From contig JAIBBS010000016.1 of the NCBI GenBank assembly GCA_019694555.1, positions 1-64,000 on the forward strand: 64,000 bases of DNA. The letters run 5' to 3'. The notes below the pieces were generated by a model, which was given only the letters and a program-made list of their open reading frames with translations, was not told the DNA's origin and did no database searches. Source of the stretch: Nannocystaceae bacterium. GTDB taxonomy: Bacteria; Myxococcota_A; Polyangia; Nannocystales; Nannocystaceae. Within the stretch, counting starts at the first letter, position 1; every line of letters begins with the position of its first letter. This document shows positions 1 through 64,000 of this stretch, one piece after another. The translations under genes were made by a program, and so were the position numbers.

Positions 1-1769
1 GCGATCGGTGCTGCGCTCGCGACCGGCTTGCCGTTGCGCGGTGCGGACGCGGGCGCGGACTCGACGGGCGGCGTGGCCGCGGTCGAGCCCGGCGCGATCA
101 CGCCGCTCGAGTGCGCCATCGCCCACAGGTCGCGCATGAACGGGCTCGCCTGCGCGTCCGCGGGCGGCGTCGCGGGTGCGCTCGGTGCTGCGGGTGTGCT
201 CGGTGCGACGCTGGTGCTCGCGGATTCGGGCGCGCTCGGTGCCGCGGATGCGCTCGGTGCCGACGATGCGCTCGGTGCCGCGGATGCGCTCGATGCCGCG
301 GATGCGCTCGGTGCCGCGGGCGCGCTCGGTGCCGCGGATGCGCTCGATGCCGCGGATGCGCTCGGTGCCGCGGATGCGCTCGCTGCCGACGATGCACGTG
401 GCTCCGCAGCGCTCGCGGCCGCGCTCGCGCGCAGCTCCGCGTCCGTCCGTGTCGCGCTCGCCGGGGGCGACTCGGCCGGCTCGGGTGGCGGCGGCACGTC
501 GTCGTCCGGCGCGGCGCCCTGCCGGCTGCCGGTGGGCGCGCGACCGCTGCTGCGCGAAGCCGTGCTGCTGCGCGACGGTGCCGCGCCGCTGCTGCGCGGC
601 GGTGCGCTGCCGCCGGGCGCTCGTCCGTCGCCGAGCGCCTCGAGCCGCTCGATGAGATCGCCCAGCGGGAGCACCGGCTCGGCCTGCGAGAGCTCGAGCA
701 GACCCATCTCCAGCACCAAGCGCTGCGAGCGTGCGGTCGCGAGGCGATCGACCACGCGCCACAGCCGATCGAACGCCTGTGCGATCACCGACGGCGGCAC
801 CGCGTTGGCGCGGCGGACCAGCTCGTCGAGCTCGTCGGCGGTCGCGTCGATGAACGCGTCGCGCGTGCGGCAGCTGCGGGCGATCGCGAGGTCGCGCAGA
901 TCCTCGAGTAGTTGCAGCGACAACACCGTGAGATCGATGCCGCCGGCCGCGAGCGCGTCGAAGCTCGCCATGGTGCGATCGGGATCCCGCGCGAGGATCG
1001 CGTCGACCAGGCCCGCGACCGCGGTGCGCTCGGCCTGGCCCAACACCGCGCGCGCCTCGGCCTCGCTCACGGCCTTGGGGTCGTTCGCGAACGCCAGCAC
1101 CTGATCGAGCAACGTCATCGCGTCGCGCACCGAGCCGCCGGCGGCGCGCGCGACCAGGTGCAGACCCGCGGGCTCGACCGAGAGCTGCTCGCGCTGCAGC
1201 ACCGACTGCAGGTGCGCGACGATCTCGCCGATCGACACGCGCCGGAAGTCCAGCCGCGAGACCCGCGAGAGGATCGTCGGCAGCACCTTGTGCGCCTCGG
1301 TGGTCGCGAACACGAAGTTCACGTGCGCCGGCGGCTCCTCGAGCGTCTTGAGCAGCGCGTTGAAGGCCGACGTGGTCAGCATGTGGACCTCGTCGATGAT
1401 GTAGATCTTGCGGCGGGCGGTCTGCGGCAGGTAGTGCACCTGCTCTCGCAGCCCGCGGATGTTCTCGACCGAGTTGTTGCTCGCGCCGTCGATCTCGATC
1501 ACGTCGACCGAGCGGCCCTCGGTCACCGCGAGGCACTGCGCGCACGCGTTGCACGGCTCGGGCGTGGGGCCCTGCTCGCACACCAGCGCCTTGGCGAAGA
1601 TGCGCGCGGTGGTGGTCTTGCCCAGCCCGCGCGCGCCGGCGAACAGGTACGCGTGGTGCACTCGGTCCTGCGTGATCGCGTTGCCCAGCGTGCGGCCGAT
1701 GTGCTCCTGGCCGATCATGTCGGCGAAGCGCAGCGGCCGGTACTTGCGCGCGAGGACGACGTAGCTCAC
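1..1769 (-). CDS. dnaX: DNA polymerase III subunit gamma/tau (C-terminus beyond window)
   Basis: Clamp-loader ATPase subunit that loads the sliding clamp at the replication fork. Translating the minus strand from GTG 1769 gives MSYVVLARKYRPLRF, then Walker A GARGLGKTTTA (about residues 45-55), the four Cys of the zinc module (C64, C73, C76, C79), Walker B DEVHM (126-130), and FNALLKTLEEPP. The sensor motif reads SRVSRLDF rather than the usual SRCQRFDF. From about residue 460 the chain becomes an Ala/Ser/Pro-rich linker built on an ASAAPS hexapeptide. 589 codons are visible with no stop, so the tau tail lies outside. The GTG has no Shine-Dalgarno but has TACGCT 8 nt upstream, fitting a leaderless mRNA. 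Identity is certain. Confidence 0.96.
   Translation of the reverse strand, partial: MSYVVLARKYRPLRFADMIGQEHIGRTLGNAITQDRVHHAYLFAGARGLGKTTTARIFAKALVCEQGPTPEPCNACAQCLAVTEGRSVDVIEIDGASNNSVENIRGLREQVHYLPQTARRKIYIIDEVHMLTTSAFNALLKTLEEPPAHVNFVFATTEAHKVLPTILSRVSRLDFRRVSIGEIVAHLQSVLQREQLSVEPAGLHLVARAAGGSVRDAMTLLDQVLAFANDPKAVSEAEARAVLGQAERTAVAGLVDAILARDPDRTMASFDALAAGGIDLTVLSLQLLEDLRDLAIARSCRTRDAFIDATADELDELVRRANAVPPSVIAQAFDRLWRVVDRLATARSQRLVLEMGLLELSQAEPVLPLGDLIERLEALGDGRAPGGSAPPRSSGAAPSRSSTASRSSGRAPTGSRQGAAPDDDVPPPPEPAESPPASATRTDAELRASAAASAAEPRASSAASASAAPSASAASSASAAPSAPAAPSASAASSASAAPSASSAPSASAAPSAPESASTSVAPSTPAAPSAPATPPADAQASPFMRDLWAMAHSSGVIAPGSTAATPPVESAPASAPRNGKPVASAAPI
230..390. repeat. 18-bp tandem repeat inside dnaX
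   Basis: About nine imperfect copies of an 18-bp unit (plus strand GCGCTCGGTGCCGCGGAT). Because 18 is a multiple of three, each unit adds six residues (ASAAPS on the coding strand) and copy-number change keeps the frame. It sits in the linker that follows the AAA+ and collar domains of DnaX. Confidence 0.85.
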
Positions 1770-1777
1770 GGGCCGCG

Positions 1778-1783
1778 AGCGTA
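1778..1783 (-). promoter_or_regulatory. -10 box of dnaX
   Basis: TACGCT on the minus strand, 8 nt before the GTG start. The spacing predicts transcription starting at or next to the start codon. Confidence 0.5.
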
Positions 1784-1827
1784 GCAGGCCGCCGCGGCCG
1801 TGACCGGTCCCGCGGCCGTGCGGGCGC

Positions 1828-3429
1828 TCAATCGACCAGCTTCAGCACGCCCAGCCGCTGTGCGTGGCTGATCAGCGTCATCGAGATGTCGCGGCTCGCG
1901 TCGGCGTGGCGGCGGTGGGCCGGGATCGGGATCTTGCCCTGGGCGATGAGCTCGCGCATCTCGGGATGCGAGTGCTTGGGACCGTTGGTCGCCAGCAGAT
2001 CGCGCAGGCGCGCCTGCAGCATCGGCAGCTTGATCGGCGGCTGCGGGTCGTCGACGAACGCAGGGTCGATGCAGCTCGACAGGTCCGGGGCCTGCGCGAC
2101 GCGATCGTTGATCGGCGACAGCCCGAAGCGCGCGTTGACGGTGGCGAGGATCGAGCAGTGCTCGAAGGTGTTGCTGTTGACGCACCCGCGCCGCACGCTG
2201 GGCCCGATCACGAGGCCGGGCACGCGCACGCCGAGGTGGTTGAAGTCGGGATCGTCGTCGTCGACGATCGGCGGCGCGACGTGGTCGTAGAAACCGCCGT
2301 GCTCGTCGTACGTGATGACGAGCAGGCAGCGCGGCCACTGCGGGCTCGCGGCGAGCGCCTGGTACACCGACGCGAGGAAGACCTGGCCCATGGTCACGTT
2401 GGCGTCGGGATGGTCGTCGTTCTGACCCTCACCGCCGCCGAGCAGACCGAAGTTGGGATCGATGACGGAGAAGCGCGGCAGCGAGCCGACCTCGGCCGCG
2501 GCGAAGAACTCGTCCATCTCGGCGGTGTAGTTCACGAACGGGTTGGCGTACGCGCCCCAGACCCACGGGATGTCGTTGTAGTAGTTGGCGTGGCTGATGC
2601 CGGCGTCGGCCAGCAGGTCCCACACGTTGGTCAGCAGCGGCTGCGGGAAGTTCGTCGTACCGCCACCGGAGCTGCCGCCGTGGACGTAGAAGCGGTTGGG
2701 CCAGGTCGGGCCCAGCAGCGCGCAGAACCAGTGGTCACACAGCGTGTAGCCCTCTGCGAGCGCGTAGAGCACCGGCAGCTGGTCGCGCACGTAGTAGCCC
2801 ATCACCTCGGTGTACGTGTCGGGGTTCTGCAGCTGGTGCTGCTGCACGAAGCCGTCCATCGCGCCGTCGTTCCACGACGCGTGGACCGGATCCCAGTCGT
2901 GCGGCGGATCGGCGATCTCGAGGTTCGCCATCGCGAACACGGTGACGTCGTTGCCATCCGCGTCGGGGTTGCTCTCGTTGCCGGTGAGGCCCTCGACCTG
3001 CCAGTTCTCGAGGAAGGTGCTCGAGCCGAAGTAGTGGTCGAAGGAGCGGTTCTCCATCACCACGACGACGATCGTGTCGATGTTCGCCAGCAGCTCCGCC
3101 GGCGTGAGGCCGCCGTCGCCGTTGCACGCGTCGGGGTTCTCGCCGGTCGAGCTGTCCGCCGCGCTCGTGCTGCCGTCGCTCGACGAACCGCCACCGCTCG
3201 AGCTGCTGCCGTCGACACCCGAGGTGGTGCTCGACGTGCCGGTGCCGGTGCCCGTGGTCCCGCCGCTGCTGCCATCGCCGGTGCTCGACGAGCCTTCCGA
3301 CGTTCCACCCTGACCGGCCGCATCGTCACCGCAGCCGATGGCGCTGGCGCCCAGCACCGCGCCCATCCCCTGCAGCGCCCGCCGGCGCGATACCAGACGT
3401 CGAACGGCCTCGAGATCCTTGCGCCGCAT
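1828..3429 (-). CDS. Tat-exported phosphoesterase (phospholipase C / acid phosphatase family)
   Basis: Predicted to hydrolyse phosphate esters outside the cytoplasm; the substrate is unknown. The N-terminus carries a twin-arginine motif (SRRRALQG, about residues 14-21), a hydrophobic stretch and a lipobox-like GASAIGC, so a Tat-dependent lipoprotein is likely. A long Gly/Ser/Thr linker follows. The family signature ENRSFDHYFG and the late metal-site motif YDEHGGFYDHV are both present, as in PF04185 (PlcC/AcpA-type) proteins. 533 residues is normal for the family. ATG 3429 was chosen over an upstream start 15 codons earlier because it places the Tat motif close to the N-terminus. It stands alone between dnaX and the ribbon-helix-helix gene. 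Confidence 0.85.
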   Translation of the reverse strand: MRRKDLEAVRRLVSRRRALQGMGAVLGASAIGCGDDAAGQGGTSEGSSSTGDGSSGGTTGTGTGTSSTTSGVDGSSSSGGGSSSDGSTSAADSSTGENPDACNGDGGLTPAELLANIDTIVVVVMENRSFDHYFGSSTFLENWQVEGLTGNESNPDADGNDVTVFAMANLEIADPPHDWDPVHASWNDGAMDGFVQQHQLQNPDTYTEVMGYYVRDQLPVLYALAEGYTLCDHWFCALLGPTWPNRFYVHGGSSGGGTTNFPQPLLTNVWDLLADAGISHANYYNDIPWVWGAYANPFVNYTAEMDEFFAAAEVGSLPRFSVIDPNFGLLGGGEGQNDDHPDANVTMGQVFLASVYQALAASPQWPRCLLVITYDEHGGFYDHVAPPIVDDDDPDFNHLGVRVPGLVIGPSVRRGCVNSNTFEHCSILATVNARFGLSPINDRVAQAPDLSSCIDPAFVDDPQPPIKLPMLQARLRDLLATNGPKHSHPEMRELIAQGKIPIPAHRRHADASRDISMTLISHAQRLGVLKLVD

Positions 3430-3499
3430 CTTGGTTGCTTGCCCCCGGCCGGAGCATACCGGAATGCAGCGCACTCGCAGTCACGCGGACCGCGTCGTC

Positions 3500-3519
3500 C
3501 GCCGCGCAAAAACGCGGCG
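3500..3519 (-). terminator. Hairpin after the ribbon-helix-helix gene
   Basis: Perfect 7-bp inverted repeat CGCCGCG/CGCGGCG with loop CAAAAA, 11 nt beyond the stop of the upstream minus-strand gene. No T-run follows, so it may be an imperfect terminator or an RNA-stabilising hairpin. Confidence 0.4.
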
Positions 3520-3530
3520 CGATTGCGCGA

Positions 3531-3755
3531 TCAGAACGTGAAGTGCTGCGAGATGATCTCTTCGCTCTCGGCCTTGGGCTTGGCCCGCGGCTCGACCTTC
3601 TCGGGCACCGGCACGTTCGCGGCGTCGAGCTTGGCGGCGATGATGTCCTCGAGATAGCCGCTCACGCTCAGCTGCTGGGCTTCGCAGAAGTTCTTGAGGC
3701 GCTGGTACGTGATGCCCTTGACCGAGATGCTGCGGCGCGTCTGTCGCTTGGCCAT
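3531..3755 (-). CDS. Small ribbon-helix-helix DNA-binding protein
   Basis: 74-residue protein. Residues 1-42 (MAKRQTRRSISVKG, then YQRLKNFCEAQQLSVSGYLE) match the ribbon-helix-helix pattern: a basic beta strand, a helix, a turn with SVSGYLED and a second helix. Such proteins bind palindromic operators as dimers of dimers, often autoregulating. The tail is Pro/Lys/Glu-rich. ATG 3755 was chosen because a good Shine-Dalgarno (CAGGGGT) lies 6-10 nt upstream; an ATG 24 codons further upstream has none. Two palindromes 97-147 bp upstream are candidate binding sites. The target is not known. Confidence 0.75.
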   Translation of the reverse strand: MAKRQTRRSISVKGITYQRLKNFCEAQQLSVSGYLEDIIAAKLDAANVPVPEKVEPRAKPKAESEEIISQHFTF

Positions 3756-3851
3756 GACTACCCCTGTCGGGACCCCGCCCGGGCTCTGGGCGCCCGGCGA
3801 GATCTCCTCTCGACGGAAGTAATCCAAGCGCCCTCAACACGCAAGGCCCGT

Positions 3852-3869
3852 TCCACAAGATGTTGTGGA
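3852..3869. promoter_or_regulatory. Operator-like palindrome, copy 1
   Basis: TCCACAAGATGTTGTGGA: perfect 7-bp arms around GATG. Copy 2 lies 32 bp further on. Likely operator for the adjacent ribbon-helix-helix protein. The half-site also resembles part of a DnaA box, a weaker alternative. Confidence 0.55.
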
Positions 3870-3883
3870 GCGCATGATACGCC

Positions 3884-3901
3884 GACACAAGATGCTGTGG
3901 A
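3884..3901. promoter_or_regulatory. Operator-like palindrome, copy 2
   Basis: GACACAAGATGCTGTGGA matches copy 1 at 15 of 18 positions in the same orientation. The 32-bp spacing is about three helical turns, so both copies face the same side of the helix. Confidence 0.5.
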
Positions 3902-4325
3902 TTGAAGCTCGGAACTGATCTGAATGCTTGGGCTTTGCCCGCTCGAATCGCATGATCGTGCCATGGTGGATTCGCGTGGACTCGACACGCTCGATCCAAC
4001 AAAAAAGTGAGAGCCAGGCGCGATCTCCGAGATCTGCTCCCCTGCCCGCCGGCACGTCGGACCGCGCGGACCCGCGCCGGCAGAGGCCGCGGGCGCCTGA
4101 CAAACCCGGCATTCCGATCCGCCCCGGCCGACTCGCACCAGGAGGCGCGCGCGCGATCCGACAATTCACGCCGCAGTGGCGCCAGCAGCCCGCGCGGGCC
4201 GGCACAGGCCCTGCGGCGCGCGACCTCGCGGGCTCGTGATCCGTGCGCCGGTTTCGCGTATCGTGATTTTCAGAGGGCACCGAGCGACCCACCCGCGTCC
4301 GCGGGCGGGCGGACCCGACGCGACC

Positions 4326-6179
4326 ATGGAAGCCGAGGCCGATACGAAGGTCGTCGACGCGAGGCCCAAGCCCTCGCGGCCGAGCACGTCGTTGGCCGGC
4401 GAGTCCATGCCGCGCGATCGGTTGGTCGGCCGCTACGAGCTGCTGCATCGGCTCGGTCACGGCGGCATGGCGACGGTGTACCTCGGCCGCGCGATCGGGA
4501 CCGCCGGCTTCGAGAAGCTCGTCGCGGTCAAGGTCATCCATCCGCACCTCGCCAACGAGCCCGACTTCGTCGAGATGTTCCTCGACGAGGCGCGCATCGC
4601 GGCGCGGATCCGGCACCCGCACGTGGTCGAGATCCTCGACCTCGGCCGCGAGGACGACGTCTTCTTCATGGTGATGGAGTACGTCGAGGGCGACACGCTC
4701 TCGTCGCTGCTCAAGGAGCTGCGCAAGGCCGGCGAGCTGCTGCCGGTGTCGGTGGTGCTGCAGGTGGTGGCCGACGCGTGCGAGGGCCTCGCCGCGGCCC
4801 ACGACCTCGTCGATCCCGACGGCGTGCCCTACCACCTCGTGCACCGCGACGTGTCGCCCCACAACCTGCTGGCCGGCACCGACGGCCGCGTGCGGGTGGT
4901 GGACTTCGGCATCATGAAGGCCGCGGGCAAGCGCAGCACCACGCTGACCGGCCAGCTGCGCGGCAAGTTGCCGTACATGTCCCCGGAGCAGGCGCGCGGC
5001 AAGCCCATCGACCGCCGCACCGATCTGTTCGCGCTGGGCGCGGTGATGTGGGAGCTGCTCACCAACGAGCGGCTGCTCGCGGGCGAGACCGAGTCGGAGA
5101 TCCTCGCGCGCGCGTGTGACTTCCAGCTGCCCGACATCGCCGAGCACCGCAAGGATCTGTCGCCCGAGGTCATCCGCGTGCTGCACCGCGCGCTCGCGGC
5201 CGATCGCGAGAACCGCTACGCCGACGCGCACGAGATGCTGCGCGACGTCCGGACCGCGCTGCGCAGCGTGCTCGACGACGATCCTCGCGATGCGATGGGT
5301 CGCATCATGAAGCGGTACTTCGAGGCGCGGCTCGACTACGTGCGCGCCGCGGCCCGCAACCGCGGCATCGATCGCCAGCCCGAGCGTGATCGCCGAACCT
5401 CGATGCTCGCGCTCGACGAGGTCGCGTCGAAGGCCGCAGCCGCGGTCTCGGCCTCGCGCCAGCCCACCGCGGTGATCGACCCCGCCGCGCCCGAACCGCT
5501 GCGCGAGTTCCCCGAGGTCCCGACCGCGGTGACGTCGACGCCGGTGTCGAGCACCGGCACCAGCAGCATCCCGCCCAAGGCCTCGCGCTCGTGGTCGCTG
5601 CTCATCGGTCTGCCGCTGGTCGGCGCGGCCGTGGGCACCGCGATCGTCAGCTACGCGCAGCGCGGTCGCGACGACACGCCGATCGTGGCGGCGAGCGATC
5701 AGGCCGAGACGCCGGCGGGGACCACCGCGGCGGAAGAGCCCAGCACGGTGAAGTGGGTCTTCAACACCGAGCCGCAGGGCGCGACCGTCACCATCGGCGG
5801 TCGCCGCTTCGAGCAGGTCACGCCGATGACCGTCGAGATGCCGCGCAGCGACGAGCCGGTCGCGGTGCGACTGCAGCGCGACGGCTTCGAGGCCATCGAC
5901 ATGGCGCTCGCGCCGTGGGAGCCGCAGAACTTCTCGCTGCGCCTGGCGCGGCTCGAGCTGCCCACGCCCGCGACGACGGTGACCAACACCAACCTGCGCT
6001 TCACTGCGCGGCAGAAGAAGCCGAAGAAGCCCGCGGGCGAGGCGCCCGAGGCCGTCGGCACGCCGGCGAGCACGCCCTCGAGCACGCCGCCGCCCGAGGA
6101 CACCAAGAGCTCCGACGACGGGCGCACGCTCGCGGAGATGCCCAGCCTCAAGGGCCCGCGGCCACGCCCTGGCGGCTGA
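4326..6179 (+). CDS. Ser/Thr protein kinase with transmembrane segment and PEGA domain
   Basis: Eukaryote-type kinase. The domain begins near residue 35 (GRYELLHRLGHGGMATVYLG), with the VAIK Lys in VAVKVI (K69), catalytic HRDVSPHN (173-180), DFG in VVDFGIMK and activation-segment YMSPEQ, so it should be active. A hydrophobic stretch near residue 421 (LLIGLPLVGAAVGTAIVSYA) is a single membrane span. After it comes a PEGA-like beta domain (about 475-545, PQGATVTIGG) and a Lys/Pro-rich tail. The kinase is therefore cytoplasmic and the PEGA part outside. The TPR gene begins 7 nt after its stop and is probably co-transcribed. ATG 4326 was chosen because the codons before it read as non-coding Arg/Pro-rich sequence. 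Confidence 0.93.
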   Translation: MEAEADTKVVDARPKPSRPSTSLAGESMPRDRLVGRYELLHRLGHGGMATVYLGRAIGTAGFEKLVAVKVIHPHLANEPDFVEMFLDEARIAARIRHPHVVEILDLGREDDVFFMVMEYVEGDTLSSLLKELRKAGELLPVSVVLQVVADACEGLAAAHDLVDPDGVPYHLVHRDVSPHNLLAGTDGRVRVVDFGIMKAAGKRSTTLTGQLRGKLPYMSPEQARGKPIDRRTDLFALGAVMWELLTNERLLAGETESEILARACDFQLPDIAEHRKDLSPEVIRVLHRALAADRENRYADAHEMLRDVRTALRSVLDDDPRDAMGRIMKRYFEARLDYVRAAARNRGIDRQPERDRRTSMLALDEVASKAAAAVSASRQPTAVIDPAAPEPLREFPEVPTAVTSTPVSSTGTSSIPPKASRSWSLLIGLPLVGAAVGTAIVSYAQRGRDDTPIVAASDQAETPAGTTAAEEPSTVKWVFNTEPQGATVTIGGRRFEQVTPMTVEMPRSDEPVAVRLQRDGFEAIDMALAPWEPQNFSLRLARLELPTPATTVTNTNLRFTARQKKPKKPAGEAPEAVGTPASTPSSTPPPEDTKSSDDGRTLAEMPSLKGPRPRPGG

Positions 6180-6186
6180 TCGTGGC

Positions 6187-7260
6187 ATGATGCCGGGGTT
6201 GCTTCGGCTGCTCTGCGCCCTCGCCCTCGCGATGCCCGCCGCGCCCGCGCGTGCGGCTGCGCCGGCGACGACCGAGCCCGTCGACACGCTGACCCCCGCG
6301 ACGCCGAGCGAGCCGGAGACGACCACCGCCGCCGCGCCCGAGAGCGCGCCGTCGACCGGCGATCGCATCTACGACGAGATGGTCAAGGAGTTCACCGCGC
6401 GCTTCCAGCAGGGTCAGCTGCTGTTCAACCGCGGTTCCTACGCCCAGGCCGCGATCGAGTTCGAGGCCGCGTTCGCGGCGGTGCCGGCCGCGGCCGCGCT
6501 GTCGAACGTCGCGCTGGCCTACGAGCGCGCCGGCGATCACGTCGCCGCGGCGAGGGCAGCCAAGCGCTACCTCGATCTGCCCGCGTGCGACACACCCGGC
6601 GTCGACGAGGACTTCTGCGCGTCGCAGCGCGCCGAGCTGGCCGAGGCGCTCGATCGCCTGCTCAAGCAGACCGGTGAGCTGCGACTGCAGCGCAACGGCG
6701 ACGTGCGGCTGCGCGAGGTCCGGATCGACGGCCGCGTCATCGCGCAGCAGGACTTCCCGCTGTTGGTCGAGCCCGGGCGCCACGAGGTCGAGCTCGTGGG
6801 TTCGCGCAAGGACGAGCGGCTGCAGCGGATGATCGACGTGCGCGCGGGCGAGTCGCGCGCGATCGTGGTCGAGCCGTTCGCGTCGACGCCGTCGGGCGAC
6901 CGCGGCACCGATCCGCAGCGCCGCCGCGACCGCAGCGCGGCGCTGCGGCCGACGTTCTGGGCCGCGGTCGCGCTCACCGCCGCCTCGGCTGCGACGCTGG
7001 CGAGCTTCGGCACCATCACCGTGGTGCAGAAGCGCCGCTACGAGGAGGATCCACCGACGCCGCCGTATCCGGCGGGCGCCGAGGATCGCTTCGGCACGTT
7101 CAAGACCGCGAGCAACGCGATGGTCGGTGTCACCGCCGGCCTCGCCATGGTCACCGTCGTCGTCGGTTTGTTCGCGTTCTCGCGGCCCCGCAATCGCAGC
7201 ACAACCCGCGCGAGCACGCACGTGCACTGGCTCGGCACGGGCGTGCGCGTGCGCTGGTGA
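6187..7260 (+). CDS. Exported TPR protein paired with the kinase
   Basis: 357 residues: N-terminal signal peptide (LLRLLCALALAMPAAPARA), a Thr/Pro/Glu-rich linker, then TPR-like helices at about 65-130 (FQQGQLLFNRGSYAQAAIEF). A PEGA-like beta segment follows (GELRLQRNGDVRLREVRIDG). Two hydrophobic segments lie near the C-terminus (about 256-280 and 312-335). Proteins of this layout often sit next to PEGA kinases in myxobacteria. It starts 7 nt after the kinase stop and lacks its own -10 box, unlike most first genes here, so it reads as the second gene of an operon. The partner is unknown. Confidence 0.8.
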   Translation: MMPGLLRLLCALALAMPAAPARAAAPATTEPVDTLTPATPSEPETTTAAAPESAPSTGDRIYDEMVKEFTARFQQGQLLFNRGSYAQAAIEFEAAFAAVPAAAALSNVALAYERAGDHVAAARAAKRYLDLPACDTPGVDEDFCASQRAELAEALDRLLKQTGELRLQRNGDVRLREVRIDGRVIAQQDFPLLVEPGRHEVELVGSRKDERLQRMIDVRAGESRAIVVEPFASTPSGDRGTDPQRRRDRSAALRPTFWAAVALTAASAATLASFGTITVVQKRRYEEDPPTPPYPAGAEDRFGTFKTASNAMVGVTAGLAMVTVVVGLFAFSRPRNRSTTRASTHVHWLGTGVRVRW

Positions 7261-7303
7261 GGCCGGCGCGCGCGCGCCTTGCGTCTGCATCGCGGCGCTG
7301 CCA

Positions 7304-7309
7304 TAGCAT
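7304..7309 (+). promoter_or_regulatory. -10 box of the aminotransferase gene
   Basis: TAGCAT, 5 nt before ATG 7315; no Shine-Dalgarno is visible. Fits the leaderless pattern. Confidence 0.5.
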
Positions 7310-7314
7310 CGGGC

Positions 7315-8544
7315 ATGCAGGACCTCCGCTGGCCCACCTACGCCGCGCGCAACATCGTGCTCGACGCCGCGGTGTTCGACGACGTCCCCACCGGTCGCGG
7401 TTCGATGCGCGTGCGCGACAGCGAGGGCAAGGTCTACCTCGACGCGGTCGGAGGCATCGGTTGTCTGCCGCTGGGCCACGGCCATCCCCGCTGGATCGCC
7501 GCGATCGAGGCGCAGATGCGCAAGCTCGTGGCCGCCGCGGGCACGTTCTACACCGCGCCGCAGCAGGAGCTCGCCGCCGAGCTCGCGCGTCGCGTCGCGC
7601 TGCCGCAGGCGCGCACGTTCATCGGCAACACCGGCACCGAGGTCACCGAGGCCGCGATCAAGCTGGCCACGCGCGCGACCGGTCGCGACATGGTGCTGGT
7701 GTTCGACCGCGCCTTCCACGGTCGCACGCTCGGCGCGATCGCGATGACCGCGAACGCGGCCTACCGCCAGCCCTACGTCGCATGCGTCGGCGAGGACCGG
7801 CCCGCGTTCGCGCACATGAACGTGGTGCGCGCGCCGTTTGGCGATCTCGACGCGACCGCGGCGATGTTCGAGCAGTACGGTTCGCGCATCGCGATGGTCG
7901 CGGTCGAGCCGATCCAGGGCGAGGCCGGCATCTTCCCCGCGTCGCGCGACTTCCTCGTGGGGCTGCGCGAGCTGTGCACGCGTCACGGCGCGTTGCTGGG
8001 CGACGACGAGATCCAGGCCGGCAGCGGTCGCACCGGTCGCTTCCTCGCGTGGTCGACCCTGGTCGGTGACGATCCGGCGCTGCAGCCCGACATCGTGTGG
8101 CTGGCCAAGGCCGTCGGCGGCGGCTTCCCGATCGCGGCGTGCGTGACCACCGAGGCGCTGGCCAAGCACATGGTCAAGGGCAGCCACGGCTCGACCTTCG
8201 GCGGCAACCCGCTCGCGTGCGCGGCCGCGGTCGCGACCCTGCGCATCATGGACGACGATGGTCTGCTCGCCGCCGCCGCGGCGCAAAGGCCCGCGCTCGA
8301 CGCCATCGCGGCCGAGGATCCCGAGCCGCGCGTGAAGCAGATCCGCGGTCTGGGCGCCATGCTCGGCATCGAGATCGCCGGCGAGTCCCAGCCCGCGCAG
8401 CCCGTGGGCGATGCGATGCAGCGGCTGGGCGTGCTGGTCACGGTGTGCAGCGGGCACACGATCCGCGTGCTGCTGCCGTACCACGCCGGCGTCGCGGAGT
8501 TGCGCCAGGTGTGGAGCACGATGCGCCGCGCGCTGTCGGCTTGA
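7315..8544 (+). CDS. Class-III pyridoxal-phosphate aminotransferase
   Basis: 409 residues with the layout of the acetylornithine/4-aminobutyrate aminotransferase family. GHGHPRW and FYTAPQQELAAEL form the substrate-side N-terminal part. IGNTGTEVTEAAIKLA is the phosphate-binding region, FHGRTLGA a conserved turn, DDEIQAGSGRTG holds the conserved Asp, and WLAKAVGGGFP carries the PLP Schiff-base Lys. The substrate cannot be fixed from sequence: ArgD-like ornithine or GABA/diamine transamination are both possible, and no arginine genes lie nearby. Confidence 0.88.
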   Translation: MQDLRWPTYAARNIVLDAAVFDDVPTGRGSMRVRDSEGKVYLDAVGGIGCLPLGHGHPRWIAAIEAQMRKLVAAAGTFYTAPQQELAAELARRVALPQARTFIGNTGTEVTEAAIKLATRATGRDMVLVFDRAFHGRTLGAIAMTANAAYRQPYVACVGEDRPAFAHMNVVRAPFGDLDATAAMFEQYGSRIAMVAVEPIQGEAGIFPASRDFLVGLRELCTRHGALLGDDEIQAGSGRTGRFLAWSTLVGDDPALQPDIVWLAKAVGGGFPIAACVTTEALAKHMVKGSHGSTFGGNPLACAAAVATLRIMDDDGLLAAAAAQRPALDAIAAEDPEPRVKQIRGLGAMLGIEIAGESQPAQPVGDAMQRLGVLVTVCSGHTIRVLLPYHAGVAELRQVWSTMRRALSA

Positions 8545-8614
8545 GCGTCGCGCGGGCGCACGCGCTGCGGTCGGGGGCGCGTCCACGCGCCGCGCGTCGT
8601 CGCCTGGGCCCTGC

Positions 8615-8620
8615 TACTCT
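8615..8620 (+). promoter_or_regulatory. -10 box of the TlpA-like gene
   Basis: TACTCT, 9 nt before ATG 8630. Confidence 0.45.
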
Positions 8621-8629
8621 TGCCGCGCC

Positions 8630-9442
8630 ATGATCCGCGCGCGATCGATCGTCTCCGTGTTGGCCTGTGCCGGCGTGCTCGGATGCCCCAAGGCGGGCAC
8701 CGTGCCGTCGTGGGACGATGGCGGTGGCGCACCCGAAGGCGTGATGGCGGCGCACGATCCCGCCGCGGACGGCGGCGATGCGCCGAGCACCGATCCGACC
8801 GAGGCAGCCACCGGCGACACGCCGGTCGCGGATGCGAGCGCAGGCGAGGGCGGCACCGCGACGCCGCCCGCGGACACCGGCAGCGAACCCGTCGCAGATC
8901 CGACCGGTGAGCCGGTCGCGGACCCCACCGGCGAGCCCGAGCCGCCCGCGCTCGAGCTGCCCAAGCCGCTGCACACCAAGGTCGACAGCTCGTGCGGCAA
9001 GGACGAGGGCCTGGGCACCAAGCTCAAGGCCTTCGATCTCAAGAGCGTCGACGGCAAGGCCACCACGAACAAGTCGCTGCGCGGTCGCGTGGCGCTGGTG
9101 AACTTCTGGGGCACGTGGTGCAAGCCATGCCTCAAGGAGCTGCCGGAGTTCGATCAGCTCTACCGTCGCTACCGCAAGCACGGCATGACGCTGGTCGCGA
9201 TCGCGACCGACGAAGATCCGGCGCCGGTCAAGGAGTTCATCGACAAGCGCAAGCTCGCCGCCAAGGTGCTCATCGGCGCCGAGGACTACGCCGGTCAGTA
9301 CGGCAGCCCCAAGTTCCCGTTCTCGTTCGTGGTCGATGACAAGGGTGTCATCCGAGCGTCGTACCGCGGCTACCGACCCGAGTGCCTCGGCAAGCTCGAG
9401 GCCGACCTCCGCAAGCAGCTCGAGGCGCGCGCCGCGAAGTGA
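8630..9442 (+). CDS. TlpA-like thioredoxin-fold lipoprotein
   Basis: 270 residues. The signal peptide ends in lipobox AGVLGC (Cys 19). A roughly 90-residue Asp/Thr/Pro/Glu-rich linker with a repeated DPTGEPVA unit follows. The thioredoxin fold starts near residue 130; its active site is WGTWCKPC (about 159-166), with cis-Pro in SPKFPFSF. This is the TlpA/ResA class of membrane-anchored periplasmic thiol-disulfide oxidoreductases, used for cytochrome c maturation or protein repair. No cytochrome-maturation genes are adjacent, so the client is unknown. Confidence 0.9.
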   Translation: MIRARSIVSVLACAGVLGCPKAGTVPSWDDGGGAPEGVMAAHDPAADGGDAPSTDPTEAATGDTPVADASAGEGGTATPPADTGSEPVADPTGEPVADPTGEPEPPALELPKPLHTKVDSSCGKDEGLGTKLKAFDLKSVDGKATTNKSLRGRVALVNFWGTWCKPCLKELPEFDQLYRRYRKHGMTLVAIATDEDPAPVKEFIDKRKLAAKVLIGAEDYAGQYGSPKFPFSFVVDDKGVIRASYRGYRPECLGKLEADLRKQLEARAAK

Positions 9443-9451
9443 CTTTTGCGG

Positions 9452-9468
9452 CCGGTCTTCGCGACCGG
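9452..9468 (+). terminator. Hairpin after the TlpA-like gene
   Basis: CCGGTC/GACCGG with loop TTCGC, 10 nt past the stop codon. No T-run follows; weak terminator candidate. Confidence 0.3.
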
Positions 9469-9662
9469 TCCCGCGCGGTTCCATGCCGTGGGCGCTGCGA
9501 CGAACCGCGTCGACGCGCGTCGTGCGAGCACATGCACGCGAGCGCACCCGCCGGCCGCCGGCCCAATCGCGCGTCGCGCTCACCGCGGCGGCCCGAAAAG
9601 CGTCCGCAGCCTTGTTCGGCGCCCCTCGCTGGGGTACAGCCATTGCGACCGCGAGGGCTCCG

Positions 9663-11093
9663 TTGGCGCAAGCACTGACCGACTTGGACGACGAGCCCCC
9701 CCGCGTGGCCAAGCTTTCGCTCGAGCTGCCGCTGGTTCGCCGCGTGCTGAACATCGGCACGTGGGTGATGCTGGCGATGATCACCCAGTTCTTCGTCAAC
9801 TACTTCGACACGCTCATGGTCGGCTACCTCGATGGGCCGGTCGCGACCGCGTCGCAGGCGGCGTTGGGTCTGGGCATGCCGCTGTTCTGGGCGGTCGGTG
9901 GTTTCTTCGCGGCGCTCGGCGTCGGTGCGCAGGCCATGGTCGCGCGGCGCTACGCCGAGGGCGACATGCCCAAGGCCGGCGAGGCGCTGTACAACGCCGC
10001 GCTGCTGTCGATGGGCCTGGGTCTGTTCGGCGGCCTGTTCGGCTACTACATCACGCCCGCCGGCATCGACTTCCTCGCCAGCGCGAGCGAGGAGCAGAAG
10101 CAGCTCGGCATCACGTACACGCAGATCCGCATGATGGGCGTGCCCGGCATGGTCGTCACGTTCGCCTTCAAGGCGTTCTTCGACGGCCTGGGCCGCACGT
10201 GGGTGCACCTGTACGCCGCGTTGGTGATGAACTTCGCCAACATCGTGATGAACTACCTGCTGATCTACGGCAACGACGCGCTGGGCGTGCCGCGGCTCGA
10301 GCTCGCCGGCGCCGCGATCGCGTCGGCCGCGAGCACGTACATGGGCATGGCGATCATGATCGGCATCGCCATGCGCAAGTCCGTGCGCGCGCAGTTCAAG
10401 ATCCTGAGCGCGAAGATCGACACCGCGATCATCGGCCGCATCGTCAAGCTGATGCTGCCCTCGGGCTCGGCGACGGTCATCCTCATGGCCGGCTTCGCAC
10501 TGTTCATGAAGTTCGTCGGCGACATCGATGCCGCGCGCAACGACGGCACCAACACCATGACCGCCGCGACCAAGGCGATCATGGACACCGCGGCGCTGTG
10601 CTTCATGCCGGCGATCGCGTTCGGCACCGCCACCGCGACCGCGGTCAGCCAGAGCCTGGGCGCGGGCAAGCCCAACCTCGCGGCGCGCTACGGGTGGGAA
10701 TCCGTGCGCGTGGGGATCTACGCGATGAGCGTGATCGGCGTGCTGTTCCTGGTGATCCCTGAACAGATCATCGGGCTGCTCGCACCCAACGACCCGGCGG
10801 TGCGGATTGCGGCCGCGCCGTCGTTGCGGCTGGTCGTCGCGGGCCTGCCGATGATGGTCTGCGGCCTCGTGCTCGCGCAGGCGCTGTACGGCGCCGGCGC
10901 CAACAACTTCGTCGCCGGGGTCGAGTTCAGCCTGCACTTCGGCTGCTTGGTCCCGTTGTCCTGGCTGCTCGGCCCCCACCTCGGCTACGGCCTCGAGGGC
11001 GTGTGGTTGGCGGCGGCGGTGTACACCAACCTGCTCGGGTTGGTGATGGCGCTGAAGTTCTACGGCAAGTCGTGGCGCACAATCCGGTTGTAG
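9663..11093 (+). CDS. MATE-family efflux transporter
   Basis: About 476 residues with roughly 12 hydrophobic segments. The start of the fold (ELPLVRRVLNIGTWVM, then NYFDTLMVGYLDG), the GVGAQAMVARRYAEGD loop, FFDGLGRTWVHLYAAL and the second-half QSLGAGKPNLAARYG are typical of Na+/H+-coupled MATE exporters (NorM/DinF-like). The substrate is unknown. TTG 9663 is proposed because GAGGG lies 5 nt upstream; GTG 9705, which would begin VAKLSLELP, is an equally plausible start. Confidence 0.85.
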   Translation: MAQALTDLDDEPPRVAKLSLELPLVRRVLNIGTWVMLAMITQFFVNYFDTLMVGYLDGPVATASQAALGLGMPLFWAVGGFFAALGVGAQAMVARRYAEGDMPKAGEALYNAALLSMGLGLFGGLFGYYITPAGIDFLASASEEQKQLGITYTQIRMMGVPGMVVTFAFKAFFDGLGRTWVHLYAALVMNFANIVMNYLLIYGNDALGVPRLELAGAAIASAASTYMGMAIMIGIAMRKSVRAQFKILSAKIDTAIIGRIVKLMLPSGSATVILMAGFALFMKFVGDIDAARNDGTNTMTAATKAIMDTAALCFMPAIAFGTATATAVSQSLGAGKPNLAARYGWESVRVGIYAMSVIGVLFLVIPEQIIGLLAPNDPAVRIAAAPSLRLVVAGLPMMVCGLVLAQALYGAGANNFVAGVEFSLHFGCLVPLSWLLGPHLGYGLEGVWLAAAVYTNLLGLVMALKFYGKSWRTIRL

Positions 11094-11112
11094 GCCTGCG
11101 GCCTTCCATGCC

Positions 11113-11118
11113 TATGAT
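11113..11118 (+). promoter_or_regulatory. -10 box of the outer-membrane protein gene
   Basis: TATGAT, 6 nt before ATG 11125: the best-matching -10 in this series. Confidence 0.55.
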
Positions 11119-11124
11119 CGGGGC

Positions 11125-12342
11125 ATGATGCGCTCCGCGCTTGTCTTGGCCTCCATGCTGGCGGGCATGCTGCCCGGCGTCGTCCAGGCGCACCCGCTCG
11201 ATCCGCCGGCCTTGGCCCTGCGCACGGCCGAGCCCAGCGACGATCCCACCGATCCCACGAGCCCCGCCGCGGAGGAGCCGCCGTTCCAACCGACGTCGTC
11301 CAAGGCGCCGGACTCCGCGACCACGGTGCCGCCGCCGGCCGAGACGCCCGCGCCGCAGCCCGAGGTGAAGGAGCCGCCGCCGGGCGATCCCGCCGCGGAC
11401 AACCCCGACGGCAAGCCGCTGAGCCTGCACGAGGAGCGCGGTCACGCCCGCACCTCGGCGTTCAACCGCCACGGCATCGGCGTGCGCGGCGGCATCACGG
11501 TGGTGCCGACGTGGATCCTCGCGCGCTACCTCGACACCCACGGCAACGCGCTGTGCCGTGGCGAGAGCATCGGCAACTTCGCCGCGACGCGCGGCCTGCT
11601 GCGGACCAAGGGCTGCAACTTCTACACCGCGCTCGAGTACGTCTACCGGCAGTCGCGCATCCTCGACATCGTCGGCGTCGCCGGGTATCAGCGGTTGCAC
11701 ACGCCCGACGCGCTGTGGCTCGACAAGGGTCAGGCCGCGATCAACGGCCTCGGTGGTGCCGACTACACCGAGGTGAAGATGGACATCCTCGTGATCGAGG
11801 CCGACTTCATCGCGCGCGCGCCGATCGTCGTGCGCGACAACGTCGAGTTCGGCATCGGCGGCGGCGGTGGCCTGGGCCTGGGCGTCGTGTTCGGTGGCGT
11901 GTGGCAGACCGCGCTCGGCGACGGCCCCGCGGGCTTCAAGAACGGCACCGAGAGCGCCAACTCGTGCCAGACCACCGCGGACCTCGCGGACTTCAACCGC
12001 TGCACGCCGCGGTTCGACCCGACCGAGACCAACGCGGATCCGAACTTCGATCCCAACAACTTGTCCCATCCCAACCCGCAGGGCTACGCCACCTGCGGCG
12101 CGGACCACTGCAACATCCACGACCTCAACCTGTTCGGCTACCGCAAGAAGAACGGCGACGTGCCGCCGGTGATCCCGATCGTGAACCTGGCGCTGTCGGC
12201 TCGGCTCATCATCAAGGACGTCTTCGGGATCACCTTGACGGGCGGCTGGAACACCGGGTTCTATTTCGGCGGCAGCTTGAACTACTTCTTCGGCAAGTCC
12301 TTCCAGACCGATCGCCCGACTGGCCCAGCGCCGTCGAAGTGA
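11125..12342 (+). CDS. Predicted outer-membrane beta-barrel protein
   Basis: 405 residues. The signal peptide (MMRSALVLASMLAGMLPG, cleavage near VQAHP) is followed by a Pro/Thr/Glu-rich linker to about residue 110. The rest shows alternating beta-strand character: GIGVRGGITVVPTWILARYL, Gly-rich FGIGGGGGLGLGVVFGGVW, and a C-terminus with aromatic strands (WNTGFYFGGSLNYFFGKSF). An internal Cys/Asn-rich segment (about 275-340) may be a surface loop. I do not recognise a specific family. It stands alone between the MATE gene and the caspase-like gene. Confidence 0.6.
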   Translation: MMRSALVLASMLAGMLPGVVQAHPLDPPALALRTAEPSDDPTDPTSPAAEEPPFQPTSSKAPDSATTVPPPAETPAPQPEVKEPPPGDPAADNPDGKPLSLHEERGHARTSAFNRHGIGVRGGITVVPTWILARYLDTHGNALCRGESIGNFAATRGLLRTKGCNFYTALEYVYRQSRILDIVGVAGYQRLHTPDALWLDKGQAAINGLGGADYTEVKMDILVIEADFIARAPIVVRDNVEFGIGGGGGLGLGVVFGGVWQTALGDGPAGFKNGTESANSCQTTADLADFNRCTPRFDPTETNADPNFDPNNLSHPNPQGYATCGADHCNIHDLNLFGYRKKNGDVPPVIPIVNLALSARLIIKDVFGITLTGGWNTGFYFGGSLNYFFGKSFQTDRPTGPAPSK

Positions 12343-12380
12343 GCGACGGTCCCCAACCGCGAGATCCGAGAGGCACCGAG

Positions 12381-13778
12381 ATGGCGGACGACGACGAGCA
12401 GCTCCGCGCTGCGTTGGATCAGATCTGGGAAGAGCACCAGGCCGGCAAGCTCACCACCTACGAGTACAATCAGCGTCGACGCGCGCTCAAGGATGCCGCG
12501 CGCGCGAAGTCCTCGGCGGCCGCTGCCGCAGCACCGGCCGAGGCGCCCGCGCCCGAACCGACGCCCGAACCGACGCCCGCACCGACGCCCGCACCGACGG
12601 CCGCACCGGTCGGGGACGCAGCACCGGCCGAGGCGCCCGCGCCCGCGCCGGAACCCGAGCCTGCGGCCACCAGCGGCAGCACGTGGGGCGACAGCTCGCC
12701 CAAGCACTGGGGCCCCAAGGGTCGCGGCGACGATCCGTCCGTGCGTCAGGTGCTCGAGCCGCTCGCGCCGGGCATCGGCAACGGCAAGTCGTTCCTGTTC
12801 ATCTTCGGTCTGCGGATCTCGCGGGACACCGATCAGATGATGGTGCGCCGCGAGACCGAGCAGATCCAAGACGACATCGAGGTGCTGCGCAAGCACGGCT
12901 TCACCGTCGTGGTCGATCCGCAAGGCGGCAAGCAGGACTTCTTCGACGCGCTCTACGGCCAGGGCGAGGGCGTGCCGGGCCTGGTGCCCGCGGGCATCTA
13001 CTGGAGCGCGCACGGCCACGACGATGGTCGCGTCGAGTGCTGCGACGGCTCGCTGGTGGCGCCCGGCGACGTCGAGACCGCGAAGGTCTCGCCGGGCCTG
13101 CGGCTGATGGTCTTCGGCGCCTGCTACACCGGCTCGTTCGCGCGCACGTGGCGTACCGCGCTGGGCGGTCATCCGCTGGTGGTCGGTTGGGGTCGACCGG
13201 TCACGATCGATCGCGCGGTCGAGTTCCTGCAGAGCCACGAGGACACCGACACCGACTTCGACGATCTGGTCGCGCGCTACGTGCTCGCCGACACGCCGAT
13301 TCCGCCGCTGCCCGAGCAGGGCCAGCAGCCGCCCGCGATCGAGGGCGCGCGCAAGGAAGAGCTGCTGCCGCGCGTGCAGAACATCTCCGATCTGCTGAGT
13401 GCCGCGTGGCGCGAGCAGGACAACTACCTCGAGATGCGCCTGCCGCTGGCCGGCGGTCGTCGTCACGTGGTGCGGCTGTTCGTGCGCCTGGCGACCCACG
13501 AGTTTCTCGAGGGGCGCCCGCTGGTGGGCATCGAGGCCGAGGTCGGCGAGCTCAGCCGCCTGGTCGAGCCCGAGGTGTTGCTGCAGCCCATCGGCGTGCC
13601 GGGCTTCGCCCGCGTCGCGCTGGTGCGCGGCAAGAACGACATGCCCGACATCGTGGTGCAGGGCTTCCTGCCGCACGCGCACGCGACCGACACCGACGTC
13701 GCCGCGCTCGCGTACCAGGTCGCGCGCGCAGCCGACGAGCTCGAGCTGAAGATCTTCGGCTCCGATCGGCCGTACTGA
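12381..13778 (+). CDS. SHOCT-like / caspase-like (clan CD) protein
   Basis: 465 residues in three parts. Residues 8-42 (IWEEHQAGKLTTYEYNQRRR) resemble a SHOCT module, a short helical oligomerisation motif. A Pro/Ala/Glu/Thr-rich linker covers about 45-100. Residues 135-300 look like a caspase-hemoglobinase fold: FLFIFGLRIS, YWSAHGHDDG with His211-Gly, and MVFGACYTGSF with Cys248, the two positions of the clan CD catalytic pair. Residues 340-460 form a separate alpha/beta domain similar in pattern to the protein at 17676-18068. The start has AGAGG upstream (GAGAGGCACCGAG ATG). No signal peptide: cytoplasmic. Substrate unknown. Confidence 0.65.
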   Translation: MADDDEQLRAALDQIWEEHQAGKLTTYEYNQRRRALKDAARAKSSAAAAAAPAEAPAPEPTPEPTPAPTPAPTAAPVGDAAPAEAPAPAPEPEPAATSGSTWGDSSPKHWGPKGRGDDPSVRQVLEPLAPGIGNGKSFLFIFGLRISRDTDQMMVRRETEQIQDDIEVLRKHGFTVVVDPQGGKQDFFDALYGQGEGVPGLVPAGIYWSAHGHDDGRVECCDGSLVAPGDVETAKVSPGLRLMVFGACYTGSFARTWRTALGGHPLVVGWGRPVTIDRAVEFLQSHEDTDTDFDDLVARYVLADTPIPPLPEQGQQPPAIEGARKEELLPRVQNISDLLSAAWREQDNYLEMRLPLAGGRRHVVRLFVRLATHEFLEGRPLVGIEAEVGELSRLVEPEVLLQPIGVPGFARVALVRGKNDMPDIVVQGFLPHAHATDTDVAALAYQVARAADELELKIFGSDRPY

Positions 13779-13790
13779 CGCGTGGGCGCG

Positions 13791-16427
13791 ATGGGCCGCC
13801 GTCGCCTGGGGCTGGGCCTCGCGCTGGCGCTGGTCGCCTGCGTGCCGCGCTGCCGCGGCTGTGAGACCGAGGCGACGGTCGAGGGCAGCAGCGACGGCGG
13901 GCACGGCGACGTCGTGCTCGCCGATGCGAGCTGGACCGTCGAGGTCGACGACGGCGGTCGCATCCGCGTGCGCTTCAACCACGCCGATCTGCTGCTGTCG
14001 CGGTTCCGCTTCGGCGGTGCCAACGGCTCCTCGTTCGAGCCCGAGCTGCGCGAGGTCGAGACGACCGCCGATCGCGTGGCGTTCACGCTCGAGGTGCCGT
14101 CGTTGCAGTACCGCGTGCGCGTGCAGGCGTTCGCCGAGCCCCACGGCGCGCGCGTCGAGTTCGACACCCACGCCGGTGCAGCGCTGGCGGGTGTCTCGGG
14201 CGGCGGCATCCAGCTCGATCTACGACCCGACCCGCGCGTGCTGGGCACCTCGGCGGGCAAGCCCACGCTCGACGCCGAGCAACGCGGCTTCCGCTGGGAC
14301 ACCGGCCGCGGCGTGGTCTCGGTGCAGCTCGATCGCCCGCCGCCGCACTTCGCCTACGACGAGGGCGCCAACGCGGTGCAGTTCGGCTTCTACGCCGGCA
14401 GCTTGCCCGCCGGCGACCAGCACTTCACGATGCACATCGCGTTGCCCGACGACGGCAGCTGGCGTCCGGCGTCGAGCGCCCGCTATGCGCCGGTCGACCC
14501 CGCGCGCTGGCATCGCGACAGCCTGCCGTACGACGACGTGCCCGTCGATCTGTCGTTTCTCAACGACGACGACAAGCCCGCGGGCGCCGGCGGTCCGATC
14601 GCGCTCGATGCGATCGAGGGCGGCTTCGTGCGCGCGCGCGTCCGCAAGCGCTTCTGGGGCACCAACGTCGCCGCGTATGCGCTGTTCGTCGCCGACGACG
14701 CGGAGATCGACGCGCAGGCGCGACGGCTCGCGGCGTTCGGCTTCAACCTCGTGCGCATCCACCATCACGACTCGGCGTGGGTCGAGCCCAACGTGTTCGG
14801 TCGGCGCGCCGCGAGCACCAGCACGCTCGACGACGCCGCGCTCGAGCGCCTCGATCGCTGGGTCTGGGCGCTGCAGTCGCAGGGCATCTACGTGTGGCTC
14901 GACCTGCACGTCGGCCGCGTGTTCACGCCCGCCGACGGCATCGACGCCTTCGCCGAGCTCGAGGGCGGCAAGCCGCAGGGCTTCAACTACGTCAACCCGT
15001 CGATCCAGGGCGCGATGCGCCGCTTCGCGCAGCAGTACCTCGATCGCACCAACCGCTACAGCGGTCGCCGCTACCTCGAGGACCCGGGTGTGCTCGCGGT
15101 GCTGGTCACCAACGAGAACGACGTCTCGCACCACTTCGGGCACCTGATGACCGACGCGCAGCGGCGGCCCCAGCACCACGCGTGGTTCGAGGGCGCGGTC
15201 GAGGCCTTCGCCGCACGCACGCGGCTGGACATCCCGCGACCCGTCGAGCCCTGGCGCGGCGGTCCGACCAAGCTCGCGCTGGCCGATCTCGAGGCGACGT
15301 TCTTCGGCGACGCGATCACGCAGCTGCGACAGCTGGGGTGGCGCGGGCCCATCGCGACCACGAGCCTGTGGGGCGACGAGAGCCTCTACAGCCTGCCGTC
15401 GCTGACCACCGGCGACGTGATCGACGTGCACAGCTACGGCGCGCCCGAGACGCTGTCGACCAACGCCCACGTCGAGTCGCACTTCGTCCACCACATGGCG
15501 ATGGGCGCGGTCGCAGGCTTTCCCGTGACGGTGACGGAGTGGAACGTGCCGGCACCGGCGCGCGATCGCTTCGTCGGTCCGCCGCTGGTGGCCGCGACCG
15601 CGGCGCTGCAGGACTGGGACGCGATGATGCTCTACGCCTACGTGCAGAGCCCGATCGAGCCGCCGGTGAACCCCGACATCTGGTGCAGCTGGTACGACGC
15701 GGGCGTGATGGCGATGATGCCCGCGGCGGCGCTGGTGTTCCGTCGCGGCGACGTGCGCAGCGCCGAGCAACGCTACGTGCTCGCGCTCGATCGCGAGGCC
15801 GCGTGGGGCCGACCGGTGCACGCCGGCAACGCCGCGACCATCCGCACCCTGGCCGAGCGCAGCCAGCTGCGGCTGGTGCTGCCCGACACGCCCGAGCTGC
15901 CGTGGCTGCGCACCGGCACCGCGCCCGAGGGCGCCATCGTGCTCGACGACGTCGACCGCGATCACCTGCTCGCGCCGGCGACCAGCGTCGTGTCCGACAC
16001 CGGCGAGGTCACGCGCGACTGGGTCGCGGGCACGCACGTCATCGACACGCCGCGCTCGCAGATCGCCAGCGGCTGGATCGGCGGCCGCAGCGTCGAGCTG
16101 TCGTCGGTGACGATCACGATGACCACGGCCAAGGCCGCCGTCGCGATCAGCAGCCTCGACGGCGAACCCATCGCGAAATCCAAGCGCCTGCTGCTGTCCG
16201 CGGTGGCGCAGGTGGCCCCGAGCCCGGGCGTGAAGCTGCCGCTGCTCAGCGAGCCCATCGCGGGCACGGTGCTGCTGCGCTCGGATCAGCCGCGGCTGCG
16301 CGTGCGCGCGCTGGGCCGCGGCGGCGCCTCGCGAGCGCCGGTGGAGTCGCAAGCGAGCGCGGGCGTGCACACGCTGGTGCTCCCGCCCGAGGCGCCGGTG
16401 CACTTCTGGTCGATCGAAGCGCCGTGA
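13791..16427 (+). CDS. Clan GH-A glycoside hydrolase lipoprotein
   Basis: About 878 residues. Lipobox ALVAC near residue 18 follows a short Arg-rich N-terminus. An N-terminal beta-rich domain (about 30-270) precedes a TIM-barrel region. WGTNVAAYALF, FGFNLVRIHHHD and YVWLDLHVG are barrel strands. VTNEND near residue 441 carries the probable acid/base Glu and VTEWNVP near 582 the nucleophile Glu, in the order expected for clan GH-A (GH5/GH2-like). The C-terminal 200 residues are beta-rich. Expected role is polysaccharide cleavage at the cell surface; the sugar is unknown. It begins 12 nt after the caspase-like gene (GTG 13782 is an alternative start), so the two are probably co-transcribed. Confidence 0.75.
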   Translation: MGRRRLGLGLALALVACVPRCRGCETEATVEGSSDGGHGDVVLADASWTVEVDDGGRIRVRFNHADLLLSRFRFGGANGSSFEPELREVETTADRVAFTLEVPSLQYRVRVQAFAEPHGARVEFDTHAGAALAGVSGGGIQLDLRPDPRVLGTSAGKPTLDAEQRGFRWDTGRGVVSVQLDRPPPHFAYDEGANAVQFGFYAGSLPAGDQHFTMHIALPDDGSWRPASSARYAPVDPARWHRDSLPYDDVPVDLSFLNDDDKPAGAGGPIALDAIEGGFVRARVRKRFWGTNVAAYALFVADDAEIDAQARRLAAFGFNLVRIHHHDSAWVEPNVFGRRAASTSTLDDAALERLDRWVWALQSQGIYVWLDLHVGRVFTPADGIDAFAELEGGKPQGFNYVNPSIQGAMRRFAQQYLDRTNRYSGRRYLEDPGVLAVLVTNENDVSHHFGHLMTDAQRRPQHHAWFEGAVEAFAARTRLDIPRPVEPWRGGPTKLALADLEATFFGDAITQLRQLGWRGPIATTSLWGDESLYSLPSLTTGDVIDVHSYGAPETLSTNAHVESHFVHHMAMGAVAGFPVTVTEWNVPAPARDRFVGPPLVAATAALQDWDAMMLYAYVQSPIEPPVNPDIWCSWYDAGVMAMMPAAALVFRRGDVRSAEQRYVLALDREAAWGRPVHAGNAATIRTLAERSQLRLVLPDTPELPWLRTGTAPEGAIVLDDVDRDHLLAPATSVVSDTGEVTRDWVAGTHVIDTPRSQIASGWIGGRSVELSSVTITMTTAKAAVAISSLDGEPIAKSKRLLLSAVAQVAPSPGVKLPLLSEPIAGTVLLRSDQPRLRVRALGRGGASRAPVESQASAGVHTLVLPPEAPVHFWSIEAP

Positions 16428-17021
16428 TCAGATGTCGCTCGGCGCGATCTCGCCGCGCCTGAGCACCGGCGGGGGCAGGGCGCGCACGCCACCGGCCTTC
16501 ATGTGCGTGACCGGGGGCTCGATCTTGGTCACCGGCGGCGGCTCGGGTGCGATCGCACCGGCCATCATCACCGGCGGATCGGGCCGCTTGGTGTCGCAGG
16601 GCTCGTCGGGGATCTGCGGCGAGGTCGTGGGCGGGGTCTTGGTCTCGGGCGAAACCACCACCGTCGGCGTGGTCTCCACGCGCGGGTTGTCGTGGGGCGC
16701 GCACGCAGCCATCGCGAGCGCGAGGCCGGCGGCCGCGACCGCGGGGATGCGCCGTCGCGAGAGTGCGCGCAGCGGCACGACGTCGCGTTCGCGCTGGAAC
16801 AGGATCTTGCCCTGGTCATCGACCAGGTACGTCACGCAGATGTCCTCGCCCTTGTGCTGCTGCAGGAACTCGCGCGCCTCGCTCTCGGTGCGGCTCGAGA
16901 GCAGGTGCACGGCCTTGTCGCAGTGGGCGCAGTGCCGCTCGTTCGCGCCGCCCCGGAAGGTCTCCGGCAGGTCGACCGGGCAGGGGCGGCGGATCGCGAC
17001 GTCGTCTTGCGAGAGGGCCAT
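16428..17021 (-). CDS. Membrane-anchored Cys-motif protein
   Basis: 197 residues. The N-terminal part has the pattern CPVDLPETF, HCAHCDKAVHLLSSRTESEA, ICVTYLVDDQGKILFQ. This is the recurrent C/W-x-M, RxCxxC, VhnLS, CVxYxxDG layout found in many Myxococcota and Gemmatimonadota proteins, with a CxxC pair suited to metal or redox chemistry. A hydrophobic segment (about 100-120, AVAAAGLALAMAACAP) then anchors it, followed by a Pro/Thr-rich tail to residue 197. The CxxC domain would stay in the cytoplasm. Its 3' end abuts the convergent hydrolase gene by one base. Function unknown. Confidence 0.65.
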   Translation of the reverse strand: MALSQDDVAIRRPCPVDLPETFRGGANERHCAHCDKAVHLLSSRTESEAREFLQQHKGEDICVTYLVDDQGKILFQRERDVVPLRALSRRRIPAVAAAGLALAMAACAPHDNPRVETTPTVVVSPETKTPPTTSPQIPDEPCDTKRPDPPVMMAGAIAPEPPPVTKIEPPVTHMKAGGVRALPPPVLRRGEIAPSDI

Positions 17022-17083
17022 GGTGCATGACACGCACGGCGCCCGGGGCCGATCTACGGGACCGGCCGGCGGGCGCCGCCGCG

Positions 17084-17536
17084 TCAGCTGGCGCTCGGAA
17101 TCGCGGCGAAGGGGTACTCCACGCGGGCGTCGGCGCCGGTGGCGGGGAACGACCACGAGGCCACGGTCGCGACCAGGCAGTGCTCGGTCACCGCGTCGCG
17201 CACGTCGGAGCCGTCGAGCGCGGCGTGGTGCACCTCGCCGTTGCCATCGATGTCGAACGCCACCACCGCGGTGCCGTCGAGGTTGGCGTGCGCGGGGTGC
17301 AGTCGCACGTGGTCGTAGCACTGATCGATCGCGACGCGATGCGCAGCCACGACGTCTTCGATCTGATCCGAACGCAGCGAGCCGCTGATCCGCGGCGTCA
17401 TGTAGGCCGGAGGGCCGACCGGGCTCCCGACGCGACCGACGGTCTCGTCGGGCGCCGAGGTGTCCGCACGCTGCGAGGCGCAGGCACCGAGCAACAGGGA
17501 CATCGCCAGCAGGGATCGTCCAATGCGTGTGCTCAT
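17084..17536 (-). CDS. AgmX/PglI C-terminal-domain lipoprotein
   Basis: 150 residues. Lipobox LLLGAC with Cys at about residue 18, then IEDVVAAHRVAIDQCYDHV, GTAVVAFDIDGNGEVHHAAL, VRDAVTEHCLVATVASWSFP and VEYPF. These match, in order, the AgmX/PglI C-terminal domain, a TonB-C-like module common in myxobacterial motility and envelope proteins, with its conserved Cys pair (DQCY...EHCL). It should sit in the periplasm tethered by lipid. It lies 63 bp upstream of the Cys-motif gene in the same direction and may share its transcript. Confidence 0.7.
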   Translation of the reverse strand: MSTRIGRSLLAMSLLLGACASQRADTSAPDETVGRVGSPVGPPAYMTPRISGSLRSDQIEDVVAAHRVAIDQCYDHVRLHPAHANLDGTAVVAFDIDGNGEVHHAALDGSDVRDAVTEHCLVATVASWSFPATGADARVEYPFAAIPSAS

Positions 17537-17554
17537 GCGTGATCCGGACGCGCG

Positions 17555-17586
17555 TGCGGCCGCTGGATTCGCATCCAGCGGCCGCA
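17555..17586. terminator. Perfect 14-bp hairpin between two minus-strand genes
   Basis: TGCGGCCGCTGGAT, loop TCGC, then the exact reverse complement. It lies 19 nt before the AgmX-like start and 89 nt after the stop of the gene at 17676. It could terminate that gene or structure the AgmX-like mRNA leader. No T-run. Confidence 0.5.
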
Positions 17587-17675
17587 GCGGGACACCTGGT
17601 GTGTCGGATCGACGCCGCCGGAAGGCACCCACACGGGCAACCCCGCGCGCGGGCGCGCCGGCCGCGTGTGCGCCA

Positions 17676-18068
17676 CTACCAGTCGTCGTTGCCTTCGCTG
17701 TAGTCCTTCTCGAGCGAGTCGGCGGTGCCGGCGATCACGTGCAGCGGTCGCTCGAACTCGGCCGGGTCCATGGTCGACAGCGGCGCGTTGTGCAGCAGCA
17801 CGTAGTCCTCGTCGCTGTCGAGCGCGAGCGCTCCGATCGCGAACTCGGCGTTCTTGCGCAGGGCGATCTTCGCCGGCATCTCGGCGCCCTTGCACACCAC
17901 GCTGCGGAACTCGATCCACGACTCGTCGAACGCCTGGAAGTGGCGCACGCGGATCTTCTGCGTTCGGCCGTTGTCCATGCGGAAGACCAACGAGAAGAAC
18001 GCCTCCTCGTCGTCATCGAGGACATACTTCGAACGCGCATACTCCTGCAGCTCGGTCCAGGTCGGCAT
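17676..18068 (-). CDS. Small YbjN/CesT-chaperone-like protein
   Basis: 130 residues, no signal peptide. YARSKYVLDDDEEAFFSLVF, GRTQKIRVRHFQ, SWIEFRSVVC and FAIGALALDSDEDYVLLHN give the beta-beta-alpha pattern of the YbjN/type-III-secretion-chaperone fold, ending in an acidic helix (FERPLHVIAGTADSLEKDY). ATG 18068 gives a clean N-terminus and has AAGGGAG about 12 nt upstream. The caspase-like protein (residues 340-460) carries a similar domain. The family assignment is by pattern only. Confidence 0.5.
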   Translation of the reverse strand: MPTWTELQEYARSKYVLDDDEEAFFSLVFRMDNGRTQKIRVRHFQAFDESWIEFRSVVCKGAEMPAKIALRKNAEFAIGALALDSDEDYVLLHNAPLSTMDPAEFERPLHVIAGTADSLEKDYSEGNDDW

Positions 18069-18204
18069 CGTGATCGCGATCTCCCTTCGGGGGGCGACCA
18101 GCGTAACACGCAGGCCTACGCCGCCGCGGTCACGCGCCTGCGACGGCGCGATGCGTGCCTGCGACGCAGATCCCACGCGAGCGTCCGCGCGAGTTGACGC
18201 GCGG

Positions 18205-18224
18205 CAAAAAAGTGCCCCGGGCAC
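18205..18224 (-). terminator. Intrinsic terminator of the SRP RNA
   Basis: On the minus strand GTGCCCGGGGCAC (5-bp stem) is followed directly by six T residues (plus-strand A-run 18206-18211). Classic Rho-independent end; it overlaps the 3' strand of the SRP hairpin. Confidence 0.75.
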
Positions 18225-18299
18225 CCGGCCCCCCGTTACCGTTGCTACCTTCCGGTCCTGGCGGAGTTGGCGGAGGAACCGTCGCCCGAGGCATGAGGC
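18206..18299 (-). ncRNA. ffs: Signal recognition particle RNA (small bacterial type)
   Basis: The minus strand contains the conserved helix-8 core GCCAGGACCGGAAGGTAGCA, with the GGAA tetraloop at 18250-18253 and the asymmetric internal loop that binds Ffh. The flanks pair: 5' GCCTCGGGC with 3' GCCCGGGGC, and CCTCCG with CGGGGGG, giving one long hairpin of about 94 nt. That is the size of 4.5S RNA and lacks the Alu domain. The 3' end runs into a T-run. It guides signal-peptide-bearing ribosomes to the membrane. Two tRNA-Ser genes lie upstream in the same orientation. Confidence 0.88.
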
Positions 18300-18348
18300 C
18301 CCGCGACGGGGAAGCGTTGAAGCAGAGCTCGTCGGCCGATCGTGTGGG

Positions 18349-18436
18349 CGGAGAGGGCGGGATTCGAACCCGCGGTGGCGTTTTGCGCCACACATGATTT
18401 CCAGTCATGTACCTTCGGCCACTCGGACACCTCTCC
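18349..18436 (-). tRNA. tRNA-Ser (anticodon GGA)
   Basis: Acceptor GGAGAGG/CCTCTCC, anticodon stem-loop CATGA-CTGGAAA-TCATG (anticodon GGA), a long variable arm (GTGGCG...CGCCAC) typical of tRNA-Ser, T-loop GGTTCGAATCC and discriminator G. CCA is not encoded (CCC follows). Reads UCC/UCU codons. Confidence 0.96.
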
Positions 18437-18510
18437 ATGCGGATCGGCGAGAGGCGAGGGTTGGTTCGTGCGTGCTGGGTCGGGAACTGCCGACGCGAGG
18501 TCGGCTTGGG

Positions 18511-18596
18511 CGGAGAGGGAGGGATTCGAACCCCCGGAGGTTATTAGCCTCACCAGATTTCGAGTCTGGCACCTTCAACCACTCGGACACCTCTCC
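18511..18596 (-). tRNA. tRNA-Ser (anticodon CGA)
   Basis: Same GGAGAGG acceptor stem as the neighbouring tRNA. The anticodon stem-loop CCAGA-CTCGAAA-TCTGG gives anticodon CGA; long variable arm, T-loop GGTTCGAATCC, discriminator G, no encoded CCA. Reads UCG. 74 nt upstream of tRNA-Ser(GGA) and probably on the same transcript. Confidence 0.96.
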
Positions 18597-18614
18597 GTGG
18601 TCGTTGGGGCGCGG

Positions 18615-18642
18615 ACTGTAGCAGGATCGGGGCGGGGCACAA
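18615..18642 (-). promoter_or_regulatory. Promoter of the tRNA-Ser/SRP RNA cluster
   Basis: Minus strand -35 TTGTGC (18637-18642), 16-bp spacer, -10 TACAGT (18615-18620), then an 18-nt gap to the mature tRNA 5' end. No equally good box precedes the second tRNA or the SRP RNA. Confidence 0.6.
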
Positions 18643-18766
18643 GGGGCGGCGCCGGGGCGCGCCGGCGGTGGGCTGGCGCAGGCCGCCGCGGGTCACCACG
18701 CGCGGGCGTGGGCCCCGCGTGCCGGTGCGACCGGTGGGCGCCCCGGGCCCGCGGTCCGCGAGGCGC

Positions 18767-18772
18767 TATGGT
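18767..18772 (+). promoter_or_regulatory. -10 box of the YyaL-type gene
   Basis: TATGGT, 5 nt before ATG 18778. Confidence 0.45.
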
Positions 18773-18777
18773 GGCGC

Positions 18778-20910
18778 ATGGCCCCGCACGAGCCCGAGCC
18801 ACCGCACGCCGCAGTCCCGCCCGAGCGCGCTGCGGCGGCCGGTGACGCGCCCGCGGCGAGCAACCGCCTGGCGCGCTCGAGCAGCCCGTACCTGCGCCAG
18901 CACCAGCACAACCCGGTCGACTGGTACCCGTGGGGTCCCGAGGCGCTCGCGCTCGCGAAGGCGCAGGACCGGCCGATCCTGCTCTCGATCGGCTACAGCG
19001 CGTGTCACTGGTGCCACGTGATGGCGCACGAGTCGTTCGAGGATCCCGCGACCGCGGCGATCATGAACGCCCACTTCGTCAACGTGAAGGTCGATCGCGA
19101 GGAGCGACCCGATCTCGATCTCGTCTACCAGAAGGTCGTGCAGCTGATGGGGCAGGGCGGCGGGTGGCCGCTGACGGTGTTCCTGACGCCCGACGGCGCG
19201 CCGTTCTACGGCGGCACCTACTTCCCACCGCAGCCGCGTCACGGCCGGCCCGGCTTCGCGCAGCTGCTGCACGCGATCACGCAGCTGTGGTCGCAGCGAC
19301 GCGACGACGTGACGATGCAGGTCGAGTCGCTGCGCGAGGGCATGCAGTCGATGGCGACGATCGTCGACGAGGAGCGTGCGCAGGCCGGCGGTGTGGCGCC
19401 GCTGGGCACCGCCGCGGCGCTGCGCGAGGCGGTCGGGCGGCTGGTGACGCGCATCGATCCGCAGTGGGGTGGTTTCGGGCGCGAGCCCAAGTTCCCCAAC
19501 CCCACCGCGCTCGAGCTGCTGGCCATGGTCGCGCGCGGGCCCAGCGGCGATCGACTCGCGACCGACTGCGGCAACGCGCTGCGCCTGACGCTGGACAAGC
19601 TGTACGAGGGCGGTATCTACGATCACCTGCGCGGCGGCTTCGCGCGCTACAGCACCGATCGCCAGTGGCTGGTGCCGCACTTCGAGAAGATGCTCTACGA
19701 CAACGCGCAGCTGCTGCCGCTGTTCGCCGAGGCCGCGACGGCGTGGCCCGAGGCCGAGCACCTGCAGCGCGTCGCGGTCGAGACGGTGGCGTACCTGCAC
19801 GCGGACATGCGCGCCCACGACGGCACGTACTTCAGCGCGACCGATGCCGACAGCGAGGGTGAAGAGGGCAAGTACTTCTGCTGGACGCGCGACGAGATCG
19901 CCGCGGAGATCGACGACGAAGCCCTGCGCGAGCTGTTCTTCCGCGTGTACGGTTGCGCGCCGGGCGGGAACTTCGAGCACGATCGATCGATCCTGCACCT
20001 GCCGCGACCGCTGGCGGAGGTCGCGGCCGCGCGCGGCACCGACGTCGCGGGGCTGCTCGCGACGCTGGCACCGGTGCGTGCGCGCTTGCTGGCGAAGCGA
20101 GGCCAGCGCGTGCCGCCGCTGCGCGACGAGAAGATCCTGACCGGACCCAACGCGCTGCTCGCCAGCGGGCTGGTGCGCGCCGCGGCGGCGCTGGGCGAGC
20201 ACGCGCAGGGCTGGGTCGCGGCCGCGCAGCAGTGCGTCGAGGCGTTGTGGCAGCGCCACCGCGACGCCGACGGTCGCGTGCTGCGATCGGGCTTCGAGGG
20301 CGTGGTGCAGCTGCGCGCCGTGCTCGACGACGTCGCGGCGCTCGGCCGCGCGTGCCTGGACCTGCACGAGGCCACGCTCGCACCGCAGTGGCTCGATCGT
20401 GCGGCGAGCCTGGGCGAGGACGTGCTGCGCCACCACGCGCGCGCCGAGCTCGATGGGTTGTGGTTCACCGCCGACGATGCCGAGGCGCTGATCGAGCGCA
20501 GTGAGAGTCAGCACGACGGGCCGATGCCCTCGGGTGTCGCGCTGGCGGTCGAGCTGCTCGCGCGGCTCGACGCCTGCGAGCGCGCACCGGAGCCGGCGCG
20601 CGCCCTGCTCGATGGCGTGCTCGATCGCTTCCGCGGCGCGAGCACCCATCCCTTCGGCTACGCGAGCCTCGTGCGCGCCGCGTCGTTCGCGGGGCCGGAG
20701 GTCCCGCACGTGAAGCTGTACGCCGCGGATCCGCAGGAGCCCACGGTGCAGCGCTGGCGCGAGATGCTCGCGTCGCTGCGGACGCAGCGGGTGTTGCCGA
20801 TCGCGTGGAGCTGGCACCACGCGCCGCGGGTGTTCGCGGTCGTGTGTCGGCAGCAGACCTGCACCGCGATGCTCCGCGACGACGACGCGCTGCGCGCGGC
20901 GCTGGGCTGA
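18778..20910 (+). CDS. YyaL/SSP411-type thioredoxin-like protein
   Basis: 710 residues. The N-terminal DUF255 thioredoxin-like domain begins at about residue 32 with [19 protein letters not shown]. It has CHWCHVM at about 76-82 and the family motifs [30 protein letters not shown] and YFPP. The remaining 500 residues form an (alpha/alpha)6-barrel region ([46 protein letters not shown]) as in N-acylglucosamine 2-epimerase-like proteins. Family members are conserved from bacteria to mammals (SPATA20), but the reaction is not established. Full length and intact. Single gene with its own promoter, next to the divergent tRNA cluster. Confidence 0.9.
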
Positions 20911-21033
20911 GGGCACGCGCCGCGATCACGGGCGCAGGATCGCGGTCACGGTGCGCAGCATGATTCCCGTCCTCCGATCGACCGCGCGTTCGCCGGGCGT
21001 GAACCGTCGTCGTCGGTGCAGCACCCTAGCGCC

Positions 21034-21564
21034 GTGAACTCCCCCCGTATCCTGGCTTCGTTCCTCTTCGCTTCGATGATCCCCGCCGCGTGCGCCGCAG
21101 ACGACTCCGACGACGGCGCATCCGACGGCGACGGCTCCGCGAGCGCCGACAGCGGCGGCACCGACGGCTCGATGACCGGCGCGTCCGCGAGCGGCGCGTC
21201 GGCGAGCGGCGCGTCGGCGAGCGCGAGCGCGTCGGCCAGCGCCTCGGCGACCACCGACGCCAGCGCGAGCGCCAGCGCGAGCGCCAGCGAGAGCACCGGC
21301 GCCGCGGCCTGCGACGGCGATCTCAGCCCGCTGGCGAGCTCGCCGTTCGGCTGGGACCTCGCGTGCCTGGGCGAGCTGTGCTGCGACGCCGCGACCGCGT
21401 GCGCCGCGAATGCCGGCTGCGTCGCCTACGACGCGTGCATCTTCCCGTGCCTGTCGATGGGCGACGTCGACGCGCAGCAGGCGTGCATCATGGATTGCCA
21501 GAGCCAGAACGCGCCCGCCGAGGTCGGCTACGACGCGTTCTCGGCGTGTGCCTCCGGTTGCTGA
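21034..21564 (+). CDS. Ser/Ala-rich linker lipoprotein with Cys-rich C-terminus
   Basis: 176 residues from GTG 21034. Signal peptide ending in lipobox IPAAC, then roughly 75 residues almost entirely Ala, Ser, Gly, Asp and Thr (GASASGASASGASASASAS), and an 80-residue tail with ten Cys (LACLGELCCDAATACAANAG and following). The linker would hold a disulfide-stabilised knob off the membrane. No known family. GTG was chosen because it gives a compact signal peptide. Confidence 0.65.
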   Translation: MNSPRILASFLFASMIPAACAADDSDDGASDGDGSASADSGGTDGSMTGASASGASASGASASASASASASATTDASASASASASESTGAAACDGDLSPLASSPFGWDLACLGELCCDAATACAANAGCVAYDACIFPCLSMGDVDAQQACIMDCQSQNAPAEVGYDAFSACASGC

Positions 21565-21723
21565 CCTTCGCCCGCGCATCGATCGACTCAACCCAGCGAC
21601 GCGAGCTTGCTGAGGTCGAGTCCGGCGCGCGTCAGCTCGGCGCGCGCCGACTCGCTCAGCCGTCCCGTCGCGCGCGCGCGGCCGCGGTGCGGGCCTCGTG
21701 GTCCTGGGCCCGGGCCGCGCGGC
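21565..21723. other. Convergent intergenic region
   Basis: 159 bp between two convergent genes. On the minus strand about 27 codons ending at 21588 (ending LSKLASLG) look coding, but they have no start codon in frame and are not called as a gene. Nothing else seen. Confidence 0.4.
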
Positions 21724-23166
21724 TCACTTGCTCGCGATCTCGATCGTCCCCACGTCGACCGGTTCGCCGGGCTTCATCGTCGAGCCCAGCGCGGTGCCCA
21801 TCGTGATCTGCCACTTGCGGCCGATCTTCACCGCGACGCCGTAGGCGCCCAGCGGGACGTCGTCGAAGCGGAAGCGGCCTTCGGCGTCGGTCTTGCCGCG
21901 CAGGTGGGTGGGCGCGCCGGTGCAGGGCGTGCGCGAGTAGATCATCGAGGGGCTCTCGCACAGCTCGACCGCGACGCCGGCGACGCCCTTGTCGCCCTCG
22001 GCGATGCGGCCCGAGATGCTGCCCTTGTGCAGCTCGCCGGCCTTGGGCAGCTCGGGGCCGTCGCCCTGCACGAGGATGAAATTCACCTGGCCCGCGATCG
22101 CGTCCTGCGTGCCCGAGCGCCACACGGTGCGCGCGTCGCCGGGGCCGAGGATCGCGACGCCGCCGTCGCCGGCGACCCACACGCGCTGGCGGTCGTCGAC
22201 GGCGATCGCGGACAGCGTGCCGATCTTGAAGTCACCGGGCGCGTGGTAGCGCGCGACCGCGGGCGTGAACACGGCCACGCCTTCGAGATCGTTCTGGATC
22301 ACGCCGACGCCTTTGGCGGAAAACGCGAGATCGCCCAAGGAGCCGTAGCCAGAGCGCGGCAGCTTGGCCTTGGTCACGCCGCCCTTGCCGTCGGTGACGA
22401 GCCCGGCTTCGTTGCCGACGATCCACACGCGCCCCGAGGGATCGCGCAGCGCGGTCTCGATGAAGTTGTAGCGCCCGCCGCTGCCGACACGCTTCCAGCC
22501 CGCGTCGGTGCGCGTGAAGATCGAGTCCGAGGTCGCGACCCACGGTTGATCGCTCGCATCGACCGCGATCGCCATCAGCAACACCTCGCCGGTGCCGAAG
22601 GTCGCGACGGGCTCGGTCGTCCACGTCGCGGCCTCCTCCGCGCGGAAGCTCGCGCCCTCGGTGCCGAGCACCCACATGCCGCCCTTGCTGTCGATCTCGA
22701 ACGCCCGCGCGCCGCCGGGGACCGAGATCGTCGCACCGATGCCGCTGCCGTCGATGGGCACGATGCCGTCGAAGGACAGACCGAACAGCTTGCCGCTGGG
22801 CGCCCGCTCGACCGCCTGCACGTAGCGGCTGGCCGAGCCCTCGATCGTGGTGAAGCCGCCCGCGTCGAGCACGACCATGCCCTTGTCGCGGACGAAGAAG
22901 ATCGCGGCGGCATCGAGCGACGCGACCGTGCCGGCGGGCTTGTCACCGTCGGGCGCGGGTGTGTCCGCCTTCGCGTCGGCCTTGGTCTCCGCCTTCGCGT
23001 CGGCCTTGGTCTCCGCCTTCGCGTCGGCCTTGGTCTCCGTCTTCGCGTCGGCCTTGGCCGGCGCGGACGCGCTCGACGAGGGCGAGGTCTGGGGCTGCGG
23101 CGCCGCAGCCTGGTCGCACGCGAGCGAAACGAGCACCGGCGCGAGGGCGAGGCGAAGGCGAGGCAT
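21724..23166 (-). CDS. Beta-propeller lipoprotein with carboxypeptidase-regulatory-like C-terminus
   Basis: 480 residues. Signal peptide with lipobox LVSLAC, then a linker of Lys/Ala/Asp/Glu repeats (KADAKAET units). Next come about 300 residues of propeller-type repeats (GKLFGLSFDGIVPIDG, GGMWVLGTEGASF, DQPWVATSDSIFTR, RVWIVGNEAGLV, RVWVAGDGGVAILG) resembling the sensor propellers of hybrid two-component proteins. The C-terminal 100 residues (GSISGRIAEGDKGVAGVAVE, then GKTDAEGRFRFDDVPLGAYG) match the carboxypeptidase-regulatory-like beta-sandwich. Expected at the cell surface or periplasmic face. Function unknown. Divergent from the next gene across 77 bp. Confidence 0.7.
   Translation of the reverse strand: MPRLRLALAPVLVSLACDQAAAPQPQTSPSSSASAPAKADAKTETKADAKAETKADAKAETKADAKADTPAPDGDKPAGTVASLDAAAIFFVRDKGMVVLDAGGFTTIEGSASRYVQAVERAPSGKLFGLSFDGIVPIDGSGIGATISVPGGARAFEIDSKGGMWVLGTEGASFRAEEAATWTTEPVATFGTGEVLLMAIAVDASDQPWVATSDSIFTRTDAGWKRVGSGGRYNFIETALRDPSGRVWIVGNEAGLVTDGKGGVTKAKLPRSGYGSLGDLAFSAKGVGVIQNDLEGVAVFTPAVARYHAPGDFKIGTLSAIAVDDRQRVWVAGDGGVAILGPGDARTVWRSGTQDAIAGQVNFILVQGDGPELPKAGELHKGSISGRIAEGDKGVAGVAVELCESPSMIYSRTPCTGAPTHLRGKTDAEGRFRFDDVPLGAYGVAVKIGRKWQITMGTALGSTMKPGEPVDVGTIEIASK
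22973..23060. repeat. 24-bp tandem repeat in the linker of the propeller lipoprotein
   Basis: About 3.5 copies of a 24-bp unit (plus strand GCGTCGGCCTTGGTCTCCGC and four more bases), encoding the in-frame octapeptide KADAKAET. Confidence 0.8.
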
Positions 23167-23230
23167 CACCGCTTCACGACGTTCGCGGCACCCGGCGGTT
23201 GCAGCGTGCGTTCGCGACCGCGGGCCCGGG

Positions 23231-23236
23231 TATAGT
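23231..23236 (+). promoter_or_regulatory. -10 box of the Cys-rich lipoprotein gene
   Basis: TATAGT, 7 nt before ATG 23244. Confidence 0.5.
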
Positions 23237-23243
23237 GTCCGCG

Positions 23244-23672
23244 ATGGCGACGCTGGTGCATCGGCTCGGGTCGGCAGCGCTGCGCCACGGCGTCGCCCTG
23301 CTCGCGGTCGCGTGCGGTCCGCAGGTCGATGGTGGCGGCGACGCCTCGACCGGCGATCTCGGCGAGCGACCCGAGGCGATGGGCGCGATGTACTCGGCGT
23401 GCTCGCAGGTCGAAGAGTGCGCACCGCTGGGCTACTGCGTGTACCCCACGCGCGAGGGCGGCTTCTGCTCGGCCCGCTGCGCGGCTCCCGGCGACGCGAG
23501 CACCTGCGACGAAGCGCCGGGCGAGGGCGCCGAGGTCTCGTGCCTCGACATCGGCCTGCCCGAGGGCGACGAGGTCTGCGCGCTCGACTGCTCCGCCGGC
23601 GGCTGCCCGCAGGGCATGCGCTGCGAGGCCATCGCGACGCCCGCGGGGCAAGAGCGGCGGATCTGCTTCTAG
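23244..23672 (+). CDS. Cys-rich lipoprotein
   Basis: 142 residues. Signal peptide with lipobox LLAVAC, a short Gly/Asp/Ser linker, then a compact domain with ten Cys (YSACSQVEECAPLGYCVY, FCSARCAAPGDASTC, CSAGGCPQGMRC), probably a disulfide-bonded knob. Similar Cys-rich units occur in many myxobacterial surface lipoproteins and resemble the CxxDxDCPxGxxC spacing in the FG-GAP protein at 33504. No named family. Confidence 0.7.
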   Translation: MATLVHRLGSAALRHGVALLAVACGPQVDGGGDASTGDLGERPEAMGAMYSACSQVEECAPLGYCVYPTREGGFCSARCAAPGDASTCDEAPGEGAEVSCLDIGLPEGDEVCALDCSAGGCPQGMRCEAIATPAGQERRICF

Positions 23673-23729
23673 CCAGCCGCGCGCGGGCATGCTCCGCGTG
23701 CTTCCGTACCGAGCGCGCGCGCAGCCTGG

Positions 23730-23735
23730 TACCCT
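23730..23735 (+). promoter_or_regulatory. -10 box of the 93-residue protein gene
   Basis: TACCCT, 9 nt before ATG 23745. Confidence 0.4.
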
Positions 23736-23744
23736 GAAACCGCA

Positions 23745-24026
23745 ATGCCGTACGTCGAGTATGCGTGCGAGGGGCGCCTGCTCTTCCGCACCGAGACCAC
23801 CGAAGGCTCGCAGTTCGTGCCGCGCGTGCACGAGATCGTCGTGATCGACGACGAGCCCTACATGGTCGTGGACGTGGAGTACTGGGCCCGGCGCATGGGC
23901 TCGACCGACCGACGGTTCGTGTGGCCCACCGTGTACGTGATCCCGGTGCCCGCCGAAGAGTGGCAGCTGCGGCTCGAGCGTCGCAACACCCGCGAGTCGC
24001 ACGGCAAACCACCGATCCGCTACTAG
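23745..24026 (+). CDS. Small hypothetical protein upstream of plsC-like gene
   Basis: 93 residues, no signal peptide or membrane span. Begins MPYVEYACEGRLLFRTE. The middle (FVPRVHEIVVIDDEPYMVVD) is beta-rich and the end is basic. I do not recognise it. Its stop lies 16 bp before the acyltransferase start, so the two, with the SDR gene, probably form an operon driven by the -10 box above. Codon use matches its neighbours, so it looks like a real gene. Confidence 0.6.
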   Translation: MPYVEYACEGRLLFRTETTEGSQFVPRVHEIVVIDDEPYMVVDVEYWARRMGSTDRRFVWPTVYVIPVPAEEWQLRLERRNTRESHGKPPIRY

Positions 24027-24042
24027 ACCCGCGCGATCCATC

Positions 24043-24906
24043 ATGTTCGGCCGTCGCAGAATCGAGCTCATCAAGGCGCTGCTGCCCGACGCCGAGTGGG
24101 AGCGCGTGCAGGCCTACGCGTTGACCGACGCGGGCTTCGGCACCGATCCGTTCGGCACCGATCCCGACGTGCTCGGGCTGGGCTACGCGGTCGGCTACTG
24201 GCTGCACCGCCACTACTTCCGCGTGGTCTCGAGCGGTCACGAGCACGTGCCGCGCAACGGCGCCGGCGTGATCGTCGGCAACCACAGCGGCGTGTTGCCG
24301 TTCGACGCGATCATGCTCGCGGTCGACGTCTTCCGTCACACCGATCCGCCGCGGCTGATGCGGTTCATGGTCGACTACTTCGTCTACCAGGTGCCGTTTC
24401 TGGGCGTGTTCTTCCGCAGCCTCGGACAGATGCCGGGCACGCGTCGCAACTTCGACGGCCTGGTCGAAGAGGGCCACGTCATCGGCATCTTCCCCGAGGG
24501 CGCAGAGGCACTGGGCAAGCCGGCCGAGCGCCGCTACGAGCTGTATCCGTTCTCGCACGGCCACGTCGAGCTGGCCGCGCGCCATCGCGTGCCGGTGGTG
24601 CCGTTCGGCCTGGTCGGTGCCGAGGAGCAGATGACGCTCGTCACCGATCTCAAGCCGCTCGCGCGCGCGCTGCGACTGCCGTACTTCCCCATCACCACGA
24701 CGTTCCCGTGGTTGGGACCGCTGGGGTTGTTGCCCAAGCCGGTGCGCTACTACGTGCACTACGGTGAGCCGATCACCATCGATCCCGACGCGCTGCGCAG
24801 CGTCGAGGTGCGCGAGCACGAGGTCGCGCGCGTGCGCGACACCGTCGCCGATCTGATCCAGCGCGGGCTCGAGCAGCGCCGCGACTACGAGGGGGCGCAG
24901 AGCTGA
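24043..24906 (+). CDS. PlsC-type lysophospholipid acyltransferase
   Basis: 287 residues. VGNHSGVLPFD (about 82-92) contains the NHx4D catalytic motif; GQMPGTRRNFD and IGIFPEGAEALG (FPEG) are the glycerophosphate-binding motifs II and III. FGLVGAEEQ is typical of the family. Expected to transfer acyl chains to a lysophospholipid or related acceptor on the inner face of the membrane. Its stop overlaps the next ATG (ATGA), so it is translationally coupled to the SDR-like gene. Confidence 0.85.
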   Translation: MFGRRRIELIKALLPDAEWERVQAYALTDAGFGTDPFGTDPDVLGLGYAVGYWLHRHYFRVVSSGHEHVPRNGAGVIVGNHSGVLPFDAIMLAVDVFRHTDPPRLMRFMVDYFVYQVPFLGVFFRSLGQMPGTRRNFDGLVEEGHVIGIFPEGAEALGKPAERRYELYPFSHGHVELAARHRVPVVPFGLVGAEEQMTLVTDLKPLARALRLPYFPITTTFPWLGPLGLLPKPVRYYVHYGEPITIDPDALRSVEVREHEVARVRDTVADLIQRGLEQRRDYEGAQS

Positions 24907-25961
24907 TGGCCGAGAGCACCAAGATCCCCACGCTGAAGGCGGCCGCGCTGGTCAACCCGGCGGAGATGGCGACGCCCGGGACGCTGCGCGAGGGCCCGCG
25001 CCGCGTGTTCGTGGCGGGCGCACGCCGCCGCGTCGCCGTGCACGTCATCGAGCGCCTGTTGGCGGCGCCCGAGGTCGACCTCGTGCTCGGGGTCGATCGC
25101 GGCGCGTGCCCGCCGGCGCTGCTGGGCTGCGACCCGGAGCGCTTCATCTTCGCGTCTGCGGATCTGAGCAAGCGCCGCGAGGTCGACAACCTGTTCCTGC
25201 TCGATCGCCTGCGCGAGCGCCCGGTCGACACCGTGGTGCACCTGGCGTTCCAGGGCAACCCCAAGGGCTACGGCGTCGAGAGCCACGAGTTCAACGTCAA
25301 CGCCGCGCGCCACCTGCTCGACGCGAGCCTGCGCCACGGCGTGGCCAAGTACATCTTCCTGTCGAGCGACGCGGTCTACAAGATCGGCCCGCGCACCGAC
25401 TACAAGGTCCGCGAGGACGGCGAGCTCAACCTCGATCCGGACGTGCACCCGATCCTGCGCGACACCATCGACGCGGAGTTCATGTGCCGCGCCAAGATGG
25501 ATCGCCCCGACTGCGAGGTCATGGTGCTGCGGCCCAGCGGCGTGTTCGGCGGCGGGGTGCTCTCGGGCGTGAACCTGCTGTTCGAGAGCACGCCACCGGT
25601 GCTGCCGGTGGGCTTCGATCCCATGATCAACCCCACGAGCAAGGAGCGGCTGGGCCGCGACATCCTGCTCGCGATCTTCCTGCACGGCAAAGGCGTGTAC
25701 AACGTCGCGGGGCTGACGGTCGGACCGTTGACGAAGTTCCTCGAGGAGCGCGGCATCCGTCCGATCCGCGTGCCGGGTCCGGCGCTGGGCGTGGTCAATC
25801 GCATGCAGCGCATCCTCGGCATGACGCGCTACCACGCCGGCTTCCACCCCAAGCGCCTGTACTTCAGCCTCGTGCTCGACGACAGCCGCTTCGAGCGGAT
25901 CTTCCGCGCCAACGCCGAGTCGGTGCTGGCACTCGCACGCTCGCCCGATCCGGGTCCGTGA
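24906..25961 (+). CDS. Atypical extended SDR / NAD-epimerase-like protein
   Basis: 351 residues. The Rossmann start is recognisable (RRVFVAGARRRVAVHVIERL) but lacks the GxxGxxG glycines (GARRRVA). DLSKRREVDNL, VDTVVHLAFQGNP, FNVNAARHLLDASLRHGVAK and IFLSSDAVYKIG follow the SDR order. The usual YxxxK reads FMCRAK here, with the catalytic Tyr missing. LRPSGVFGGGV and a C-terminal substrate lobe complete the fold. It may bind a nucleotide without acting as a normal oxidoreductase. Starts on the last base of the acyltransferase stop, so the two products are made together, suggesting a joint role in lipid or surface-lipid chemistry. Confidence 0.75.
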   Translation: MAESTKIPTLKAAALVNPAEMATPGTLREGPRRVFVAGARRRVAVHVIERLLAAPEVDLVLGVDRGACPPALLGCDPERFIFASADLSKRREVDNLFLLDRLRERPVDTVVHLAFQGNPKGYGVESHEFNVNAARHLLDASLRHGVAKYIFLSSDAVYKIGPRTDYKVREDGELNLDPDVHPILRDTIDAEFMCRAKMDRPDCEVMVLRPSGVFGGGVLSGVNLLFESTPPVLPVGFDPMINPTSKERLGRDILLAIFLHGKGVYNVAGLTVGPLTKFLEERGIRPIRVPGPALGVVNRMQRILGMTRYHAGFHPKRLYFSLVLDDSRFERIFRANAESVLALARSPDPGP

Positions 25962-25964
25962 GCG

Positions 25965-26876
25965 TCAGCGCAGCAGCGCGACACACCACGAGATCATCGC
26001 GACGTTCGCCGCAGCCGCGGTCGCGATCGCGAAGCGCACGCAGCCGCGTCGATCCGAGGGATCGCCGCTGCGCCACAGCGTCGCCGCGATCGCCAGCACC
26101 GCCAACGCCGGCAGCTCGTGGTCCAGCAACGTCTCGGTCGTGGCCTCGGGCCCCAGCACCAGCGGCGTGGCGAAGATGCCCAGCGCGGTCAGCAGCAGCG
26201 CGTGACGTCGCGCGACCACCGGGCCCACGCGCACCGGCCACGCGCGCTTGTCCGCGGCGCGGTCGAAGGGCTCGTCGGGCAACGCGGTCACGATGTTGCC
26301 CGCGGTCGCGAGCAGCACCGTCGGCAGCAGCATCGCCGGCTGCAGGCCCGCGAGCGTGCCGGCCTGCACGTAGTACGCGAACGCCGGCAGCACCGCGCCC
26401 ACGCCGAGCCCCTGCGCGAGCTCGCCGAAGCCGCGGTACGAAAGGCGCAGCGGCGCGAAGCTGTACGCCAGCAGCAGCCCGATCGCCGCAGCCGCGGCCC
26501 ACGGCGCGAGCGGCCGCGCATCGGCGACGCCGAGCCAACCGGTCAGCCCCAGCATCGCGATCGCCATCGCGGTCGCGGCCGCGCGCAGCTGCGGCGCGGC
26601 GAGCCGGCCCTGCACCAGCACGCGCGAGCCACCCGACAACGGCGTCGGCGCGGTGTGCAGACGATCGGCGTCCTCGTCGGCGACGTCGTTGGCGAAGACG
26701 ATGAAGAGGTGATCGAGGATGCCGAAGCCGTGCACGATCGCGCAGCGCCACAGCTCGAAGTCCGCGCCGTGGGCGATCGCGAGGACCTGACCCAGCACCA
26801 GCGGGATCGCGAGGTTGGCCTGCGCCAGCGGGCGCGCGGCCTGCCACCACGCCCCTGCGCCCGCGCGCTGCGTCAC
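25965..26876 (-). CDS. UbiA-family prenyltransferase (MenA-like)
   Basis: 303 residues, about eight hydrophobic segments. FANDVADEDAD (about 62-72) is the first Asp-rich NDxxDxxxD motif that binds prenyl diphosphate through Mg2+. YSFAPLRLSYRGFGEL and LPDEPFDRAADKRAWPVRVG hold the second conserved polar region. The sequence recalls MenA-type 1,4-dihydroxy-2-naphthoate prenyltransferases, but the aromatic acceptor is not certain. ATG 26876 overlaps the stop of the glyoxalase II gene upstream, giving a coupled two-gene operon. Confidence 0.82.
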   Translation of the reverse strand: MTQRAGAGAWWQAARPLAQANLAIPLVLGQVLAIAHGADFELWRCAIVHGFGILDHLFIVFANDVADEDADRLHTAPTPLSGGSRVLVQGRLAAPQLRAAATAMAIAMLGLTGWLGVADARPLAPWAAAAAIGLLLAYSFAPLRLSYRGFGELAQGLGVGAVLPAFAYYVQAGTLAGLQPAMLLPTVLLATAGNIVTALPDEPFDRAADKRAWPVRVGPVVARRHALLLTALGIFATPLVLGPEATTETLLDHELPALAVLAIAATLWRSGDPSDRRGCVRFAIATAAAANVAMISWCVALLR

Positions 26877-27619
26877 CGGAACTCGTCCTTGGCCGCGCGT
26901 CGGCGGCCAAGGCCCTCGGCATCACCCGCGCGCACGAACGGGTTGGTCGCGCGCTCGAGCGCGACCGTCGTGGGCGTGGTGCAGGCGGGCAACGCGGCCG
27001 CGCGCTGGGTGATCGCGTCGTTGTCGGGCTCGGCCACCGCCGCGAAGCGCAGGTTCGACGCGGTGTACTCGTGGCCGAACCACATCTTGGTCGTCGGCGG
27101 CAGCGAGCACAGCAGCGTGAGGCTCGCGAACATCTGTGCCGGCGTGCCCTCGAACAGCCGGCCGCAACCGCCGGCGAAGAGCGTGTCGCCGGTGAACACG
27201 TGGCCGTCGTCGCTGCCTTCGGCCGGCAGGTACCACGCGATCGCGCCGCGGGTGTGGCCGGGGATGTGCGCGGCGAGGGCCTTGCGGCCGTCGATCACCA
27301 GGCCGCTGTCGACGAAGCCGGTGGTCGGCGCGTCGACGAACAGGCTCTGGCCTTCGATGCGATCGCGATCGCTCGCGTGCGCTGCGACCGGGCGCGGGCC
27401 GAAGTGCGCGAGCAGGCCCGGCACGCCGCCGACGTGATCGGGATGGTGATGGGTCGCGAGCACGCCGGCGAGCCCGAGGCCCGCGGCGGTCAACGCCGCG
27501 ATCACGGGCTCGTGCTCGGACGGATCGACGACCCACGCCGCCGACGCGGTCGTGCCGCGGACCAGGTAGGCATAGTTGTCGCGCAGACACGGCACCGCCG
27601 TGATCACGAGGTCGGCCAT
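26873..27619 (-). CDS. gloB: Hydroxyacylglutathione hydrolase (glyoxalase II-like)
   Basis: 248 residues, metallo-beta-lactamase fold. THHHPDHVGG carries the HxHxDH metal site, HIPGHTRGAIAWY the next His, FTGDTLFAGGCGRLFEG the bridging Asp, and WFGHEYTASNLRFA the last His and the glyoxalase-II-specific ending. Would hydrolyse S-lactoylglutathione or a related thioester. First gene of a two-gene operon with the UbiA protein (4-nt overlap). TAGGCT sits 7 nt before ATG 27619. Confidence 0.9.
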   Translation of the reverse strand: MADLVITAVPCLRDNYAYLVRGTTASAAWVVDPSEHEPVIAALTAAGLGLAGVLATHHHPDHVGGVPGLLAHFGPRPVAAHASDRDRIEGQSLFVDAPTTGFVDSGLVIDGRKALAAHIPGHTRGAIAWYLPAEGSDDGHVFTGDTLFAGGCGRLFEGTPAQMFASLTLLCSLPPTTKMWFGHEYTASNLRFAAVAEPDNDAITQRAAALPACTTPTTVALERATNPFVRAGDAEGLGRRRAAKDEFR

Positions 27620-27626
27620 GCGGCCG

Positions 27627-27632
27627 AGCCTA
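27627..27632 (-). promoter_or_regulatory. -10 box of the gloB/ubiA-like operon
   Basis: TAGGCT on the minus strand, 7 nt before ATG 27619. Confidence 0.5.
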
Positions 27633-27635
27633 CGA

Positions 27636-29216
27636 TCAACGGTGGCGCGAGGGCGAGCTGTGATGCGAGGGCGCGCTGTGATGCGAGGGCGCGCTCCGCG
27701 ACGGGCTGCTGTGGTGCGAGGGCGCGCTGTGGCGAGCCGGCGGCGAGTACGACCGCGAGGGCGCGCTGTGGCGCACCGGCGGCGAGTACGAGCGCGACGG
27801 GGCGCTGCGCGAAGGCGGGCTGTACGAGCGCGAGGGCGCGTGGAACGACGGCGTCGACGTGCGCGAGGGCGAAGCGCTGCGCGACGGCGCAGCCGCACGC
27901 GAGGGCGCGTCCCACCCGGCCGCGGCGCGCGAGGGCGTCGAGACCGGACCGTTGCTCTGGCCACCCGAACGCACCGTGCGCGAGGGTGCTGCGGCGGGCT
28001 GATCCCAGCGCGGCCGCGCACCGGCGTTGCTGGTGAACGGGTCGCGTGCCGGCGCATTCTCGGGCGCGAGCGAACCGACCGTGCGAGCCGATCGCGACGG
28101 CGCAGCCATGGTGCCGCGCGGATCGATCGTGGTCACGCGCGCGCCGGAGGCCGTGGTGTACGTGCGCACCGGTCGGGCCGAACGCGTGGGTGCATTCGCG
28201 ACCGGCACCGTGCGCGGCGGCGCAGCCGTGGCCACGCGATCGCCGTTGGCGTTGCGGGCCGGAGCATCGACCGCGGTGGGTGCGAGCCGCGAGGGCGCAG
28301 AGCCGGGCGCCGTGCGCGTGGGCGAGCCCGCCGCGACCGCGTCGCCGGTGGGCTTGCGCGTCGGCGCGCCGCCGCCGGCCGCGACCGGATCCTGCTTGCG
28401 CGTCGGAGCACCACCGGTGCGCGTGGGCCCGCCGCCCGCCGCCGAGCTGTCCGGCCGCGCGCCACGATTCGCGCCCGTGCCTGCGACGCCGGTGCGATGC
28501 GGACCGGCATCGGCCACCGCGGGTTGCGAACGACGCGGACCGTCGCCCTTGGACGGACCACCGCCCGAGGCCGGGTGCGACGGTGCACCGGGCGAAGGCT
28601 TGTCGCCGCCGTGATCGACCCACCAGTTGTGGTGGTGGTTCTGCTGGTTCACGACCGGCAGACCGTATGCGTGATAGCCGTAGTAGCCGACGCCGCCCCA
28701 GTACCAGCCCGCGCCGTAGTAGCCCACGCCCCACGCGTACGGGGCCCACGGGTAGTAGCCGTTCCAGCACACGACCAGCGGCGACGGCGGGCCCCAGTAG
28801 TACACCCAACCGCCGTACACGGGACTCCAGAACACGAAGTCACCGTTGACGTTGTAGTACCACGTGCCGCCCCAGTACACGCGCGGGAAGCTCTCGATCG
28901 CCTCGGGGTACGAGTGCACGTACGTGACGACCTCGACGCGCGTTCCATCCGAGAGCGTGTCGTAGCCGACCACGCTGCCATCGGTGGTCGTGGTCGTGGT
29001 CGTGGTGGTGACGGTCGACTCGGTGACGTAGACGTCGTCGTAGGTGCCGGGCTGCGCGATCACGGTGCGCGGTGCGTCCGGCAGATCGGTGTCGGGCATG
29101 CGCGAGCGGGCACAACCACCGAGGCCCAGCGCGCTCGCGAGTGCGAGCAGCACGCTCGCGCGGCGCAGTGCGCTTCGGGTCGGGACACCAGGGCGAGCGG
29201 TCGAGTCGAGCGGCAT
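27636..29216 (-). CDS. Low-complexity surface lipoprotein (Tyr/Trp/Gly core, Ser/Pro/His/Arg tail)
   Basis: 526 residues. Signal peptide with lipobox LGLGGC, a run of nine Thr (TESTVTTTTTTTTT), then an aromatic domain (about 95-210) with FPRVYWGGTWYYNVNG, VYGGWVYYWGPPSP and GVGYYGAGWYWGGVGYYGYH. Residues 215-430 are a Pro/Arg/Thr/Ala-rich disordered stretch. The last 90 residues repeat SRSYSPP, SAPSHHS and SPSR units. Overall it resembles exposed or matrix proteins rather than an enzyme. The 3' end is 16 bp from the gloB start. ATG 29216 gives a normal lipoprotein signal. Confidence 0.65.
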   Translation of the reverse strand: MPLDSTARPGVPTRSALRRASVLLALASALGLGGCARSRMPDTDLPDAPRTVIAQPGTYDDVYVTESTVTTTTTTTTTDGSVVGYDTLSDGTRVEVVTYVHSYPEAIESFPRVYWGGTWYYNVNGDFVFWSPVYGGWVYYWGPPSPLVVCWNGYYPWAPYAWGVGYYGAGWYWGGVGYYGYHAYGLPVVNQQNHHHNWWVDHGGDKPSPGAPSHPASGGGPSKGDGPRRSQPAVADAGPHRTGVAGTGANRGARPDSSAAGGGPTRTGGAPTRKQDPVAAGGGAPTRKPTGDAVAAGSPTRTAPGSAPSRLAPTAVDAPARNANGDRVATAAPPRTVPVANAPTRSARPVRTYTTASGARVTTIDPRGTMAAPSRSARTVGSLAPENAPARDPFTSNAGARPRWDQPAAAPSRTVRSGGQSNGPVSTPSRAAAGWDAPSRAAAPSRSASPSRTSTPSFHAPSRSYSPPSRSAPSRSYSPPVRHSAPSRSYSPPARHSAPSHHSSPSRSAPSHHSAPSHHSSPSRHR

Positions 29217-29544
29217 CGGGCACCAGCCTCTGCGAGGACGCGAGCGGAAACCGTTCGCGCTGGCCTCGTAACGATCTTGTGAACCCCGGACGCGAGGGTC
29301 GCAACGTGGATTCGCCCGAGCGTCGCATGGGGCCGTGATCCGGCCGACGGCGCGCGCCAAAATGGCTCGTTCGCGGCCACGGACGTGCGTCCGCGCTCGC
29401 CCGAACCGCGGCCGCGACGGGCTAAGAACCGACTTAGGACCCGCCTGGGCTCCGAGCGCGACCCCGCCGCGCGCCCGCGCTCGCCGCCGCCGGCCTTGAC
29501 GCGGCCGCGCCGCCGCGGCGATCCTGGCGGCTGCGGTCGCACCC
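29217..29544. other. 328-bp divergent intergenic region
   Basis: Divergent promoter region between the low-complexity lipoprotein gene and the FHA gene. Contains an inverted repeat CTAAG-N6-CTTAG at 29422-29437, a possible operator. No gene seen; no clear -10 box adjacent to either start. Confidence 0.5.
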
Positions 29545-30471
29545 ATGGCTCCAGCGGCGCCGGTCTACGTTCTCCACTTCGTGCGCGGCAAGTACCAGGG
29601 CCAGGAGTTCGCGCTCGAAGCGAACAAGGCCGTGATCGCGGGCCGCAGCACCGAGGCCGATCTCGTGCTCTCCGACGATGCGGTCAGTCGCAAGCACGCG
29701 CGCTTCCACGGCGCGCGTGGTCGCGTATGGATCCGCGATCTCGGCTCGCGCAACGGCACGCTCGTCAACGGCGAACGCGTGCTGCACCACTGCCTGCGCG
29801 AGGGCGATCGCGTCGCGATCGGCTCGAGCCTCGCGCGCGTCGAGCTCAAGGATGCCGGCGAGGTCGGCACGCGTCGCGCGGGCGAGCAACGCCGGCGTCG
29901 GCCCAACGACGCGGCCGGTCGCTCGATGACCGGCAGCATCGAAGACATCCCGCTGATGGACGTGCTGCAGTGGCTCGCGACCAGCCGCAAGACCGGCTGC
30001 CTCAAGGTCCGCGACGTCGGTCGCGGGCGGGTGGGCGCGCTGCACCTGCGCGAGGGCCGGGTCTACTACGCCGACATCGTCGGCAATCGCCTGCTGCATC
30101 CCGAGAAGGCGCTGCTGCGCATGCTCAACTGGGATCGCGGCATGTTCGAGCTCGAGAACACGCCGATCGAGAACCCGCCGATCGAGATCAACCTCTCGCT
30201 CGAACACATGCTCATGGAGGCCGCGCGGCAGCAGGACGAGCTCGCCAACCTGGCGAAGAAGTCGTCGCTGCCGAGCTATGGCCAGAGCGTGACCATCGCG
30301 CGGCCGTGCCCGGTGCGGTGGAAGACGCTGTCGCAGACCGAGCTCGACCTCGTGCAGGACATCATCGAGGCCGGCGGTTGGTGGGAGGTCATCGACAGCA
30401 GCACGGTCGACGACATCACGCTGACCAAGCAGCTGATCGCGCTCAAGCAAAAGGGCGTCGTCACGTACTGA
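29545..30471 (+). CDS. FHA domain / DUF4388 (PATAN) protein
   Basis: 308 residues. An N-terminal FHA domain (about 8-100) has GRSTEADLVLSDDAVSRKHA and LGSRNGTLVNGERV, the phosphothreonine-binding signature. A DUF4388/PATAN domain starts near 130 (MTGSIEDIPLMDVLQWL, KTGCLKVRDVGRG, LREGRVYYADIVGNRL), a dimerising module used in myxobacterial and cyanobacterial signalling. It probably reads out phosphorylation by one of the kinases and passes it on. No DNA-binding or enzymatic domain. Soluble. Stands alone. Confidence 0.88.
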   Translation: MAPAAPVYVLHFVRGKYQGQEFALEANKAVIAGRSTEADLVLSDDAVSRKHARFHGARGRVWIRDLGSRNGTLVNGERVLHHCLREGDRVAIGSSLARVELKDAGEVGTRRAGEQRRRRPNDAAGRSMTGSIEDIPLMDVLQWLATSRKTGCLKVRDVGRGRVGALHLREGRVYYADIVGNRLLHPEKALLRMLNWDRGMFELENTPIENPPIEINLSLEHMLMEAARQQDELANLAKKSSLPSYGQSVTIARPCPVRWKTLSQTELDLVQDIIEAGGWWEVIDSSTVDDITLTKQLIALKQKGVVTY

Positions 30472-30501
30472 GAGACGCGCGGCGTCTCGTCCACGGCCGT
30501 G

Positions 30502-31266
30502 CTACTCGGCGGCCGCGACCGGTTGCTCGGCGTCGTCGGGTGCGTCGAAGAAGCTCTTGAGCTCGCGATAGAACGGGTGGCTCATCACCAGCGACGAGTG
30601 GCCGCCCGGCAGCACGATGAAGTCGCGCTGCGGGTCCACGCCGGTCAGCGGCCGCGGCAACGGACACAGCGCGTCGTGCAGGCCGTGGATCTGCCGCACG
30701 CGCAGGCCCGGCGGCAGCGTGCCCGCGCGCAGGTCGGCGATGAAGTCGCTGCTGGGCAGGCACTGCCACACGCTCGGACTGACCAGGCCCACGGTCGCGA
30801 CGCCCACGAGCCCGGCCCAGGTGCCATCGGTGGGTGCGCCCAGCAGAGCGAGCCGTCGGATCGCGCGGTGGGCCTGCAGGAACTTCACCGCATGCAGCGC
30901 GACCAGGCCGCCCATGCTGAAGCCCACCACGTCGAATTGCTCGACACCCAGGGTCTGCTGCAGGCGATCGATGTGCTCGACCAGCTCCTGCGCGCTGGCT
31001 CGCAGCGATCGCAGCTGGAACGTGCCGTGGTGATACGTGAACGTCGCGCGGCCGTCGTCGGCGAAGCGCTTGGCCAGCGGCATCATCGTGCCGCGCGTGC
31101 CGAGGAATCCGTGGGCCAGCAGCACCGGCGGCGTGCCCGGGCGGCTCCACGTCAGATCGCTGCGGACATGATTGCCGCGCACCAGATGTCGCGCGTAGGC
31201 AGCTCCGTGGGTCACCGTGCGGAGCACGATGCCGAGTGCGGAGCGGGGCGAGCCCGAGGCGGCCAA
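30502..31266 (-). CDS. Alpha/beta hydrolase (lipase/esterase-like)
   Basis: About 254 residues. VLLAHGFLGTRG is the oxyanion-hole turn, VVGFSMGGLVALH the nucleophile elbow (GFSMG), GLHDALCPL the acid region and LPGGHSSLVMSHPF the catalytic His, an intact triad in normal order. Substrate unknown. No cleavable signal, though the N-terminus is not firmly placed: TTG 31266 lies 9 nt after TATCGT, matching other genes here, while GTG 31272 and a downstream GTG are alternatives. Convergent with the FHA gene. Confidence 0.78.
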   Translation of the reverse strand: MAASGSPRSALGIVLRTVTHGAAYARHLVRGNHVRSDLTWSRPGTPPVLLAHGFLGTRGTMMPLAKRFADDGRATFTYHHGTFQLRSLRASAQELVEHIDRLQQTLGVEQFDVVGFSMGGLVALHAVKFLQAHRAIRRLALLGAPTDGTWAGLVGVATVGLVSPSVWQCLPSSDFIADLRAGTLPPGLRVRQIHGLHDALCPLPRPLTGVDPQRDFIVLPGGHSSLVMSHPFYRELKSFFDAPDDAEQPVAAAE

Positions 31267-31275
31267 GGTCACAGG

Positions 31276-31281
31276 ACGATA
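31276..31281 (-). promoter_or_regulatory. -10 box of the hydrolase gene
   Basis: TATCGT on the minus strand, 9 nt before the proposed TTG 31266 start. Confidence 0.35.
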
Positions 31282-31437
31282 GCAGGGAAACAACAGCGCA
31301 CCGCAGTTCTCGGTGTGGCCGCAGCGCGCGCACGGCGAGCCGTGACGGCGCTCACGGCTTCGTCGACGGGCTTTCGTTCGCGGCGACGACGAGCACGGTC
31401 GTCGTGCACGCGCGTGCACACCTCGCACGCAGCGCGA

Positions 31438-32361
31438 TCAGTCGTGCTCGCGCGTGGGCTTGCCGCTGGGCGCGACCGTCGCGAGCGCCGTCGACGGATT
31501 GGGGCTCTGGATCGGCGCCTCGGGCAGCATGTTGCGGAAGCTGCCGGGGCCGGGCCCCAACGCCAGCGCCCGCGCGCGCGCGTCGCTCGCCAGACGCGTG
31601 CCGGGGAACGCGTGCATCGCCTGCTCGTAGCGCGACTGTGCCAGCTGGCGCTCGCCGCAGTGCTCGTAGGCCTGCGCGAGATGGAACAGGTACACGACCA
31701 GCGCCGGGCTGTACTCGAGCGCGGTGGTGCCGGCCTCGAGCAGCGGCAGGGCCTCGCGCGCGCGGCCCATCCGCACCAGGCACAGGCCTTCGACGGCCTG
31801 CCATGCGCGCTCGACGTCGCTGCGAAACGGCGCGGGCACGTGCTGCAGGCAGGTGTCGCGATCGTCGCGGATCATCTGCAGGCGCTGCTCGTCGGGGTCT
31901 TCCGTCAGCACCGAGAGCTCGTGGCGACCGAAGGCCGCGAGCGCAGCGAGGTGGGGCGAGCGCGGATCGTGCTCGGTGCCGTAGATCTCGCGCGCCTCGT
32001 CGAGTCGCCACTCCGCGACGAGCAAGCCGCCCAGCTGCGCGCGCGCGAGCCACTCGCGCTCGGCGCTCACGGCTTCACCGGCCTCGACCAGCGCGAGCTG
32101 CTTGCGCAGGTCGTCCTCGAGCTCGCGGTGCTGGCCTGCTGCGATCGCCAGCCGCATGTGCTCGGCCTCGTAGAGGCTGCGACGCATGCGGTCGCGGCCC
32201 AGCAGCCACGCGCCCAGCGTCATGCTGAACGCGAGCGCGGCGAACACTGCGAGCTCGCCGGCACAGCCGCCGGTCGCGAGCAGCAGCGCCAGCCACGGCA
32301 GCCGGCGTGCGACCGCATCACGCTCGTCGCTGGACCTGGTTCGTTGCACGGGAACCCGCAC
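31438..32361 (-). CDS. Membrane-anchored TPR-like protein
   Basis: About 307 residues from GTG 32361. An N-terminal hydrophobic stretch (LPWLALLLATGG, then AVFAALAFSMTLGAWLLG) anchors it. Helical repeats follow: RELEDDLRKQLALVEAG, WRLDEAREIYGTEHDP, LVRMGRAREALPLLEAG, YLFHLAQAYEHCGERQLAQ, each TPR-like. The tail is Pro/Ser/Ala-rich. Expected to be a scaffold facing the cytoplasm or periplasm; partner unknown. It shares a compact divergent promoter with the radical SAM gene (18 bp between start codons). Confidence 0.65.
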   Translation of the reverse strand: MRVPVQRTRSSDERDAVARRLPWLALLLATGGCAGELAVFAALAFSMTLGAWLLGRDRMRRSLYEAEHMRLAIAAGQHRELEDDLRKQLALVEAGEAVSAEREWLARAQLGGLLVAEWRLDEAREIYGTEHDPRSPHLAALAAFGRHELSVLTEDPDEQRLQMIRDDRDTCLQHVPAPFRSDVERAWQAVEGLCLVRMGRAREALPLLEAGTTALEYSPALVVYLFHLAQAYEHCGERQLAQSRYEQAMHAFPGTRLASDARARALALGPGPGSFRNMLPEAPIQSPNPSTALATVAPSGKPTREHD

Positions 32362-32365
32362 GGGA

Positions 32366-32372
32366 TAGCATA
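32366..32372. promoter_or_regulatory. Shared bidirectional -10 box
   Basis: TAGCATA reads TAGCAT on the plus strand (8 nt before GTG 32380) and TATGCT on the minus strand (5 nt before GTG 32361). One 7-bp element could serve as the -10 of both divergent genes. Confidence 0.55.
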
Positions 32373-32379
32373 GCGGCTG

Positions 32380-33393
32380 GTGCCGCGCCCGGTCGCGAAT
32401 CCGCCCAATCCCTGGGAGTCGACGCACGTGCAGTGGCTCGGCCCGGCGCCGCCGTCGACCCTGGCGGTCTACGAGGAAGACGCGCGCTCGATCGTCGTCG
32501 ACAACGACAGCCCCGACGTCCCGTTCCGCTACAGCGTCAATCCCTACCGCGGCTGCTTCCACGGCTGCGCGTATTGCTACGCGCGGCCGACCCACGAGCA
32601 GCTGGGCTTCGGTGCGGGCACCGACTTCGAGCGCCGCATCGTGGTCAAGCGCAACGCACCCGAGCTGCTGCACGCACGGATGATGTCGCCGTCGTGGCGC
32701 GGCGAGATGATCGCGTTCTCGGGCGTGACCGATTGCTACCAGCCGCTCGAGGCCAGCTATGGCCTGACGCGTCGCATGCTCGAGGTGTGCCTGCGCTTCA
32801 AGAACCCCGTCGGCGTCATCACCAAGGGCGCGTTGGTCGAGCGCGACGTCGATCTGCTGGCGGCGCTCTCGCGCGAGGCTCGCTGCACCGTCTACGTCAG
32901 CCTGCCGTTCGTGGACGAGACCCATGCGCGCGCGCTCGAGCCCTACGCCGCGTCGGTGTCGCGTCGGCTCGCGGCGTTGCGGGTGCTGTCGGAGGCCGGC
33001 ATCCGCACGGGCGTCAGCCTGTCGCCGATCATCCCCGGGCTCAACGACTCGGCGATCCCCGACGTGCTCGAGCGTGCGCGCGAGGCCGGTGCGTCGGTGG
33101 CGTTCATGATCATGCTGCGCCTGCCTGCCAACGTGCGTCCGGTGTTCGTCGAGCGCCTGCGCGAGGCGTTGCCGCTGCGGGCCGAGCACGTGCTGTCGGC
33201 GGTGCGAGACGTCCGCGACGGCGCGCTGTACCGCGGCGGCTTCGGCGAGCGCATGCGCGGCGAGGGCCCGCGCTGGGCGGCGATCGAGCAACTCTTCGAG
33301 CTGCATCGCCGACGGCTGGGCTTCGAGGACGGCGAGCGCTACGACGGCGGTGCGAGCACGTTCGTGCGGCCGGGGCAGCTGGGATTGTTCTGA
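32380..33393 (+). CDS. Radical SAM protein (PA0069/Rv2578c-like)
   Basis: 337 residues. YRGCFHGCAYCYARP has the Cx3Cx2C cluster that binds the 4Fe-4S group of S-adenosylmethionine radical enzymes. NPYRG just before it, FSGVTDCYQPLEASY and GVITKGALVERDVDLL are typical of the PA0069/Rv2578c group related to spore photoproduct lyase. The reaction of this group is not established. It is transcribed divergently from the TPR protein gene. GTG 32380 start; no Shine-Dalgarno. Confidence 0.85.
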   Translation: MPRPVANPPNPWESTHVQWLGPAPPSTLAVYEEDARSIVVDNDSPDVPFRYSVNPYRGCFHGCAYCYARPTHEQLGFGAGTDFERRIVVKRNAPELLHARMMSPSWRGEMIAFSGVTDCYQPLEASYGLTRRMLEVCLRFKNPVGVITKGALVERDVDLLAALSREARCTVYVSLPFVDETHARALEPYAASVSRRLAALRVLSEAGIRTGVSLSPIIPGLNDSAIPDVLERAREAGASVAFMIMLRLPANVRPVFVERLREALPLRAEHVLSAVRDVRDGALYRGGFGERMRGEGPRWAAIEQLFELHRRRLGFEDGERYDGGASTFVRPGQLGLF

Positions 33394-33493
33394 GTCGCGC
33401 GCGCAGGAGCTCCTGGACTCGGCCCGACGCAGGGCGGCCGCCGTTTCCCATGGCGTGGTTGCGCGGCGCCGGGCGCACCGCCGGCGGAGGCGC

Positions 33494-33499
33494 TATGCT
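33494..33499 (+). promoter_or_regulatory. -10 box of the FG-GAP lipoprotein gene
   Basis: TATGCT, 4 nt before ATG 33504 and 7 nt before the tandem ATG 33507. Confidence 0.45.
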
Positions 33500-33503
33500 G
33501 GAA

Positions 33504-34883
33504 ATGATGGTGGTCGGTCGGTTGGACCCGTCGGTGTGGAACCTTGGCGTGCCGGCCATGTTGCTCGCGGCGTGCGGACCCGTCGTGGTCGGTGGCGGCG
33601 GCGGTGGCTCGGCCGACGACGGCACCGCTGGCGAGACCGGCACCACCGACGGCGACAGTCACAGCGGCAGCGCGACCTCGCCGTCGACGAGTGCGAGTAC
33701 CGGCACGACGTCGTCGGTGGAGTGCGAAGGGCCGCAGGATTGCCCGCCGGGCTACTCCTGCATCGACGGCATGTGCGACTACGAGGTGTGTGCCGACGGC
33801 GGTGCCGAGTTCGGCTGCGGCTATGACTGCTACAGCGCGTACGAGTGCGATTCCGGCGACGTGTGCCAGTACGGCGTGTGCACGCAGGTCGAGCCGGAGT
33901 CGTCGTGCGACGGCGTGCCGTTCGCGCTCTCGATCCCGATCGAGGCGGTGGGCGTGCGCTCGCTGGCGTTCATCGACGTCGGTGCCGCGGATCGCGGCTT
34001 GCTGGTCGGCGGCGCAGGCACGCAGCTGGTCCGCGTCGACGGAACCATCACCACCATCGACGAAGACGCGATCGCGGAGGCCATGGCGGTCGGCGACCTG
34101 GATGCCGACGGCGACGAGGACCTCGCGATGGCGACCAACGACGGTCGCGTGCGCATCGTGCTGCAACAGGGCTCGTGGCTGCCCAGCGAGCTGGGGCAGA
34201 TGCGGATGGCGAACCTGGTGGCGATCGCCGACAGCGAGGCCGACGGTTTCCCCGACGTGTTCGCGAGCAGCGGCGTGACCGACACGGTCGTGTTCCGCAA
34301 CGAGGGGCCCGGCGGGTGGCTCGACGCGCAGATGGTGGGCGAGCCGCTGTCGTCGCTGGCGCGCGGCTCGCTCGACGGCGATCTCGACGAAGACGTGCTG
34401 ATGCAGGGCCAGCGGCTCGACGTGCTGGTCGCCGGCGACCTCGAGCATCCGATCGACGTGCCGACACCCGCGCTCATCAGCCTGCGGGTGCTCGCGGTCG
34501 GCGACTTCGACCAGTCCGGCGAGGACGACGTCGCGATGTTCGACGCCGTCAACGGCACCAGCTTCGTCACCGTGATGCGCAGCCCGGTGCTCGCAAGCGC
34601 CGGAGCGGCGACGACGTGGTGGCCCGCCGGCGTGTCCGTGCTCGCGACCGGTGACCTCGACGGCGATGGTGACCCCGACGTCGTCGGTGCGGATGGCGAT
34701 CAACAGCTGGCGATCGGCTGGGGCAGCAACGAACCCGGCCTCGATCTGTTCAGCTGCGTCTCGACGATGCAGACCGAGCTCGAGGTCACCCGTCTCGCGG
34801 TCGGTGACTTCACCGGCGACGGGCGCAACGACATCGCGATCAGCGATGGCACCGGCGTGCAGGTGCTCGCGCGCACGGACTGA
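33504..34883 (+). CDS. FG-GAP (VCBS) repeat lipoprotein 1
   Basis: 459 residues. Signal peptide with lipobox LLAAC, poly-Gly stretch and Ser/Thr/Asp linker (to about 72), a Cys-rich segment (QDCPPGYSCIDGMCDYEVC, about 78-130), then repeats with calcium-loop-like DxDxDxD sequences: GDLDADGDEDLAMAT, GDFDQSGEDDVAMF, GDLDGDGDPDVVG, GDFTGDGRNDIAI. Repeats of this kind form a beta-propeller as in integrin alpha subunits. Expected on the cell surface. A second, longer member lies at 36675-38327 on the other strand. Confidence 0.8.
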   Translation: MMVVGRLDPSVWNLGVPAMLLAACGPVVVGGGGGGSADDGTAGETGTTDGDSHSGSATSPSTSASTGTTSSVECEGPQDCPPGYSCIDGMCDYEVCADGGAEFGCGYDCYSAYECDSGDVCQYGVCTQVEPESSCDGVPFALSIPIEAVGVRSLAFIDVGAADRGLLVGGAGTQLVRVDGTITTIDEDAIAEAMAVGDLDADGDEDLAMATNDGRVRIVLQQGSWLPSELGQMRMANLVAIADSEADGFPDVFASSGVTDTVVFRNEGPGGWLDAQMVGEPLSSLARGSLDGDLDEDVLMQGQRLDVLVAGDLEHPIDVPTPALISLRVLAVGDFDQSGEDDVAMFDAVNGTSFVTVMRSPVLASAGAATTWWPAGVSVLATGDLDGDGDPDVVGADGDQQLAIGWGSNEPGLDLFSCVSTMQTELEVTRLAVGDFTGDGRNDIAISDGTGVQVLARTD

Positions 34884-34989
34884 CGCCGCGACCGCGAGGT
34901 CGTCGCACGGAAATCGTACGGCCCGATGCGCCGCCGCGAGCCATCCCAGGCGCTGAAAGTCGCATCGCGTGGGCTTCGTTGCGGCGGAT

Positions 34990-35895
34990 ATGAAGCCCAT
35001 CGTCGCCCGCTGCGTGTTGTCGTCGTCCCTGTGCTGCGCGTGCACCTCGGCCGCGGATCCCGAGTCCGAGGGGCGCCGGCGTGGACTCGCCATCGATCCC
35101 GACGCCGGTGTGCAGCGCGTGGTGGCGGCCCCGGTCGCGGCCGAGCAGGCGCAGCCAGCGGGTGACGTCGATGCGATCACGTGCCAGTTCTTCTGGCGGC
35201 CGAGCGTGTCGGAGGGCTTCGCGCCGCGCGACCAGCTCGCCGTGCGCCTCGCGGCGCCCGGGGACGAGCGCACGTTCGAGCGCGGCGACTTCCGGGTGCG
35301 CGTCGGTCTCGACGACTCCGCCGCCGGCGGTGGTCGCCTGGTGCTCGCGTTCGATGCCGGCGCGATGTCGGTCGACGACGTCTACGACTTCGGCGCGCAG
35401 CCGTTCCCCGCGAACCTGCCCGCGGGCGGGCATGGCTTCACGGGGCTGCACTACCTCGAGCACCCGCGATCGGGCAGCGAACTGCAGTACTCGTGCAGCG
35501 CGGGTGAGACCGCGGGCCCGCCCGCAGCGACGCCGGCGGTGATCCGTTGCGAGTGGATCGCCGAGGCGCTCGAGGGCAGCAACGGCTTCTTCTCGCTCGA
35601 CCCCCGCAAAGCCCACGGCACCAAGCCGGTGTCCGACGGCGCCGAGCTGACCCCGTATCGCGTGGGCGCCAGCTACTTGCCCGGCGGGATGGAGTCCGGC
35701 GGCGTCACCGTCGATCTCGCCGCCGGCAAGCGCGGCGGTGTGCACGTGCTGTATCAGCTGCACGGCAGCGACGTGCCGGCGAACCTGTTCGCGGAGCAGG
35801 GTGGTTTCACCGGCACGACCACGGTGCGGCTCGACAAGGTCGACACCCGCGTGTCGCATCGATGTGCGGTCGAGGCGCCCGCGGCGACGCCATGA
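34990..35895 (+). CDS. Hypothetical secreted or surface protein
   Basis: 301 residues. A short hydrophobic N-terminus (IVARCVLSSSLCCACTS) could be a lipoprotein signal, although no lipobox is perfect. The remainder is beta-rich with many Gly/Asp turns: TCQFFWRPSVSEGF, DFRVRVGLDDSAAGGGRLVL, FTGLHYLEHPRSGSELQYSC, CEWIAEALEGSNGFFSLD. I recognise no family. GTG 34969 is an alternative start 7 codons upstream. It sits alone between the FG-GAP gene and the convergent GST gene. Confidence 0.55.
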   Translation: MKPIVARCVLSSSLCCACTSAADPESEGRRRGLAIDPDAGVQRVVAAPVAAEQAQPAGDVDAITCQFFWRPSVSEGFAPRDQLAVRLAAPGDERTFERGDFRVRVGLDDSAAGGGRLVLAFDAGAMSVDDVYDFGAQPFPANLPAGGHGFTGLHYLEHPRSGSELQYSCSAGETAGPPAATPAVIRCEWIAEALEGSNGFFSLDPRKAHGTKPVSDGAELTPYRVGASYLPGGMESGGVTVDLAAGKRGGVHVLYQLHGSDVPANLFAEQGGFTGTTTVRLDKVDTRVSHRCAVEAPAATP

Positions 35896-35916
35896 CGGCC
35901 GCGCGCGACGGGGCGC

Positions 35917-36549
35917 TCACGCGCGCAGGCCCACTGCGCCGGCGGCCATCGGCACGAAGCCCGGCAGCGCCTCGATGCGCTGCAGCCACGCGGTGGTCGC
36001 GGGCAGCTCGGCGAGATCGAGATCCCCCTCGGGCGCGTGCGCGACGTAGGTGTAGTTCGCGATGTCGGCGATCGTCGGGTGCGACGCGGCGAGAAACGCG
36101 TTGCTGCCCAGGTGGGTCTCGAACACCGCGAGCAGGGCGCGGGCCTGCGCGAGCAGCTCGGGCGAGGGTGCGGCGCCACCGAACACGCGGCTGCGTCGCG
36201 CGGCGGCCGGTCCGGCCGCGAGCGGACCCGCGGCGACCGACAGCCACCGCTGCACCTGCGCGGCCGCGGCCGGCTCTTGCGGCAACCAGCTGCGCGCGCC
36301 CTGTCGCAGCACCAGGTAGACCAGGATCGCGTTGGAGTCGGCGAGCACGACCTCGCCGTCGCGCAGCACCGGCACCTGACCGAACGCGTTCATCGCGAGG
36401 AACGCCGGTTGCTTCTGTTCGCGCGCGCGCAGATCGACGTCGATGCACTGCAGCGGCACGCCCAGCAGCGACGCCATCAGCTCGACGCGGTGGCTGTGGC
36501 CAGAGAGGCGGTGGCGGTACAACTCGAGCGGCGCGGTCGCGGTCGACAT
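35917..36549 (-). CDS. Glutathione S-transferase
   Basis: 210 residues. N-terminal thioredoxin-like GSH domain (LELYRHRLSGHSHRVELM, FLAMNAFGQVPVLRDG, LADSNAILVYL) with the conserved cis-Pro in QVPVL and the ADSNAI glutathione contact, then the all-helical domain ending AELPATTAWLQRIEALPGF. Conjugation or glutathione-dependent reduction of an unknown electrophile. Last in the same-strand run kinase, sigma factor, FG-GAP lipoprotein, GST, but 125 bp from the lipoprotein, so it may be separately expressed. Confidence 0.88.
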   Translation of the reverse strand: MSTATAPLELYRHRLSGHSHRVELMASLLGVPLQCIDVDLRAREQKQPAFLAMNAFGQVPVLRDGEVVLADSNAILVYLVLRQGARSWLPQEPAAAAQVQRWLSVAAGPLAAGPAAARRSRVFGGAAPSPELLAQARALLAVFETHLGSNAFLAASHPTIADIANYTYVAHAPEGDLDLAELPATTAWLQRIEALPGFVPMAAGAVGLRA

Positions 36550-36674
36550 GCGAGCCAGGCTCGCCGGTCCGGTGGCGCGCAGCAATGGTCGCGCGACGAG
36601 GCCACGCGACCGGGCCGCTGCGTGTCGCAGACCGCGGCGCGGCGGCGACGCGTCGCGCCCACGGTGTCGGCGCG

Positions 36675-38327
36675 TCAGCCCGCGGGCTCGGGCATGCACA
36701 GCCCGCCGTCTTCGATCTGCGCGTTGGTGCGGAAGGTGTTGAGCAGCTCCCAGTGGTGCGGTTCGACCTGCGGGATCGTGCCGTCCTCGCGCACGTTCGT
36801 GACGTGGTAGGTGTGCTGATTCCAGATGCGACGGGCCTGGATCCACCGGTCCTCCACGTCGCGGATGACCTGCACCGTGGGGCTGAGCTCGTCGCCGTAG
36901 AACGAGTCGCTCGAGACCACGACGATCTCGGCCGAGCCGTCGTTGTCGATGTCCGCGACCACCGGGTACTCGATCGCGGTGCGGCTGGTCCGCGGTGTCT
37001 GCAGCAGCACCTCGCCGCCGGCGCCGAACACCATGTTCGAGACCTCGTCGGCGTACATCGCCTCGGCGGTACCATCGCCGAGGAAGTCGAACGCGGTGCC
37101 GGCCGCGACGCCGCTGGCGTCGAGCACGGCCGCCGACCACAGCACGGTGCCATCGGCCTCGAACACGCTGTAGTGCTGGTTGGAGCTCATCGCGAACTCG
37201 GCCTCGCCGTCGCCGTCGAAGTCGTGGATGGTCGCGGGGCGTCGCCAGGTGCTCGACGTGGGCTGATCGCCGGTGGGACGCAGCGAGTGCCACTTCACGG
37301 TGCCATCGTGCTCGAACATCGTGATGCCGTAGTAGCAGGTGAACAGCACCTCGGGCTCCGGGTCGTCGTCGAGATCGGCGACCTGCGGATAGCCCATCCA
37401 TGCGCTGTCGACCAGGTCCGCGGGGCCTTCCCACATCGGCGTGCCGTCGTGGTGCACGACGCGATGGTCGATGACGACCTCGAGGTCGTCGTCGTCGTCG
37501 AGATCCGCGAGCACGGCGGTCTTGGACCACATGTTGATGCCCAGGTCCCACAGCCGATGGCCGGTGTGATCGAACATCGTGTCGCCGAACGAGATCTCGA
37601 CGTCGCCATCGTTGTCGACATCGCCGAGCGCGACCGACTCCTCGCCGGTCTGGTAGCGCGCGGTCAGATCGCTGGTCCAGGCCAGCTCGCCGGTGTGTTC
37701 GAACGCGAGCAGGTGGCCCTCGGTGCCGTGCTCGGCGGCAACGATCTCGACCATGCCGTCGCCATCGATGTCGCCCAACGCCGGCGTCACGCGGTTGGCC
37801 ACCGGCGTCTCGAACCGCACGTGCAGGGAGCCGGTGGCGCCGTCGAGCACGTAGATGTGGCCCGGCGACTCGAGCGTCGCCGACGCGATCACGACGACGT
37901 CGGGCACGTCGCACACGTCGATGCGACCGTCGCCGTTGTCGTCGGTGAGGTTCGCGACCAGCGGCATGACGTACGCGAGCGAGTCGCCCGAGTCGCCCAT
38001 CCAGGTCCACTGCACGTCGGGCTCGAACGCATCGGGCGGCGCGCTCAGCTCGCAGCCCCCGATGCCGTTCATGTCGTCGCCCACGGCGCAGGCATCGCCC
38101 GGGTTGCCACCCTCGGCACCGGCGACGTCGAACAGCGCGTTGCCGTTGCCGCTCGAGTCGGCGCCGCCGCCGGTGTCGGCGAGGGCGGTCGCGCTCGATG
38201 CCACGCTCGTGCTGGCCTCGCCGGTGTCTTCTGCCCCCGACAACCCTGCGGTGCCAGAGGTCCCGACGCCACACGCGAGGTTGGCGACGATGCACGCGAG
38301 CGGCTGCAGACGGATGAGTCGAGGCAT
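36675..38327 (-). CDS. FG-GAP repeat lipoprotein 2
   Basis: 550 residues. Signal peptide ending ANLAC, Ser/Thr/Ala/Asp linker (about 20-60), then at least six propeller-type repeats with acidic loops: ANLTDDNGDGRIDVCDVPD, GDIDGDGMVEIVAAEHG, GDVDNDGDVEISFGD, ADLDDDDDLEVVIDHR, HDFDGDGEAEFAMSSN, ADIDNDGSAEIVVVSSDS. The C-terminal WNQHTYHVTNVREDGTIP is a hallmark of this surface family in Myxococcota. Lies 47 bp downstream of the ECF sigma gene in the same direction, so it may be part of that operon and could be an envelope target or sensor. Confidence 0.82.
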   Translation of the reverse strand: MPRLIRLQPLACIVANLACGVGTSGTAGLSGAEDTGEASTSVASSATALADTGGGADSSGNGNALFDVAGAEGGNPGDACAVGDDMNGIGGCELSAPPDAFEPDVQWTWMGDSGDSLAYVMPLVANLTDDNGDGRIDVCDVPDVVVIASATLESPGHIYVLDGATGSLHVRFETPVANRVTPALGDIDGDGMVEIVAAEHGTEGHLLAFEHTGELAWTSDLTARYQTGEESVALGDVDNDGDVEISFGDTMFDHTGHRLWDLGINMWSKTAVLADLDDDDDLEVVIDHRVVHHDGTPMWEGPADLVDSAWMGYPQVADLDDDPEPEVLFTCYYGITMFEHDGTVKWHSLRPTGDQPTSSTWRRPATIHDFDGDGEAEFAMSSNQHYSVFEADGTVLWSAAVLDASGVAAGTAFDFLGDGTAEAMYADEVSNMVFGAGGEVLLQTPRTSRTAIEYPVVADIDNDGSAEIVVVSSDSFYGDELSPTVQVIRDVEDRWIQARRIWNQHTYHVTNVREDGTIPQVEPHHWELLNTFRTNAQIEDGGLCMPEPAG

Positions 38328-38374
38328 GACCCCCGAGCAGTTCCCGCGCGCCGTCGATCCGCTCCCGCCGAGGA

Positions 38375-38977
38375 TCAGATCGACGTGCGATCGCTGCGCC
38401 CGGCCCGCAGGCTGGCCTCGGTCTGGTCGTCGTCGTCCTCGGGCAGCGCGAGCGCGCGTGCGAGCTGGCGACGACCACGGAACAGGCGGCTGCGCACGGT
38501 GCCGGGCTCGACACCGAGCGCGAAGGCGATCTGTGCCACGTCCATGTCCTCCCAGTAGTACAGCTCGAGTGCGGCCTGGAAATCGATCGGCAACGTGCGC
38601 AGCGCCTGCATCACGCGCTGCTGGTGCTCGTGGACCGCGACCGCGGCGCTGGGTGAGCCCAGCAGCCCTGCGACGGTGGTCTCGAGCGGATCGAAGCGCA
38701 GCTCGTGGCGCGCGCGTCTGCGCAGCTCGTGCAGCAGGTGGTGTCGCGCGACCGAGATGACCCACGCGCGCAGGCCCGCGTGTGCGGGGATGCGCTCGCG
38801 CGAGCCGACGCAGGTCTCGAAGGTCTGCTGCGCGAGGTCCTCGGCGGCGCGGTCGAGCTTGCTCGCGAAGAAGCGGAACACCAGCGGGAACAGCGACGCG
38901 ACCAGGGCGCTGCCGGCCCGCGCGTCGCCGTCGCGCCACGCCTGCAACAGAGCGATCTCGTCGACCGCGTCGGTCAT
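38375..38977 (-). CDS. ECF-type RNA polymerase sigma factor
   Basis: 200 residues. Sigma region 2 (about 25-95) with ASKLDRAAEDLAQQTFETC and LRAWVISVARHHLLHELRRR; region 4 (about 125-185) with LRTLPIDFQAALELYYWEDM and VAQIAFALGVEPGTVRSRL, the helix-turn-helix that reads the -35. No anti-sigma gene is adjacent. Instead the kinase gene ends 18 bp upstream, so phosphorylation may replace an anti-sigma factor. TACACT lies 12 nt before ATG 38977, inside the kinase stop region, and might give extra transcription. Confidence 0.9.
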   Translation of the reverse strand: MTDAVDEIALLQAWRDGDARAGSALVASLFPLVFRFFASKLDRAAEDLAQQTFETCVGSRERIPAHAGLRAWVISVARHHLLHELRRRARHELRFDPLETTVAGLLGSPSAAVAVHEHQQRVMQALRTLPIDFQAALELYYWEDMDVAQIAFALGVEPGTVRSRLFRGRRQLARALALPEDDDDQTEASLRAGRSDRTSI

Positions 38978-38995
38978 CCCCGGCGGGACAGTGTA

Positions 38996-41422
38996 TCAGC
39001 GCTCCGCGTCGCGACGCGGCGCACCCGGGTGGCTCGCGGCGGTGACCTGCGCATCGACGTCGCGACGCAGGGACTCGTGGGCGGGGACGTCCTCGAGGAT
39101 CGCGAGCGCGGCGCCGAGCTCCTCCAGCGCCAAGGCGGCCGCATCCTGCTCGAGCAGCGCCCGCGCCAGCAGCAGGTGCAGCGAGGCGCACTCGCTGTGG
39201 TCGCAGTGCTCGCCCGCGAGCTCGTCCAGGGCCTCGCGCGCCCACGCGATCGGATCGCCGAGGTGGCTGCCGACCGCCGCGTCGACGCGGTTGAGCGCGC
39301 GGCGCAGCCAGTACGGCGAGCCGACCTCGCCGGTGGCCTCGTCGATCGCGAGCGCGCGGGTCAGCCGCTCGATCGCGACCGCCGGTCGACCCGCGAGCAC
39401 CGCGTTCATCGCGACGTTGTTGAGCGAACGCGCGACCGAGGGATGCTCCGCGCCGAGCTGTTCACTGCGCATCGCCAGCGCGAGCGACAGCTCCGCGCCG
39501 CCCTCGTCGAGCTGACCCGCCTCGGTCAGCGCCGCGCCGAGCCCGTCGTGCGCGGTCGCGGTCGCGAGGTGGTGATCGCCCAGCCTGGCGCTGCGCAGCG
39601 CCAGCAGCTCGCGCGCGGCGGCGATGGCCTCGGGGCCGACGCGCGTGCGCAGCAGATCGACTCGCTCGGCTGCCGCGAAGTCGACCAGCCACATCGGCGC
39701 GTCGCCATGATCCAGCCGCTGCTGCGCGAGCGCGAGCCAGCGCTCGGCGTCCGCACGGCGCGAGGGGTCGGTGGCCGCGCCCGCGCCGAGCGCGTCGACC
39801 AGTCGCAACATCGCGTGGGTCGCCAGCGTGGGCAGCGATTCCTGCTCCGCGAGCCGCAGCGCCGCGAACGCGAGCTCGGTCGCGTGCTCACGGTCGCCGC
39901 GGTGACGCCACAGCTTGGCCTGCAGCAGCAGCGCGCGCACGCGCAGGCCCGGCGCGGCGCGGGCGAGGTTCGCCTGCTGCTCCTGCAGTCGCGCCTCGGC
40001 GTCGGCGAGGCGGCCCAGTCGCAGCAACGCCTCGACCGCGCCGAAGCTCTGCACGAGGCTCGTGAGCGCCTCGTCCGCGGTCGCGTCCTGCAGGGGGTGC
40101 TCGCAGCTGTGGGCATCGGGCAGCACCAAGAGCTCGCCGGTGACGTGCAGCGTCGGTGCGGCGGCGATCACGGCCGCGAACGCGGCGAGCTCGGTCGCGA
40201 CGCCGTCGAGGCAGCGCTCGCGTTGGCTCGCGATCGCGGCCTCGACGGCACCGTCGATCTGCGCCTCGCACAGCGACGCGCGGGCCTCGACGATGCCGTC
40301 GCGCACGCCCACGAGATCCGCGTCGACCGCCGCGAACGCGCGCGCGCCGGTGTCGCCGTGGCGCGCGACCAGCTCGTCGCGCAGGCGCGCGCGCGTGTCG
40401 TCGTCCCACGCGGCGGCGCTCGGGTCCTCGCGGCAGGCCCGGCGTCGCGCGTCGTGGCGTGCGTCCACGGCGATCGCCGTCGCGACCGTGATCGTGACCG
40501 CCGTCGCTGCGATCCAGCGTCCCGGCCGACGCGCGGTCGCGGTGCCGACCGCGGCGATCCAGTCGTGCAGCGATGCGAAGCGCTCGGCCGGGTCGGCTCG
40601 CAACGCGCGTGCGAGCGCTGCCTGCAGCGGCGCGGGGCAGGGCCGCGTCATCGGCGTGAGCGCGCCGCGGAGCTTGAGCGCCAGCGAGTCATCGGCCTGC
40701 TCCGCGGGAAACGGGAACACGCCGCCGACGGCACGGTACATCGCGACCGCCAGCGCGTACTGGTCGCTGCGGGCGTCGACGGGCTCGCCGCGCATCAGCT
40801 CGGGCGACATGAACGGCAGCGTGCCGCGCACCGAGGAGTGGTCGCGGTGCTCGGCCTCGCCCAGCGCCGCAATGCCGAAGTCGAGCACGCGCGGCTCGCC
40901 CTCGGCGTCGACGACGACGTTGCTGGGCTTGAAGTCGCGATGGATCACACCGGCGGCGTGCGCCGCTGCGAGCCCGCGCGCGGCCTTGATGAACATCGCC
41001 GTGATCTCGGCCAGCCCACGCGTCTCGCTGCCGAGCCAGCGATCGAGCGTGACGCCCTCGATCAGCTCCATCACGATGTACACACCGGCATGCGCGCCGC
41101 CGGTGTCGCCGACGTCGTGCACCGGCACGACGTTGCGATGGGACAGCCGCGCCAGCGCCTGGGCCTCGCGCTTGAGCGCGGCGGCGTCGCCGTGGTCGGG
41201 GACCAGCTTCACCGCGACGCGGCGATCGAGCTCGGGATCGTAGCCACGGAACACCACGCCCATGCCCCCGCGGCCGAGCTCGTCGAGCAGCAGATAGCGC
41301 CCCACGCGTTGCGGCACGGTCGGGAACAACCGGGCCTGTACCGCCCGCAGCGCGGCAGCGACCGCGGCCTCGTCGGGCCGCCCGGCCGCCATCGCGGCCG
41401 CGACGGCATCGTCCGCGCTCAT
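38996..41422 (-). CDS. Ser/Thr protein kinase with C-terminal TPR region
   Basis: 808 residues. Kinase domain about 40-290: GRYLLLDELGRGGMGVVF, VAVKLV (K72), HRDFKPSN (161-168), DFG (181-183), FMSPEL, so catalytically complete. A membrane span follows (about 300-320, WIAATAVTITVATAIAVDA), then roughly 450 residues of helical repeats in the style of TPR kinases (LLQAKLWRHRGDREHATELA, LDEGGAELSLALAMRSEQLG). The TPR part would lie outside and could sense ligands or bind partners. The sigma factor gene begins 18 bp after its stop. TACCAT 8 nt before ATG 41422 predicts a leaderless mRNA. Confidence 0.92.
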   Translation of the reverse strand: MSADDAVAAAMAAGRPDEAAVAAALRAVQARLFPTVPQRVGRYLLLDELGRGGMGVVFRGYDPELDRRVAVKLVPDHGDAAALKREAQALARLSHRNVVPVHDVGDTGGAHAGVYIVMELIEGVTLDRWLGSETRGLAEITAMFIKAARGLAAAHAAGVIHRDFKPSNVVVDAEGEPRVLDFGIAALGEAEHRDHSSVRGTLPFMSPELMRGEPVDARSDQYALAVAMYRAVGGVFPFPAEQADDSLALKLRGALTPMTRPCPAPLQAALARALRADPAERFASLHDWIAAVGTATARRPGRWIAATAVTITVATAIAVDARHDARRRACREDPSAAAWDDDTRARLRDELVARHGDTGARAFAAVDADLVGVRDGIVEARASLCEAQIDGAVEAAIASQRERCLDGVATELAAFAAVIAAAPTLHVTGELLVLPDAHSCEHPLQDATADEALTSLVQSFGAVEALLRLGRLADAEARLQEQQANLARAAPGLRVRALLLQAKLWRHRGDREHATELAFAALRLAEQESLPTLATHAMLRLVDALGAGAATDPSRRADAERWLALAQQRLDHGDAPMWLVDFAAAERVDLLRTRVGPEAIAAARELLALRSARLGDHHLATATAHDGLGAALTEAGQLDEGGAELSLALAMRSEQLGAEHPSVARSLNNVAMNAVLAGRPAVAIERLTRALAIDEATGEVGSPYWLRRALNRVDAAVGSHLGDPIAWAREALDELAGEHCDHSECASLHLLLARALLEQDAAALALEELGAALAILEDVPAHESLRRDVDAQVTAASHPGAPRRDAER

Positions 41423-41430
41423 CGAGGGTG

Positions 41431-41436
41431 ATGGTA
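41431..41436 (-). promoter_or_regulatory. -10 box of the kinase/sigma operon
   Basis: TACCAT on the minus strand, 8 nt before ATG 41422. Confidence 0.5.
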
Positions 41437-41477
41437 CCCGGAGGTGCCGCGCGCGATCGGCAATTCGCGGTCGGACC

Positions 41478-41505
41478 CGACACAGCGGACGACACGAGTC
41501 GACAC
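41478..41505. repeat. Three phased CGACAC direct repeats
   Basis: CGACAC at 41478, 41490 and 41500, spaced 12 and 10 bp (about one helical turn each), in the 206-bp divergent region between the kinase and propeller genes. Candidate activator-binding site. Confidence 0.35.
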
Positions 41506-41628
41506 GATCGCGGGTGTTGGACGCAGCATCGCGTTGCGGCGGCGCGTGCCCGCGGGCAAACGCGCTTGGCAAGCCGCTTGAAAGTGGTGCTCGCGTCGGC
41601 CGTGGTCCGGCCGCGAGGCAGCGACACC

Positions 41629-42708
41629 ATGTTTTCGCAGAGCTCCTTGGTTCCCCAGGCCCAACGTGTCCGACGCGCGCGCCGGCGCGCTCGTCTGTCG
41701 GGCGCGCTCGCAACCGCCGCGATCGCATCCGCGCTCGCGATCGGCCGTGCCGACGCGGCCGGCGATCCGGGCACGCAGCTCACCGCGGTGCAGGATCCGC
41801 TGCTGGGCGACACCGTGGCGCGGCGCCAGCAACCGCGCGGCGTGGTCGCGGGCGACGAGTTCGTGTTCTGGACCAACGGCGACGGCAGCGTGCGCAAGGC
41901 ACCGGTTGCGGGCGGTCGCACCGTGATCGTCGCCAAGGGCTTCACGAATCCGACCGAGATGGCGATCGATCGCGATCACGCCGGCGCGCCGATGGTCTAC
42001 TGGCTCGACGCGGGCGCCGGCAACGACGACGCGCAGTGTCGCGGCAAGGCCGACGGATCGATCCAGCGCCTCGACGGCGCGGTCGTCACGGGTCTGACCT
42101 GTCCGGCGAACCTGCGCTACTTCGGCGGTCGCGTGTACTGGCTCGAGCGTCACACCGGCGAGATCCGCTGGACCAGCGGCAACGGTGGCGGCGAGATCAA
42201 GACCATCGCCAAGACCGACGGCTTCGGCGCTGGCTTCGGTCTCGACGCCAACGGCCTGGTCTACTTCGCCGCCGGCAGCCACGAGCTCACGCGCACGTCG
42301 CTGTACGTGAACTTGTCGGAGGTGTTGAGCAAGGATCCCAAGATCGATCCGCGCTTCGCCTCGCCCAGCACCGACGGCGTCTACTACATGCAGGGCCGCG
42401 CGATCATGCGTGCGCCGCTCGATGGCAGCGCGCCCACGGAGCGCTACACCCTGCCGACCAGCGCGGTGCGAGCGGTGTGGCAGCAGGGCAGCGCGCTGGT
42501 GTACACGACCTGGGGCGCGGACGTGTTCCAGAGCTACGGCGGCGAGCCGATGCTGGTGGCCGATCGCCAGCGCGGTTCGCTGCGCGGCGTCGCGGCCAAC
42601 GCGAGTCACATCTTCTGGATCACCGACAACCTGGTCAAGCGCGCGCCGCTGCAGCCGCCGCCACCGGCACTCGACGAGTTCACCGGCGGCAGCTCCAACC
42701 GCTTCTGA
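41629..42708 (+). CDS. Secreted beta-propeller protein
   Basis: 359 residues. A signal peptide (RLSGALATAAIASALAIGRADA, cleavage near 42) is followed by repeats of the SMP-30/NHL or DUF5050 style: FVFWTNGDGSVRKAPVAGGR, MVYWLDAGAGNDD, RVYWLERHTGEIRWTSG, LVYFAAGSHELTRT, GVYYMQGRAIMRAPLDG, HIFWITDNLVKRAPL. Each blade carries a W/Y plus G-rich turn, so about six blades. No catalytic residues recognised. Divergent from the kinase/sigma operon across 206 bp and possibly controlled by it. Confidence 0.7.
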   Translation: MFSQSSLVPQAQRVRRARRRARLSGALATAAIASALAIGRADAAGDPGTQLTAVQDPLLGDTVARRQQPRGVVAGDEFVFWTNGDGSVRKAPVAGGRTVIVAKGFTNPTEMAIDRDHAGAPMVYWLDAGAGNDDAQCRGKADGSIQRLDGAVVTGLTCPANLRYFGGRVYWLERHTGEIRWTSGNGGGEIKTIAKTDGFGAGFGLDANGLVYFAAGSHELTRTSLYVNLSEVLSKDPKIDPRFASPSTDGVYYMQGRAIMRAPLDGSAPTERYTLPTSAVRAVWQQGSALVYTTWGADVFQSYGGEPMLVADRQRGSLRGVAANASHIFWITDNLVKRAPLQPPPPALDEFTGGSSNRF

Positions 42709-42735
42709 TCGCGTCGCGCGGGCACGGCCCGGCGC

Positions 42736-43518
42736 TCACGCGCCGGGTTCGTGGCGCGGCACGATCGAGCCCATCACGCGCTCGACCTCGCGTTCGATCG
42801 CCTGACGCAGCAACGCCTCGACCGCGGCCAACGGCAGCGGCTTGGTGCGACGGATGCGATCGACCAGCTCGGGCAGCGACGAAAGCGGCTCGCCCGCGGC
42901 AGCCCACGGCTGCACGATGTGCTCGGCGAACATCGCGACCAGATCCTGTGCCATCACCGCCGTGACCGCGCGCAGCCGCTCGAGCCGATCGAGCGCGGCC
43001 GACAGCGGGATCCCGACCTCCATCAACGCGCGACCGACGTCGAGCAGGCGCGGGCTGGGCACGCGCACGCGCGGCGGCGCGTCCGCGGGATCGTCGGGCG
43101 TGCGCGGGATCGGGATCACGAGCTCGAGCGCGATCGCCCGCGCGATCGAGCCCTCGTCGAGACCGCCGAAGCGCGCGACAAGCTCGGGCAGCGAGACCTC
43201 GATCGGCACCTCCTGTGGCGGCGACAGATCGCGCTCGAAGCCCAACAGCTCACCGACGCTGCGCTCGGCGTCCCAGGCGCGGAACAGATCGACGATCGCC
43301 GCGAGCGAGTAGCCGCGCTCTTGCAGCCGCGCGATCAGCTGCAAGCGCTCGAGGTGCGCGTTGCCGTAGTAGCCGACGCGACCGATCACCGTCGGCGGCG
43401 GCAGCAGTCCGCGGGTCTGCAGCGCGCGGACGTTGCGACTCGTGGTGCCCGCGGCCTGGGCCAGCGCATCGATGGTCATGCCCTCGCTCGAGGGACTGCT
43501 CGGGGCCGTCGCGGGCAC
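42736..43518 (-). CDS. MerR-family transcriptional regulator
   Basis: 260 residues from GTG 43518. N-terminal winged helix MTIDALAQAAGTTSRNVRAL, then YYGNAHLERLQLIARLQERG and YSLAAIVDLFRAW, the MerR signature. The C-terminal 190 residues are helical with no metal-binding Cys, so the effector is probably organic or a protein. TAGAGT lies 8 nt before the GTG. It faces the diiron-protein gene across 54 bp, the usual MerR arrangement in which regulator and target share an operator; the palindrome-like TACACCAAATCATGTA at 43531-43546 sits between them. Confidence 0.85.
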   Translation of the reverse strand: MPATAPSSPSSEGMTIDALAQAAGTTSRNVRALQTRGLLPPPTVIGRVGYYGNAHLERLQLIARLQERGYSLAAIVDLFRAWDAERSVGELLGFERDLSPPQEVPIEVSLPELVARFGGLDEGSIARAIALELVIPIPRTPDDPADAPPRVRVPSPRLLDVGRALMEVGIPLSAALDRLERLRAVTAVMAQDLVAMFAEHIVQPWAAAGEPLSSLPELVDRIRRTKPLPLAAVEALLRQAIEREVERVMGSIVPRHEPGA

Positions 43519-43526
43519 GCCTTGAA

Positions 43527-43546
43527 ACTCTACACCAAATCATGTA
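43527..43546. promoter_or_regulatory. Divergent MerR/diiron promoter-operator
   Basis: Minus-strand -10 TAGAGT (43527-43532) for merR, overlapping TACA-N8-TGTA (43531-43546), a likely MerR-type operator. Confidence 0.4.
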
Positions 43547-43572
43547 ACGTTCGATGGTGCAGGGGTGAACCG

Positions 43573-44454
43573 ATGCTCGACCTTCCGCGACTGCTCGAGA
43601 AATGTGAACGATTGCAGTGGGATGCGGATGACCTCGACTGGGACGCCCCCGGCGCGGACGCGGTGAGCGAGGCGCAGGCGGGGCGGCTCGCGGGCTTTCT
43701 GGGGGACCTGTTCTGGATCGAGTCGACGGCCGCGATCGTGTTCGAGGCGATGGCGGGCAACGAGGTCGACCCGACGCGGCGGGCGATCTTCTCGTCGTTC
43801 GCCAAGGACGAGGCGCGCCACGCCGAGGCCGAGCGGCGCTTGATGGTGCGCTGGGGCATCTTGGGCAGGCGGCAACGGCCCGAGCCCAACAGCTCGGTGC
43901 GGCGGTTGATCGACACGCTCGAGCGCTACGCGGCGCGCGTGCACCCGTCGGTGTTCAGCGCGATCATCCCGATGACCGAGCTGGTGCTCGATGGCGCGTT
44001 GGTGAAGTACCTCGTGCGCGTGGTCGAGGATCCGCTGTGCCAACGCGCCTTCGACGGCATCAACGCCGACGAGGCGCGCCACCTCGCGATGGACTTCCAC
44101 ATGCTCGAGCACTACGGCCGCGAGCAGACGCCGGCGCGCAACGCGATGGATCTGGTCAAGAGCTTCGTGACTCCCAGCGGGCTGTACGCGATGTTCTTCG
44201 GCTACATGCCGATGCTCGCGCGCACACGCGTCAACCTCGAGGCCATGGGCCTCGATCTCGACGAGGCCGCCAAGGCGATGCGGCGCTACGTCGAGCTGGG
44301 CGAGCGCAACGGCGACATCGCGCGGCATCCGACCTACCGCATCATGCGAGGCTGGGTCGACAACGTGACCCAGGGCCGCTCGCGCATCGGCGACGTGATG
44401 GTGCGGCTGTCCGACGCGCTCGATGGCCTGGGCGCGCTGCGCAAGGCGGCCTGA
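43573..44454 (+). CDS. Ferritin-like (AurF-like) diiron protein
   Basis: 293 residues, almost all helical. Two DEARH motifs (AKDEARHAEAERR near 78 and NADEARHLAMDFHMLEH near 163), plus FWIESTAAIVFEAM and IIPMTELVLDGALVKYL, supply the E...ExxH...E...ExxH ligands of a four-helix diiron site. Such proteins oxidise amines or other substrates (AurF) or act as oxygenases; the substrate here is unknown. ATG 43573 has a strong Shine-Dalgarno (CAGGGGTGA), unlike most first genes here, and a short leader. Divergent from the MerR gene and probably its target. Confidence 0.75.
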   Translation: MLDLPRLLEKCERLQWDADDLDWDAPGADAVSEAQAGRLAGFLGDLFWIESTAAIVFEAMAGNEVDPTRRAIFSSFAKDEARHAEAERRLMVRWGILGRRQRPEPNSSVRRLIDTLERYAARVHPSVFSAIIPMTELVLDGALVKYLVRVVEDPLCQRAFDGINADEARHLAMDFHMLEHYGREQTPARNAMDLVKSFVTPSGLYAMFFGYMPMLARTRVNLEAMGLDLDEAAKAMRRYVELGERNGDIARHPTYRIMRGWVDNVTQGRSRIGDVMVRLSDALDGLGALRKAA

Positions 44455-44479
44455 GCGACGCGTCGGCACTGCGTCGCGG

Positions 44480-44485
44480 TATGCT
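44480..44485 (+). promoter_or_regulatory. -10 box of the M20 peptidase gene
   Basis: TATGCT, 9 nt before GTG 44495. Confidence 0.45.
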
Positions 44486-44494
44486 CGCGGCCCC

Positions 44495-45970
44495 GTGGGC
44501 CGCCGACGCACCGTGATGCGCGCGCTGAAGTGGGCCGGCCTCGGCCTCGCGGCGTTGTCGGCGGTGTGCGTGGTGCGTGCGGCGACCGTGTCGCCGCCGA
44601 CGTTCGCGCCCGGGCCCGCGCCCGCGCTGCCGCGCTTCGACGAGGCCGCGGTCGCGCAGGCGCTGTCGCATGCGGTCGCGGTGCCCACGGTCTCGCGGCG
44701 CACCGGCGGCGAGGCGGCGGCGTTCGAGCAGCTGCATGCCACGCTGTTGGCCGACGTCCCTCGCGTGCAGCAGACGCTGTCGCGCGAGCGCATCGGCGAG
44801 CACGCGCTGCTGCTGCGCTGGGCCGGTCGCGACGCGAGCGCGCCGCCGATCCTGCTCACCGCGCACCTCGACGTCGTGCCGGTCGAGCCCGACACCCTGG
44901 GCGAGTGGACGCATCCGCCGTTCTCGGGCGCGATCGCGGACGGCTTCGTGTGGGGCCGCGGTGCCATCGACGACAAGACCGCGGTCGTCACCATCCTCGC
45001 GGCCATCGAGGCGCTGCTGCAGGCGGGCCACGTGCCCGCGTGCGACGTGTGGCTGGCGCTGGGCGACGACGAGGAGGTCGGCGGCCGTGGCGGTGCGATG
45101 GCGATCGCGGCGACGCTGCGCGATCGCGGGGTGCGGCCGCGCTTCGTGCTCGACGAAGGCGGGGCCGTGGTCGACGGCGTGCTGCCCGGTGTCACGCGTC
45201 CGGTCGCGCTGGTCGGCATCGCGGAGAAGGGCGCGGCCAGTCTCGAGCTCACCGTGGTCGCCGAGGGTGGACACTCGTCGATGCCACCCCGCGGCGGTGC
45301 GATCGCGCGGCTCGCAGCCGCGGTCGTGCGTCTGGACGAGTCGCCGATGCCGGCGTCGCTGCGCGGTCCCGCGGCGGCGATGATCGATCGTCTCACGCCC
45401 GAGCTGGGCTTCGCCGCACGCCTGGCCCTGGCCAACCGCTGGTTGTTGGGACCCGCGGTCACGCGGGTGCTGTCCAGTCATCCCGCGAGCAACGCGATCG
45501 TGCGCACCACCACCGCGCCGACGATCTTCGCGGCCGGCAGCGCCGACAACGTGCTCGCCGCGCACGCGCGCGCGGTGGTCAACTTCCGCATCCTGCCCGG
45601 CGAGACCGTGCAGGACGTGATCGACCACGCCGTGCACGTCATCGACGACGACGCGGTCACGGTGCGCTGCCTCGATCACTGCTGGGATCCCTCGCCGGTG
45701 TCGCCCGACGCGGGCGAGGGCTGGGACGACATCGCCGCCGCGATCGCGTGGACCTGGCCCGACGCGCTCGTGTCGCCGTCGCTGGTCGTGGGCGCCACGG
45801 ACGCGCGCCACTACGCCGGCATCTCCGATCGCGTGTACCGCTTCTTGCCGATCCGGCTCGACGACGTCGATCGCAAGCGTCTGCACGGCACCGACGAGCG
45901 CATCGCGGTCGCCGACGTGGGTCGCGCGGTCGCGTTCTACGCGGCGCTGCTGACGGCGACGACGCGCTAG
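44495..45970 (+). CDS. M20-family metallopeptidase (membrane-anchored)
   Basis: About 491 residues. N-terminal membrane segment (LKWAGLGLAALSAVCVV), then LLTAHLDVVPVEP (first zinc His and Asp), GRGAIDDKTAVVTIL (bridging Asp), LALGDDEEVGG (catalytic Glu pair) and the late GATDARHYAGI His. The order is that of carboxypeptidase Ss1/aminoacylase-like M20 enzymes, including the dimerisation domain in the middle (VAEGGHSSMPPRGG). Expected to hydrolyse peptides or N-acyl amino acids on the periplasmic side. Intact and of normal length. Confidence 0.9.
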   Translation: MGRRRTVMRALKWAGLGLAALSAVCVVRAATVSPPTFAPGPAPALPRFDEAAVAQALSHAVAVPTVSRRTGGEAAAFEQLHATLLADVPRVQQTLSRERIGEHALLLRWAGRDASAPPILLTAHLDVVPVEPDTLGEWTHPPFSGAIADGFVWGRGAIDDKTAVVTILAAIEALLQAGHVPACDVWLALGDDEEVGGRGGAMAIAATLRDRGVRPRFVLDEGGAVVDGVLPGVTRPVALVGIAEKGAASLELTVVAEGGHSSMPPRGGAIARLAAAVVRLDESPMPASLRGPAAAMIDRLTPELGFAARLALANRWLLGPAVTRVLSSHPASNAIVRTTTAPTIFAAGSADNVLAAHARAVVNFRILPGETVQDVIDHAVHVIDDDAVTVRCLDHCWDPSPVSPDAGEGWDDIAAAIAWTWPDALVSPSLVVGATDARHYAGISDRVYRFLPIRLDDVDRKRLHGTDERIAVADVGRAVAFYAALLTATTR

Positions 45971-46044
45971 CCCGCAGGCTTTGCGGACACGGTTGCGGCG
46001 CGAGGGCTTGCACGTCGCAGCGCTTGCGGGTGCACTGATCCGCA

Positions 46045-48231
46045 GTGCACCGCGCCCGCCCCACGGCGTTGCTGCTGTTCGCGGCCCTGTCCGCGTGCCA
46101 CCGCGACGAGGATCCGCAGCAGACCGAGGGCAGCAGCAGCGGCACCGGCGAGAGCGGCAGCGCCAGCGCCGCGGACGAGACCGGCGGCGATCCGCTGCCG
46201 CCGCGCCCCGACACGGTCGCGTGCACCTTCGAGGGCAACGCGCCGGGCCTGCTGCCCGCGATCGCGTTGGTCGACGACGGCGAGGCCGGCGTGGTCGATC
46301 TCGCCGCGGACGCCGACGCGGCGCGCGACGTGCTGCTGCGCGACGACCTGTCGATCGCGGTGCGCGACGACGACGGCACCACGCTCGCGCTCGATCTGTC
46401 GACGCGTGCGACCCGGGTGCTCGCGCTGGCGCTCGCGCCCGACCACGCGAGCAGCGGCCAGCTGTACGTGCGCTTCGAGACCAACGCGATGCCGCCGCGC
46501 TCGGTGGTGTCGCGCTTCACCCTCGATGCGGCCACGAAGCTGATCGATCCGGCCAGCGAGCGCGTGGTGATCGATCTCGCCGACGCGATCGGCGAGCGCG
46601 CCGGCGGAGCGCTCGCGTTCGGGCCCGACGGTCTGCTCTACATCGGCGTCGGCGACCGCGACGACGGCGTGTCGATCGCGGCGACCGATCCGACCCAGCG
46701 CCAGGGCAAGCTGCTGCGCCTCGACGTCGCGCCGCTCGACGACACCGGCAGCTACGCGATCCCGCCCGACAATCCCTTCGTGGGTCAGGGCGGCAGCGCC
46801 GATCTGGTGTGGGCTCGGGGCCTGCGCGATCCGTGGCGCTGTCGCTTCGCCGGCGACGACCCGCTGCCCTGGTGCGTCGACGTCGGCATCGAAGAGCAGG
46901 AGATCGACCACGTCGAGCCGGGCGCGAACCTGGGCTGGCCCTCGATGGACGGCAACAGCTGTCGTCTGCCTGCCGGCGATTGCAGCGAGGTCGGCGCGCA
47001 GCCGGCCAGCGCGACCTATCGCAGCGTCGACGGCGACTGCGGCATCGCGGGCGTGGTGCTCGCGAGCGCGCCGGCCGAGCTCGATCAGGCGCTGCTGTGG
47101 GCCGACCGCTGTTCGGGCCGCGTGCGCGGGCTCGACACCGACAACGACGAGGTGCTCATCCAAGACGAGATCCTCGGCGTGACCGAGTCGCTGCCGAGCG
47201 CGGTCGCGGTCGATCGCAGCGGCGCGGTGGTGCTGGTCGGCGCCGACGGCATCCAGCGCATCACCGTGCCCGAGCCGGCCGCGAGCTTCCCGGTGTCGCT
47301 GTCGGACAGCGGCTGCTTCGAGGATCTCGTGGCGCTGACGCCCGCCGCGGGCGTGGTGCCGTACGATCTCAACGCACCGCTGTGGACCGACGGCGCGATC
47401 AAGTCGCGCTTCATCGTCGTGCCGCCGCAGCAGACCATCGACCTCGACGACGACGGCCTGCTGGTGTTCCCGGTCGGCAGCGTCGTGCTCAAGAACTTCG
47501 CGTTCGAGTTCAGCGTCGGCGACGCGAGCTCGCGACGCTCGGTCGAGACCCGCGTGATGGTGCGCCGGCCGTTCGGCTGGCAGTTCCACTCCTACCGCTG
47601 GAACGAAGCCGGCACCGACGCGACCCTGCTCGAGCACGGCGAGACCCAGACGCTGTCGCTCGACGATCACGGCAGCATCGAGAGCTTCGACTACGACTGG
47701 CCCAGCCGCGGCAACTGCAAGGTCTGCCACGGCCTGGGCGCGTCCAACGTCGTGGGCCTGCGCCTCGATCAGCTCGCGCGCGACCACGACTACGGCCACG
47801 TCACCGCGGATCAGCTCGAGGCGCTCGCCGGCATCGGCCTGTTCACCGCCGCGCTGCCCGATGCCGTCGCGGCCATCACCGAGCCCAGCGACGAGGCCGC
47901 GCCGCTCGAGCAGCGCGCTCGCGCGTGGCTGCACGCCAACTGCGGCCACTGCCATCGCCCCGGCGGCTGGACTCCCGCGGGCCTGACCATGGATCTGCGC
48001 TGGACCACCGCCTTCGCGGACACGCACACCTGCGGTGTGCACACGCAGTACTACAACGCGTGGGTCGACGGCGACACGCGCATCGTGCCGGGTCAGTCGA
48101 CCAGCTCGGTGATCTGGGAGCGCCTGAGCCAGCGCGGCCCGGGCCAGATGCCGCCGCTCGCGACCGCGCGGGTGGATCCTGCGAGTGCGGTGGTGCAGGC
48201 GTGGATCGACGGGCTCGCCGCGTGCCCGTGA
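46045..48231 (+). CDS. Sugar dehydrogenase-like propeller fused to diheme cytochrome c domain
   Basis: 728 residues from GTG 46045. Lipobox FAALSAC, acidic linker, then a six-bladed glucose/sorbosone dehydrogenase-like domain (about 80-410) with GGALAFGPDGLLYIGVGD, QRQGKLLRLDV, WARGLRDPWRCRF and HVEPGANLGWP, all typical of PQQ-type Gdh/Sndh proteins. The second half (about 430-728) has VPYDLNAPLWTDGAIKSRFI and two CxxCH heme sites (CKVCH near 559, CGHCH near 634), like SO2930-type diheme proteins. Electrons from sugar oxidation could pass to the hemes within one chain. Surface or periplasmic. Confidence 0.8.
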   Translation: MHRARPTALLLFAALSACHRDEDPQQTEGSSSGTGESGSASAADETGGDPLPPRPDTVACTFEGNAPGLLPAIALVDDGEAGVVDLAADADAARDVLLRDDLSIAVRDDDGTTLALDLSTRATRVLALALAPDHASSGQLYVRFETNAMPPRSVVSRFTLDAATKLIDPASERVVIDLADAIGERAGGALAFGPDGLLYIGVGDRDDGVSIAATDPTQRQGKLLRLDVAPLDDTGSYAIPPDNPFVGQGGSADLVWARGLRDPWRCRFAGDDPLPWCVDVGIEEQEIDHVEPGANLGWPSMDGNSCRLPAGDCSEVGAQPASATYRSVDGDCGIAGVVLASAPAELDQALLWADRCSGRVRGLDTDNDEVLIQDEILGVTESLPSAVAVDRSGAVVLVGADGIQRITVPEPAASFPVSLSDSGCFEDLVALTPAAGVVPYDLNAPLWTDGAIKSRFIVVPPQQTIDLDDDGLLVFPVGSVVLKNFAFEFSVGDASSRRSVETRVMVRRPFGWQFHSYRWNEAGTDATLLEHGETQTLSLDDHGSIESFDYDWPSRGNCKVCHGLGASNVVGLRLDQLARDHDYGHVTADQLEALAGIGLFTAALPDAVAAITEPSDEAAPLEQRARAWLHANCGHCHRPGGWTPAGLTMDLRWTTAFADTHTCGVHTQYYNAWVDGDTRIVPGQSTSSVIWERLSQRGPGQMPPLATARVDPASAVVQAWIDGLAACP

Positions 48232-48244
48232 CGCGGTCGCTCGA

Positions 48245-49750
48245 TCAGCGCGTCGGCTCGCCCGCATCCGAAAACGTCACCCGCGACAGTCGCAGCTCGT
48301 TGCGGAAGACCTCGGGCTTGTGGATGCTGGTGCCCAGCAGCATGCGCACGCAGTCCTGCAGGCCTTCGGTCACCGCGGGGTGGGGATGCAGCAGCTCGGC
48401 GAGATCGCGGACGGAGCGATTGGCGTGGATCATCAGTGACACGCCCTCGATGGTGGTGGAGGCGTGCACGCCCAGCGCGCGCACGCCGAGGATGCGCATG
48501 TCGTCGTCGTCGGTGACCAGCAGCTTGACGAAGCCGTCGGTGGCGCGCATGGCGATGGCGCGGTTGACCAACGCGTAGCCGTAGACCGCGACGCGGTAGG
48601 GGATGCGGCGCTTCTGCGCCTCCTGCTCGTTGATGCCGATGGCGGCGACCTCGGGGTCGAGGAACATGATGGTCGAGAGGTTGTCGTACGACAGCGTGCG
48701 CGTGGTCGCGCCGCAGATGCGCTCGACCGCGTGGCGGCCCTCGATCTCGCCGATGCTCACCAGCGCGATGTCGAGGGTCACGTCGCCGGCGGCGTAGATG
48801 TGCGGCACCGAGGTCTGGGTGTCGTCGACGACGAGCTGGCCCTGGGGATTGAGCTGCACGCCCGCGGCCGCCAGCTCGAGGCCGCTGGCGGCAGGCTCGC
48901 GACCGACCGAGATCAGCGCTCGATCGACGCGGATGGTCTCGCGTCCGCCACCGGCGTGCTCGATGGTGTACTCGACCTCGTCGTCGACGCGCCGCATCGA
49001 GATCAAGCTCGCGCGGTGGTGGATCGTCACGCCCTTGCGCTCGAGGTTGTTCGAGCACAGCCGCGAGACGTCGACGTCCTCGAACGGCAGGATGCGCTCG
49101 GCGCGGTCGATGAGATAGACCTTGGTCTGGCCGAAGTTGGCGAAGATGGTCGCGTACTCGCAGCCGACCACGCCGGCGCCGAGGATCACCAGGCTGCGGG
49201 GGAATCGCGACAGCGACTCGATGTGATCGGAGTTGAGGATGACCTCGCCGTCGACCTCGATGTTGGGCAGCTGTCGCGGACGACTGCCGGAGGCGATGAC
49301 GAAGTGCGACGAGCTCACGCGCCGCGACTCGCCGGTCTCGTGGTCTTCGACCGTGACGGTGTGCGCATCGAGGAAGCGCGCGTGGCCACGCACCAGCGTG
49401 ATCGATCCGGTGTGTCCCGGCAGCGGCGCCGCGAGCTCCCGCAGCTGCCGCGTCATGTGGCCGACCTTCGCGTCGGTGGCCATGCGCACGGCCTCGCAGA
49501 CCGCTTCGTAGTGCACCGTGACGCCGGTGGCCGAGAAGCCGCGATCACGCCGCGTCGCGTTGCGATAGTCGCGAGACAGCTCCCACATCGTCTTCGACGA
49601 CAACGCACCGTTGTGCACGCCGGCGCCGCCCAGGCGGCCGCGCTCGATCAGGCACACCTTCTTGCCGAAGTCCCACGCGCGCATGGCCGCGGCGAACCCC
49701 GAGGGTCCCGCGCCGATCACGGTGATGTCGAACTCGTACGCCTCGGGCAT
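48245..49750 (-). CDS. SthA-like flavoprotein lacking the redox cysteines
   Basis: 501 residues, pyridine-nucleotide-disulfide oxidoreductase fold: FAD site DITVIGAGPSGFAAAM, NAD(P) site LVILGAGVVGCEYATIF, PHIYAAGDV, and a dimerisation domain with LLHPHPAVTEG. Where dihydrolipoamide dehydrogenases carry Cx4C, and SthA carries one Cys, this reads LGGAGVHNGALSSKTM: both cysteines are gone. That rules out dithiol chemistry and suits a soluble NAD(P)H transhydrogenase-like or diaphorase role. TAGCAT lies 7 nt before ATG 49750. Convergent with the dehydrogenase/cytochrome fusion gene, 13 bp apart. Confidence 0.85.
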   Translation of the reverse strand: MPEAYEFDITVIGAGPSGFAAAMRAWDFGKKVCLIERGRLGGAGVHNGALSSKTMWELSRDYRNATRRDRGFSATGVTVHYEAVCEAVRMATDAKVGHMTRQLRELAAPLPGHTGSITLVRGHARFLDAHTVTVEDHETGESRRVSSSHFVIASGSRPRQLPNIEVDGEVILNSDHIESLSRFPRSLVILGAGVVGCEYATIFANFGQTKVYLIDRAERILPFEDVDVSRLCSNNLERKGVTIHHRASLISMRRVDDEVEYTIEHAGGGRETIRVDRALISVGREPAASGLELAAAGVQLNPQGQLVVDDTQTSVPHIYAAGDVTLDIALVSIGEIEGRHAVERICGATTRTLSYDNLSTIMFLDPEVAAIGINEQEAQKRRIPYRVAVYGYALVNRAIAMRATDGFVKLLVTDDDDMRILGVRALGVHASTTIEGVSLMIHANRSVRDLAELLHPHPAVTEGLQDCVRMLLGTSIHKPEVFRNELRLSRVTFSDAGEPTR

Positions 49751-49757
49751 CGCGACG

Positions 49758-49763
49758 ATGCTA
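49758..49763 (-). promoter_or_regulatory. -10 box of the SthA-like gene
   Basis: TAGCAT on the minus strand, 7 nt before ATG 49750. Confidence 0.5.
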
Positions 49764-49926
49764 GCAGGGTGCGGCGCCGCCCCCGGAGGTGCACGGCGAA
49801 GCCGGTGACGGGCCGGCTTTCGTCGGTCGCGTCGCTCGGTCCCGGTGCCGGCAGAGCCGGTCATCGGACCTGTGCGCGTGCGGTCGCTTCCGCGACGAGA
49901 GCCCGCCAGCATCCGCTGACGGTCTG

Positions 49927-50925
49927 TCAGTGCGGCGCGATCACGACCTTGAGCACGCCGTCGCGCGCGGCGTGGGCCAGCGCCTCGGCGCCATCGGCCA
50001 GGTCGTAGCGCGCGTCCAGCAGCGGTCGCGGATCGATGCGGCCCTGCTGCAGCAGTGCGAGCGCCCGTGCGAAGGGACCGCAGCGCGAGCCGACGACGGT
50101 GATCTCGTCGATCACCACCGGCGCGAGCTCGAGCTGCGACGCGCCGTGGTACGTGCTCTTGAGCACCAGCGTGCCGCGCGGTCGCAGCAGCCGCAGCGCC
50201 AGCGCGAAGCCCTCGGGTCCACCGGTGGCCTCGACCACGCGATCGAAGCCGCGCGCGCGCGCGGCCTCGGGCGCGCAGGTGCGACAGCCGACCGCCTCGG
50301 CGATGGCGAGCTTGCGCGCGTGTCGGCCCACCACCGTGACGTCCGCGCCGTGATCCGCGAGCACCATCGCGACCAGCAGCCCCAGCTTGCCGTCGCCGAT
50401 CACCGCGACGTCGGTGCGCGCGGGGATCTCGACCTGCTCGAGCACCTGCAGCGCCGCCGCGAGCGGCTCGACGAACACCGCGGCCTCGTCGGGGACGTCG
50501 TCGGGCACGCGGTGCAGGTTCGCGATCGGCAGCACCACCGACTGCGCGAAGCAGCCCTGGCGGCCGCGGATGCCCATCACCGTGCGCGTGGCGCAGTGGT
50601 TGGCCGAGCCGCGGTCGCAGGCCTCGCAGCTGCCGCAGCCGACGTTGATCTCGCCGACCACGCGGCGGCCGATCCACGCCGGGTTGTCGCATCGCTCGAC
50701 GCGGCCGACCAGCTCGTGCCCGAGCACGCGCGGGCCCTCGTCTGCGCCCATGTACCCGCGCAGGATCTCGAGGTCGGTGTTGCACACGCCGGCCAGCGTC
50801 ACGGCCACGCGCGCCTCGCCCGGCCCCGGCAGCGGCGCGTCAATCGGGCGCACCGCGACGCCGTGACCCGGCTCGAACACCAGCGCGCGCATCGGCGGTT
50901 GCGATCCTGTGTGAGCGGTCGTCAT
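49927..50925 (-). CDS. Zinc-dependent medium-chain alcohol dehydrogenase
   Basis: About 332 residues. GVCNTDLEILRGYMG holds the catalytic-zinc Cys, VLGHELVGRVE the zinc His, GCGSCEACDRGSANHC the four structural-zinc Cys, and VAVIGDGKLGLLVAMVLADH the NAD(P) Rossmann site. The layout is that of threonine/sorbitol dehydrogenase-like MDR enzymes. Substrate unknown. ATG 50892 (beginning MRALVFEPG) is an alternative start that matches the usual N-terminus better; 50925 is given as the outer limit. Divergent from the tRNA-Ser(UGA) gene. Confidence 0.88.
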   Translation of the reverse strand: MTTAHTGSQPPMRALVFEPGHGVAVRPIDAPLPGPGEARVAVTLAGVCNTDLEILRGYMGADEGPRVLGHELVGRVERCDNPAWIGRRVVGEINVGCGSCEACDRGSANHCATRTVMGIRGRQGCFAQSVVLPIANLHRVPDDVPDEAAVFVEPLAAALQVLEQVEIPARTDVAVIGDGKLGLLVAMVLADHGADVTVVGRHARKLAIAEAVGCRTCAPEAARARGFDRVVEATGGPEGFALALRLLRPRGTLVLKSTYHGASQLELAPVVIDEITVVGSRCGPFARALALLQQGRIDPRPLLDARYDLADGAEALAHAARDGVLKVVIAPH

Positions 50926-50967
50926 GGCTGCGAGCTGCGATGCTTGTAGCACGACCGAAGGTGCTGC

Positions 50968-50973
50968 TAGGCT
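50968..50973 (+). promoter_or_regulatory. -10 box of tRNA-Ser(UGA)
   Basis: TAGGCT, 9 nt before the mature tRNA 5' end, leaving a 2-3 nt leader. Confidence 0.5.
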
Positions 50974-50982
50974 GCCGGGCCC

Positions 50983-51072
50983 GGAGGAGTGGCCGAGCGG
51001 TCGATGGCGGCGGACTTGAAATCCGTTGTGCTCGCAAGGGTACCGGGGGTTCGAATCCCTCCTCCTCCGCCA
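50983..51072 (+). tRNA. tRNA-Ser (anticodon UGA)
   Basis: Acceptor GGAGGAG/CTCCTCC, anticodon stem-loop GCGGA-CTTGAAA-TCCGT (anticodon TGA), long variable arm, T-loop GGTTCGAATCC, discriminator G and an encoded CCA. Third tRNA-Ser of the window and the only one with encoded CCA. Confidence 0.97.
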
Positions 51073-51105
51073 CGGTGCTGCGAGGGTGCCAGCGCGCGCC
51101 CGTGA

Positions 51106-51111
51106 TAGACT
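51106..51111 (+). promoter_or_regulatory. -10 box of the SIMPL protein gene
   Basis: TAGACT, 7 nt before ATG 51119. Confidence 0.45.
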
Positions 51112-51118
51112 GGCCGCG

Positions 51119-51688
51119 ATGTCCGAGCTGCCCGGGACCATCGGAGCGAGCGGAGAAGCCATCGTGCCGGTTTCGGCCGACGTCGCGTGGTTGCGCATCG
51201 TGCTGCTGACCGAGGGGCGCACGGTGTCCGATGCGACCAGCGCGAGCGCGCAGCGGTTGGGCATCGTGCTCGACTCGATCCGCGAGACCGAGCCGATGTT
51301 GCCGGAGCTGGTGCGCGAGGACGAGCGCACGCTGACGCCGCAGTTCGACGAGGGTCACCTCACCGGCTACGTGCTCGAGCGCGTGATGCGGGCCCAGATG
51401 CCGCCCGAGGCCGCGGGCGTGCTGCTCGACGTCGCGATCATGGCCGGCGCGGCGCCGGGCTCGGGCATCGTCTACGGCGTGCGCGATGCGACCGCCGCAC
51501 GCGCGCGCGCGGGCGAGGCTGCGCTCTCGGTCGCGGTGGCCAGCGCGCATGCGGCCGCGCATTCGCTGGGTCGCGAGCTGCTCGATCTGCGCGAGGCCGA
51601 GGTCGACTGCGAGCTGCCGACCGAGGGCGCGGGCGTGTTGATGGCGGCCGCGAGCGCGCGGGTCTCGTTCACCCACCGCGCGCGCTGA
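51119..51688 (+). CDS. SIMPL-domain (DUF541) protein without signal peptide
   Basis: 189 residues. The start TIGASGEAIVPVSADVAWLR and the C-terminal helix ARARAGEAALSVAVASAHAA, then REAEV and AASARVSF, follow the SIMPL (PF04402) pattern of BP26-like proteins. Most family members are periplasmic; this one begins directly with the domain, so it seems cytoplasmic. Function unknown. Its last 20 bp overlap the 3' end of the convergent monooxygenase gene. Confidence 0.7.
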   Translation: MSELPGTIGASGEAIVPVSADVAWLRIVLLTEGRTVSDATSASAQRLGIVLDSIRETEPMLPELVREDERTLTPQFDEGHLTGYVLERVMRAQMPPEAAGVLLDVAIMAGAAPGSGIVYGVRDATAARARAGEAALSVAVASAHAAAHSLGRELLDLREAEVDCELPTEGAGVLMAAASARVSFTHRAR

Positions 51689-53177
51689 GGCGCTGCAGCG
51701 CGTAGTCACCCTCGTCGAAGGCCCGCGTGCGACGCCAGAAGTCGAACGTGAAGCCGGGCCACAGCGTGGTGATCTTGCCGCTGCGGTGCTGATACCAGCT
51801 CTTGCACCCGGTCGCCCACACCGAGTCGGACAGCTTGAGTTGCAGCGCTTCGTTGAACGCGCGCTGCACCGGCTCGTGCACCTCGAGCGTGGACGCGCGC
51901 TCGCGCTGCATCAGCTCGAGCAGCCGCGCGATGTAAGCCACCTGGGTCTCGATCATGAACACCATCGAGTTGTGGCCCAGGCCGGTGTTGGGGCCGATCA
52001 CGAGCATCAGGTTGGGAAAGCCGTGCACGAGCGTGCCCAGGTAGGCCTGCTCGCCGTCTTGCCACGTCTGCGCCAGGCTCACGCCGCCGCGGCCGCGGAT
52101 CCGCGCGGCGATGGGGTTCTCGGTGGCGTAGAAGCCGGTCGCGTGGATGAGCACGTCGGTCGGTCGCACGCGTCCGTCGGCGTCGACGATGGCGTCGCGG
52201 GTGACCTCGCGGATCGGCGTGGTCACGAGCTCGAGGTTGGGGCGCTGCAGCGCGGCGTACCAGTCGTTGGAGATCAGCACGCGCTTGCACCCGACCGCGT
52301 AGCGCGGCGTGAGCTTGTCGCGCAGCACCGGATCGGCCACCTGCGCCGCGAGGAACTTCTCGCACTTGCGCTGCGGCAGCCGCATCAGCGCCGGGTGGAC
52401 CACGAAGCCCAGCACGCGGCCCTCGTTGCGCCAGTAGATGCCGGCGCGGTACAGCGTGCGCAGGCCCGGCACGTGGCGCAGCGACCACTTCGCGAGCGTG
52501 CCGTAGGCGCGGTCGGGTCGCGGCAGGATCCAGTTGGGCGTGCGCTGGTACAGATCGAGCTGCGCCACGCCGTCGACGATCTCGGGCACGAACTGCACCG
52601 CCGATGCGCCGGTGCCGATCACCGCGACGCGCTTGCCCGCGAGCGGCACCGCGTGGTCCCACGTCGCGCTGTGGAACTGCGCGCCGGCGAAGCGTGCCAG
52701 GCCCGGCAGGTCGGCGGCGCGCGGCTCCGCGAGCGGGCCGTTGCCGGCCACCAGCACTCGCGCCGTCATGGGCCCACCGGCGGTGGTGAGTCGCCACAGC
52801 TGCGCGTGCTCGTCGTAGTCGGCACCGAGCACCTCGTGGCCGAAGCGAATGAAGCGACGCAGGTCGAAGCGATCCGCGACCTCGCGCAGGTATGCCAGGA
52901 GCTCTGGTTGCGCGGGGTAGACCCGCGACCAGTCGCTCTTGGGCGCGAACGACAGCGAGTACAGGTGGGACGGCACGTCGCACGCCGCCCCGGGGTAGTG
53001 GTTGTCGCGCCAGGTGCCGCCGACCTCGTGCGCGCGTTCGAGCAGCACGAAGTCCTCGCGGCCGGCGCGTCGCAGCGCCCACGCCATGCACAGGCCCGAG
53101 AAGCCGGTGCCGATGATCGCGATGCCGTGCTCGGGGGCGACGGCGGCGGGGGAGGGCGCGCGGTGGGGCTGGTCCAT
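51669..53177 (-). CDS. Baeyer-Villiger-type flavin monooxygenase
   Basis: 502 residues. FAD site IAIIGTGFSGLCMAWAL (about 18-34) with VGGTWRDNHYPGAACD, the BVMO fingerprint FAGAQFHSATWD (FxGxxxHxxxW), NADPH site VAVIGTGASAVQFVPEI, and ATGFYATENP near the end. Oxidises ketones or aldehydes to esters/lactones using NADPH and O2; substrate unknown. Ends 20 bp inside the SIMPL gene, tail to tail. ATG 53177 was chosen because an upstream ATG at 53252 adds only Arg/Pro-rich non-conserved residues. Confidence 0.9.
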   Translation of the reverse strand: MDQPHRAPSPAAVAPEHGIAIIGTGFSGLCMAWALRRAGREDFVLLERAHEVGGTWRDNHYPGAACDVPSHLYSLSFAPKSDWSRVYPAQPELLAYLREVADRFDLRRFIRFGHEVLGADYDEHAQLWRLTTAGGPMTARVLVAGNGPLAEPRAADLPGLARFAGAQFHSATWDHAVPLAGKRVAVIGTGASAVQFVPEIVDGVAQLDLYQRTPNWILPRPDRAYGTLAKWSLRHVPGLRTLYRAGIYWRNEGRVLGFVVHPALMRLPQRKCEKFLAAQVADPVLRDKLTPRYAVGCKRVLISNDWYAALQRPNLELVTTPIREVTRDAIVDADGRVRPTDVLIHATGFYATENPIAARIRGRGGVSLAQTWQDGEQAYLGTLVHGFPNLMLVIGPNTGLGHNSMVFMIETQVAYIARLLELMQRERASTLEVHEPVQRAFNEALQLKLSDSVWATGCKSWYQHRSGKITTLWPGFTFDFWRRTRAFDEGDYALQRLSARGG

Positions 53178-53384
53178 GGACGGGGCCGGACGGCGGGATT
53201 GCGCCCGAGGATCGGCAATCGCGGGGCCTGCCGCAACGTCGCGTCGCGTCACCGGTCACACGGCCGCCGGCGCCGCTGTCCAAGCGATGGGACGCCCGCA
53301 CGTGCGCACGCGCGGCCCCGGCCGCGCCTGAAACCCCGGCGTCCGCGGTACCGTACCAACCCCAACCACCCCGGTGAGCCCGAC

Positions 53385-54002
53385 ATGAGCGACGTCATCA
53401 TCTACGGAGTGTCCGCCAGCAGCTACGTCCGAACCGCGCGCATGAGCGCCGCGGAGAAGGGCGTCCGTCACGAACTCACGCCGGTCGAGTTCGGCGCTGA
53501 TTCCCACCGTGCGCTGCATCCCTTCCTCAAGGTTCCGGCCATGCGCCACGGCGACGTGATGCTCTACGAGACCATCGCGATCGCGTACTACCTCGACAGC
53601 ACCTTCGAGGGCGGCACCAAGCTGTTCCCGACCGAGCGCATGGCCCACGTGCGCGCGCTCGAGTACATCAGCGTCGCGACCAGCTACCTCTACCCCGCGT
53701 GCATCGGTAACATCGTGTTGCAGTACATCTTCCCCAAGGGCGAGGGCGGCAAGCCCGACACGGCCACCATCGAAGCCGCGGTACCCAAGGCCGAGCAGGG
53801 CCTCGACGTGATCGAGCAGGCCCTGCGCGGACAGGAGTGGCTCGCGGGACCGTTCTCCGCCGCGGATCTGTTCGTCGCCGCGATCGCGGTCTCGATGATG
53901 GGCACGCCCGAGAAGCGGCTGCTCGAGACCCGGCCCAACGTGCTGGGTCTCATCGACCGCGTGGGCAAGCGCCCGGCGGGCGAGTTCCTCGTGCCCAAGT
54001 GA
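53385..54002 (+). CDS. Glutathione S-transferase
   Basis: 205 residues. GSH domain with VIIYGVSASSYVRTARMSA (Ser near the thiol site), LHPFLKVPAMRHGDVMLYET (cis-Pro and Glu contact), then the helical domain with LAGPFSAADLFVAAIAVSM, a family-typical N-capping motif. Preceded by GGTGAG 6 nt before ATG 53385 and by a TACCGT box at 53350-53355, so it has a short leader and a Shine-Dalgarno. Not paralogous at a glance to the GST at 35917. Confidence 0.9.
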   Translation: MSDVIIYGVSASSYVRTARMSAAEKGVRHELTPVEFGADSHRALHPFLKVPAMRHGDVMLYETIAIAYYLDSTFEGGTKLFPTERMAHVRALEYISVATSYLYPACIGNIVLQYIFPKGEGGKPDTATIEAAVPKAEQGLDVIEQALRGQEWLAGPFSAADLFVAAIAVSMMGTPEKRLLETRPNVLGLIDRVGKRPAGEFLVPK

Positions 54003-54050
54003 TCGCGGGCCGGACCGACGCGGCGTGGTGGCTGCCACGCCGCGGTCGCG

Positions 54051-55577
54051 TCAGCGGTAGACCTCGTCCTGCTCGATCTTGCTGAGCACCCAGTCGTACG
54101 CGCCGCCGGTCAGCTTCACGCCGCACGCGTCGCAGTTGCCGGTCATGCCGACCTTCGCGTCCGCGCCACAGGCGGGGCACGTCGGCGTGACGATGGTGGC
54201 GGCGTGACGATCGATCGAGCGGATGAAGGTCCAGTACTCGCTGTACTTGCGCGGCGTCGCGCTGCCGCCGACGCGGCGGCCAGACGCTTCGTGCACGGTG
54301 GTGTCGATGGCCGACGCGAACACGCGCACCGTGAGCGCCCAGAAGAACGCGTCGCGCGTGGCCTTGACCAGCTCGACGCGCGTGACCTTGGCATCGTCCA
54401 TGCGATTGCGAAGGCCTTGGCTGCGGTAGGCGTCGATCCAGTAGGTCTGCGACAGCCAGAAGCGATCGGTGGTGAAGGGGCGCACCGCGGCCCAGTCGAG
54501 CGAGGTCCACGCAGCGTTGAGGCGATGGTAGATCATCTCGACCCGGCGACCGGCCGCGGCGACGTCGAACGCGGGGTCCTCGCGCTGCAGGATCGCGAGG
54601 TTCTCGTGCAACGATGGATCGACCCGGGTCGGACCGCCGTGGACCTCCTCGCTGTAGCCGCCCAGCTGCGGCGGCATGAGCGTGGACTCGTCGACACGGA
54701 TGCCGACCACGAACCACTCGTGCTCGCCGCGGGTGAACGGCGCGTTGCAATACTCGCACGCGCGTTCGTGATCGAGTGAGACCGGGCCACCGCACTTGGG
54801 GCAGTTGAAGGCGTGCCACTCGTCGGGGTGGCGGCTCTTGGCGGTCAAGCGCCGCTCCAGCGTCCAGCGCTCGCGCACGTAGAACCGCAACGACTGGCCG
54901 CCGCGTTCGATCAGCTCGGTGTAGTTGGCGATGAAGTCGACCGACAGCAGCGCGCGCTCGGGCAGCACGCGCAGCTTCACCAGATCGGAGGCGCCCACGA
55001 CGATGTCGCGCACGGCGAGCAGCGGACCTTGTTTGCGGTCGAGCAGCGCCTTGCGGCGTTCGGCGTCGATGTACGGCGCGAGCAGCGAGAGCGAGGCCGC
55101 GTCGGCGCGGGCCTCGTGGGCGCGCACGTACAGCTCGTGCACGAAGTCCTCGAGCAGCACGATCGAGAGGTTGGGGTCGTGCGAGCGCAGGCGCGCCAGT
55201 TCGGTCTTCGACAGGCCCGGCTCCGGCGGTTGTGCCAGCGTGTCGACCGTGCTGGTGCTCCAGTTGGAGCCGGTCTTGTTCATGATCGCGAGCACGACCG
55301 GCACGCCGATCATCGCGATGAACATCAGCGCGACGAGCAGCAGGACCACGCCCGCGTCGGCACTGCCGCCGGAGCCGCTGAAGTGCCCGCCGGAGGAGTG
55401 CGAGCTGAAGCCGCCGCCGTGAAAGCCACCACCGCCACCGCCGCCGCCGTGGAAGCCACCGCCACCACCACCGCCGCCGAAGCCGTGGCCGCCGCCGGGT
55501 CGCGCCCAAACGTCCGCGACGAACACGAGCCCGAGGAAGCCCACCGCAACAAGGGAAGTCAGCTTGGCGCGGATCAT
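54051..55577 (-). CDS. Tim44-like membrane protein with two zinc ribbons
   Basis: 508 residues. Signal peptide (about 1-26), Gly/His-rich region (27-70, HGFGGGGGGGGFHGG), one membrane span (77-100, VVLLLVALMFIAMIGVPVVL), then a soluble part with two Tim44-like alpha/beta stretches (VLLEDFVHELYVRAHEAR, VEMIYHRLNAAWTSLDW) and two zinc ribbons, CPKCGG...CEYC near 258-278 and CPACGAD...CDAC near 470-490. Tim44-like bacterial proteins are poorly understood. ATG 55577 overlaps the stop of the TPM gene, so the two are co-translated. Confidence 0.7.
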   Translation of the reverse strand: MIRAKLTSLVAVGFLGLVFVADVWARPGGGHGFGGGGGGGGFHGGGGGGGGFHGGGFSSHSSGGHFSGSGGSADAGVVLLLVALMFIAMIGVPVVLAIMNKTGSNWSTSTVDTLAQPPEPGLSKTELARLRSHDPNLSIVLLEDFVHELYVRAHEARADAASLSLLAPYIDAERRKALLDRKQGPLLAVRDIVVGASDLVKLRVLPERALLSVDFIANYTELIERGGQSLRFYVRERWTLERRLTAKSRHPDEWHAFNCPKCGGPVSLDHERACEYCNAPFTRGEHEWFVVGIRVDESTLMPPQLGGYSEEVHGGPTRVDPSLHENLAILQREDPAFDVAAAGRRVEMIYHRLNAAWTSLDWAAVRPFTTDRFWLSQTYWIDAYRSQGLRNRMDDAKVTRVELVKATRDAFFWALTVRVFASAIDTTVHEASGRRVGGSATPRKYSEYWTFIRSIDRHAATIVTPTCPACGADAKVGMTGNCDACGVKLTGGAYDWVLSKIEQDEVYR

Positions 55578-56200
55578 CCCAGCTCTCCCAGCTCGTTGAC
55601 GTCGTCGTCGGCGCGCGGCAGTCGCTCGTGCAGCACGTCGCCCAGCTGCGCCAGCGCGCGCTCGAGCATGCTCACGGCCTCCTCACCCAGACCGAGCTCG
55701 TGCGGCACGGCCTCGATCGCGGCGAAGGCCCGTGCGATCTCGGGATCGCGTCTGCGATCCATCGCGGTGTCGCCGATCACGACGATCTGCGCCTCGCGCA
55801 GCGCGATGAACACCAGCACGCCGGTGCGACCGCGCGTGGTGTGCACGCCGAGCTCGACGAAGGTCGCACGCGCGGCTTGCTGGACCGCGCGGGTCAGCCG
55901 CGCGTCGGCGGTGAGCAATCGCGCCAGGCCCGGCGACGCGACCACGGCCAGCGCGCCGAGCACGAACCACGCCACGTCCAGCACCGCGATGAACTCGAGC
56001 GAGATCTCCGGCGGTGCGAACAACGAGAACAGCAGCCCCAGGAACGAGCACACCGTGCCGCCGATCAGCGCCGCCGCGCGCATGTCGGTGGCGGCGGCAC
56101 GCACGGCGATCACGATCTCGGCGCTGCTGCGGGCCTCGATCGCGTCGGCGGCGGCCTGCAGCCGTCGCCGCGTCGAGTCGGTCGCGAACACATGTGCCAC
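55574..56200 (-). CDS. TPM-domain membrane protein
   Basis: 208 residues from GTG 56200, which has AGGAGG 8 nt upstream. Begins with a helix (DSTRRRLQAAADAIEARSSA) and EIVIAVRA, then two hydrophobic segments (about 35-60 and 70-92), then FVELGVHTTRGRTGVLVFIALREAQ and IVVIGDTAM, the late strands of TPM (Psb32/MOLO-1) domains. A shared complex with the overlapping Tim44-like protein is likely. The gene downstream on the same strand (54051) starts within its stop codon. Confidence 0.72.
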   Translation of the reverse strand: MAHVFATDSTRRRLQAAADAIEARSSAEIVIAVRAAATDMRAAALIGGTVCSFLGLLFSLFAPPEISLEFIAVLDVAWFVLGALAVVASPGLARLLTADARLTRAVQQAARATFVELGVHTTRGRTGVLVFIALREAQIVVIGDTAMDRRRDPEIARAFAAIEAVPHELGLGEEAVSMLERALAQLGDVLHERLPRADDDVNELGELG

Positions 56201-56253
56201 GGGGCCTCCCTCCTGAGCGGCCCCATCATCGCCGATCCGACGCAGCGTGGGGG

Positions 56254-59200
56254 TCAGCGCGCGAAGTTCAGCTCCTTGCGCAGCCGCAGGTACGGTTCGC
56301 TGACGCTGTAGGCCACGAGGTCGCGGATCCGTTCCTTCGCCGGGATCGGGCTGCCCTCGTCGCCCTCGCGCGTGAGGATCTGCGCCGCCACGTCGATGCT
56401 GTCCGACAACGCGAAGCCGGCCCGCGTCACGGTGTAGGCCACGCCGGCGAGCCACGCCCGCGCGTCGACGTCCCCGCTCTTGGCGAGCTTGGCCGTGAGC
56501 GCCTTGAGCGTCTCCAGCCGCGAGGCCTGCAGGAACTTCACGAACGCATCGCCGTAGGCCGCCGCCTGCGACTTGCAATCCAGCGGCACCGCGATCTCGG
56601 GTTGCGTCACCGCGATGGCGCCCCACGCCGCGTGGCGCAAGCTGGTCGCGGACGACAGCACCGCCGACAAGATGTGCTCGGGCTTGGCCCGCGCGATGAT
56701 GCGACCGGCGCGGAACTTGTTGCCGATCTCGGTCTGCTCGGACAGCGCGTCCTTGCCGGCGAAGATGCTGGGGTACACGGTGCGGTTGGGACCGCCGTCG
56801 ACGTCGGCGAGCGCGTCGACCTTGAAGCCGCCCTGCTCGTCGGGCTGCACGTACAGATCCGGCACCGGTGCGTCGAGCACCTGGCACGCGTGCGCGAGGT
56901 AGCGTGCGATCGCAGTCGGCGACTGCAGCGACACGTCGGTGCGGGCGTCACGACGCACGCGGTGGTGCGCGAGCGTCCGGCCCTCGCGCGCGGCGACCAT
57001 GGGCCACACGATCGCGAACACGTCCGACAGCCGCGACTCGACGTTGGGGTGTTGCAGCGCCTGTCGCCACAGCTCGCGCGAGATGGTGCCGCGGGCCTGC
57101 GCGCCCACGGTGCCCGACTCGGCCAGCTCGATCTCGGCCTCGTCGGCCTGCTTGAGGAATCGCAGCGTGCGCGCGATGGCCCGCGCGCGGTCGCGGCGGT
57201 TCATCTTCAAGTAGATCTCGACCAACCGGTGGTAGGTCTCGAACTCCATCGGTGTGGCCGAGATGAGCGCGTGGCCGTGCGCGACGGCCTTGTCGAGCTC
57301 GTCGTCGCCCAGCGCGATGGCCATGCGCATCGCCTTCTCGTGGCGCTTGCGCACCTGCTCGTCGCTCTCGCCCGCGGCCTGGGCCAGGCGCGCGGCCTGG
57401 TGGAACGCCATCAACGCGGTCTTGGCCTGATCGAGCCGCTCGTAGACCTCGCCCAGCCGCGTGAACAGCTCGAGGTGCTTGGCCGGCGGCGTGCCCTCGG
57501 GCAGCGACTTGAGCCGCGCACGGATCGCGCGACCGAGCTCCTTGTAGTCCTTGGTCTTCTCGAGCAGCTCGACGAACGCGACGTAGGCCTTCTCGTGGCT
57601 GGGGTCGCACTCCATCGTGCGCGACAGCCAGTCGCGCGCGGCGGTGAGGTCGTCGAGGTGATCGCGGATGATGACGGCGCCGGCGTAGAGGTACTTCGCG
57701 CGGATGACGTCGTTCTTCTGCGCGTCGGACAGGCGCGCGAGCACGTTGGTGGCGTCGCGCCAGCGCTGCGCCGCGGTGAACAGATCGAGGATCTTGTGCA
57801 GCACCGCCGGATCGTCGGGCACGATCGCGAGCACCTCTTCGAGCGTGCGCACGCCCTCCTCCAGCAGCTTGAGATCGTCGACCTGGGTCTTGGCGATCTC
57901 CTGCAGCACCGCGATGCGGCGCTGCTGCAGCTCCTTGGTCGCGGCGGGATCGTCCACGGCCTTCTCGCGGCGCGCGAGCAGATCGACCAGCTTGCGCTTG
58001 GCCTTCACCACCGCCGCGGCCCCGCCGGCGCCGGCGGACAGCTCGATCATGCGATCGACCGCGGCCTCGTTGTCGGGGTCGATGTCGAGCGCGCGCTCGA
58101 GCATCTGCACCGCCTTGGGCTTCTCGTCCATGCCCAGGCGCGCGTCGGCCATGCGCACGTACAGGCGCGACAGCTCGCCCGGCGCGAGCTTGTCGCCCAC
58201 GCCCAGCACCACCGACTGGTAGTGCCGCAGCGCGTCGGCGAACTTGCCCGCGTCCATGTCGAGCTCGGCCAACAGCCGCAGCACGTCGAGGTTGGTGGCA
58301 TCGAGCGCGCGGGCCTTCTCGAGGTACTCGCGCGCGCGATCCTTGGCGTCGACCGCGAGCGCGCAGCGACCCGCCAGCGACAGCGCGCGCAGGTTGAGCG
58401 CGTGGTCGCCGGGCTGCTGCGATCGCACCTGCATGACGTAGATCTGCGCCTGCGGCCACGCGCGCGACAGATCGCCGTGGGCGACCAGCCGCTCGAGCAA
58501 GATGCCGGTGGCGTCGCGATGATCGGGGTCGAGCTCGACGACCTCTTCGAGCAGCGCGAGCCCGCGGTCGGGCTTGCCGAGCTCGTCGACGTAGGTCTTG
58601 CCGGCGTCGAACAACAGCTTCACCTTCTCCACGCGATTGCCGTGGCTGCGCGCCGCGGCGACCTGGGCCTCGATGGCCTTGAGCGGCTGGTCGTTGCTGG
58701 CGTACAGCTCGCGCAGCTGCAGCCACGCGTCGGTGAGCGAGGGATCGAGCGCGACCGCCTGCTCGAGCGCCTCGACCGCGCCCTCGACCTTGCCGATCTC
58801 CTGCCGCAAGATGCCGCCGCGCAGCAGCAGCTCGGCCTTGCGCTTGGGATCGGTCTCGGCGTCGACCTGCGCGCGGATCAGCGGTCCGGCGCGCTTGAAG
58901 TCGTCGGCCGCGAGGTAGCGCTCGAGCAGCTCGTCGCGCCACTTGGTCTCGCTGGGCTGCAGCTTCACCAGCTGCTCGAGCGCTTCGACCACCGCGCCAT
59001 CGGCCGCGTCCTCGGACTTGCGCAGCTCGAGCAGACGCTGCCACGCCTCGGCACGGAAGCCCTCGTCGGCGTCGACCGCCTGGGCCTGGCGCTGCCACAG
59101 CTTGGCCAGCGCCGCGCGGTCGTCCTGGCGCCGGTACCACTTCACCAGCGCCGCAGCGGCCTCGCGCGCCAGCGCATGCTCGGCGCCGACGAGCTCGAGC

Positions 59201-62200
59201 AGGCGCTCGCGGCAATCGGCCGCGCGCTCCTTGCCGTCGACCTCGAGATCGAGCAAGCCGGCCTGTTCCGCCAGCAACGCCGCGCGCTCGGTCGGCGCCT
59301 CGACCAGATCGATCCACGTCGCGAGTGCGTCGACCAGCAGCGTGCGCTTGCCGGCGTCGCGTGCGACCGCCTCGCGCAGCGCGAGCACCAGCTGCTCGGC
59401 CGCGCTGCGATCGTCGGGCTTGCGCTGCAACAGCTTGCCCAGCAGCTCGAGTCGACGCTCGCCCTCGCCGGCCTCGGCCGCCAGCGACGCGGCCTCGCGC
59501 AGCTTCGCCACCGCATCGCCGTCGGCGAGCGCCGCGTGGGCCCGCCGCGCGAGGATGTCGATCAGCGCGGCGCGGCGATCGAGCGCACGCGCCAGCGACT
59601 CGCCGGCGGCCAGCGCGTCGGCGTGATCGGGGTCCTCGGCCAGCACGATCTCGATCGCACCGAATGCACCCTCCTCGTCGCCGAGGCTCTCGCGCAGCGC
59701 CTTCGCGGCCGCGACCAGCGACGCGTGGCGATCACCGGCCTTCTGCAGATCCGCCAGCGACAGCAGCGCGCCCACGAGCTCGGCGTCGCGGCCGAGCTTG
59801 CGGTACAGCGGCACCACCGCGGACAGCGTCTGCGCGCTGGGCACCAGCTCGTTGGCCTTCTCGTACGCCGCGACGGCGCGGTCGGTGGCGCCGAGCTTGT
59901 CGAGGAACACCGCGCCCAGCTCACCGAACAACGCCGCCTGGGCGCTGGTGTCGCTGGTGCGCTCGGCCACGATCATCATGCTGTCGGCCAGCTGCGACCA
60001 CTGGCCCGTGAGCTCGGCGAGGCGGCGCAGATCGGCGATGGCCGCCGGCTGTTCGCTCGCGGGCAGCACCTCGATGAGGCCTTGCACGATCTCGAAGGCG
60101 TTGGCCGGCGCGGCCAGGCGCAGCTCGTAGATCTCGGCGAGCTCGCGGATGATCGCGATGCGATCGCGCACCACCTGCGCGATCGACAGCCGCACCTTGA
60201 GCGCCTCGGCCACGCGATCCCAGCGCGCGGCCTCGCGGGCCGCGGCCTCGATGCGCGCGACCGCGGCGCGGGCCTCGGTGTGCGTCGGCTTGCGCTCGAG
60301 GATCCACGCCCACGCCTCGAGGTCGTCGGGATCCTCGGGCGCGAGGAACTTCTGCCCCAGCGGCGCGGACACGGCCTCCTCGACCGGTTGCGGCACCGCA
60401 CCGTCGCCCGAGCCGCGATCGACCACGGGCTTGGGTGTGCCGGCGCGCGACAGATCGACCACGCGCTCGCGGCCGGGTCCGGCCTCGGCCTCGGCGCGCA
60501 TCGCCGCACCGAGCTCGGGCGTCGCGAGGATCTGCGCCAGGCCCTCGCCGAGCTCGCCCAGGCTCGGGCGCTCGCTGGGCAGCGGATGCAGCGCGCGACG
60601 CAGCAGCGGGTCGACGCGCGGATCGAGCTCGCGGTTGCGATCGTGCGCCGGCGGCACCGCGCCCAGCGGCGCGCGCCCGGTCAGCAGCCGGTAGCACAGC
60701 GCCGCGAGCGAGTAGACGTCGCTCGCCGCGGTCGCGACGCCCTCGCGCAGGAGCTCGGGCGCGGTGTAGCCGAGGTTCGACGCGCGCACCGACGGGCGCG
60801 CCCAACCGATCACCGGTGGGAAGCCGAAGCCACGCAGCACCGCGCCGTGACCCGCGACCAACACGTTGTGCGGGTTGAGGTTGCGATGCAGCACGCCCGC
60901 GGCGTGGCAGGCCGCGAGGCCCTGCACCAGCGGTTGCACGATCTCGAGCGCCTTCGCCAGCGACATCGGCTCGTCGTCGAGCGACTCGCCCAGCAGCAGG
61001 CCCGGCGTCGGCTCGCGCATGATGCCGAACAGTCGGCCGTCGGCGAAGCCACCGCGCACGCCCTTGACCGCGGGATGATCGAGCGCCGCGAGCTTCTGCA
61101 CCGCGGCGTGGAAGCGCGTGTGCTCCTGCTCGCCGACCGGACGCGCCAACGTGGCGACCGCGACCTCGAGATCGGTCTTGGTCTCGCGATCGCGGCACAG
61201 CAGCAGCATGCCGGTGCCGGTCATGCCCAGCACCTCGCGCAGCTCGAAGCGCGGCGGCACCAACGCGAGGCTGCGATCGGCCTCGGCGCAACCGACCAGG
61301 CCGTCGAGCGCGGCCGCGCGATCGCCCTCGATCGCGGCGGCCCACGCGAGATCGAAGCGCGCGATGTTGCTGTACTCGCGACCAGCACCGTGGGTGATGA
61401 CCTGCTGGAAGCACTTGCGAGCGCGCTCGATGCGGCCGTGTGCCAACAGCACGCAGCCGGTCCGCAGCAGCGTCGCGGGCGGCAGCTCGGCCACACCGCC
61501 ACCGCCGGGCGGCAGCGCGTCGATGAGGTTCTCGATCCACGCGACGTCGAGCGTGAGTGCCTCGTCGCGCGCGAGGTCGGCGCGCAGCTCGATGCCACGG
61601 GTGACGCGGGCGAGATCCAGTGCCACCAGGCGGTCGCCGGCGGCGCTGGGCCGCGCCGCGACCTCGGCGCACGCGCGCGCGAGCTCGTCGAACAGCGCCG
61701 GCAGGCTGCGATCGGCCGCGCCGGGCACGACCTCGATCGCGAAGCGATCGCGCAGTTCCTCGGCCTCGGGCGGCGTCACCCACGGCAGCAGCGCGTAGTG
61801 GGTGTTGCCGCGACCGATGCGGTCGAGCAGATCGAAGATCTGCACGAGATCGGGATCGTCCGGGTCGAAGCCCAGGAACAGGATCGTGCGCGTGCGCGCG
61901 ACCTCTTCGACGAGATCGAAGAACACGCCGTCGGCACGCATCGCGCGGCCGGTCGGCGGCGTGCGCAGGATGAAGAACTTCTCGTGCTCGCGCAGCGACA
62001 AGTGGTGCACGTCGACGTGCGACAGCACCGCGGGCTTGTGGCCGCCCGAGGACGAGAAGATGCGCGAGACCAGATCGGGATACGCGGTGGCGAAGCATGC
62101 ACGCCACGGCAGCTCCGCCAGCTTGGTCGCGCCCTCGGCCAGGCTCGCGCCCTCGCCCTCGGTCGAGATCTCCTTGAGCAGCTTTGCCAGCGGTTCGTCA

Positions 62201-62421
62201 CCGAAGTGCCGGTGCACGTACGTCAGCACCGTGCGCCAGCGACCCTGCTCGATCAGATCGCCGAGCGCGTCGCGGGCCGAGGCCTCGCAGGTGGGCACGA
62301 GGCGGCGGAGCAGTTGCTCCCAGTTGGGTCGACCGGCGAGGCTGCCGAAGCCTGCACCGACCCAAAGGACACAGTCGCCGGACGAAATGGCGCGCGCGAG
62401 CTCGACGGGAATCTGGGACAT
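56254..62421 (-). CDS. Giant SIR2-like / pseudokinase / TPR protein
   Basis: 2055 residues, no signal peptide or membrane span. Residues 5-250 resemble a SIR2_2 domain: VLWVGAGFGSLAGRPNW, then LFLGFDPDDPDLVQI at 181-195. The usual TTNYD reads FATAYPD (110-116) and the usual HG reads ILRTPP, so the catalytic Asn and His are absent. Residues 392-635 form a kinase fold: G-loop GMTGTG, VAVAT in place of VAVK, HRNLNPHN in place of HRDxKPxN, GFG in place of DFG, and an intact TAPEL and ASDVYSLA, so a pseudokinase. Residues 690-1780 are TPR-like repeats. The last 270 residues resemble the C-terminal domain of other large myxobacterial TPR proteins. ATG 62436 is a second possible start. Confidence 0.8.
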   Translation of the reverse strand: MSQIPVELARAISSGDCVLWVGAGFGSLAGRPNWEQLLRRLVPTCEASARDALGDLIEQGRWRTVLTYVHRHFGDEPLAKLLKEISTEGEGASLAEGATKLAELPWRACFATAYPDLVSRIFSSSGGHKPAVLSHVDVHHLSLREHEKFFILRTPPTGRAMRADGVFFDLVEEVARTRTILFLGFDPDDPDLVQIFDLLDRIGRGNTHYALLPWVTPPEAEELRDRFAIEVVPGAADRSLPALFDELARACAEVAARPSAAGDRLVALDLARVTRGIELRADLARDEALTLDVAWIENLIDALPPGGGGVAELPPATLLRTGCVLLAHGRIERARKCFQQVITHGAGREYSNIARFDLAWAAAIEGDRAAALDGLVGCAEADRSLALVPPRFELREVLGMTGTGMLLLCRDRETKTDLEVAVATLARPVGEQEHTRFHAAVQKLAALDHPAVKGVRGGFADGRLFGIMREPTPGLLLGESLDDEPMSLAKALEIVQPLVQGLAACHAAGVLHRNLNPHNVLVAGHGAVLRGFGFPPVIGWARPSVRASNLGYTAPELLREGVATAASDVYSLAALCYRLLTGRAPLGAVPPAHDRNRELDPRVDPLLRRALHPLPSERPSLGELGEGLAQILATPELGAAMRAEAEAGPGRERVVDLSRAGTPKPVVDRGSGDGAVPQPVEEAVSAPLGQKFLAPEDPDDLEAWAWILERKPTHTEARAAVARIEAAAREAARWDRVAEALKVRLSIAQVVRDRIAIIRELAEIYELRLAAPANAFEIVQGLIEVLPASEQPAAIADLRRLAELTGQWSQLADSMMIVAERTSDTSAQAALFGELGAVFLDKLGATDRAVAAYEKANELVPSAQTLSAVVPLYRKLGRDAELVGALLSLADLQKAGDRHASLVAAAKALRESLGDEEGAFGAIEIVLAEDPDHADALAAGESLARALDRRAALIDILARRAHAALADGDAVAKLREAASLAAEAGEGERRLELLGKLLQRKPDDRSAAEQLVLALREAVARDAGKRTLLVDALATWIDLVEAPTERAALLAEQAGLLDLEVDGKERAADCRERLLELVGAEHALAREAAAALVKWYRRQDDRAALAKLWQRQAQAVDADEGFRAEAWQRLLELRKSEDAADGAVVEALEQLVKLQPSETKWRDELLERYLAADDFKRAGPLIRAQVDAETDPKRKAELLLRGGILRQEIGKVEGAVEALEQAVALDPSLTDAWLQLRELYASNDQPLKAIEAQVAAARSHGNRVEKVKLLFDAGKTYVDELGKPDRGLALLEEVVELDPDHRDATGILLERLVAHGDLSRAWPQAQIYVMQVRSQQPGDHALNLRALSLAGRCALAVDAKDRAREYLEKARALDATNLDVLRLLAELDMDAGKFADALRHYQSVVLGVGDKLAPGELSRLYVRMADARLGMDEKPKAVQMLERALDIDPDNEAAVDRMIELSAGAGGAAAVVKAKRKLVDLLARREKAVDDPAATKELQQRRIAVLQEIAKTQVDDLKLLEEGVRTLEEVLAIVPDDPAVLHKILDLFTAAQRWRDATNVLARLSDAQKNDVIRAKYLYAGAVIIRDHLDDLTAARDWLSRTMECDPSHEKAYVAFVELLEKTKDYKELGRAIRARLKSLPEGTPPAKHLELFTRLGEVYERLDQAKTALMAFHQAARLAQAAGESDEQVRKRHEKAMRMAIALGDDELDKAVAHGHALISATPMEFETYHRLVEIYLKMNRRDRARAIARTLRFLKQADEAEIELAESGTVGAQARGTISRELWRQALQHPNVESRLSDVFAIVWPMVAAREGRTLAHHRVRRDARTDVSLQSPTAIARYLAHACQVLDAPVPDLYVQPDEQGGFKVDALADVDGGPNRTVYPSIFAGKDALSEQTEIGNKFRAGRIIARAKPEHILSAVLSSATSLRHAAWGAIAVTQPEIAVPLDCKSQAAAYGDAFVKFLQASRLETLKALTAKLAKSGDVDARAWLAGVAYTVTRAGFALSDSIDVAAQILTREGDEGSPIPAKERIRDLVAYSVSEPYLRLRKELNFAR

Positions 62422-62642
62422 GAGAGCGGCCGGCATGGTCGCACGTTCGCCCCACCGCGTCGATGCGCGCGGGGCCGGGCGGCGACGCGCTGCGCACGGG
62501 TGGTGACGGCGCTGCGCTGGGGTGGTGACGGCGCTGCGCTGGGGTGGTGACGGCGCTGCGCTGGGGTGGTGATGGCGCTGCGCTGGGCTGGTGATGGCGC
62601 TGCGCTGGGCTGGTGATCCCGCCGCCGGGCGCGGGCGTTTCG
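62422..62642. other. Leader region of the giant SIR2-like gene
   Basis: 221 bp between two minus-strand genes. Holds five copies of a 22-bp repeat (separate entry). No -10 box adjacent to the start; no gene. Confidence 0.6.
62498..62617. repeat. 22-bp tandem repeat upstream of the giant SIR2-like gene
   Basis: Five full copies plus ten bases of a 22-bp unit (plus strand GGGTGGTGACGGCGCTGCGC + TG). Copies 1-3 are identical, copies 4-5 have one or two changes. 22 bp is not a multiple of three and is about two helical turns, so a regulatory rather than coding role is likely. Confidence 0.9.
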
Positions 62643-63869
62643 TCAGCGCTCGGCGTCGTCGCGTGCGGGATCGAAGCGGGTGCCGTCGGCCAGCGCGATG
62701 GGCTCCGCTTCGATCGCGACGCCATGTTCGCGCAGGGTCTCGTCGAGCAACTGCGCGACCTGGGCGACCACCTTGGTGCAGAACTGGTGACGCGCGGGTC
62801 CGGTGAACTCGCCGTGCGGCGCGGTCATGTCGTTGCACACCGTCGACGCGACGCCGCCGCGATCGAGCTCGTCGCGGACGCGCGCGAGGTAGCGTGTCAT
62901 CGCGGCGCGCAGCTGCGGTGTGACCTTGCCGGTGGGATCGGGGTCGCCGAGCAGCTCGCCCAGCAGCAGCTGCCCGGCCACGATCGCACCGCAGGTGCCC
63001 TCGCCGGTGATGCCGCCGCGGCGCAGCGACTGGTACGCGGGCGTCGGGCGACCGAAGGCCTCGGCCAGCGCGATGCCGCAGGAGCGGTGGGGCGTGCGCG
63101 TGCCCTCGTAGAGCACGAACGCGCGTCGACGCAGGGGGCCGCGGGGCAGCTCGTCGCTCATCGCACCGCCATCATGACAGCTCGGCGCGGCCGACCCAAG
63201 CGGGACGCACCAGGACTCGACCACGGTGTCGGGCCACGGCACCGTCGGCGAGAAGCGCGGGCGATCGAAGCGGCCCGCCGCGATCGCCGTCGCGAGCGCG
63301 TCGTCGACGATCGCATCGCGAAGCGGGCGCTGCTCGCACGGCAGCGGTACCACGCCGGCGCCGATCGGCGGGCGCGCCAGCAACAGGTGCTCGAGCAGCG
63401 CGTGGCCGAAGCACACCACGCCGAGGTCCCCGCTTCGCACCGCGCGATCCATCGCGGCCACGTCGCCGCCGTCGCGCGCGCGCTCGAACACCGCCAGCGC
63501 CGACGCGGGACCCGCGACCACCAGCGCCGCCTCGTCGAGCAGCGTGAGCGCGTCCTGCTCGGGCGTGCGCCGGCCCGCGGCGGCGGGGTCCCGCAACGCG
63601 TGCATGCGCAGGTGCAGCGCCGCCTTCGCCGCCGGAAAGCGCGCGAAGGTGGCGAGGTTGAACGCGTCGTGCCACGAGCCCTCGCGCGTGGGGATCTCGC
63701 CGCGTACGACCGCGTCCTCGTACGGTCCCGGCGGTGCCATGCGCCAGCGCGTGCCCGCGAGCAGGCCCTGCAACACGTCGCGATCCGGCGCGCCGACGTG
63801 CGCGAGCGCGCCGTGGCGCCGAGCCACGGTCGCGAGCGGCACGTGGCGCGCGAACGCAGCGGCGATCAC
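62643..63869 (-). CDS. DUF3025 / C_GCAxxG_C_C fusion protein
   Basis: 408 residues from GTG 63869. Residues 1-235 look like DUF3025: IPTREGSWHDAFNLATFARF with PAAKAALHLRMHAL. Residues 237-408 look like the C_GCAxxG_C_C redox family: SCGIALAEAFG, GGITGEGTCGAIVAGQLLLG, STVCNDM, QFCTKVVAQVAQL, with four spaced Cys. There is no stop between them. The second part could also start alone at ATG 63161, which has CATGAT 9 nt upstream. The GTG overlaps the stop of the preceding gene (GTGA), so translation is coupled. Function of neither domain is established. Confidence 0.7.
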   Translation of the reverse strand: MIAAAFARHVPLATVARRHGALAHVGAPDRDVLQGLLAGTRWRMAPPGPYEDAVVRGEIPTREGSWHDAFNLATFARFPAAKAALHLRMHALRDPAAAGRRTPEQDALTLLDEAALVVAGPASALAVFERARDGGDVAAMDRAVRSGDLGVVCFGHALLEHLLLARPPIGAGVVPLPCEQRPLRDAIVDDALATAIAAGRFDRPRFSPTVPWPDTVVESWCVPLGSAAPSCHDGGAMSDELPRGPLRRRAFVLYEGTRTPHRSCGIALAEAFGRPTPAYQSLRRGGITGEGTCGAIVAGQLLLGELLGDPDPTGKVTPQLRAAMTRYLARVRDELDRGGVASTVCNDMTAPHGEFTGPARHQFCTKVVAQVAQLLDETLREHGVAIEAEPIALADGTRFDPARDDAER

Positions 63870-64000
63870 GTGGGCACGTCGGCGACGCGTGCCGTGGGCA
63901 GCACGGCGAGGACCCAGATCGTCGGGCCGTCCTCGTGCGCGGCGAAGCGCGAGACCGTGGTGGTGCGCACGCGGATCGACGTGTTCACCTCGGTGGTGAC
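63866..64000 (-). CDS. Partial gene upstream of the fusion protein
   Basis: 44 codons of the C-terminus visible, ending FAAHEDGPTIWVLAVLPTAR and VADVPT before TGA 63866-63868. Too short to name. Its stop overlaps the GTG of the next gene. Confidence 0.6.
   Translation of the reverse strand, partial: VTTEVNTSIRVRTTTVSRFAAHEDGPTIWVLAVLPTARVADVPT

What the first reader, a model, noticed from the sequence alone, without database searches (positions are those of the whole stretch)
12381..13778. SHOCT-like/caspase-like protein with intact His/Cys pair
YWSAHGHDDG (His211) and MVFGACYTGSF (Cys248) have the HG...AC spacing of clan CD peptidases. The N-terminal 40 residues fit SHOCT, and a long Pro/Ala linker joins them. 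The C-terminal domain repeats a fold seen in the neighbouring 17676-18068 gene. SHOCT modules drive oligomerisation, which in caspases means activation, so it may be a self-assembling protease, or a toxin or effector.
Basis: partly seen in the sequence, partly recalled or inferred. Interest (0 to 1): 0.7.

Follow-up and report, generated by a model that had tools for sequence, protein, structure and literature searches.

The report
Caspase-fold protease with chaperone-like partner
This gene encodes a previously unclassified caspase-like protein of myxobacterium-type bacteria that keeps both catalytic residues and is inherited together with a small neighbouring chaperone-like protein resembling its own C-terminal domain, which suggests a two-gene regulated protease module.

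Summary
ORF 12381-13778 (465 aa) is a real gene, with close relatives (81-47% identity) in 15 other genomes of its class. His211 and Cys248 are the only His and Cys invariant in 16 aligned cores. The catalytic region matches a local Peptidase_C14 profile (E 8.5e-5; score 36, maximum 21 in 197 permutations) with both residues on the C14 dyad. The predicted fold resembles SAVED-CHAT and caspases, with moderate confidence. No Pfam, NCBIfam or PADLOC model recognises it. The N-terminal hairpin is SHOCT-like, but eight of 16 members lack it and the founding SHOCT paper's experiment did not support oligomerisation, so SHOCT-driven self-assembly is not supported. The C-terminal domain is homologous to the neighbouring 130-aa protein (17676-18068), a YbjN/type-III-chaperone-like family, which lies within 4 kb in all 16 genomes with the close form, in differing orientations and with broadly congruent trees. 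Divergent relatives include one that lost both catalytic residues and one that lost the whole catalytic domain. I read it as a vertically inherited, probably active clan CD peptidase working with a chaperone-like partner. The fold relationship is well supported; activity and mechanism are inferred. There is no evidence for a toxin.

The parts
12381..13778 (+). caspase-like (clan CD) protein, 465 aa, P0001
   Evidence: ORF and relatives at 81-47% identity across the class
12411..12491 (+). SHOCT-like helical hairpin (residues ~11-37)
   Evidence: hhalign to local SHOCT domains E 4.3e-6, score 25.5 vs permutation max 14.2; two helices in the AF2 model; absent in some relatives
12516..12728 (+). 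Pro/Ala-rich low-complexity linker (residues ~46-116), not conserved
   Evidence: alignment A1; pLDDT <50
12777..13280 (+). caspase-hemoglobinase-like catalytic domain (residues ~133-300)
   Evidence: hhalign to C14 E 8.5e-5 and to CHAT E 1.1e-3; AF2 pTM 0.68, pLDDT 67; PDB matches SAVED-CHAT and caspases
13011..13013 (+). His211, predicted catalytic, just after strand 202-208
   Evidence: invariant in 16/16 cores, aligned to C14 catalytic His
13122..13124 (+). Cys248, predicted nucleophile, just after strand 242-245
   Evidence: invariant in 16/16 cores, aligned to C14 and CHAT catalytic Cys
13338..13766 (+). C-terminal YbjN/type-III-chaperone-like domain (residues ~320-462)
   Evidence: alignment with P0002 family, bridging proteins, SycN-YscB chain 1xkp_B match Z 6.5 on a low-confidence region
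17676..18068 (-). P0002, 130-aa YbjN/type-III-chaperone-like partner
   Evidence: found within 4 kb of the peptidase gene in 16/16 genomes with the close form; CesT_Tir_1 0.0019 in 3 members

Best explanation
The gene encodes a divergent clan CD (caspase/CHAT-like) cysteine peptidase with the dyad His211/Cys248. It has an optional SHOCT-like N-terminal hairpin, a flexible linker, and a C-terminal YbjN/type-III-secretion-chaperone-like domain. It forms a two-gene module with the stand-alone 130-aa chaperone-like protein encoded at 17676-18068. Most likely (inferred) the stand-alone protein pairs with the homologous C-terminal domain, as heterodimeric secretion chaperones do, and this pair captures a peptide or client and thereby holds back or directs the peptidase. 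Shown: conservation of the dyad, sequence-profile and fold-level similarity, shared C-terminal domain, genomic linkage and co-inheritance. Inferred: proteolytic activity, physical interaction, gating, and client.
For: H211 and C248 are the only invariant His/Cys in 16 cores. The catalytic profile matches local Peptidase_C14 (score 36.2 vs permutation max 21.3) and CHAT (30.4 vs 23.7), while a response-regulator control scores 18.8. The strand/helix order of the model puts His and Cys after two consecutive core strands; the top structural match is SAVED-CHAT 8tl0 (Z 8.8, 151 aligned, rmsd 4.0), with caspases following. P0002 homologues lie within 4 kb in 16/16 genomes with the close form, convergent in f1/f5/f6 and tandem in f14, with broadly congruent trees. 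The C-terminal domain and P0002 are homologous. A relative in another class lost both dyad residues together (H to Q, C to S), and another lost the whole catalytic domain while keeping hairpin and C-terminal domain; neither has P0002 in the flanking DNA searched.
Against: The model rests on 3 sequences with mean pLDDT 67. Unrelated alpha/beta folds (response regulators, B12-binding domains) score nearly as high structurally. hhalign probability for C14 is only 60%. P0002 homologues also occur in about 50 genomes without the peptidase, so the partner has other roles. A distant member in a single-contig genome (G263) keeps the dyad without P0002. No substrate, autoprocessing site or interaction has been shown.
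Confidence: 0.55

Rival explanations
1. The 130-aa neighbour is the substrate or inhibitor of the peptidase rather than a partner chaperone, as Csx30 is the substrate of TPR-CHAT in Craspase; cleavage would release a signal.
For: Strict genomic linkage of a small protein to the peptidase; CHAT structures among the matches.
Against: P0002 is homologous to the peptidase's own C-terminal domain and matches chaperone folds; it is kept in many genomes without the peptidase.
Confidence: 0.15
2. The caspase-like domain is a non-proteolytic scaffold or binding module, with His and Cys kept for folding or metal binding.
For: Pseudo-enzyme and catalytic-domain-less relatives exist, so the remaining domains work without catalysis; no S1 pocket residue was identified.
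Against: Dyad invariant over 32-81% identity while other His/Cys vary; both residues lost together in the one degenerate relative.
Confidence: 0.15
3. A host-defence or abortive-infection module, in line with other bacterial caspase-like proteins.
For: P0002 family members match PADLOC candidate models PDC-M13A/B (best 1.9e-6) and PDC-M10A.
Against: P0001 and its relatives match no PADLOC model; fixed chromosomal context within the genus, tree follows taxonomy; no viral, plasmid or phage match in the searches made.
Confidence: 0.1
4. A type III secretion effector encoded next to its chaperone.
For: Partner and C-terminal domain resemble secretion chaperones; FHIPEP-family export genes are present in the genome.
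Against: FHIPEP is in 256 of 317 genomes, so its presence does not discriminate; the putative effector itself carries a chaperone-like domain; P0002 is widespread without it.
Confidence: 0.05

Closest known systems
Peptidase_C14 / bacterial orthocaspases (PF00656)
   Same: HG and C dyad after consecutive strands; significant profile match with dyad residues aligned
   Different: No Pfam hit; no p10-like region identified; instead a YbjN-like C-terminal domain
CHAT domain proteins (PF12770), including SAVED-CHAT and TPR-CHAT (Craspase)
   Same: Cys-motif segment GLRLMVFGACYTGSF matches the CHAT profile at 47% identity over 15 residues; best structural match 8tl0
   Different: No Pfam hit; no TPR or SAVED companion domain identified; no CRISPR or CBASS genes identified next to it
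YbjN / type III secretion chaperones / TY-Chap families (PMC9503650)
   Same: C-terminal domain and partner resemble this fold
   Different: Here the domain is fused to a peptidase and paired with a second stand-alone copy
SHOCT domain (PF09851)
   Same: Hairpin sequence pattern GxLTxxExxxxxxxL
   Different: N-terminal here and missing from half of the members; not detected by the Pfam model

Membership tests
Clan CD peptidases (caspase-hemoglobinase fold) | alpha/beta order with catalytic His and Cys after consecutive core strands | tested here: met
   AF2 element order strand-helix-strand-helix-strand-His...strand-Cys-helix-strand, pTM 0.68, pLDDT 67; matches to CHAT and caspases at Z 7-9, but other alpha/beta folds close behind
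Clan CD peptidases (caspase-hemoglobinase fold) | conserved His/Cys dyad | tested here: met
   16/16 sequences
Clan CD peptidases (caspase-hemoglobinase fold) | cysteine peptidase activity | not testable with these tools
   needs an experiment
Peptidase_C14 (PF00656) | score above the Pfam gathering threshold | tested here: not met
   no hit for P0001 or 10 relatives; only profile-profile similarity
CHAT (PF12770) | score above the Pfam gathering threshold | tested here: not met
   profile-profile score 30.4 vs permutation max 23.7
SHOCT (PF09851) | short two-helix hairpin with the SHOCT sequence pattern | tested here: met
   hhalign E 4.3e-6, two helices
SHOCT (PF09851) | score above the Pfam gathering threshold | tested here: not met
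   no SHOCT hit at E<=1
YbjN / type III secretion chaperone-like (TY) fold, C-terminal domain | 5-stranded meander flanked by helices | tested here: inconclusive
   helix, five strands with a short helix between, helix in the model, but pLDDT about 30 there; 1xkp_B Z 6.5
PADLOC PDC-M13 candidate defence system | its component models found together at one locus | tested here: inconclusive
   P0002 family hits M13A/B weakly; P0001 hits nothing; other components were not sought

The most novel reading that the evidence does not exclude
An undescribed regulated-proteolysis module in which a caspase-like peptidase is controlled by heterodimerisation between its own C-terminal chaperone-like domain and a separately encoded homologous chaperone-like protein.
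Probability: 0.35. Interest if true: 0.65.

Novelty: new variant of a known kind. Interest (0 to 1): 0.45.

Why it matters
Bacterial caspase-like proteins are studied for regulated cell death and immunity, and most are found through known domains. Here is one that no Pfam, NCBIfam or PADLOC model detects, with a clear conserved partner and natural dyad-less and catalytic-domain-less relatives. That makes the questions of activity and control directly testable, and adds a secretion-chaperone-like fold to the ways such peptidases may be regulated.

Tried and rejected
Sequence search of solved structures with one sequence or a profile gave nothing relevant. No relative in viral contigs (P0001 profile), plasmids (P0001) or phages (P0002). 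No second copy in the genome. FHIPEP presence does not discriminate the type III effector idea. Ser/Thr kinases occur near several of the loci, but I did not test this against their background frequency and did not count it as linkage. Hits to Trypan_PARP, TonB, Mediator subunit 9 and similar are linker composition matches. Literature searches found no description of a caspase-like/YbjN-like pair, in open-access papers only. The structure tool accepted only three of the relatives, so a deep-alignment model could not be made.

Full report
Observation. The ORF at 12381-13778 (+) encodes 465 aa. Homologues occur in three genomes of the same genus (81, 81 and 68% over the core), in another genus of the family, in families f5 and f6, and, with a profile, in f14 and distantly in f11. 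The genome holds one copy. In an alignment of 16 complete cores down to 32% identity, H211 and C248 are invariant and are the only invariant His and Cys. Pfam and NCBIfam give only weak hits, mostly to the linker, and PADLOC none.

Fold. The order of elements is that of clan CD, with His211 just after strand 202-208 and Cys248 just after strand 242-245. Foldseek's top hits are procaspase-8 and a pro-caspase-1 at E about 0.02, so none is significant alone. The second look ranks SAVED-CHAT 8tl0 first (Z 8.8, rmsd 4.0, 151 aligned), with caspases and metacaspase 4 around Z 7-8, but B12-binding and receiver domains are nearly tied, so structure alone does not settle it. Profile-profile comparison does more. 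Against a profile of Peptidase_C14 domains from related genomes the score is 36.2 (E 8.5e-5, probability 60%) against a maximum of 21.3 in 197 column permutations; against CHAT it is 30.4 against 23.7. A response-regulator control scores 18.8. The C14 alignment pairs IYWSAHGH with IYYSGHG and Cys248 with the C14 cysteine; the CHAT alignment pairs GLRLMVFGACYTGSF with GTELVVLSACETGVG.

N-terminus. The hairpin aligns with local SHOCT domains at E 4.3e-6, score 25.5 against a permutation maximum of 14.2. It is absent from two f5 members and all five f14 members, and the distant f11 member has an unrelated N-terminus with a weak Tudor hit: eight of 16 in all. The SHOCT paper reports that its experiment did not support oligomerisation (PMC3581485). 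The self-assembly argument therefore loses its main premise.

C-terminus and partner. P0002 (17676-18068, minus strand) has a homologue within 4 kb of the peptidase gene in every locus with the close form: 15 by tblastn plus G019, from coordinates. Gaps are often below 0.4 kb; the pair is convergent in the f1, f5 and f6 loci and tandem in f14. In the window itself two other ORFs lie between them, while in relative L039 they are about 90 bases apart. Of 317 genomes in the class, 69 have P0002, so the partner is more widespread than the peptidase. Trees of the two proteins show the same main groups following taxonomy, which suggests vertical co-inheritance rather than mobility. These genomes are related, so the 16 are not independent observations. 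P0002 members weakly match CesT-type secretion chaperones. The peptidase's C-terminal domain aligns with the P0002 family over 117 columns (score 24.0 against 22.4, a modest margin); two proteins from other families of the phylum match both profiles, which strengthens the homology. The full-length model's C-terminus matches chain 1xkp_B of the SycN-YscB chaperone complex at Z 6.5, on a low-confidence region.

Natural variants. In G462, outside the class, the relative has SSQG in place of SAHG and Ser at the Cys248 position, with a long insertion before the C-terminal domain; both dyad residues are lost together. In G238 the protein is hairpin, linker and C-terminal domain only. Neither has a P0002 homologue in the flanking DNA searched. 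G263 keeps the dyad without P0002, so the partnership is not universal.

Interpretation. A divergent, probably active clan CD peptidase working with a chaperone-like partner fits all of this. Activity, interaction and client are untested. The proposal that the partner pairs with the C-terminal domain rests on their homology and on the precedent of heterodimeric secretion chaperones (established knowledge). Rivals are given separately.

Taxonomy. Two named relatives are 'Deltaproteobacteria bacterium' MAGs; that the window is from a myxobacterium-type lineage is inference from these titles, genome size and GC.

Noticed in passing
13782-16427 (+): Large glycosidase-like lipoprotein gene lies between the peptidase and its partner here; it clusters with no ORF in the flanks of the related loci examined, where the pair is usually closer, so it looks like a lineage-specific insertion.
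   Followed up: partly
18345-18437 and 18507-18597 (-), 50983-51072 (+): Two tRNA-Ser genes (GGA, CGA) close together just beyond the partner gene, and a third tRNA-Ser (TGA) elsewhere in the window.
   Followed up: no
L168 268-2370 (-): Relative from another class with both catalytic residues replaced and a long insertion: a natural pseudo-enzyme.
   Followed up: partly
L021 1024-2913 (+): CHAT protein with a C-terminal inactive-STAND-like region (PF19995, E 0.003, below cut-off), found as a weak hit.
   Followed up: no
L108 6813-8382, L109 5299-6848: In family f12 the P0002 homologue is directly next to a protein-kinase-like gene instead of the peptidase.
   Followed up: no

Follow-up and report, generated by a model that had tools for sequence, protein, structure and literature searches.

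A giant TPR protein of a Nannocystaceae bacterium carries SIR2-like and kinase-like domains that lack canonical catalytic residues

Introduction

The described protein closest to the N-terminal region considered here is ThsA, the SIR2_2 NADase of the Thoeris system. The N112A variant of ThsA retains its fold and oligomeric state but neither binds nor cleaves NAD+, and the H152A variant does not bind NAD+ (PMC7272460). In terms of the C-terminal half, the nearest described protein is GltI (AgmK) of the gliding machinery of Myxococcus xanthus; in the table of M. xanthus glt genes, gltI encodes a protein of 4132 aa, gltD and gltE encode TPR proteins, and gltG encodes an FHA protein (PMC3169522). 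Here, we describe a protein in which a ThsA-like domain, a domain with the fold of the Hanks-type Ser/Thr kinases, and a GltI-like C-terminal half are joined in one polypeptide, a domain combination for which our search of open-access papers returned no example.

Results

Gene and domain organization

The window is a 64,000-nucleotide stretch of contig JAIBBS010000016.1 from a Nannocystaceae bacterium. The gene is a single uninterrupted open reading frame on the minus strand (62421–56254) of 2055 codons, and its product of 2055 aa begins with MSQIP, a start that coincides with those of its orthologues (MVHIP, MVKIP, and MTQIP). No signal peptide or membrane segment is predicted. The initial annotation described about 1100 residues of TPR, which Pfam TPR families place at about 701–1790; a C-terminal domain (about 1790–2055), conserved among relatives, was absent from that description. 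The features are as follows.

56254..62421, minus strand: whole gene, 2055 aa plus stop; full-length orthologues (L001–L003) are 64–73% identical
61642..62421, minus strand: SIR2_2/ThsA-like domain, residues 1–260, catalytic residues lost; profile versus ThsA (6lhx) 1.5e-30; AlphaFold2 (AF2) mean pLDDT 92.6 for residues 1–660
62083..62085, minus strand: Ala113 codon, at the position of the ThsA catalytic Asn112 in the profile alignment; 33 of 34 members lack Asn
61954..61968, minus strand: LRTPP (152–156), HG loop with the ThsA His152 position deleted, by sequence/profile alignment
61267..61641, minus strand: helical/TPR linker, residues 261–385; Pfam TPR matches at 317–372, AF2 helices
60517..61266, minus strand: pseudokinase domain, residues 386–635; Pfam 4e-18, Foldseek PknB 1e-13; VAIK Lys, αC Glu, HRD Asp, and DFG Asp lost
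57055..60321, minus strand: TPR array, residues about 701–1789, from Pfam TPR families
56257..57054, minus strand: C-terminal domain, residues about 1790–2055, probably degenerate M48-like; common to GltI-like proteins, AF2 pLDDT 94.2, hhalign to M48 90%, 1.5e-6
62643..63869, minus strand: upstream neighbour, DUF3025 + C_GCAxxG_C_C fusion, conserved in the neighbourhood comparison among relatives

A GC-rich tandem repeat of 22 bp (5.9 copies, 96% alike) occupies 62487–62616, in the interval that separates the start of the giant gene from the DUF3025 gene.

The SIR2-like domain

A SIR2_2-like domain had been proposed for the N-terminus on the basis of GAGFGSLAGRPNW (22–34) and LFLGFDPDDPD (181–191), and both motifs are present as read. 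As a single sequence, the domain scores 20.3 bits against Pfam SIR2_2, below the curated cut-off of 24.5 bits; a profile built from degenerate relatives only (n = 21) matches ThsA over the whole SIR2 domain, with KomC, DSR2, and FAM118B as the next matches. The SIR2 fold is assigned from this sequence profile, the 50 best Foldseek matches listed for residues 1–660 all being kinases.

The catalytic positions also read as the initial annotation had claimed, with ATAYPD (111–116) at the TTNYD position and ILRTPP (151–156) at the HG position. Ala113 aligns with ThsA Asn112, and the position of ThsA His152 is Leu or Phe in the family, with the loop deleted in the family of the window (f1). Asn and His occur together in none of the 34 SIR2-fused family members; L069, the sole member to keep Asn, lacks His, and four others (L074, L075, L076, and L087) have His without Asn. 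Four stand-alone SIR2 proteins of the same class (L088, L095, L101, and L103) have both residues. This distribution shows that loss of the SIR2 active site is old. The giant protein aligns with ThsA along the whole SIR2 domain but differs in its lack of Asn112 and His152 equivalents, in its lack of SLOG, and in its fusion to kinase and TPR regions. As the natural equivalent of ThsA N112A, the Ala113 domain would be expected to be a non-binding structural module.

The kinase-like domain

The kinase-like domain is recognized by Pfam (Pkinase, 4e-18 over residues 393–594), by a sequence match to PknB at 5e-20, and by Foldseek matches of the AF2 model to PknB-type kinases at 1e-13. Structure prediction and search, which had been proposed as a check on both N-terminal folds, thus bore out the kinase; the SIR2 fold is supported by the profile and not by the structure matches listed. 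The domain shares the full fold of Hanks-type Ser/Thr kinases (PknB, PknA, and StkP) but lacks their VAIK Lys, HRD Asp, and DFG Asp, the corresponding stretches being VAVA, HRN514, and GFG531, in agreement with the initial annotation. The VAIK Lys position is Ala421, and αC Glu is also lost (Ala439).

Within f1, the VAIK Lys is missing in all copies, an intact DFG is found in none, and the HRD Asp is variable; loss of the kinase site is thus fixed in this lineage. By contrast, L074–L076 of families f10 and f13 retain Lys (VTVKV, LTLKV), αC Glu, the Asp of HLD, Asn, and the Asp of DFR. The idea that the residues might be lost throughout the homologues therefore holds for the SIR2 Asn (33 of 34) and for the Lys and DFG Asp of the f1 kinase and fails for the kinases of L074–L076. 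In a tree with 35 other kinases, the fused kinases form one group (support 90, not starred); given this grouping, a single acquisition followed by loss of the catalytic residues in f1 would be the simplest history. Inactivation probably came after fusion, as fused kinases in two other families keep the full K, E, D, N, D set.

A second kinase encoded in the window, of 692 aa, is not fused to SIR2. The genome itself is kinase-rich, with 129 matches to the query, mostly Ser/Thr kinases.

The C-terminal domain and GltI-like paralogues

The C-terminal domain, modelled by AF2 with a pLDDT of 94.2, is found in all 144 class genomes; in the phylum as a whole, 68 of 113 genomes have a match, some of these matches being weak. 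In many genomes, it ends a TPR protein of 3300–4200 aa, and elsewhere in the phylum it is carried by proteins of about 3900–4200 aa. On contig C320 of the same genome, TPR and FHA genes precede the gene for a paralogue of 4003 aa, an arrangement that resembles the glt cluster; the proposed orthology of this paralogue to GltI is based on length, domain, and gene order. The C320 region (21011–49756, L099/L100) encodes two FHA proteins, TPR proteins, and the 4003-aa GltI-like protein, and an FHA-GAF-cyclase gene adjoins it.

Like GltI of M. xanthus gliding (PMC3169522), the protein described here is a giant TPR protein without a predicted signal peptide or membrane segment, and, in comparisons with GltI-like paralogues of the phylum, its C-terminal domain is also the one that closes these proteins of about 4000 aa. 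It differs from GltI in being half as long, in having SIR2-like and kinase-like domains, and in belonging to a separate clade, the split between GltI-like and SIR2-bearing proteins having a support of 95 in a quick tree. Furthermore, its gene lies outside a glt-like cluster, flanked by genes for DUF3025 and Tim44-like proteins, whereas the 4003-aa paralogue holds the cluster-like place. The sequence comparisons establish paralogy for the C-terminal domain, and the TPR array and C-terminal domain together appear paralogous to GltI/AgmK-like proteins.

Searched by sequence against Pfam and the PDB, the C-terminal domain matched TPRs only and gave no Pfam family of its own. Profile comparison with hhalign relates it to M48 peptidases (90%, 1.5e-6; negative controls 0.11 and 0.6), and the active-site and ExxADR helices align with those of M48 metallopeptidases from the same genome (L104–L108). 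In this alignment, the HExxH helix reads xGRxxA and ExxADR reads DLTAxRAG. The domain differs from M48 enzymes in its lack of HExxH and of a confident Foldseek match (E above 0.3, with Ste24 at rank 22 and BepA at rank 37). HExxH is present in none of the aligned C-terminal-domain rows that cover the motif, and a search for a member with an intact motif found none. An M48 origin of the domain is, on these profile similarities, likely.

Family architectures and selection

Three proteins share the architecture of the giant protein with 64–73% identity over their whole length, all in myxobacterial (Deltaproteobacteria/Myxococcales) metagenome assemblies. The N-terminal 377 residues have matches in 91 of 290 class genomes, part of these matches being stand-alone SIR2 proteins. 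Three architectures are seen: SIR2, kinase, TPR, and C-terminal domain in about 2000 aa (f1, f10, and f13); SIR2, TPR, and C-terminal domain without kinase in about 1600–1700 aa (many other families of the class); and SIR2 plus kinase alone in about 650–700 aa (four genomes, with no tail nearby). In L081, L089, and L090, the SIR2 domain, the kinase, or both are lost or eroded. Four genomes thus have a tail-less SIR2–kinase pair, and in others the tail occurs without SIR2 or kinase; both cases fit a set of binding modules and not one enzyme. In L083 (6892–12624 and 7824–8600), the end that encodes the C-terminal domain lies in a different frame from the SIR2–TPR part, a frameshift or an assembly error.

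Every domain of the giant protein is under purifying selection. The dN/dS ratios against the three orthologues are 0.30, 0.46, and 0.28, values inflated by strong codon bias, which leads to underestimation of dS; dN of the SIR2 domain is the lowest or near-lowest among the domains. Within f1, a recognizable SIR2–kinase pair is found in 14 of 29 genomes, and the gene is missing from genus g10.

Genomic neighbourhood

The conserved neighbours of the giant gene are the DUF3025 + C_GCAxxG gene just upstream and an M20 peptidase gene further on, none of them defence-like. The gene that fuses DUF3025 with the redox-like C_GCAxxG_C_C domain also adjoins tail-less relatives. In several genomes, directly downstream of kinase-less relatives lie genes for a putative secreted family with CGNG...DCD (DUF4215-like; L078, 4000–5181; L079, 5565–6542; L086, 11820–12770).

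Among the flanking genes tested, there was no defence match except a generic kinase. The giant protein has no SLOG match in Pfam, and no SLOG or TIR partner (ThsB) was found among the conserved neighbours tested. For the SIR2 part, searches of plasmids and viral contigs returned no close relative, phages giving matches to the kinase region only.

Discussion

We consider it probable that the giant protein is a non-enzymatic scaffold of the cytoplasm, its location, docking role, and lack of catalysis being what we infer from the features described above. The TPR array and C-terminal domain are paralogous to the GltI/AgmK-like giant TPR proteins that occur across the phylum, and the N-terminus has a ThsA-type SIR2 domain, with the Asn already gone in nearly all sampled fused members. 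Some lineages also carry a Ser/Thr kinase, its residues kept in two families and lost in that of the window. The dead SIR2 and kinase domains would most likely serve in oligomerization and docking, with the TPR array recruiting partner proteins, for which the Glt proteins and the DUF3025 neighbour may be the first candidates. Against the scaffold reading, L069 retains the SIR2 Asn (though not the His), absence of the gene from whole genera such as g10 suggests that its role is dispensable, and unusual catalysis persists in some pseudoenzymes, such as SelO-type kinases.

A more elaborate proposal, which we regard as possible though doubtful, is a signalling hub in which SIR2 NADase, Ser/Thr kinase, and M48 peptidase folds are joined to a motility-type TPR scaffold, each as a binding module, with the dead SIR2 domain as a regulated oligomerization platform. 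An improbable rival of the scaffold is a sensor in which the dead SIR2 pocket, the kinase pocket, or both bind NAD+, ADP-ribose, or ATP and thereby switch the TPR cargo. Such a sensor could draw on two residues that are invariant in the SIR2 profile, Gly22 in the GAG loop and Asp189 in GFxxxDP, on the slow evolution of the SIR2 domain, and on a G-loop-like stretch and Asn519, the latter kept in the nearest orthologues, in the kinase. However, other GAG-loop residues are lost in several SIR2 relatives, neither of the ThsA variants, N112A or H152A, binds NAD+ (PMC7272460), and the kinase has neither Lys nor the DFG Asp; on these grounds, by analogy, binding of NAD+ or Mg-ATP by the N-terminus is unlikely. 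Of the suggestion that the protein is a nucleotide-binding scaffold, decoy, or sensor, the scaffold part agrees with the presence of both folds and the loss of both sites, and nucleotide binding does not agree with the behaviour of the ThsA variants.

We give little credence to an unconventional enzyme, in which the kinase or SIR2 fold would act without canonical residues or be activated by a partner. The human sirtuins FAM118A and FAM118B become markedly more active on interacting, but they have the Asn, and their Ala mutants were termed catalytically inactive (PMC12700824); likewise, the f10/f13 relatives keep all of the kinase residues, but the family of the window is without the kinase Lys, the DFG Asp, and the SIR2 His together. 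An anti-phage function, as a decoy or regulator that originated in a defence system of the Thoeris-like or kinase type, is just as improbable. It would be consistent with ThsA as the closest match of the SIR2 domain and with matches to PADLOC models, the ThsA one weak, but the PADLOC kinase matches are generic and neither SLOG nor a TIR partner was found. The anti-phage frame in which the initial annotation had placed these folds is not upheld by the non-defence M20 peptidase and DUF3025 neighbours, by flanks in which the one defence match is a generic kinase, or by the searches for close plasmid or viral relatives.

A SIR2 or kinase match alone is thus insufficient to call a defence gene. A phylum-wide C-terminal domain, with no Pfam family of its own in our searches, is now marked on GltI-like gliding proteins. 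Bacterial SIR2 folds are usually read as NADase effectors, and here a dead one is maintained across a class under selection. The fused kinase, which occurs both with and without its catalytic residues, provides natural before-and-after pairs for the change from enzyme to scaffold.
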